Virus record (IMG/VR): IMGVR_UViG_3300042988_000010 | Location: 1 to 24,289 of that record | DNA length: 24,289 nucleotides | Source of the DNA: a virus | Strand: one strand, 5' to 3' | Shown here: in pieces, positions 1-24,289 of the stretch | Layout: each line of letters begins with the position of its first letter | Numbering within the stretch: the first letter of the stretch is position 1 | Translations under genes and position numbers: made by a program | The notes under the pieces: generated by a model | Databases searched by the model: none | What the model saw: only the letters and a program-made list of their open reading frames with translations | Told to the model about the DNA's origin: nothing

Positions 1-1
1 T

Positions 2-460
2 AACGGAAACTCTAGCGCAGTAAACGTGGTTGCCACAAACGGAGCCACCTTCTACATCACAGGTGTTCAACTAGAAAAAGGCAGCACAGCCACATCGTTT
101 GACTACCGCCCGTATGGTACTGAGTTGACTTTGTGCAAACGCTATCTTCCTATTTACAACTCATCAACTGCTAACAACGACCCAGTTGGCACACATTCTC
201 TTTTCTCTTCCACCAACGGTGTTGCGCAGTTTACTTTTGATGTGGAGCCTAGGGTTCCCCCAAGTGGCCTGTCGGTCACTGGAACTTTTCGAGCCACAAT
301 TCCGGGCAACAACACTTGGACTGTTACACCAACGCTTAGTGGGTCAAGCCTAAGAATTGCAACACTGAATCTTGCAGGTACAGGAATGGGTACTGGTTTT
401 GGAACACTATTGTCTGCCTCTTTACCAGCACAACTTCAATTTACGGGGTGTGAACTATGA
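2..460 (+). CDS. Tail fibre / receptor-binding protein, C-terminal part (5' truncated by window edge)
   Basis: The frame is open to the left edge, so the true start lies outside the window; the GTG at 26 is only the first start-like codon inside it. About 152 residues are visible. The stretch reading FYITGVQLEKG, then FDYRPYGTEL and CKRYL, is the signature ending of many phage tail-fibre and tail-spike polypeptides, where a beta-rich domain precedes a trimeric tip. The remaining ~100 residues are Ser/Thr/Gly/Asn-rich beta-type sequence without cysteine clusters, as expected for an extracellular adhesin tip. Known for the family: such proteins bind the host surface receptor. Inferred: it is the host-range determinant of this phage. 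The next gene starts inside its last codons (ATG at 457 overlapping the TGA at 458-460), so the two are translationally coupled. Which receptor it binds cannot be read from the sequence. Confidence 0.85.
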   Translation, partial: NGNSSAVNVVATNGATFYITGVQLEKGSTATSFDYRPYGTELTLCKRYLPIYNSSTANNDPVGTHSLFSSTNGVAQFTFDVEPRVPPSGLSVTGTFRATIPGNNTWTVTPTLSGSSLRIATLNLAGTGMGTGFGTLLSASLPAQLQFTGCEL

Positions 461-630
461 TGTACAAACTTTACAAAACAATGGATGGTAAAGATGCGGC
501 AATGACTGTTGGTGTTGAGCCTCAAATCAGCTTCTTCTTCGACCCCGCCAACACAGACTACCAAGCCTATTTGAAATGGGTTGACGAAGGCAACACGCCT
601 GAGCCAGCGGATGAGGTGAATAATGTCTGA
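457..630 (+). CDS. Small tail-fibre-associated protein, 57 aa, function unknown
   Basis: A 57-codon frame begins at ATG 457 (a second ATG follows at 460), overlaps the tail-fibre stop codon by three bases and ends at the TGA of 628-630, which lies inside the next gene (ATG 623). It is acidic, with an aromatic N-terminus (MMYKLYKT) and a C-terminal stretch of the type NTDYQAYLKWVDEGNTPEPAD. That DY..YL.W...GNTPEPAD pattern recurs in short phage proteins encoded right after tail fibres and at the C-termini of tail-fibre assembly-type proteins. The coupling at both ends and the recognisable motif make it a real gene despite its length. A role as a fibre chaperone or a minor fibre component is an inference from position only. 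Confidence 0.75.
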   Translation: MMYKLYKTMDGKDAAMTVGVEPQISFFFDPANTDYQAYLKWVDEGNTPEPADEVNNV

Positions 631-853
631 TCATGTTCAAAAGGATATTTCACACATTGAAATATATGAACGATTGATCATTGTAGAGCAAGAAGTTCTT
701 CATATTCGTGAAGAAATGAAAGAAATGCTAGTTGCTTTCCATGCTGCTCAAGGGGCTTTTACAGCCCTTGAGTGGCTTGCTAAAGTAGTTAAACCAATTC
801 TTTATCTTGGCTCTATCTTCACAGCAGCAGTGCTGTGGTGGAATCACAGATGA
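623..853 (+). CDS. Small single-span membrane protein in the lysis cassette (possible holin or antiholin)
   Basis: This 76-residue protein has a charged N-terminal ~50 residues with heptad-like Ile/Leu/Val spacing (ERLIIVEQEVLHIREEM), suggesting a short coiled coil. One hydrophobic segment near the C-terminus (about residues 56-72, PILYLGSIFTAAVLWW) ends in the basic tail NHR. The stop codon overlaps the next gene's ATG (ATGA at 850-853), and that gene is a recognisable holin followed by an endolysin. Small proteins of this layout are common beside phage holins. The sequence does not say whether it is a second holin, an antiholin regulating lysis timing or another inner-membrane factor. The gene itself is secure because of the overlap on both sides; the function is inferred from its neighbours. 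Confidence 0.7.
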   Translation: MSDHVQKDISHIEIYERLIIVEQEVLHIREEMKEMLVAFHAAQGAFTALEWLAKVVKPILYLGSIFTAAVLWWNHR

Positions 854-1224
854 TTATCGAATCAATCATTGGAGCTTTAGTCCCTATTGGGGCTGAGGCT
901 CTTAAACAAGCTACTACTAAATGGTTTGGTGGTGTACAACCTACAACCATTGAAGACAAACTAAAACTAGATGCAAGCGATATTGAACGCATTAAAGCAA
1001 TTGCACTGCTGGATCAACCAGTTGGAACACCATCTCAGTGGGTGGTGGATCTACGCGCTTCTGCTCGATATATTGGAGCGTTAGCAGTTATTGGTTGTGG
1101 TATTAGTTCTGTATTTATTACAGGACTTCCTCCTCCAGTTTATGCAACGGCTCTAGAAGCTGCCAACATTGCATTTGGTTTCCTATTCGGTCAACGTATT
1201 GTTAACAGCTGGAATAGTAAATGA
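850..1224 (+). CDS. Holin, gene-transfer-agent-type (3-TM holin family)
   Basis: The product is about 124 residues from ATG 850, which overlaps the previous stop as ATGA; an in-frame GTG at 835 would add five residues but fits the coupling less well. The N-terminal hydrophobic stretch (IIESIIGALVPIGAEAL) is followed by a polar middle and the segment PSQWVVDLRASARYIGALAVIGCG, then a second hydrophobic helix around YATALEAANIAFGFLFG. A W..DLRAS.R motif running into membrane helices is characteristic of the family described as holins of gene transfer agents with three membrane spans. Such proteins form lesions in the cytoplasmic membrane so that the endolysin reaches the cell wall. The endolysin gene follows with a four-base overlap (ATGA at 1221-1224), which supports the role. 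Confidence 0.8.
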   Translation: MIIESIIGALVPIGAEALKQATTKWFGGVQPTTIEDKLKLDASDIERIKAIALLDQPVGTPSQWVVDLRASARYIGALAVIGCGISSVFITGLPPPVYATALEAANIAFGFLFGQRIVNSWNSK

Positions 1225-1589
1225 CATATTCTCTTTCACAAAAATCTCTTGACAATTTAAAAGGTGTCAAAGATCCATTGGTGAATGTAGTGAAACGAGC
1301 TATTGAGATTTCTCAAATTGATTTTAAAGTGCTTGAGGGTATTCGTACTCCTGAACGCCAGAAAGAACTCTTAGCTCGTAAAGTTACACAGACACTGAAA
1401 AGTAAACACCTAACTGGTGACGCTGTAGATCTTGGTGCGTTAAAGAATGGTCAGATCACATGGGATAAAGAAAGCTATGCTGTTATTGCCAAAGCAATGA
1501 AACAAGCAGCTTCTGAATTAAAAGTTAATATCCGTTGGGGAGGAGATTTTAAATCCTTCTTTGATGGCCCACATTTTGAATTGATTTAA
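1221..1589 (+). CDS. Endolysin, M15-family peptidoglycan peptidase
   Basis: This 122-residue zinc peptidase of the VanY / L-alanyl-D-glutamate peptidase type cuts peptide bonds of the peptidoglycan stem to release progeny. Visible metal-site motifs are SKHLTGDAVDL (H63 and D70 as ligands) and DGPHFEL at the extreme C-terminus (H118 as third ligand, with the family's WGGDF just before it). The IRTPERQKELL stretch (residues 41-51) matches the conserved helix of the fold. Length agrees with single-domain phage M15 endolysins. No separate wall-binding domain and no signal peptide are seen, so export would depend on the holin. The gene overlaps the holin by four bases. No spanin gene was recognised next to it. 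Confidence 0.93.
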   Translation: MTYSLSQKSLDNLKGVKDPLVNVVKRAIEISQIDFKVLEGIRTPERQKELLARKVTQTLKSKHLTGDAVDLGALKNGQITWDKESYAVIAKAMKQAASELKVNIRWGGDFKSFFDGPHFELI

Positions 1590-1590
1590 T

Positions 1591-1857
1591 ATGGCTACTA
1601 AAAAAGATCCAAAGCTTGCTCGTGCAGGCGTATCTGGTTACAATAAACCTAAGGCTACACCAAGTCATCCTAAGAAGAGTCACGTAGTTGTGGCTAAAGA
1701 AGGTGACAAGACAAAGCTTATTCGTTTTGGTCAAAAGGGCGTTAAAGGCTCTCCTGATGGTTCTAAACGCAATGAAGCATTCAAAGCCCGCCATGCTAAG
1801 AATATTGCCAAGGGCAAGATGAGCGCAGCTTATTGGGCAGATAAGGTTAAATGGTAA
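1591..1857 (+). CDS. Small basic phage protein of conserved unknown family
   Basis: The product has 88 residues, is very rich in Lys/Arg, and has no membrane segment or cysteine. Its order of motifs (GVSGYNKPKATPSHP, KKSHVVVAKEG, IRFGQKGVKG, FKARHAKNIAKGKMSAAYWADKVKW) matches my memory of a small conserved family in many phages, often placed near terminase genes (DUF6321-like, recalled rather than searched). No catalytic pattern is evident; the KARHAKNI...YWADKVKW end looks like a compact basic nucleic-acid-binding module. It starts two bases after the endolysin stop, and its own stop overlaps the small terminase gene, so it is co-transcribed with the packaging genes. Function is unknown; DNA or RNA binding is only inferred from charge. 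Confidence 0.75.
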   Translation: MATKKDPKLARAGVSGYNKPKATPSHPKKSHVVVAKEGDKTKLIRFGQKGVKGSPDGSKRNEAFKARHAKNIAKGKMSAAYWADKVKW

Positions 1858-2360
1858 TGGATGATAAAAGAAGTTCCATGCTTGACAGCATGGGTAAGTT
1901 CCGTACACAATCGTTGTTTCTAGAACTAGGCTATAATGAAGAAGCCGTATATACATTGAAAGATCAAGATCACGAACATAATGGTACGGTCTATCCTTCT
2001 TTGAAACGTCTCTACTTAGAAACAGAAGATCCAACAGAATATCAATTCTCTACAAGACACTTGCTAGGATGGAAACATTGGCAACGTATGTGTGAGAATA
2101 AGATCATTCGTAAACACATTGATGAGTGGCGTGATGAGCTTGAAGTTAAGCTTCGCTCTCAAGCTATTCTAGATGTGCTTGCACAAGCTCGTACAGGCAC
2201 CTTCCAAGCCGCTAAATGGGTGGCAGATAGGGGTTGGGCACAACGAGGTGCAGGACGGCCTACAAACGCTGATATTGAGCATGAGAAAAAGATTCAAGCT
2301 CGTATTCAGAATGAGTATGGTGATGATGTTGTACGAATGTTTCAACAAAAACAAGGATAA
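1851..2360 (+). CDS. Terminase small subunit
   Basis: This protein of about 169 residues lies immediately upstream of the large terminase. It has the composition and layout of podovirus small terminases: a helical, charged N-terminal half, a central WKHWQRMCENKIIRKHIDEWR stretch suited to DNA binding, then QAILDVLAQARTGTFQAAKWVADRGWAQRGAGRP, and a charged C-terminal tail. The KW.ADRGW..RGAGRP motif is a familiar marker of this group. Small subunits recognise the phage packaging site and regulate the large subunit. Two starts are possible: ATG 1851, which overlaps the previous gene by seven bases, or ATG 1857, a TAATG overlap that removes two residues; an AAGG at 1843-1846 could serve either. 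Confidence 0.85.
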   Translation: MVMDDKRSSMLDSMGKFRTQSLFLELGYNEEAVYTLKDQDHEHNGTVYPSLKRLYLETEDPTEYQFSTRHLLGWKHWQRMCENKIIRKHIDEWRDELEVKLRSQAILDVLAQARTGTFQAAKWVADRGWAQRGAGRPTNADIEHEKKIQARIQNEYGDDVVRMFQQKQG

Positions 2361-2363
2361 TTA

Positions 2364-3974
2364 ATGGCGACAGATGACGATCTCTGGCGTAAACAAGCAC
2401 AAGCTAAATTAGAAAAGATGCCTGATGAGGCCAAGCAGATTCGTGAGACCGCTCTTAATGATCTTTTCTTCTTTGCTCGATTAGTAAATCCAGGTTATGT
2501 CTACGGTGATATTCACAAAGACTTATTCACTTGGATGCAAGAGTATTCGCTGTACGGAGGCAATGAGCAGCTAACCAGTAACAAACTGATTATGCTACCT
2601 CGTGCGCACCTCAAGAGCCATATGGTGGCTACTTGGGCAGCATGGATTATTGCTAGACACCCTGAGATTACAATCCTGTATGTCTCCGCTACAGCAGAAT
2701 TAGCTGAAACACAGCTATACGCAATTCAAAACATTTTAGGCAGTACCGTATTTCAGCGTTACTTCCCTGAATATATCAACCCCCAAGAGGGTAAGCGTGA
2801 GAAATGGAGCCAACGTAAGTTTACGATTGACCATTTAAAACGTAAGCAAGAAGGCATTCGTGATGCTACAGTGTCCACAGCTGGATTGACCACTAACACA
2901 ACTGGCTGGCACGCAGACATTATTATTGCCGACGACTTAGTAGTCCCTGAAAACGCATATACAGAGGATGGTCGTGACGGAGTTATGAAGAAAAGCTCGC
3001 AGTTTACGTCTATTCGTAATGCAGGTGGTTTTACAATGGCTTGTGGAACCCGTTACCATCCTTCTGATATTTATGCCACATGGAAGTCACAAGAATACGA
3101 CGTATACGATACAGAAGGTAACGTTGTTGATCGTGCTAAAGTGTGGGAGATTAAAGAATATGCTGTTGAAACAGATGGATTGTTCCTTTGGCCTAAGGCT
3201 ATGCGAGCTGATGGTAAGTTCTTTGGATTCGATGCACAGGTATTAGCTAGAATCAGGGCTGAATATTCAGATCGTGTTCAGTTTTACGCTCAATATTACA
3301 ATGATCCTAATGATCCAGGTTCTAATAGAATTGACCGCAACCGTTTTCAATATTATGACAAGAAGTTTATTCGTCAAGAAAATGGATCATGGTACTTCAA
3401 GCGTAAGAAGCTTAACGTTTACGCAGCTATTGACTTTGCGTTTAGCTTAAGTAAAAAATCAGACAATACAGCTATTGTTGTTATTGGTGTAGATGAAGAT
3501 AACTTTATTTATGTCCTTGACATTGCTGTGTTTAAGAGTGACAAGATTTCTGAATATTTTAATCAGATTGCTGCTCTACATTCTAAATGGGAATTCCGTA
3601 AGTTACGTGCTGAAGTTACTGTCGCTCAGGCAGTTATTGTACGTGATTTGAAAGATAAGCTTCGTGAAGAAGGAATGACGCTCTCTATTGATGAGCATCG
3701 TCCTACACGTAACGAAGGTACTAAAGCAGAGCGTATTGCTTCAGCTTTGGAACATCGCTATGAGAATCAGTCTATTTGGCATTTTAAAGGTGGTTACACC
3801 GATATGCTGGAAGAGGAATTGATTCTTGCTCGTCCTGCCCATGACGATATTAAAGACGCACTAGCTTGTGCAGTCGAAATTGCAGTGAAACCTAAACGCT
3901 CTCGTGAGCAAGAGGATTCATATTCCAATGTTGTTAAGTTTAATCCACGTTTCGGCGGGGTTAGGTACAGATAA
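2364..3974 (+). CDS. Terminase large subunit (packaging ATPase and nuclease)
   Basis: The 536-residue protein is of the T7 gp19 type. The N-terminal ATPase shows an atypical Walker A as LPRAHLKSH (residues 78-86), adenine-side VSATAELAE (107-115) and Walker B DIIIADD (185-191). The C-terminal RNase H-like nuclease shows its first acidic residue in YAAIDFAFS (D357), the paired DNTA (367-370), and a late acidic motif HDDIKDALA (about 492-500). The protein pumps the concatemeric genome into the prohead through the portal and cuts it at the end. Length is close to T7 gp19 (586). It starts three bases after the small subunit with AAGGAT upstream at good spacing. The portal gene follows two bases later, the usual packaging order. 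Confidence 0.97.
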   Translation: MATDDDLWRKQAQAKLEKMPDEAKQIRETALNDLFFFARLVNPGYVYGDIHKDLFTWMQEYSLYGGNEQLTSNKLIMLPRAHLKSHMVATWAAWIIARHPEITILYVSATAELAETQLYAIQNILGSTVFQRYFPEYINPQEGKREKWSQRKFTIDHLKRKQEGIRDATVSTAGLTTNTTGWHADIIIADDLVVPENAYTEDGRDGVMKKSSQFTSIRNAGGFTMACGTRYHPSDIYATWKSQEYDVYDTEGNVVDRAKVWEIKEYAVETDGLFLWPKAMRADGKFFGFDAQVLARIRAEYSDRVQFYAQYYNDPNDPGSNRIDRNRFQYYDKKFIRQENGSWYFKRKKLNVYAAIDFAFSLSKKSDNTAIVVIGVDEDNFIYVLDIAVFKSDKISEYFNQIAALHSKWEFRKLRAEVTVAQAVIVRDLKDKLREEGMTLSIDEHRPTRNEGTKAERIASALEHRYENQSIWHFKGGYTDMLEEELILARPAHDDIKDALACAVEIAVKPKRSREQEDSYSNVVKFNPRFGGVRYR

Positions 3975-3976
3975 AA

Positions 3977-5725
3977 ATGGCAAATAAACCTTTAGAAATT
4001 GCAGTTAAATTTGGTCAAGATAACGAAGCCAAATACATTGCACATACGTGGCATACATATAATTCTCAACGTAAAGAGAAAATTGATCTCTGGAAAGAGA
4101 TTCGTAATTATGTGTTTGCTACTGATACACGCACTACATCGAATCAGACACTACCTTGGAAGAACAGTACAACACTGCCAAAGCTATGTCAGATTCGTGA
4201 CAACTTACATTCCAATTATATTTCTGCATTGTTCCCTAACGATGAATGGATTCGTTGGGAAGGTTATTCGCAGAAAGACGGTACTAAAAAGAAAGCTAAA
4301 GCTATTGAAGCCTATATGGGCAACAAGACGCGAGAAAGCCATTTTAGAACCGAAATGAGCAAGTGTGTACTCGACTATATCGACTACGGTAATTCGTTCG
4401 CTACAGTTGATTTTGAGGCTTCCTACATCACTAATGACAAGGGTGATAAGATCACTCAGTACATTGGCCCTCGTTTGCGTCGTATTAGCCCTCTGGATAT
4501 TGTATTTAATCCATTGGCTCAGTCGTTCCAAGACTCCTTTAAAATCATCCGTTACCTGAAACCAATTGGTGAATTGCATCGTATGGCTAAGGAAAGTCCA
4601 GATAATATGTATCTGCAAAAGGCTTTGGCTAAACGCGATAAGATGAACAAGCATCGTAACGCATATGGCCTGGAAGACCTAGACAAAGCTGATGGTTTTA
4701 ACATTGATGGTTTTGGAAACTACAGTGACTATCTGCAAAGCGGTTACTTTGAGATCTTAGAGTTCCATGGTGATATGCACAACTTGGATACTGGTGAGTA
4801 TCAAGCTGGTCGAGTGATTACAGTTATTGATCGTATGTTTATGATCCGTAACGAATCCATTAAGAGCTGGAATGGCCGCTCTCAGATCTACCATGTAGGT
4901 TGGCGTACCCGACCCGATAATCTCTGGTCTATGGGCCCATTAGAGAACTTGGTGGGTATGCAATATCGTATTGACCATCTGGAGAACTTGAAAGCTGACG
5001 CTATGGACTTGGCTGTGCTTCCTCCTCTGGTTATTTCAGGTGAAGTTGAACAGTTCAATTATGCTCCAGGTGAAGAGATTCACATTGATGAAAACGGTAG
5101 TGTCACAGAACTTGCTCGTAACGTCCAATGGGTGATTACAGCTGAGCAAGGTATTGACAAGATCGAAATGCGAATGGAACAATACGCAGGTGCTCCTCGT
5201 GAAGCTATGGGTATTCGTTCAGCTGGTGAAAAGACAGCTTTTGAAGTACAACAATTGCAGAACGCAGCTGGTCGTATCTTCCAAGAGAAAATCACTACAT
5301 TCGAAATTGAACTCGTAGAACCAATTCTTAACGCTATGTTGGAAGTTGGTAAACGTAACCTTGACCGTACTGATGTTATCCGTGTTATTGATGACGACTT
5401 AGGTGTTAAATCATTCATGGAGATCACTAGAGACGATATTACAGCCGCTGGTATCTTACGTCCTATTGGTGCTCGTCACTTTGCTGCTCAAGCTCAAATG
5501 GTACAAAACCTTACTGGATTGGCTAATACGCCTATTTGGAATCAAATCTCTCCTCACGTTAGCTCTATTGCTTTGGCTAAGACTGTGGAAGACTTGTTGA
5601 ACTTCTCTCGTTACGAATTGATTCGTCCTAACGTAGCAGTGTTTGAACAACAAGAAACTCAACGTCTTGCTGGACAAGCTACAGAAGATTTGATGGTTGA
5701 ACAAACTATGCCTGTAACAGAATGA
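3977..5725 (+). CDS. Portal (head-to-tail connector) protein
   Basis: The 582-residue protein matches T7-type portals in size (T7 gp8 is 536) and motif order. The N-terminus has the conserved RKEKIDLWKEIRNYVFATDT and LPWKNSTTLPKLCQIRDNLH stretches, then ALFPND.W. Later come GPRLRRISPLDIVFNP, YHVGWRTRPDNLWSMGPL with NLVGMQYRIDHLENLKADAMD, and the stem/wing helix region GIRSAGEKTAFEVQQL. Portals form the dodecameric ring at one capsid vertex, binding the terminase during packaging and the tail adaptor afterwards. Position between large terminase and scaffold is canonical. The C-terminal ~40 residues are low-complexity Glu/Gln-rich. Its last codon overlaps the next gene by four bases (ATGA at 5722-5725). 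Confidence 0.95.
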   Translation: MANKPLEIAVKFGQDNEAKYIAHTWHTYNSQRKEKIDLWKEIRNYVFATDTRTTSNQTLPWKNSTTLPKLCQIRDNLHSNYISALFPNDEWIRWEGYSQKDGTKKKAKAIEAYMGNKTRESHFRTEMSKCVLDYIDYGNSFATVDFEASYITNDKGDKITQYIGPRLRRISPLDIVFNPLAQSFQDSFKIIRYLKPIGELHRMAKESPDNMYLQKALAKRDKMNKHRNAYGLEDLDKADGFNIDGFGNYSDYLQSGYFEILEFHGDMHNLDTGEYQAGRVITVIDRMFMIRNESIKSWNGRSQIYHVGWRTRPDNLWSMGPLENLVGMQYRIDHLENLKADAMDLAVLPPLVISGEVEQFNYAPGEEIHIDENGSVTELARNVQWVITAEQGIDKIEMRMEQYAGAPREAMGIRSAGEKTAFEVQQLQNAAGRIFQEKITTFEIELVEPILNAMLEVGKRNLDRTDVIRVIDDDLGVKSFMEITRDDITAAGILRPIGARHFAAQAQMVQNLTGLANTPIWNQISPHVSSIALAKTVEDLLNFSRYELIRPNVAVFEQQETQRLAGQATEDLMVEQTMPVTE

Positions 5726-5994
5726 AAACTGTCCTAACTAAAGGACTTTCTAAAGATCAAGCCGCAGAAATCGAACAAGATTTTAAAGCTGCGGCTTATC
5801 TTAGGGAACGCCTTACGGCAATTCTAGATGATAAAATCGACGCATTACGAAGAGAAGTACGTCAAAAGAATTCGTATGATTCTCCTTCGTGGGCATACGT
5901 TCAAGCCGATTATATCGGTTACGAACGTGCTATTTACGAAGTAATTTCACTACTTTCATCTGAATCAGTCGAAAAAATAACTAAAACGAAGTAA
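5722..5994 (+). CDS. Small hypothetical coiled-coil protein after portal
   Basis: The product has 90 residues, is charged and predicted all-helical, with no cysteines or membrane segment. The middle (AAYLRERLTAILDDKIDALRREVRQK) has heptad-like spacing, followed by a short conserved-looking SPSWAYVQADYIGYERAIYEVISLL. Translational coupling to portal (ATGA overlap) shows that it is expressed with the packaging and head genes. Small helical proteins are commonly found between portal and scaffold in T7-like phages, but I recognise no named family. A role in head assembly is inferred from position alone. It is the last gene before the non-coding region that holds the tRNA. Confidence 0.7.
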   Translation: MKTVLTKGLSKDQAAEIEQDFKAAAYLRERLTAILDDKIDALRREVRQKNSYDSPSWAYVQADYIGYERAIYEVISLLSSESVEKITKTK

Positions 5995-6092
5995 TATACT
6001 TTGTATTTTATTAGTATATATTAGAAATACTTAATCAGTGAGTGTAACGAACGATTAAGAATATAATGAGTATATATTAATATACTATGTAC
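5994..6092 (+). promoter_or_regulatory. AT-rich intergenic region with an array of inverted repeats
   Basis: About 100 bases between the portal-linked gene and the tRNA contain three successive dyads. The first is ATATACT (5994-6000) with AGTATAT (6013-6019). The second is CTTAATC (6030-6036) with GATTAAG (6053-6059). The third is AGTATAT (6069-6075) with ATATACT (6080-6086), separated by four bases. An 11-base direct repeat AGTATATATTA occurs at 6013-6023 and 6069-6079. A TATAAT box lies at 6062-6067, but no convincing -35 hexamer is found 17 bases upstream. The region could hold a promoter, operator half-sites, or RNA hairpins guiding tRNA processing; the sequence does not decide between them. 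Confidence 0.5.
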
Positions 6093-6168
6093 TGGCATAT
6101 AGCTCAGATGGTAGAGCAGCTGACTGTTAATCAGCCTGTCCGTGGTTCGAGCCCACGTTTGCCAGCCA
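6093..6168 (+). tRNA. tRNA-Asn (anticodon GUU), CCA encoded
   Basis: A complete 76-base cloverleaf can be folded by hand. Acceptor TGGCATA (6093-6099) pairs with TTTGCCA (6158-6164), with one T:T mismatch at the sixth pair. The D stem is GCTC/GAGC (6102-6105, 6114-6117). Anticodon stem GCTGA/TCAGC carries loop CTGTTAA, giving anticodon GTT at 6126-6128. The variable loop is five bases. The T stem is CGTGG/CCACG with loop TTCGAGC. Discriminator G (6165), normal for bacterial tRNA-Asn, is followed by a genomically encoded CCA (6166-6168). It lies inside the structural operon on the same strand, so it is probably cut out of the polycistronic transcript by host RNases. Confidence 0.95.
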
Positions 6169-6173
6169 ATTTT

Positions 6174-6185
6174 TTATACGTATAA
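6174..6185. repeat. 12-bp perfect palindrome just after the tRNA
   Basis: TTATACGTATAA is a perfect two-fold palindrome placed 5 bases after the encoded CCA and 12 bases before the scaffold start codon. Its TATAC/GTATA core resembles the half-sites of the dyads upstream of the tRNA. It is preceded by a run of Ts. It may act as an RNA hairpin for 3' processing or as a protein-binding site; no direct evidence separates these. Confidence 0.45.
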
Positions 6186-6196
6186 GAATTTAATCA

Positions 6197-7021
6197 ATGT
6201 CAGACCCGACTTCGATTTTCAATAATCAAAATCCTCCTGCACCACAGGATCAAAACAATGGTGGTAACAGCAATCCACCAACACCTTCGTCTAATGACCA
6301 ACTAGCCCACCTGCTTACTGGTATTAAGAACGAGCGTGGAGAGCAAAAGTATAAAACAGTTGAAGACGCTTTGAACGCGTTAAAGCATTCGCAAGATTAT
6401 ATTCCTCAGCTAAGCGATAAGCTACGACAGCAGGAACAAGAGTTGATTGCAGCGAAAGCAGCCGCAGATAAGATCACTGAACTGGAAAATACTCTCAAAG
6501 CTCTCACTCAACAGTCACAAACACCTCCGAGTACACCAACTCCACAAGGTATGTCTGAAGAGCAAGTAGCTGCCCTAGTTTCTAAAACATTGACTCAAGC
6601 TCAACAAGCTGAAGTTGCAAAGAATAATCTTTCTAAAGTTGTTAACACTGTTAAACAGGCATTTGGTGACAAAGCAGAAGAAGTATTCTACGGCAAAGCT
6701 CAGGAATTGGGTATGTCAATGGAAGAGATCAACTCCCTCGCTGCACGTACTCCTACGGCTGCGTTGAAGTTGCTTGGTGTGGAAGGTTCTACACCTACTC
6801 CTCAACCAAACAATGCTGGTTCGATTAATACCTCCGCGTTTCAACCGACACCAGACTCATTGATCAGTCGTAATTCTAAACCTACGTTGGTGGGTGCTAC
6901 TACAGCAGATTTGAATGCTGAAAGCGCTAATGCTAAACGAATGGTTGAAGAGTTGCACAGTCAGGGCAAATCTGTCCATGACTTGACTGATCCTAAAGTT
7001 TATTTCAAATATTTTAAATAA
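6197..7021 (+). CDS. Capsid assembly scaffolding protein
   Basis: The 274-residue protein lies directly upstream of the major capsid gene, close to the 307 residues of T7 gp9. The N-terminal ~40 residues are Asn/Pro/Gln-rich and disordered; residues ~65-105 form a Lys/Gln/Glu coiled coil (QLSDKLRQQEQELIAAKAAADKI). A Pro/Thr-rich linker follows, then helical segments, and the protein ends in a basic-aromatic tail (DPKVYFKYFK) of the kind that binds the inner surface of coat protein in scaffolds. It would direct procapsid assembly and leave the mature head. An in-frame TAA at 6191 fixes the start at ATG 6197, although no good Shine-Dalgarno sequence precedes it. Confidence 0.9.
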   Translation: MSDPTSIFNNQNPPAPQDQNNGGNSNPPTPSSNDQLAHLLTGIKNERGEQKYKTVEDALNALKHSQDYIPQLSDKLRQQEQELIAAKAAADKITELENTLKALTQQSQTPPSTPTPQGMSEEQVAALVSKTLTQAQQAEVAKNNLSKVVNTVKQAFGDKAEEVFYGKAQELGMSMEEINSLAARTPTAALKLLGVEGSTPTPQPNNAGSINTSAFQPTPDSLISRNSKPTLVGATTADLNAESANAKRMVEELHSQGKSVHDLTDPKVYFKYFK

Positions 7022-7030
7022 GGACACTAA

Positions 7031-7972
7031 ATGTCTCAAAATCGTGCTAATAGCACTGCTTTTATCGAAGCAGAACAATATTCGGCCTTTATTCTGCGTA
7101 ACTTGCAAGATGGCTTGCTCCCAGGTACTTTCTACCGTAACGTCTCTGACTTCGGTTCTGGTACTACTCTCCACATCAAAACTGTGGGTACTGTGACCAT
7201 CCAGGACGGCGCTGAAGAAGTTCCTTTCGACTACACACCAATCGAATCTGGTGAAGTTACTCTGACCATCACTGACTACGTTGGCGATGCTTGGTATGTG
7301 ACTGATGAGCTGCGTGAAGACGGTGCTCAAGTGGAAGCTTTGATGAGTGCTCGCTCTAGCGAATCTACTCGCGCTATCCAAGAGATCTTCGAGACTCGCT
7401 TCTTGGCTAAGTGTAACAGCTCTCAAACTAACGGTGCTGCTAACGCTGTGAACGGCTTTGCACATCGTATTGCTTCGGCAGAAACTAACAACGTTATTTC
7501 GTTGAACCACTTCATCTCTATGAAGCTGGCTTTCGATAAAGCTAACGTGCCTATGGCTGGTCGTGTTGCCATCGTTGATCCCGTTGTGGCTGCAACTTTG
7601 GACAAGACCGTGAGCTTGGCTCGTGACGTTACTCCATTTGGTCAGCGTATCTTGGAGAATGGCTTCGATCGTGAGCACACCTTCTTGATGAACTTGTATG
7701 GCTGGAACATCATCACCTCTAACCGTTTGGCCACTGGCTCTTTCGGTGACGGCACTACTACTGTGTCTAGCGGTGTTGCTAACGTGTTCATGTGCGTTGC
7801 AGACGACAACACCAAGCCTGTGATGGCTGCATGGCGTCGTATGCCTAAGGTTGAAGGCGAGCGTAACAAAGATCTGCGTCGTGACGAATTCGTTACTTCT
7901 GCACGTTGGGGCTTTGGTACTCAGCGCGTTGACACCTTGGGTGTTGTGATCACTTCTGCTGTTAACTCCTAA
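7031..7972 (+). CDS. Major capsid protein
   Basis: The 313-residue product is of the podovirus HK97-fold type. The N-terminus (ANSTAFIEAEQYSAFILRNL) leads to the glycine-rich E-loop-like section DFGSGTTLHIKTVGTVTIQDG and ITDYVGDAWYVTDELREDG, followed by a spine helix (SESTRAIQEIFETRFLAKCN). The P-domain and A-domain-like stretches VAIVDPVVAATLDKT and NLYGWNIITSNRLATG come later. It forms the icosahedral shell. AAGGA at 7020-7024 gives a strong ribosome-binding site. Codons look biased toward C- and G-ending forms; in a sampled stretch (7261-7320) 30 of 60 bases are G or C, higher than in neighbouring genes, consistent with high expression. A terminator hairpin follows immediately. Confidence 0.95.
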   Translation: MSQNRANSTAFIEAEQYSAFILRNLQDGLLPGTFYRNVSDFGSGTTLHIKTVGTVTIQDGAEEVPFDYTPIESGEVTLTITDYVGDAWYVTDELREDGAQVEALMSARSSESTRAIQEIFETRFLAKCNSSQTNGAANAVNGFAHRIASAETNNVISLNHFISMKLAFDKANVPMAGRVAIVDPVVAATLDKTVSLARDVTPFGQRILENGFDREHTFLMNLYGWNIITSNRLATGSFGDGTTTVSSGVANVFMCVADDNTKPVMAAWRRMPKVEGERNKDLRRDEFVTSARWGFGTQRVDTLGVVITSAVNS

Positions 7973-7981
7973 TTAACACGG

Positions 7982-8007
7982 CCCCTCACAAGCTGAGGGG
8001 TTCTTCT
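7982..8007 (+). terminator. Intrinsic terminator after the major capsid gene
   Basis: A perfect 7-bp stem CCCCTCA (7982-7988) and TGAGGGG (7994-8000) with a 5-base loop is followed by TTCTTCT. The T tract is interrupted, so it probably attenuates rather than fully stops transcription, as in T7 after its capsid gene. It lies ten bases beyond the capsid stop codon. Confidence 0.85.
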
Positions 8008-8024
8008 ACATACAAGGTAATAAA

Positions 8025-8507
8025 ATGACATTTAAGAATCAAGCTGGTATCGGCGTGTACCAAAACTACGGCGCTCGTACCACTGGTAACGCTGTGGGTA
8101 TCGAAGACCAAGACGGTAGCCTCATTCGTTTGAGCGTGAACCTGACAGGTCAGATGTTGAACGATGGTTTCGTTCCTCCTGTTGTGCTGCCAAAGGGTGC
8201 TTTGCTGAAGCGTGCTGATCTGCGCGTTGACGAAGCTTTCGTGCTGGGTGGTACTTCTCCAACCGTGCGTGTTGGTCTGAACGGCTCTGTTGGTACTAAC
8301 GGTATCGTATTGACTGAAGCCGAATTGGAAAACGTCGGTTCTAAAGTTCCCGCATCTACTGGTGCTGGTACTTGGGCAACTAACTCTTCTACTGGTACAA
8401 CTGCTGCTGCTAAAATTGCAATTGACATGGGCGGTACTTCTCCTACGTCTACAAGTGCTGGTAAAGCTGTTTTGGTGTTGGAATTCTTCAACAAGGCCAA
8501 AGCCTAA
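8025..8507 (+). CDS. Putative capsid decoration / minor head protein
   Basis: The 160-residue protein directly follows the major capsid gene and has similarly C/G-biased codons. It is Gly/Ser/Thr/Ala/Val-rich and looks all-beta. An N-terminal section (KNQAGIGVYQNYGARTTGN) precedes a core with VVLPKGALLKRADLRVDEAF and VRVGLNGSVG. A low-complexity Ser/Thr/Gly stretch (about residues 112-128) comes next, and the C-terminal strand is KAVLVLEFFNKAKA. It has no membrane segment or catalytic motif. Being isolated between two intrinsic terminators in the capsid region suggests an abundant structural protein. Proteins in this position in related phages are usually capsid-surface or head-completion proteins; I do not recognise a named family, so decoration is an inference. 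AAGG upstream of ATG 8025 serves as ribosome-binding site. Confidence 0.75.
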   Translation: MTFKNQAGIGVYQNYGARTTGNAVGIEDQDGSLIRLSVNLTGQMLNDGFVPPVVLPKGALLKRADLRVDEAFVLGGTSPTVRVGLNGSVGTNGIVLTEAELENVGSKVPASTGAGTWATNSSTGTTAAAKIAIDMGGTSPTSTSAGKAVLVLEFFNKAKA

Positions 8508-8519
8508 TAACCAACAATT

Positions 8520-8544
8520 AAAGGAGCCTAGTGCTCCTTTTTTT
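8520..8544 (+). terminator. Intrinsic terminator after the putative decoration gene
   Basis: An 8-bp perfect stem AAAGGAGC (8520-8527) and GCTCCTTT (8533-8540) closes a 5-base loop and runs into a T tract (TTTTGTTT). This is a canonical rho-independent terminator 13 bases after the stop codon. Confidence 0.9.
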
Positions 8545-8564
8545 GTTTCTACTCTAAGAAAGAG

Positions 8565-8578
8565 AGGAACCCAAAATA
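8565..8578 (+). promoter_or_regulatory. Ribosome-binding site and probable AUA start codon
   Basis: AGGAA at 8565-8569 lies six bases before ATA at 8576-8578. Between the in-frame TAA (8555-8557) and the TTG at 8612 there is no ATG, GTG or TTG. The codons after the ATA read AIQHKNIPDAELHE, an N-terminus familiar from related phage proteins that begin MAIQHKNIP. Spacing and sequence therefore point to ATA as the initiation codon. Confidence 0.65.
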
Positions 8579-9253
8579 GCTATTCAACATAAGAATATTC
8601 CCGATGCGGAATTGCACGAATCTAAAGGCGTAGCAACAGCTACAGCTAATACTGCATATTTTGCCAATGGCTCTGGTTCAGGTACTTGGAAGAAGACAGG
8701 CGTTGAAACTCTCAATGGTTTGAGTGGTGACGGTGGTGTAGCACGATTGAAGGTTGTTACAGACGGTTCTAATGGTTTTGATTTGTATCGTGATTATGCG
8801 TTTGGTAAAATGCACATTACGAATAACAATACACCATTCGCTTTGACTGCTGTTGCTGACACTACATTGAATACATCTAGTCAGTATACATTGCTTACAG
8901 GCTCAGGTGCTCCATTCGCTAACGGTTTAGAAGATGGTGTAACATTCAGCGTTAATAAGCTCACCTTTGATCATGCAGGTGTTTATGATTTAAACTTCTG
9001 GGCTTGCTTAACTAGCTTCCCAAGTAACACAGCACGTGTTGGTTTGAAGTTCCGTCTTAACGGCACTACATTCTCTGACATGAAGGTTGTTACAAAATCT
9101 AATTCAAACGGTGACGATGGATTGTTTGCTGCTAACGACTTGATTTCAGTCTCTGCTGGTGATTACGTTCAGCTTTATATTGCTTCTGATGCAACAGGTA
9201 ACGTTACCATCAACAACATGATGTTAACTGCTAAAATGATTAAGGCTCTGTAA
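8576..9253 (+). CDS. Putative head-fibre / capsid-surface protein with C1q-like jelly-roll (AUA start)
   Basis: If translated from the ATA at 8576, the protein is 225 residues. The N-terminal part (AIQHKNIPDAELHESKGVAT, then AYFANGSGSGTWKKTG) is a motif I recall from head-associated proteins of podoviruses. The C-terminal ~130 residues (from about LTAVADTTLNT) read as a beta sandwich with FDHAGVYDLNFWA, RVGLKFRLNG, VSAGDYVQLYIASD and a final NMMLTAKMIKAL, resembling a C1q/TNF-like jelly roll, a fold used by phage fibres and decoration proteins to trimerise. Inferred role: an external capsid or fibre protein, perhaps binding carbohydrate. A conventional TTG start at 8612 would lose 12 conserved residues and lacks a spaced ribosome-binding site. 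Confidence 0.75.
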   Translation: MAIQHKNIPDAELHESKGVATATANTAYFANGSGSGTWKKTGVETLNGLSGDGGVARLKVVTDGSNGFDLYRDYAFGKMHITNNNTPFALTAVADTTLNTSSQYTLLTGSGAPFANGLEDGVTFSVNKLTFDHAGVYDLNFWACLTSFPSNTARVGLKFRLNGTTFSDMKVVTKSNSNGDDGLFAANDLISVSAGDYVQLYIASDATGNVTINNMMLTAKMIKAL

Positions 9254-9254
9254 T

Positions 9255-9998
9255 ATGAAAATGACGCTACTTGAAATGGTACAAGACATTCTGAATGATC
9301 TTGATGCCGATGAAGTGAACGGTTTGGATGACACAATTGAAGCACAGCAAGTAGCTCAGATCATCAAGACCTGTTATTATGAAATGCTCGGTAATCGTAA
9401 CTGGCCTTTCATGCGTAAGCTAACCCAGTTAGAATCATCTGGTTCTCCTGCTAAACCTAATTACCTAAAGCTCCCAGATAATTTAAAAGAGCTTATTTCA
9501 TTTAAATACGACAATGGAACTACTTCAGAACCTTTACTGCAAGATGTTGTCTACAAAGAACCAGATTCTTTCCTTCGTTACATTTCTAGCCGAAACGCTA
9601 CGTTGGACAATGTATCAACAGTGGTTGATTACGGCGGTTCCAAGTTACTTATTGTAACTGATAAGCCACCACAATACTGGACTTCTTTTGACGATACGTA
9701 TCTTGTAACAGATTCGTATGAAGTCAGTAAGGAAACAACGCTTCAACAATCTAAAACTCAATGTCTCGCATACTTAGTGCCAGAGTGGGTTCGTACAGAA
9801 GAAGCTATTCCTGATCTCCCAATTGATGCTTTCTCTGCTCTGTTATCAGAAGCTAAGAGTACAGCATTCCTGACACTTAAACAAGTGGCTAACCAAAAGG
9901 CTGAACAAACAGCACAACGTCAACAGCGTTGGTTGTCTCGTAAAGCATGGCGAGCTGCTGGTGGTGTTCAGTATCCTAATTACGGACGTAAGAAATGA
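9255..9998 (+). CDS. Tail tubular protein A (head-to-tail adaptor, T7 gp11-like)
   Basis: The 247-residue protein lies just upstream of the nozzle gene, as gp11 does in T7 (196 residues). The N-terminal helices (MTLLEMVQDILNDLDADEVN, then QVAQIIKTCYYEMLGNRNWPFM) and LPDNLKELISFKYDN are typical of these adaptors. The C-terminal helix contains LLSEAKSTAFLTLKQVANQKAEQ, the family's most conserved block, followed by a basic Gln/Arg tail. Adaptors form a twelve-subunit ring under the portal and seal the head after packaging. The start is ATG 9255 or 9261; AAGG of the preceding gene lies nine bases upstream of the first. The stop overlaps the next gene (ATGA at 9995-9998). Confidence 0.9.
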   Translation: MKMTLLEMVQDILNDLDADEVNGLDDTIEAQQVAQIIKTCYYEMLGNRNWPFMRKLTQLESSGSPAKPNYLKLPDNLKELISFKYDNGTTSEPLLQDVVYKEPDSFLRYISSRNATLDNVSTVVDYGGSKLLIVTDKPPQYWTSFDDTYLVTDSYEVSKETTLQQSKTQCLAYLVPEWVRTEEAIPDLPIDAFSALLSEAKSTAFLTLKQVANQKAEQTAQRQQRWLSRKAWRAAGGVQYPNYGRKK

Positions 9999-10204
9999 TT
10001 ATTCATAAAGGTTATCAAATTAAACCTTCCAAAGAATGCCCCACACTAATGACTGTGGTGACTGATGGTAAAGGCGGTAAAGTACCTGATGTACTTACCA
10101 GTTTGTATACAACTGCTGTATATGCAAAACAAGCCATTGACAAATATTTGGATAGTAAACCCGTAAAGGAAGTGAACAATGCCAAAGCAGTCGATAAAGC
10201 TTGA
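9995..10204 (+). CDS. Small hypothetical protein between adaptor and nozzle genes
   Basis: The 69-residue product overlaps the adaptor gene by four bases and the nozzle gene by 26 bases. It begins MIIHKGYQIKPS and contains a compact segment (LTSLYTTAVYAKQAIDKYLDSK) that suggests one helix after two short strands, then a charged tail. It has no membrane segment, cysteine pair or known motif. The double translational coupling argues that it is a real expressed gene. I do not recognise the family; similar short proteins are frequent at this place in podovirus tail modules. Confidence 0.65.
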   Translation: MIIHKGYQIKPSKECPTLMTVVTDGKGGKVPDVLTSLYTTAVYAKQAIDKYLDSKPVKEVNNAKAVDKA

Positions 10205-12470
10205 ATTTAAGAATTTTATTAAAGGGTTGATTACTGAGGCTAGCCCAGTAAACTTCCCTCCTGAAGCCTCCTCTTCGGAAGAGAACTTCCAGCTTAATCG
10301 TAATGGTACACGTGATCGTCGATTAGGCTTAGGCTACGAAACAGAATACGTATTACGTAACTCTGGTCTTACTGACGATCAATTAGAAGATATGCCCCCT
10401 GTTACGTTTGAATGGCGTAACGTGCGTGGTGATGCTTCCTTGATCTTCCTTGTTGTTAAGATGGGTAATGACTTGTGGTTCTTTGACCTGCAAGCTTCTG
10501 CTTTGTCTAGCAACATTGGTTACAAAGGTAAATTAACTTCCGTCTTCTCTGGTACAAATGATTATTCGTTTGCTAGTATTGATGGTCGATTGGTTGTAGT
10601 TGATGGTTCTGGTGATGTTGCTGTTGTGTCATACGATGGTACTACATTCACAAAAGAAACTAAACGTATCCTTACACGTGATGTATGGGGCTTAGAAGAG
10701 TCTTCTAATCGTGAAGCAGACCCAAGCCTACGTACATCAACATTAACGTCTTCTGAGTGGTATAATCTATACAACCAGTCTTGGGGCATTCCTCGTAAGA
10801 ACTCTGCTGGTACTCTTGATGATCCTGCTGGTATCTTTAAGACAGACTTAGGTGTATATCCTAACGGTCAAGAGACTGTGTGGATTGGTCTACAGTATCA
10901 ACCTGTAGCATCAGGTGTTACACCTTATGAGCGTATGTTCACCAACTTGTATACAGAAAAGCTTGGAGCTGATATTAATTCAGCTAAAGGTTATTTTGTT
11001 ATTGACTTGTTAAATCGTAATACATCTCGTAACGCTGCTGTTGTAGCTAACGCTGCTAAGTATCCTTCACTTGATTACACTTCGTTAGTGTACAGTGGTT
11101 TGGATAAAACATCTGGTGGTGCTACTGCTGTAACTGAATTCGCTGGACGTGTGTTTTATGGTGGATTTAACGGTACAGTGACTGGTGGTGATAAGCGTAG
11201 TCCTGACTTGTCTAACTATGTGTTCTTCTCTAAGCTGGTTACTAACCTTCAAGACATTACTAAGTGTTACTCTGATGGTGATCCTACATCACGAGACAGT
11301 TCTGACGTTGTAGATACAGACGGTGGATTTGTACGTATCTCTGGTCTTGATAGACTGGTTACGATGATTAACGTGTCTGGTACATTGTTGGTCGTTGGTA
11401 CTAACGGTGTATGGGCTTTGTCTGGTGGTAGTGACTACGGTTTCTCTGCTACTAACTTCAAAGTAGAAAAGATCTCTGACTTCGGTGCGTTGAGTGCACG
11501 AAGTGTTGTATCAGATTCTGGTCGTGTGTTCTATTGGTCTATTGACGGTATCTATGCTGCTGCTAAAGATCAGTTTGGTGCATACGGTGCTACAAACATT
11601 ACACAGCAAACTATTCAGACATTCTACGAAGATATTCCAACTACATCTCGTCAATCAGCTATTGGAGCTTATGACGCAGTTGGTAAACGTATTCGTTGGT
11701 TGTTTAAAGAAGGTACACCCTTTGCTTCTGACTCAGTTACACGTGAACTTATTCTTGACTTATCAATTAATGCGTTCTACGTAAATCGTATTTATAACCT
11801 GGCTAACAACACTGCTGAAGTGTTCAGTGTGTTCAAGTCAACACCATTCCAATCTGGTGAAGGTAATACGATTGTACAGGTTGGTAATGACCAAGTGTTT
11901 GCTGATACAGATCAAGTGTTAGTTCCTAATACAGGTCGTTCTGCTGGCTTACAAGCTAGTCGTTATTTGTGTCTGATTAAGTCAGGTGGTGTTAACTACT
12001 TCACATTCGGTTACTATAACAACCCATTCTTCTTAGACTGGGAAGATGTAGACGGTATTGGTGTAGACGCTAAAGCATTCTTACAAACAGGTGCATACAC
12101 TGCTGATGACTCTTCGATTCATAAACAAGTTCCCTATCTCACTCTCCACTTCTTACGAACTGAGAATGGTGTAGATAGTGAATTGAATCCTGAAGGTGCA
12201 TCAAGCTGTTATATCCGTACTATGTGGGACTGGGCTAATGGATACAACTCTAACAAGTGGAGTCCATTGATGCAGGCTTATCGTTATCGTAAAGAATATG
12301 TACCGACGAGTCCTGAGGATACATTCGATACAGGTTTCCAAGTTGTTACCTCTCGTAACAAACTTCGCGGACGTGGTAAAGCATTCTCGCTGTACTTTGA
12401 AACAGAGGCAGGTAAAGACTGTCGTATTATTGGATGGAGCTTAGCTCTCAATGGAAACAAAATCACTTAA
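10179..12470 (+). CDS. Tail tubular protein B (nozzle, T7 gp12-like)
   Basis: The 763-residue protein is close to T7 gp12 (794). The N-terminus carries the hallmark of the family: KNFIKGLITEASPVNFPPEA, followed by SEENFQLNRNGTRDRRLGLGYE. The central part is beta-rich, in keeping with the propeller-like tail nozzle: TEFAGRVFYGG, ISGLDRLVTMINVSGTLLVV with GVWALSGG, FYWSIDGIYAA and KRIRWLFKEG. Six copies form the tip of the short tail through which DNA leaves, and tail fibres attach at its junction with the adaptor. A strong AAGGAAG about seven bases before ATG 10179 marks the start, inside the previous gene. The next gene begins inside its last codons (ATG 12451). Confidence 0.95.
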   Translation: MPKQSIKLEFKNFIKGLITEASPVNFPPEASSSEENFQLNRNGTRDRRLGLGYETEYVLRNSGLTDDQLEDMPPVTFEWRNVRGDASLIFLVVKMGNDLWFFDLQASALSSNIGYKGKLTSVFSGTNDYSFASIDGRLVVVDGSGDVAVVSYDGTTFTKETKRILTRDVWGLEESSNREADPSLRTSTLTSSEWYNLYNQSWGIPRKNSAGTLDDPAGIFKTDLGVYPNGQETVWIGLQYQPVASGVTPYERMFTNLYTEKLGADINSAKGYFVIDLLNRNTSRNAAVVANAAKYPSLDYTSLVYSGLDKTSGGATAVTEFAGRVFYGGFNGTVTGGDKRSPDLSNYVFFSKLVTNLQDITKCYSDGDPTSRDSSDVVDTDGGFVRISGLDRLVTMINVSGTLLVVGTNGVWALSGGSDYGFSATNFKVEKISDFGALSARSVVSDSGRVFYWSIDGIYAAAKDQFGAYGATNITQQTIQTFYEDIPTTSRQSAIGAYDAVGKRIRWLFKEGTPFASDSVTRELILDLSINAFYVNRIYNLANNTAEVFSVFKSTPFQSGEGNTIVQVGNDQVFADTDQVLVPNTGRSAGLQASRYLCLIKSGGVNYFTFGYYNNPFFLDWEDVDGIGVDAKAFLQTGAYTADDSSIHKQVPYLTLHFLRTENGVDSELNPEGASSCYIRTMWDWANGYNSNKWSPLMQAYRYRKEYVPTSPEDTFDTGFQVVTSRNKLRGRGKAFSLYFETEAGKDCRIIGWSLALNGNKIT

Positions 12471-12753
12471 GGTTACGTATTATAAAGACGAAGACTTTGT
12501 TTTTGATTTTGAGCTTAATGATGAAGGTGTATTCCTTCATTGCAATGTTTTAAATTGGAAGCCTTCTGTTCTAAAACGTATGTACAATGTGTTTGCCAGT
12601 TTCACTTTAGAGATGGAGAAGCATAACGTAAAGAAATTTATGACTGTTTCTCCTAATCCTAAATTTGCAAAATTATTCGGTGGAACTGTTATCCACAAAG
12701 GTTATATTGATGACGTATTACATGAGGTTATACAATGGGAAGTAGTACATTAA
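12451..12753 (+). CDS. Small protein at the T7 gp13 position, possible GNAT-like remnant
   Basis: The 100-residue protein overlaps the nozzle gene by 20 bases and the next virion gene by 19 bases. It alternates predicted strands and helices: KVTYYKDEDFVFDFELN, then WKPSVLKRMYNVFASFTLEM, then KKFMTVSPNPKFAKLFGG and a final strand VIQWEV. The block T.SPNPKFAKLFGG resembles the C-terminal half of GNAT acyltransferases (TENPRFxRLxGF). The usual acetyl-CoA pyrophosphate loop (Q/RxxGxG/A) is absent. In T7 the corresponding position holds gp13, needed for assembly of the internal core. Inferred: a non-catalytic assembly or virion protein; the enzymatic reading is weak. Confidence 0.6.
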   Translation: METKSLKVTYYKDEDFVFDFELNDEGVFLHCNVLNWKPSVLKRMYNVFASFTLEMEKHNVKKFMTVSPNPKFAKLFGGTVIHKGYIDDVLHEVIQWEVVH

Positions 12754-13271
12754 AAGTTCTTACAGTGGCTGCCATTGCATACGCTACTGGCGGTGTAGGT
12801 GGTCTTACAGCTGGTCAAACAGCCGCCGCTGCTGCTTCAGCTACAGCTTACAGTGAAAGTGAAGCAGCACGTAAAGAACAACAAGGCTTGATGCAAGAAG
12901 CAGCTAATGAACAACGTAAAGCACGTTCAGTCGCTGAAGCTGGTCAAGCACAACAAGCTGCTCTAGAACAGCGACAACAGATTCGTGAAGAGCGTGTACG
13001 TCGTGCTCGTATTCTTCAAAGCGCTTCTAATACAGGCACATTAGCAAGTTCTGGTGCTTATGGTGCGACAGGGAGTTTATCTACAAGTCTCCAAAGCAAT
13101 ATTGGTTCCAATCTTGGAGCTATTGAACGTGGTCAACAAATTTCTGCATTCCAGCAGAACGCTGCTGATCTTGGTCTCGGTGCTCAGTTTGCTGGATTTG
13201 AAGCTCAGAACATGGGTTCATTGTTCCAACTCGGTACAAGTATTTTTGCAGCTAACACAGCTAAGAAATAA
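12735..13271 (+). CDS. Internal virion protein, T7 gp14-like
   Basis: The 178-residue protein is similar in length and style to T7 gp14 (196). The hydrophobic, Ala/Gly-rich N-terminus (VLTVAAIAYATGGVGGLTAG) could insert in a membrane. It is followed by a long Gln/Arg/Glu helix (about residues 40-95, containing QQAALEQRQQIREERVRRAR). The C-terminal section is Gly/Ser/Ala-rich with FQLGTSIFAANTA at the end. T7 gp14 is ejected first and forms the channel in the outer membrane through which the genome enters. GAGG at 12724-12727 lies seven bases before ATG 12735. Place in the gene order (after the nozzle, before the large internal protein) supports the assignment. Confidence 0.8.
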   Translation: MGSSTLKVLTVAAIAYATGGVGGLTAGQTAAAAASATAYSESEAARKEQQGLMQEAANEQRKARSVAEAGQAQQAALEQRQQIREERVRRARILQSASNTGTLASSGAYGATGSLSTSLQSNIGSNLGAIERGQQISAFQQNAADLGLGAQFAGFEAQNMGSLFQLGTSIFAANTAKK

Positions 13272-13273
13272 AT

Positions 13274-16200
13274 ATGGAAGAAAATTCTCTTGACAGTTTG
13301 CTGGGGACTGAACAAAACCCAAATGAATTAGCAATTTTTCAGGACAATCCTGCTCAAGGACTAAAGCTCCCCACATCAGCTATTCGTAACCGTGCAGCTG
13401 TTACATCGTTGTTGTCTGATCAACCAGAACAATCTGTTGAGAACTTCCAAATGATGGTGGCTGAGGGTGAAGCTGGTGGTGATCAAATCACCAAGAGTAT
13501 TCAAGAACGTGCTATTACACGTGCCACAGCTGGTGATACACAGACTGTAATGAACATTCTTGCAGATCCTACTGTATCATTCGAGCAGAAGCAAGCTGTC
13601 GTTAAAAGCTTTAACAAAACAAAAACAGAACCTGCTACTGTGTTGATGACCAGTAACTTGACAGCAGCTAGTAAAGGTGAAACACCTGAAGCTGAGAAGT
13701 CTCGTTTGAAGGTAGCAGATATTCTTAATCAAGTTAACGATGCAATTGCATTGGAACAAGGCTTGGTTAACAGCTATGTCGATCGTCGTACATGGAAAGA
13801 CCCAACGTCTGTAGCTGATACAGCTGCTACTTGGTTTGCTCCATTCGGCACTAACATCGTTGCTGGTAAGGTTGGTTCAACTCAACTGCCTGAGAACGCA
13901 TCTACTTGGGATGTAATTAAGCAGTTTGCTCTGCCAGGCTCTTCAATCGCAGATATGCGTGATAAGTTGAAGTCTGTACCTGCTGATGAGCGTATTGCAA
14001 TGACTAAATCGTTGCTTGATTCTATCAGTGCAAAGAGTGGTTTGATCTTCTCTAGTGAGAACCAGATCAACCAGATGACATTGGCTAACGATATTGTCAA
14101 CGGTCAGTACACTACATTTGATCAGTGGGTGGATAACCTGTCTGGTTTGTTAGATGTGGTTGGTGTAGGTTTCCTCGCTAAAGGCGTTAAAAAGGCTGGC
14201 AAGGCTGAGAAAATCGTTGAGACAGCTGAAGGTACTACGAATGTAAATAAAGCCTATGAAGGCACTTTACGCCCTCGTACATTTGATGAGTTGCAAGGTA
14301 ATGTTGCTGGTCAACAAGATCGAATGATTAGTAAGCTTGAGTCTGAGAAATCAGATTTGCTTGGTACTGCTGGTAATAAGCTTGATAAAGGTGAAGTACG
14401 TAATCTGACACAACAGTTGACAGATGTACGTTCTAAGATGGTTCCTGAGACTGATGCTAAGGCATTGGCTAAGGATTTGCAGAAGACAGAGAAACTTAGC
14501 TTTAAGAACGCTATGTCTGAAGCAGAGCGTCGTATCCAAGATATTAACGCAGAGCTTAATGCACAAGCCCAACGTATCGAACAACAGATTGAAGCCAATC
14601 GTAAAGCCTCAACAGCTGAGCAACGTATTGCTGCTATTGAGAAAGAGATTGCACAGCTTCAGGCTAATCGTGTAGACGCTCCAGGTTCTTTGACTCCTAT
14701 TGCAGACTTGGTTCGTCGTATCGAGATGAAGGGTGTAGTGTCTACATCTAATCCAGCAAGTCCAGCTATCATGGCTCAGAATACGAATCCTGATAAGGCT
14801 CGTGCTTTGTTCCAAGCTACCTTCACTGGTGATGGTGCTGTATCTGAAGCTGTATATGGTACTGACAAGATCAGTGCTATTGCAGGTGATGTGTTCCCAC
14901 AGATTGTAACTGAGTCAGGTAAAGTGTCTACTAAGCCTGTTGATATTCAGCGTGGTGTGCGTAACTCAATGGATATTCCAGAAGAGATTATTGCTGCTGC
15001 ACATACATCTGGTGCTTTGGAATATACAGAAGCTGAGAAGGCTGCTGCTACAGCTAATAAGGTTAACGAGTTTAAAGCTGCTTCTGGTTTGCAAATGATG
15101 GAGAACATGAGTTCTTTCCGTCTTGATGGCAACCAATATAAGATTGCTGCTGTGTACGGAACACCTGAGGGTTCATTCCTTAACGCAGAACAAGCTGTTG
15201 AGCAAGCTATGTATGCTCTACGTCATCAAGGTATTATGCCAGAGCAGATTACTGTTTTGCGTAAAGAAGGTCTTGATCACGTTCCAGTTAAGCTGGAAGA
15301 TGTTAAAGGTGTTGAAGATAACTATCTGGTACGCGTAGAGACAAGTCAAGAGCTTGATCCTACAGACGTAACTAACTGGGAAATCTTTGATGTTAAGCGT
15401 AACTGGTTGGATCGTTTACCGCTGGTAAGTAACTCTAAAGGTTCTGCTTCTCGTTGGTTGTTTGATGCTGCTTCTATGTTGCATCCAATCTACACTGGTG
15501 CTGCTACTGTTGCTTCTGACAAAGCTGCTGCATTTGAAAAGCTTATGCTTGAAATTGCTAGCCAGTTCTCTGACAAGTACACAGCATTAGATAAAGCACA
15601 ACAAGTACGTGTTGATAACTACATCCGTGAAGCTAACGCTAAGCGTCTCCCATTTGATCAAGCTGATCTTATGGCACGTGGATTTACTAAAGCAGAGATT
15701 GACTCTGTTAAGTCTTGGCGTGATTTCTGGGATGGTCACTACTACTTAGAGAATCTTGACTTGGTTCGTACATTGAACTCTCAAGGTTATCAAAAGCTGG
15801 TATCTGCAAATGCTGATGTGTTTGCTCGTCCATTAGGTAGCTACCAAGGTGTTAATAAGCTTTACGATCCTACAACTGACATGGTATTGAATCCATCAGG
15901 ACAGGCTCTTAAAGACTTGTACGAGAATGGTGGTTATGTTGCACGTCTGCGTCGTCCTACACAGTTCGGTGAAGACACAGTTGAGTACATCATGGTTCGT
16001 AACAACGGTGATGAATACTTGCGTAAGCTCAACGATACAGATCAAGCACTGAATCGTATTGAAGGTTATTATCAAGTTCAGTATAAGGCTCCTCGCTTTG
16101 TTGACGAAATTGATGCTAACGGTTTACGTCGTGCTGTTGCTGTTGCAGGTGACACCAAGGAAGCTGAAGCATTCGCAGCTCGTATGCGAGCACAGAATCC

Positions 16201-18307
16201 TGATAAGTCTTACGTGACACGTGCTGATGATCGTGCTATGCGTACAAGCACAGACGACTGGTTTGATATTAACTCAGCCTCTGGTCGTGTTGCTCAACGT
16301 CATCGTGGTAAGCTTCTTGAAGATGCCACTGGTTTGAATTTGTTGGGTGAAGGTAGTTATGTCGTTGGCCCTGTAGATTCTGCAATCCATGCAGCCAAGA
16401 GTGTTGCTGGACGTACAGTTTCTCGTCCGATGTTAGAAGCTGCTAAAGCTCGCTTCCTCAATCAGTATCAGAAATACCTGCCGTCAGATGGGATGGGTGG
16501 TGTTAGATTCCCACGTGAAGTGGGTGAGATTGGTGCTAAAGGTGAGAATGTTTCTTCAGCTATTGCCGATGCTCGTACTACTTATGAGTATTTGCGTTAT
16601 CTGGAAAACGGATATATTAACGGAATGGATCAAACATTCAAAGCAACTCTTCATGCGTTGGCTGATATGTTTGGTGCACGTGGATATTCTAAAGCTGAAC
16701 GTGCTGCTTTACTTGCCTCTGAAACAAGTGTTTCTAGTTTAGGTAAGGGTAGTGTGTTTATGGCTTATATTGCCACTAACCCGTTGCGTCAATGGATTGT
16801 TCAAACTCATCAAGTTATTCGTACATGGTCTTATAACCCACAAGGTTGGATCAACGGGGATGTTATTAAATACTTCTCTCAATACACTGCTTACAAGGCA
16901 GGTATGCTTGATAACGCATCTAACGATATTAAAGAGTTTGCTAAGTTTGTTGATAACTCTGGCTTAATGGCAGCTGTTGATAAGCAGAACTTGGTTCGTG
17001 GTACATTGTTAGAAGCTGCTGATAACAGTAATAAGTTTACTAAAGCTCTGGCTTCTGTTCCTAACGCTCTTCGTCGTATCGGTTTTGATATGGGCGAATA
17101 TGCTAACACATTAGGACACGCTGCTGCTGTGTTTGAGAAATACAAACGAGAAGGGCGTAATGTTGCTGATGTGACTGTTAAAGATCAAATGCACTCCGAA
17201 GTACGTGCTTTGAGCTATGATATGAATCACGCAGGTGATATGCCATATAATCAGACAGCTCCTTCGATTGTTTTGCAGTTTATGCAAGTGCCTCATAAGG
17301 CTTTCTTGCAAGCTACTAATCGTCGTTTGGACGGTGCTACACGTGCTCGTATGATTGTTGCTGATACAGTTATGTGGGGTGTTCCAGGCTCTATGCTTGT
17401 TAGTGAGATGTTAGGTGGAGATATTCTCCCTGATAATCCTAAGCTGCGTGAACAAGTGGTACACGGATTAGAGAGTTTGTTGTATAACGAAGCTCTTCGT
17501 AAGTATTTCAAGACAGATGATATTAATATTGACTTCTCTAGCTTGGCTCCTTACGATATGCAAGGATGGGCACAGTTCTTCAAAGCAATGATGACTGAAG
17601 GTGCATTTGGTGTTATTACCAATAGCCCTGCTGGTGCATTGTTTATGAAAGAAGGAAGCCGTGTTCAAACAGCTATTGGTTCTGTTGGTCGTTTCTTTGG
17701 TGTCGTTAAAGACGATTACAAAGATCCACAAGAAGCTTTGTCTGTTATCAACGACGTACTCAGTATTTCCTCTGGTTGGAATAACGCAGTTAAAGCTCAT
17801 TTGGCTTTAGAGACAGGTAAGATTTACGACAAGTACGGTAACGTAATTGACGCTAAGGCTCATCCGTTTGAAGCTTATATGTTGGCTTTGGGTTTCCCAT
17901 CTGCTAACCAACGAGATATGTATCAGGCTATGAAAGCAGCATCTACCAAGACTAAAGACTTCAAACAAGAAGTTGAACAAGTCATGGATGAAATTTCACG
18001 TTATTATCAGCGTGAACTGTCGAAAGGCAATACTGATATAGAGTATATCACTAAGGTATCTTCTATCGTTCTGAAGAAGTACGAAAACAATCCAGAAGCT
18101 CAGCGTATCGCTAGCGAGTGGATGACTAAGAACCTCTTCCAGAATAAAGAACAACAGCTCATTTATCAAATGATGAAGGCAGCTGGTATTCCAGAAGGTA
18201 GCTCGCTTCGTGACAACATCCGTATGATGCCAGTAAGCGAAGAACAGAAACAAATGATGTTGCAACGCGTTGATGACGTGGAAAAAGCAACGAAGAAAGG
18301 CGAATAA
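13274..18307 (+). CDS. Giant internal virion (ejection) protein, 1677 aa, T7 gp16-like in position
   Basis: This is the largest gene in the window; T7 gp16 has 1318 residues. The N-terminal ~185 residues are helical, Gln/Asn/Thr-rich. A hydrophobic patch follows around 180-200 (AATWFAPFGTNIVAG), and a long coiled coil lies at about 350-470 (KLESEKSDLLG ... ERRIQDINAELNAQAQRI ... AAIEKEIAQLQANRV). Around residue 700 is the block NYLVRVETSQELDPTDVTNW plus VKRNWLDRLP, which recurs in large podovirus internal proteins. Near the C-terminus are two hydrophobic helices (about 1160-1176 and 1360-1383, VADTVMWGVPGSMLVSEML). Inferred role: part of the periplasm- and inner-membrane-spanning ejection tunnel. 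No transglycosylase motif is visible here; that activity is in a separate gene downstream. Confidence 0.85.
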   Translation: MEENSLDSLLGTEQNPNELAIFQDNPAQGLKLPTSAIRNRAAVTSLLSDQPEQSVENFQMMVAEGEAGGDQITKSIQERAITRATAGDTQTVMNILADPTVSFEQKQAVVKSFNKTKTEPATVLMTSNLTAASKGETPEAEKSRLKVADILNQVNDAIALEQGLVNSYVDRRTWKDPTSVADTAATWFAPFGTNIVAGKVGSTQLPENASTWDVIKQFALPGSSIADMRDKLKSVPADERIAMTKSLLDSISAKSGLIFSSENQINQMTLANDIVNGQYTTFDQWVDNLSGLLDVVGVGFLAKGVKKAGKAEKIVETAEGTTNVNKAYEGTLRPRTFDELQGNVAGQQDRMISKLESEKSDLLGTAGNKLDKGEVRNLTQQLTDVRSKMVPETDAKALAKDLQKTEKLSFKNAMSEAERRIQDINAELNAQAQRIEQQIEANRKASTAEQRIAAIEKEIAQLQANRVDAPGSLTPIADLVRRIEMKGVVSTSNPASPAIMAQNTNPDKARALFQATFTGDGAVSEAVYGTDKISAIAGDVFPQIVTESGKVSTKPVDIQRGVRNSMDIPEEIIAAAHTSGALEYTEAEKAAATANKVNEFKAASGLQMMENMSSFRLDGNQYKIAAVYGTPEGSFLNAEQAVEQAMYALRHQGIMPEQITVLRKEGLDHVPVKLEDVKGVEDNYLVRVETSQELDPTDVTNWEIFDVKRNWLDRLPLVSNSKGSASRWLFDAASMLHPIYTGAATVASDKAAAFEKLMLEIASQFSDKYTALDKAQQVRVDNYIREANAKRLPFDQADLMARGFTKAEIDSVKSWRDFWDGHYYLENLDLVRTLNSQGYQKLVSANADVFARPLGSYQGVNKLYDPTTDMVLNPSGQALKDLYENGGYVARLRRPTQFGEDTVEYIMVRNNGDEYLRKLNDTDQALNRIEGYYQVQYKAPRFVDEIDANGLRRAVAVAGDTKEAEAFAARMRAQNPDKSYVTRADDRAMRTSTDDWFDINSASGRVAQRHRGKLLEDATGLNLLGEGSYVVGPVDSAIHAAKSVAGRTVSRPMLEAAKARFLNQYQKYLPSDGMGGVRFPREVGEIGAKGENVSSAIADARTTYEYLRYLENGYINGMDQTFKATLHALADMFGARGYSKAERAALLASETSVSSLGKGSVFMAYIATNPLRQWIVQTHQVIRTWSYNPQGWINGDVIKYFSQYTAYKAGMLDNASNDIKEFAKFVDNSGLMAAVDKQNLVRGTLLEAADNSNKFTKALASVPNALRRIGFDMGEYANTLGHAAAVFEKYKREGRNVADVTVKDQMHSEVRALSYDMNHAGDMPYNQTAPSIVLQFMQVPHKAFLQATNRRLDGATRARMIVADTVMWGVPGSMLVSEMLGGDILPDNPKLREQVVHGLESLLYNEALRKYFKTDDINIDFSSLAPYDMQGWAQFFKAMMTEGAFGVITNSPAGALFMKEGSRVQTAIGSVGRFFGVVKDDYKDPQEALSVINDVLSISSGWNNAVKAHLALETGKIYDKYGNVIDAKAHPFEAYMLALGFPSANQRDMYQAMKAASTKTKDFKQEVEQVMDEISRYYQRELSKGNTDIEYITKVSSIVLKKYENNPEAQRIASEWMTKNLFQNKEQQLIYQMMKAAGIPEGSSLRDNIRMMPVSEEQKQMMLQRVDDVEKATKKGE

Positions 18308-18310
18308 TAT

Positions 18311-20140
18311 ATGGCTGAGTTTGGTACTCAAGCAACTCAGCTCTCCGCCCCGCAAGGGGCAGGGAGTGCTCCTCTAGCTCCTGTTCAAGAACAGGCAGTT
18401 AATACAAGTATGCTTCCTATGGTTGCTGGCGCTGCTCCAGCAATTGCTCAGGGTATTTCTAATCTGTTCCAAGCTAAAGCTCGTGAACAAGAGCAGATGG
18501 TGGTTCAACAGTATTCAAGTGAGATTGGTGCTGTTAATAATGCTATTGAGAATGGCACAATGACCACAGCCGAGGGTGCTGCTCGTTCACGCTCTATTAC
18601 TGGTAAATACCTCACTGGTTTTTCTCAGTACGGAGAAGCGATTAATAAAGCACGTGCTAACTTCTCTAGCGGTACACAGATTGGTATCGCTGAAGAAGCT
18701 GTTAAGACTGATGCTGAGATTCGTAAATCTGCTAAGCTTGCTGCTCAAGCTGATGGTATTGAGTTCTACGCTGGTATGAGTAAGGAAGCAGAAGATTCTC
18801 TGTTACGTGCTCATTCTTCTTCTGTGCGTATGCAAAAGGAGATGGAACGTCAGTTTAAGGTTAATGCTGAATCTCGTGCCCAAGGTTCTTGGGACAAAGA
18901 GATGCGTGATGCTCAAATGAAAGAGCAAAGCATTATCTTGATTAACGACTTAGCTGGTTCTAACCTTGAAGCTTCTCGCTCTATTGCTCTTGATTTGAAA
19001 GCACAAGTTGCTTCTGGTAAGAAGACATTCGATCAAGCCCGTATGGACTTGGCAATGCACTATACCCGAATCAATGCAGCTATTACAGCTGCTGGTGGTA
19101 AGAATCCTGAACTGGGTGCTACCTACTCTCGTTTGTTTGGTGACTTGCAGAAAGCTTCTGAAGCCTTGCTTGATCCTAAAGCTGATGCTGCTAACTTGCA
19201 AGGTCAGATTGACACAATCGTTAAGACACAAGCTCTTGGCTCTCTTCAGCGTGATCCTGTATTGCAACGCTCTGTTGCTGCTGCTGAACTGTTTAAAGGC
19301 AGTCCAATGGCATTGCAAGCAACTCTTGGTACATCTGCTAACGTAACCACTGCTGTTACTAAGATGATCTCTGGTGATCAGAACGTTCCTAACTTCGTTG
19401 GTGATCAACAAACTGAAGCTGGTGTTTATAAAGCACTTAAAGGCGGTTTGTCTGATGCTAATCGTAACGAAGGTAACACACAGTATCAGTTGGAAATCAA
19501 TCGTGGTGTAACTGAATCGTTACGTCAAGTTGGTAACAAAACTACATCTGGTGATGCTAAGTCTGTTCAAGAGTCTGTTCGTTTCTTCGCTTCTCCTGAG
19601 TACGGCGCTTGGGCTTCTAAGAACCAAGTTGATCCTCAAGTATTAAATAACGCTACACGTTCGTTCAAGTTGAATTACGAGCAAGTGGTTGTTAAAGGTG
19701 TACAACAACAAATCCAAGACGCATTTAGCACCCCTGCTGCACTTCCTGCTGCTGGTGTACTTAAACAGTCTATGGGTGGTGAGTCTGTTACTGTTGAAGC
19801 AATTAAACCTGAGAGCTTGGACGTTAAGTTCAGTGGTTCGGGTATTGTGTTTGACTTGAAGAATGTGCCTAATGATCCTGTTGCTTTGCGAAATGCTAAA
19901 GCTACAGTGGATTCGTTGAACAAAGCTCAAAAGGCTGTTAACGAGTTGGTTCGTCTTGGTGCACACTTGGAAGGTACTACAGATTACGCTAAGCATTGGG
20001 AAGCTAATAAACAAGCTTATATGCCTTTTGCTTTCCCATTCAAATCAGGTGACGTTGTTAACGGTCAAGAATACGTAGGTAAAGGAGTAGCATTTGACTA
20101 CCGAGATAAAGCCAACTGGCGAGCAACAGCCGCAAACTGA
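18311..20140 (+). CDS. Internal virion protein, T7 gp15-like in position
   Basis: The 609-residue protein is almost wholly helical and Ala/Gln/Ser-rich, without cysteine motifs or strong membrane segments apart from a short N-terminal MVAGAAPAIAQGI. Long helical stretches such as AREQEQMVVQQYSSEIGAV, QMKEQSIILINDLAGSN and DLKAQVASGKKTFDQAR are reminiscent of the helical core and tunnel proteins of podoviruses (T7 gp15, 747 residues, lines the periplasmic tunnel). It begins four bases after the giant protein. It is placed after rather than before the giant protein, unlike the 14-15-16 order of T7. A strong hairpin lies within its first codons, and its 3' end contains the ribosome-binding site and start of the next gene. 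The assignment is by position and composition only. Confidence 0.75.
   Translation: MAEFGTQATQLSAPQGAGSAPLAPVQEQAVNTSMLPMVAGAAPAIAQGISNLFQAKAREQEQMVVQQYSSEIGAVNNAIENGTMTTAEGAARSRSITGKYLTGFSQYGEAINKARANFSSGTQIGIAEEAVKTDAEIRKSAKLAAQADGIEFYAGMSKEAEDSLLRAHSSSVRMQKEMERQFKVNAESRAQGSWDKEMRDAQMKEQSIILINDLAGSNLEASRSIALDLKAQVASGKKTFDQARMDLAMHYTRINAAITAAGGKNPELGATYSRLFGDLQKASEALLDPKADAANLQGQIDTIVKTQALGSLQRDPVLQRSVAAAELFKGSPMALQATLGTSANVTTAVTKMISGDQNVPNFVGDQQTEAGVYKALKGGLSDANRNEGNTQYQLEINRGVTESLRQVGNKTTSGDAKSVQESVRFFASPEYGAWASKNQVDPQVLNNATRSFKLNYEQVVVKGVQQQIQDAFSTPAALPAAGVLKQSMGGESVTVEAIKPESLDVKFSGSGIVFDLKNVPNDPVALRNAKATVDSLNKAQKAVNELVRLGAHLEGTTDYAKHWEANKQAYMPFAFPFKSGDVVNGQEYVGKGVAFDYRDKANWRATAAN
18341..18366 (+). 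other. GC-rich hairpin with GCAA tetraloop in the 5' end of an internal virion gene
   Basis: GCCCC (18347-18351) and GGGGC (18356-18360) enclose GCAA, a stable GNRA loop. Beyond a C/A mismatch the outer CTCTC/GGGAG bases can also pair. There is no T tract, so it is not a terminator. It begins 30 bases after the start codon and may simply reflect the codons used, or may slow ribosomes or protect the transcript. Confidence 0.45.
20081..20096 (+). promoter_or_regulatory. Ribosome-binding site and TTG start inside the preceding gene
   Basis: AAAGGAG at 20081-20087 stands six bases before TTG 20094. An in-frame TAG at 20088-20090 excludes any earlier start, and the next in-frame ATG (20157) would delete 21 residues and has no comparable site. 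The near-perfect site fixes a TTG start and a 47-base gene overlap. Confidence 0.85.
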
Positions 20141-21497
20141 TAATGGCCCTTGGAACATGAGCTTTGATAAACTGATGCAAGCTGCTGGTAAAGCAGTTGA
20201 CACAGCCAAAGCTTCTGTAGTAACTCCTTCGGATCCCTCAGCGGCTCCTGAGACACCTTCTAAGAAGCCTTGGGAAATGGCCTTTGATGAGATTAAAAAG
20301 TTAATCACTGGTCAACCCCCTAAGCAACCAGAAACAGCCCCTTCTAGCCCCGTTAAAGAGGCTCCTAAGGGGGCTTATTTCGCTCCTGAGAAAGATAATA
20401 AGTATGCTTCAGCTGTTCGTAGTTATTACGAGACACAATTGAAAGCAGAAAGCCAGCTACGTCATTATGGCCCAGATGGTAATCTTATTCGTTCTAACAA
20501 GGGAGCTGCTGGTGTGTCTCAGGTGATGCCTAAGACTGGTGACACTCCTGGTTATGGAGTGAAACCATTACAGTCTGAAACTGAGGATGAATATCGTAGA
20601 TTTGGTTTTGACTATATGGTTGCTATGAACCAGAAGTACAAAGGAGATATTCGTAAAGCTCTAGCGGCGTATAATTATGGCCCAGGTAATGTGGACAAAA
20701 TTATTAATCAAGCACGTAGATCAGGTACGAACTGGGAGACACGCTTGCCAAAAGAGACAAGGGATTATTTGACTAAGATTGTAGGGAATGATAAAGTTCA
20801 AAAAGAACTATACCCTAGTTTTGGTACACCGACAAATCCCACAAGCGGAGAACGAGCACGTACCAGTGTTCTGAAAGAAGCCAGTAAAGTTCCAGAATAT
20901 ACTGAACTAATTGATTTCCTATCTGAACGTCGTGCAGTTCCTGATATTAGGGTAGGTTATTTATCAGGCACTGGAGAATTTAGGACACCTAGTCTTTTAT
21001 TTAAAAGTACGGTTTCTGACCGAGGTGTAATAACTGTCGGTAATGATTCATTACAAGATGACAATAAAGGTGGAGATTTCTCAACAGGTACTCTTGTACA
21101 TGAACTGACACACGCTGCTGATCGTCAGATTGGAAGACTTGCTACTCAGTTAGAGAAAAAGAAAGATCTGTCGGAATCTGAAAAACAATTCTTAGATAGT
21201 TTCGATAAGTCGTTAAAATATAAACAACGAGGTAAAGAAAACTATTATCAAACATTTGCTAAGGTATTAGCTAATGCTATTGATAAGGAGTGGAGGGGTG
21301 AAAACTCTAACTATAGATCAACAGATGCTGAATTAGTGGCTTTTGGTATGGGTAACTCAACACGTAAAGGTCAATATAGATATGGAGAAGCTCCAGAACA
21401 TATTGATTCTTCTATTGCTACTGAGTTCCGTATTCTTTTACAACAAGCAACAAAGGTTGCTAAAGAGCATAGTGCATCTACAAAGCAAGGAAGATAA
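20094..21497 (+). CDS. Virion lytic transglycosylase fused to a zincin-like HExxH domain
   Basis: The 467-residue protein has at least three parts. Residues 1-95 are Pro/Thr/Lys-rich and carry two copies of a short motif, PWNMSFD (19-25) and PWEMAFD (59-65). Residues ~100-230 form an SLT-type lytic transglycosylase: catalytic Glu119 in ESQLRHY, GAAGVSQVMPKTG (137-149) and AAYNYGPGNV (191-200). Residues ~255-465 contain LVHELTHAADRQIG, a zinc-peptidase HExxH (H336, E337, H340), with E413 in STDAELVAFGMG as a plausible third ligand. The transglycosylase cleaves glycan strands to open the wall for DNA ejection; in T7 this domain is the N-terminus of gp16. The second domain's substrate is unknown; it could cut peptide cross-links or virion proteins. 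Start chosen from the strong ribosome-binding site. Confidence 0.88.
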   Translation: MTTEIKPTGEQQPQTDNGPWNMSFDKLMQAAGKAVDTAKASVVTPSDPSAAPETPSKKPWEMAFDEIKKLITGQPPKQPETAPSSPVKEAPKGAYFAPEKDNKYASAVRSYYETQLKAESQLRHYGPDGNLIRSNKGAAGVSQVMPKTGDTPGYGVKPLQSETEDEYRRFGFDYMVAMNQKYKGDIRKALAAYNYGPGNVDKIINQARRSGTNWETRLPKETRDYLTKIVGNDKVQKELYPSFGTPTNPTSGERARTSVLKEASKVPEYTELIDFLSERRAVPDIRVGYLSGTGEFRTPSLLFKSTVSDRGVITVGNDSLQDDNKGGDFSTGTLVHELTHAADRQIGRLATQLEKKKDLSESEKQFLDSFDKSLKYKQRGKENYYQTFAKVLANAIDKEWRGENSNYRSTDAELVAFGMGNSTRKGQYRYGEAPEHIDSSIATEFRILLQQATKVAKEHSASTKQGR

Positions 21498-21769
21498 TGG
21501 CTAAAAAAGGTGAATATAAAAAGGGTGCTAAGGCTGACAGTGTTCGTCAGCGAGCATATAATTCCAGCCCAGAGCAAAAGAAGAGACGAGCTGAGCGTAA
21601 TCATGCACGTGCTATTATGGAGCGTAAAGGTGCTGTTCGTAAAGGAGACGGTAAAGACGTAGATCATCGTAATCACAGAACATCCGACAAGAGTGCAAAG
21701 AATCTTAGTGCTATGCCTAAATCTAAGAATCGTGCAATGAACCAATACGACAAACGGAAAAAGAAATAA
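21497..21769 (+). CDS. Small basic HNH-like protein
   Basis: The 90-residue protein is extremely rich in Lys/Arg. Residues 49-79 (KGDGKDVDHRNH, then DKSAKNLSAMPKSKNRA) match the core of small HNH endonucleases: the V-D-H of the first strand (H57), the N of N-L (N69) and the closing N (N78). The upstream zinc-binding or second-histidine elements of a full HNH nuclease are not evident, so it is either a minimal nuclease-like fold or a degenerate DNA-binding version. HNH proteins often assist terminases in other phages. It shares one base with the preceding stop (TAATG), with AAGGAAG upstream, and its own stop overlaps the next start the same way. Confidence 0.7.
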   Translation: MAKKGEYKKGAKADSVRQRAYNSSPEQKKRRAERNHARAIMERKGAVRKGDGKDVDHRNHRTSDKSAKNLSAMPKSKNRAMNQYDKRKKK

Positions 21770-22059
21770 TGCCGAAAATTCTTGATCGGTTAGTTAAACA
21801 GCTTACAGCAAATGGTATGCCTAAAGATAAAGCATACGCAGTTGCTACTGCTAAGCTTCAGCAATCTGGTAACTTGAAAAAAGGAACCACTGAAGCTACA
21901 GCTAAAGGTGTTAAACGTGGTAATATGACACCTGCTCAACGTGCTAAAGACCGAGCAGCTAAAAAGTCAGGAGGTAAACCTTCAGACTATAAATACAACA
22001 AACATAATAACTCTGCTGTCAAAGGTAAAGTTAACTCATCTGTTAAGAAACGGAAATAA
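21769..22059 (+). CDS. Small Lys-rich phage protein of unknown function
   Basis: The 96-residue product begins with an amphipathic helix pattern (ILDRLVKQLTANGMPKDKAYAVATAKLQQSG) resembling a small helix-turn-helix of the kind seen in conserved phage proteins of this size. The rest is a highly basic, low-complexity tail (MTPAQRAKDRAAKKSGGKPSDYKYNKHNN). It has no cysteine or membrane segment. It is translationally coupled to the HNH-like gene (TAATG) and followed three bases later by the PhoH-like gene. The charge suggests nucleic-acid binding, perhaps DNA condensation or a minor virion role, but nothing in the sequence proves it. Confidence 0.7.
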   Translation: MPKILDRLVKQLTANGMPKDKAYAVATAKLQQSGNLKKGTTEATAKGVKRGNMTPAQRAKDRAAKKSGGKPSDYKYNKHNNSAVKGKVNSSVKKRK

Positions 22060-22062
22060 ATT

Positions 22063-22746
22063 ATGGCAAGCACAAAATCAGCACGTAAGAGAAATGTACA
22101 AGAGAGTAATGTAGAACCTATTCGTGGATTCGATAGTATCCAACCGAAGAATATGGCTCAGCAAATCTATCTTGAGGCAATCGAGAGAAGCGATGTTGTT
22201 TTTGGAATTGGTAGTGCTGGCACAGGGAAAACCTATGTAGCAGCTTCATACGCAGCGGAGAAGCTTTACTACCGAGAGACAAGTAAGATTATTGTGACAC
22301 GACCTAACGTTGAAGCTAGTCGTAGTCTTGGTTTCTTACCAGGAGAGTTGGAAGAGAAATACGCACCGTATCTAGAGCCTTTTGAAGGTGTCTTTATCCG
22401 AGCGTTTGGTAAGTCCTTGTATGAGTTGTTTAAGAAACGTGGTCAGATTGATCCACGTCCTCTTGGCTTCATGCGAGGAGCTACGTTTGATGATGCTATT
22501 GTGCTGGTTGATGAATGCCAGAACATGACTGAGAAAGAGTTTAAATTACTGCTTACCCGTATAGGTCATAACAGTAAGGTTATCTTTTCAGGAGATAGTC
22601 GCCAAGTAGATATTCCTGATTCAGGTCTTATGTCTACTATTCAACGACTACAATACATTCCTAGTATTGAGGTGGTAGAGTTCTATCCCTCAGATATTGT
22701 TCGTAGTGATTTGTGTAAACAGATCATTCTTGAGTACGAACGATAA
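22063..22746 (+). CDS. phoH: PhoH-like P-loop ATPase
   Basis: The 227-residue protein shows Walker A GSAGTGKT (50-57), the PhoH signature VTRPNVEASRSLGFLPGELEEK (78-99), Walker B IVLVDE (146-151) followed by CQNMT, and sensor-like FSGDSRQVD (175-183). This matches PhoH, an ATPase of the helicase superfamily 1-like group, common as an auxiliary gene in aquatic phages. Its role in phages is unsettled; links to phosphate stress, RNA handling or helicase activity have been proposed. It has no N-terminal PIN/nuclease domain, so it is the short form. It is the last gene of the rightward operon, directly before a strong terminator. The start is ATG 22063 with a weak ribosome-binding site. Confidence 0.95.
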   Translation: MASTKSARKRNVQESNVEPIRGFDSIQPKNMAQQIYLEAIERSDVVFGIGSAGTGKTYVAASYAAEKLYYRETSKIIVTRPNVEASRSLGFLPGELEEKYAPYLEPFEGVFIRAFGKSLYELFKKRGQIDPRPLGFMRGATFDDAIVLVDECQNMTEKEFKLLLTRIGHNSKVIFSGDSRQVDIPDSGLMSTIQRLQYIPSIEVVEFYPSDIVRSDLCKQIILEYER

Positions 22747-22751
22747 AAATT

Positions 22752-22785
22752 AAGCCCGTAAGGAGAAATCCCTACGGGCTTTTTT
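22752..22785. terminator. Strong terminator between convergent operons
   Basis: AAGCCCGTA (22752-22760) pairs perfectly with TACGGGCTT (22773-22781), with two further G:C pairs inside and a T run to 22785. In the other orientation the same stem is followed by TTAATTTTTA, so it may also terminate the leftward glutaredoxin transcript. It lies six bases after the PhoH stop and before the leftward genes. Confidence 0.93.
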
Positions 22786-22794
22786 ATTGCCTAT

Positions 22795-22980
22795 TTAACT
22801 TGTTTTAATATAGATAAATGGGACAGTTCGTACACCTGGGTGAAGCTCTTTAAACTCAGCGGCTGAAATATCTTTACCAATTTCAATCTCTGTAAATAGC
22901 TTACCTTGTTGACGAAGAGTTGCCTTAGCTGTGATACAGCCAGGGCAGTTAGGTTGGGTATATACTGTAATATCTTCCAT
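22795..22980 (-). CDS. Short glutaredoxin-like protein
   Basis: The 61-residue protein begins MEDITVYTQPNCPGCITAKATL, with the redox-active CPGC (residues 12-15) after the first beta strand. It continues through the EIEIGKDISAAEFKE helix to PGVRTVPFIYI, which contains the cis-proline TVP loop. It then stops after three residues, where glutaredoxins normally continue with a strand, the glycine-pair glutathione-binding turn and a last helix (~20 residues). It would reduce the C-terminal disulfide of ribonucleotide reductase, whose gene lies eight bases upstream on the same strand; AAGGAA precedes the ATG. Because of the short C-terminus, glutathione use is doubtful and thioredoxin-like (NrdH-type) partnering is possible. 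Confidence 0.85.
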   Translation of the reverse strand: MEDITVYTQPNCPGCITAKATLRQQGKLFTEIEIGKDISAAEFKELHPGVRTVPFIYIKTS

Positions 22981-22988
22981 ATAATTCC

Positions 22989-24289
22989 TTAGCGGATTGG
23001 ACAGTGACCTGTTTCACAGTCATCTTCCAAATCAGCATCAATATCGTTAGACGCATTCAAGTCAATCGGTTGTAGATTAGCTACGTATGCGTCATATTCT
23101 TCTTTTGTTACGACTGCTTGGGGTAGGTAGGAATATCCCAAATCTTTTGCAGACTTTGTGGGGTCTGCCCGAAATAAGAAAGATACTCCAACATAATTAT
23201 CCCAATTATCATGTAACCATTCCACAATTGCATCTGCTTCCTCTGGAGAATAGCTAATAGTTGCCGATACGTTTTGTTGACACCAGTTTTGCATCAACAT
23301 TTTGTATCGTTCGAGTTGTGACACAGCACTCTCAGTATTAACTTCCATTACGATACCGTCTTTCTCAAACTTATCGAATGGTACGTCATCCCATTTAACT
23401 GGGAACGTAATCAATACAGCACTTGGGTCAATAGGATGATCAACCACTTTGTATCCAGCTGCACGACACAGAGGAACCAAAGGATCGAACTTACCATACG
23501 TTACATTGTTAAAGATGTACTTACCTAGAGGCTTATGAACCCCTTCGGTTGTATCCATAACTTTAGAGAGTGTACCTGATGGTTTGATTGTTGTGACGTT
23601 CTTAGGACGTGGAAGCCCAAGTTGGTCAGCCATTGAGTAAGCTCCTGCAACAGCTGTTCGTTGGAGTTCTGCGTAGTCATATGCAGACAGATCGGGTCGT
23701 CGAACGATTCCAGTAATGCCCACTCCACATAACCGAAGGAACTCGTTATTGAGATGCCATGCTTCTTGCAGAATTCCGTCACGAAGATCAACACAAGTCT
23801 GTCGGTAATTGGCCCGTGCTGCAAGCTCAGTTGCTCGTCGTAAGCCTGCTGAATCGCCTTGGAACTTTGCAAGGTCAACCTCCGTCAAATTACAGAATGA
23901 TTTATTACCCAAAAGAATCTCAGCACAAGGATTAACACCCTTGAACCAAGGAGCACGTTTACGAGCTGCTACACCGTTAATAAAGCCAGGCTCACTACCA
24001 CCAGCAGCAACCATCAGCTTAATTACATGAGCAATTTCATCCTTAGAAGGACGATGATTGAACAGCAAGCTGTTGTTAGATTGTGCTCGTTGTGGATTGT
24101 TTACCCACCATTCATTCTTCGCAACTGCGAACTCAGCCCACTCATCTTCTCCATACTCGAATAGAGCAATTTCAGCTGAACGGCGAGAAGAGAGGATAGT
24201 ACCCAACCAGTTAACAATGTCAAGAATGTCGATACGAGTAAGCAAGCTACCGCTACGACGATTAAGGATTTTAAAAATCGCTTCGTAAG
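22989..24289 (-). CDS. nrdJ: Class II (adenosylcobalamin-dependent) ribonucleotide reductase, C-terminal part (5' end outside window)
   Basis: The frame runs open to the right edge, so the N-terminus lies beyond the window; the TTG at 24243-24245 is internal. About 432 residues are visible. The leading part NRRSGS...DILDIVNWLGT and RRSAEIALFEYG are reductase barrel motifs. NPCAEILLGNKSFCNL gives the catalytic thiyl cysteine, the C-x-E glutamate and the second redox cysteine 11 residues later, the same spacing as C408/C419 of the Lactobacillus leichmannii monomeric enzyme. The barrel continues with TTIKPSGTLSKVMDTTEGVH, and the C-terminus ends CETGHCPIR, the swinging C-x4-C tail. It converts ribonucleotides (triphosphates in the monomeric type) to deoxy forms using host-derived B12. 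It forms a leftward operon with the glutaredoxin. Confidence 0.93.
   Translation of the reverse strand, partial: YEAIFKILNRRSGSLLTRIDILDIVNWLGTILSSRRSAEIALFEYGEDEWAEFAVAKNEWWVNNPQRAQSNNSLLFNHRPSKDEIAHVIKLMVAAGGSEPGFINGVAARKRAPWFKGVNPCAEILLGNKSFCNLTEVDLAKFQGDSAGLRRATELAARANYRQTCVDLRDGILQEAWHLNNEFLRLCGVGITGIVRRPDLSAYDYAELQRTAVAGAYSMADQLGLPRPKNVTTIKPSGTLSKVMDTTEGVHKPLGKYIFNNVTYGKFDPLVPLCRAAGYKVVDHPIDPSAVLITFPVKWDDVPFDKFEKDGIVMEVNTESAVSQLERYKMLMQNWCQQNVSATISYSPEEADAIVEWLHDNWDNYVGVSFLFRADPTKSAKDLGYSYLPQAVVTKEEYDAYVANLQPIDLNASNDIDADLEDDCETGHCPIR

Follow-up and report, generated by a model that had tools for sequence, protein, structure and literature searches.

The question raised by this locus is what a phage gains from a protein that joins a lytic transglycosylase (SLT) domain to a putative zincin-type metallopeptidase, and on which target the second domain would act. 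The window, i.e. the whole stretch of DNA analysed, is a 24,289-base fragment of a Zobellviridae podophage from an IMG/VR record. It holds structural genes in the customary arrangement (terminase, capsid, tail tube A and B, internal virion proteins), and its portal protein is 62% identical to those of Pseudomonas phage PA11 and of the oyster-associated T4S1 phages. The gene in question (20094..21497, plus strand, as are all features given below in this form) encodes 467 aa, comprising a PW-tag region, the SLT transglycosylase and the zincin-like domain. This "slot gene" lies directly after the genes of two ejection proteins, one IVP-D-like (13274..18307, 1677 aa; internal virion protein according to phrog_18427 and phrog_12003) and one IVP-C-like (18311..20140; phrog_18587, with synteny to the Klyazma and T4S1 phages), and its beginning overlaps the end of the latter by 47 bp. 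Downstream follows a small HNH-type gene (21497..21769; phrog_4590), which is conserved across the slot. Judging from this gene order, the slot protein is likely to be carried in the virion. It could be argued that the gene product serves lysis as an endolysin and is not an enzyme of the virion, as the slot genes of related phages are annotated as lysozyme or endolysin; however, the window contains a separate group of genes at 623-1589, including an M15-type peptidase, a lytic domain is missing altogether from several slot relatives, and the slot sits immediately behind the ejection-protein genes, so that we consider an endolysin role very unlikely. The M15-type peptidase gene (1221-1589), found beside small genes at 623-1224, is probably the lysis enzyme of the window phage.

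The slot gene starts with TTG. This start is supported by a Shine-Dalgarno-like AAAGGAG (20081..20087), identified from the sequence six bases upstream, and by its retention in three relatives (L008, L133 and L134). The N-terminal region contains two copies of a PW motif, PWNMSFDKL (residues 19-27, 20148..20174) and PWEMAFDEI (residues 59-67, 20268..20294), followed by the SLT domain (residues about 107-231, 20412..20786), to which homologous SLT-only proteins occur in the same slot of other phages. The PF01464 profile matches residues 133-211 with 33.5 bits, against a curated cut-off of 21.3. The expected catalytic glutamate, E119 (20448..20450), lies in ESQLRH, of which the E-S pair is conserved in the SLT slot relatives, and the GAAGVSQVMP (at 137) and AAYNYGPGNV (at 191) motifs are likewise common to them. 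An earlier, sequence-only reading of this DNA had named these motifs and had given the gene coordinates and the positions of E119, HELTH (336-340) and E413 exactly as we find them. It had also described the transglycosylase as a stand-alone gene, which agrees with the absence of any SLT match from the gp16-like IVP-D protein in a Pfam profile search. In phage T7 it is the N-terminal transglycosylase of the ejection protein gp16 that opens the peptidoglycan at entry, and such a lytic domain can shift from one ejection protein to another (PMC8954989). By analogy, the SLT domain of the slot protein presumably opens the peptidoglycan at entry in the same way, the difference being that in the window a small gene of its own encodes the transglycosylase, to which a peptidase has been joined. 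The closest described counterparts are the "lysozymes" of T4S1-k141_462158 and T4S1-k141_502596 (PQ867852, PQ867841), which occupy the same slot after IVP-D and IVP-C and whose SLT domain is about 40% identical to that of the window; unlike the window protein, they are only 182-199 aa long and lack both the C-terminal domain and the PW motifs. A match of Acinetobacter phage Ab2712 extending up to residue 349 was discarded as alignment overhang, as the protein concerned is an ordinary Schitoviridae SLT protein without HExxH.

The C-terminal domain (residues about 252-460, 20847..21473) carries the HELTH motif (21099..21113). The chance expectation of an HExxH is 0.004 per 467 aa of the composition of the slot protein, and no second one was found among the other structural proteins checked in the window. 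A scan of viral contigs with the single domain sequence missed the family; it was found by means of a two-sequence alignment with the relative from contig L014 and then a five-sequence alignment, which yielded 60 loci, and removal of identical sequences left 44 non-identical domains including the window copy. The 43 distinct homologues all come from IMG/VR. Searches of 50,697 phage records, of 72,556 plasmids and of PHROGs found none, tblastn with the domain and several homologues gave no match among named phages or plasmids, and the domain falls outside the Pfam and PHROG families. As far as these sequence searches reach, it is an unnamed, undescribed family of uncultured phages. The only match in genome collections is a 52-residue one in a Spartobacteria MAG (L131:6001-6123).

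The sequence-only reading had proposed conservation of H336, E337, H340 and E413 in homologues as a check, and the check is passed. The three HExxH residues are invariant in all 44 sequences, 38 of which were matched by the C-terminal search pattern alone, not by that for HExxH, and were therefore not selected for possessing the motif. E413, the candidate third zinc ligand (in ELVAFGMG, 21330..21332), is part of neither search pattern and is present in 43/43 covering sequences, the sequence of L126 being broken at that site and left out. The distance between the second His and this Glu varies from 54 to 86 residues across the family. In HIDSSIATE (residues 436-444, 21399..21425), H436, D438 and E444 are also invariant, although these three positions lie within a search pattern. 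Finally, D343, three residues past the HExxH, is Asp in 41 of 44 sequences.

An AlphaFold2 model of the window domain, built with 42 sequences (pLDDT 81, pTM 0.82), runs from a helix pair through three strands to a long helix bearing HELTH (residues 329-354), and then to a later helix with E413 (residues 411-421) and a final helix that starts from the conserved HxD. A model of the free-standing homologue L079 (pLDDT 85, pTM 0.82) exhibits the identical order of helices and strands. Two predictions thus agree in placing HELTH on a helix and E413 on the conserved helix that follows, so that the helix check proposed in the sequence-only reading is passed as well. A mixed full-length alignment, which had put zincin fragments on the SLT domain, was left out of the folding. 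Among viral models, Foldseek found one clear relative, A0A6J5LIM5 (E 2.8e-6). Weaker matches were to the Vibrio phage phi 1 virion RNA polymerase (prob 0.95) and, in Pseudomonas phage Ab05, to an internal core protein (prob 0.92). Among solved structures there was no significant fold match (best E 0.32-0.40); the weak ones repeatedly include zincins, for example MATCAP, PprI, lethal factor and selecase. PDB sequence searches with the family profiles returned nothing meaningful. The weak Pfam matches of the family are largely to metallopeptidases (M91, SprT-like, DUF6782, M48 and Aspzincin). The best recurring one, Peptidase_M91 (PF14891), is seen in 12/42 members with a best E of 0.005-0.01, the bit scores among the matches listed (13.7-17.6) falling below the threshold of 25, while MPTase-PolyVal (PF18818) was reached from a single member, at a best E of 0.016 and with 15.3 bits, below its threshold of 27.5. 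A match to Phage_int_SAM_5 (Pfam, E about 0.02) was set aside, as it covers a single family member. Since no solved structure matches significantly, it is the model, the motif and the conservation that speak for the zincin fold, and on this basis we regard the domain as very probably a zincin-type metallopeptidase. The earlier proposal, a transglycosylase with a distinct metallopeptidase-like domain behind it, is thereby supported, by the PF01464 match for the first part and by the family-wide HExxH and the model for the second. Zinc would be bound by H336, H340 and E413 and the water activated by E337, as the full conservation and the predicted fold suggest.

How does this domain relate to the zincins already described in phages? 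Zincin-like domains, with an HExxH and a glutamate on a helix, are the commonest domain of the polyvalent proteins, and fusions of zincins with lysozyme or transglycosylase were noted for the N4 polymerase group in 2017 (Iyer et al. 2017, PMC5512222). Virion-delivered zincins and such fusions were thus on record, and the suggestion that a bifunctional wall tool or an entry protease would be new for this type of phage was overstated. The slot protein contains two unrelated enzyme-type domains, SLT and zincin-like, which is one of the properties of a polyvalent protein. Its C-terminal domain resembles the polyvalent MPTase in the combination of HExxH with a glutamate from a later helix and, in common with one phage-type clade, in the Asp three residues after the HExxH, but the His that this clade conserves after strand 2 (PMC5512222) is absent: no conserved His was found in residues 290-316, at the end of strand 2. 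Because of this missing His and the score below the PF18818 cut-off, we did not file the domain as a polyvalent MPTase; we set it apart from members of that clade, yet by analogy it would seem to work like one. Another likeness is to the C1 domain of the N4 virion RNA polymerase, an ejected virion protein, in whose structure an HExxH, zincin-like domain was seen (2025 preprint, PMC12633501); the Foldseek match to the related polymerase of Vibrio phage phi 1 points in the same direction. However, the C1 domain is part of a giant polymerase, and its sequence similarity to the window domain is undetectable.

The most informative comparison is with another IMG/VR contig, L008, which is 97% identical to the window over 19523-20785, 21496-21773 and 22053-24289. 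Its slot protein matches that of the window through residue 231 with 98% identity and then stops with KIVGKKNG, overlapping the next gene; the shared part of IVP-C is 97% identical, and the zincin is absent. The window-only segment comprises 710 bp (20786..21495), in place of which L008 has 7 bp, and its GC3 of 0.19 is lower than in any of 64 comparison stretches from the other genes of this phage (0.25-0.51). As L008 and more distant relatives (L133, L134, L137, L138, L002, L003, L026, L027 and L028) are SLT-only and the GC3 of the segment is the lowest, the simplest history is a gain of the zincin domain in the lineage of the window. This gain appears to be recent and to have replaced the last few codons of an SLT-only ancestor. 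The exact fusion is carried by one contig only, itself a 24,289-base fragment, no other viral contig has the junction sequence, and the base composition shifts there, as would be expected if an SLT gene and a foreign zincin had been joined by an assembly error. Nevertheless, the frame remains open into the conserved downstream gene, both flanks are 97% identical to L008, and a sister zincin is held independently in the same slot by L014, which makes a chimera extremely improbable. The gene after the HNH gene (21769-22059 versus L008:1551-1679) is wholly different despite the 97% identical surroundings. The conserved HNH gene thus lies between two segments that have been exchanged, and it is conceivable that their exchange was driven by HNH.

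Because the near-identical L008 is SLT-only, particle assembly, release of the SLT domain and maturation of the shared virion proteins should all be possible without the zincin in this lineage. This bears on the view that the domain is a processing protease, which would either cut its own linker and free the SLT domain, or trim neighbouring ejection proteins, either inside the head or while they are being ejected. Such a role has been proposed for polyvalent-protein zincins and P1 DdrB (PMC5512222). It would be compatible with the low confidence of the SLT-zincin linker (about residues 232-250) and of the first 11 residues of the model, which may be exposed, and with the location of zincin family members in the head-gene region. 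On the other hand, neither L014 nor the free-standing members have an SLT domain to free, and L008 combines nearly the same SLT and IVP-C proteins with no zincin at all. We therefore favour an accessory, host-directed peptidase over self-processing, to which we assign only a minor share of the probability.

The occurrence of the domain in other uncultured phages is relevant to the proposal, made in the sequence-only reading, of a tool that opens the wall by cutting both glycan and peptide. A free-standing zincin gene of about 200 aa lies beside or between terminase and portal in six contigs (L076, L079, L081, L083, L129 and L130), and free-standing genes are also found in L123 and L125. The recurrent position in the six suggests a link to the head or to packaging. 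Elsewhere the domain resides within ORFs of about 720-1700 aa, several of them between terminase and portal. Six of the 13 large ORFs scanned also contain an SLT domain, and seven, one of which is a fragment, do not; the SLT-zincin pairing thus recurs but is not required. The repeated pairing, in the window and in these six ORFs, would suit a bifunctional wall opener, in which the zincin cuts the peptide cross-links of peptidoglycan beside the glycan cut. It is countered by the zincins without SLT (in L014, in the other large ORFs and in the free-standing genes) and, conversely, by the SLT of L008 without zincin. Moreover, no cell-wall-binding domain was found, and an M15-type enzyme is already encoded in the window. 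It also counts against this reading that most peptidoglycan peptidases of phages are of the M15, M23 or cysteine types and not HExxH...E zincins, and we consider it improbable. As a separate observation, a 1459-aa ORF between terminase and portal (L071:4102-8481) contains SLT, DUF6973 and the zincin domain, and is likely a polyvalent protein.

Overall, the best explanation, which we hold with roughly even confidence, is that the slot protein supplies an optional protease, carried in the virion, which reaches the host at entry and probably acts on host proteins. In the scenario we propose, the N-terminal PW motifs may dock the slot protein to the ejection proteins; the SLT domain, acting through E119 as in other members of its family, would cut the glycan strands of peptidoglycan during entry; and the zincin, an optional effector of entry, would cleave a host protein either in the periplasm or, once ejected, in the cell interior. 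That a host protein is its main substrate we regard as slightly less than evenly probable. Zincin domains occur widely among the proteins that phages deliver at infection; Iyer et al. (2017, PMC5512222) left the choice between self-processing and host targeting of polyvalent zincins open. The window and L008 form a natural plus/minus pair, i.e. near-identical phages (about 97% over the shared stretches) with and without the zincin, and with such a pair the choice between processing of phage proteins and attack on the host becomes directly testable.

The finding suggests, moreover, that Zobellviridae possess a modular cargo slot and that uncultured phages encode a peptidase family not described before. 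The slot proteins share the repeated N-terminal PW motif, with 36 PW pairs in 4,552 aa against about 0.04 per 100 aa expected. Behind it stand different payloads: SLT, a GLAQF lysozyme type, no recognizable enzyme (L016-L019 and L025), a PTEKSM stretch followed by the zincin domain without SLT (L014), or SLT plus zincin, as in the window. The zincins of the window and L014 are sisters (SH 0.98, UFBoot 99), which indicates one slot-specific zincin lineage behind two different payloads. It is tempting to regard the locus as a plug-in cargo slot, with the PW motif as a loading tag, exchangeable payloads and an optional host-directed protease delivered into the cell at entry, but we put this forward only as a tentative model. 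The second lysozyme type (GLAQF or similar, phrog_4067 transglycosylase) was observed behind the PW motifs in the close relatives L012, L015, L022, L023 and L029. A conserved PTEKSM...P.E.A stretch ends several of the enzyme-less slot proteins (L017, L018 and L019) and occurs also in L014.
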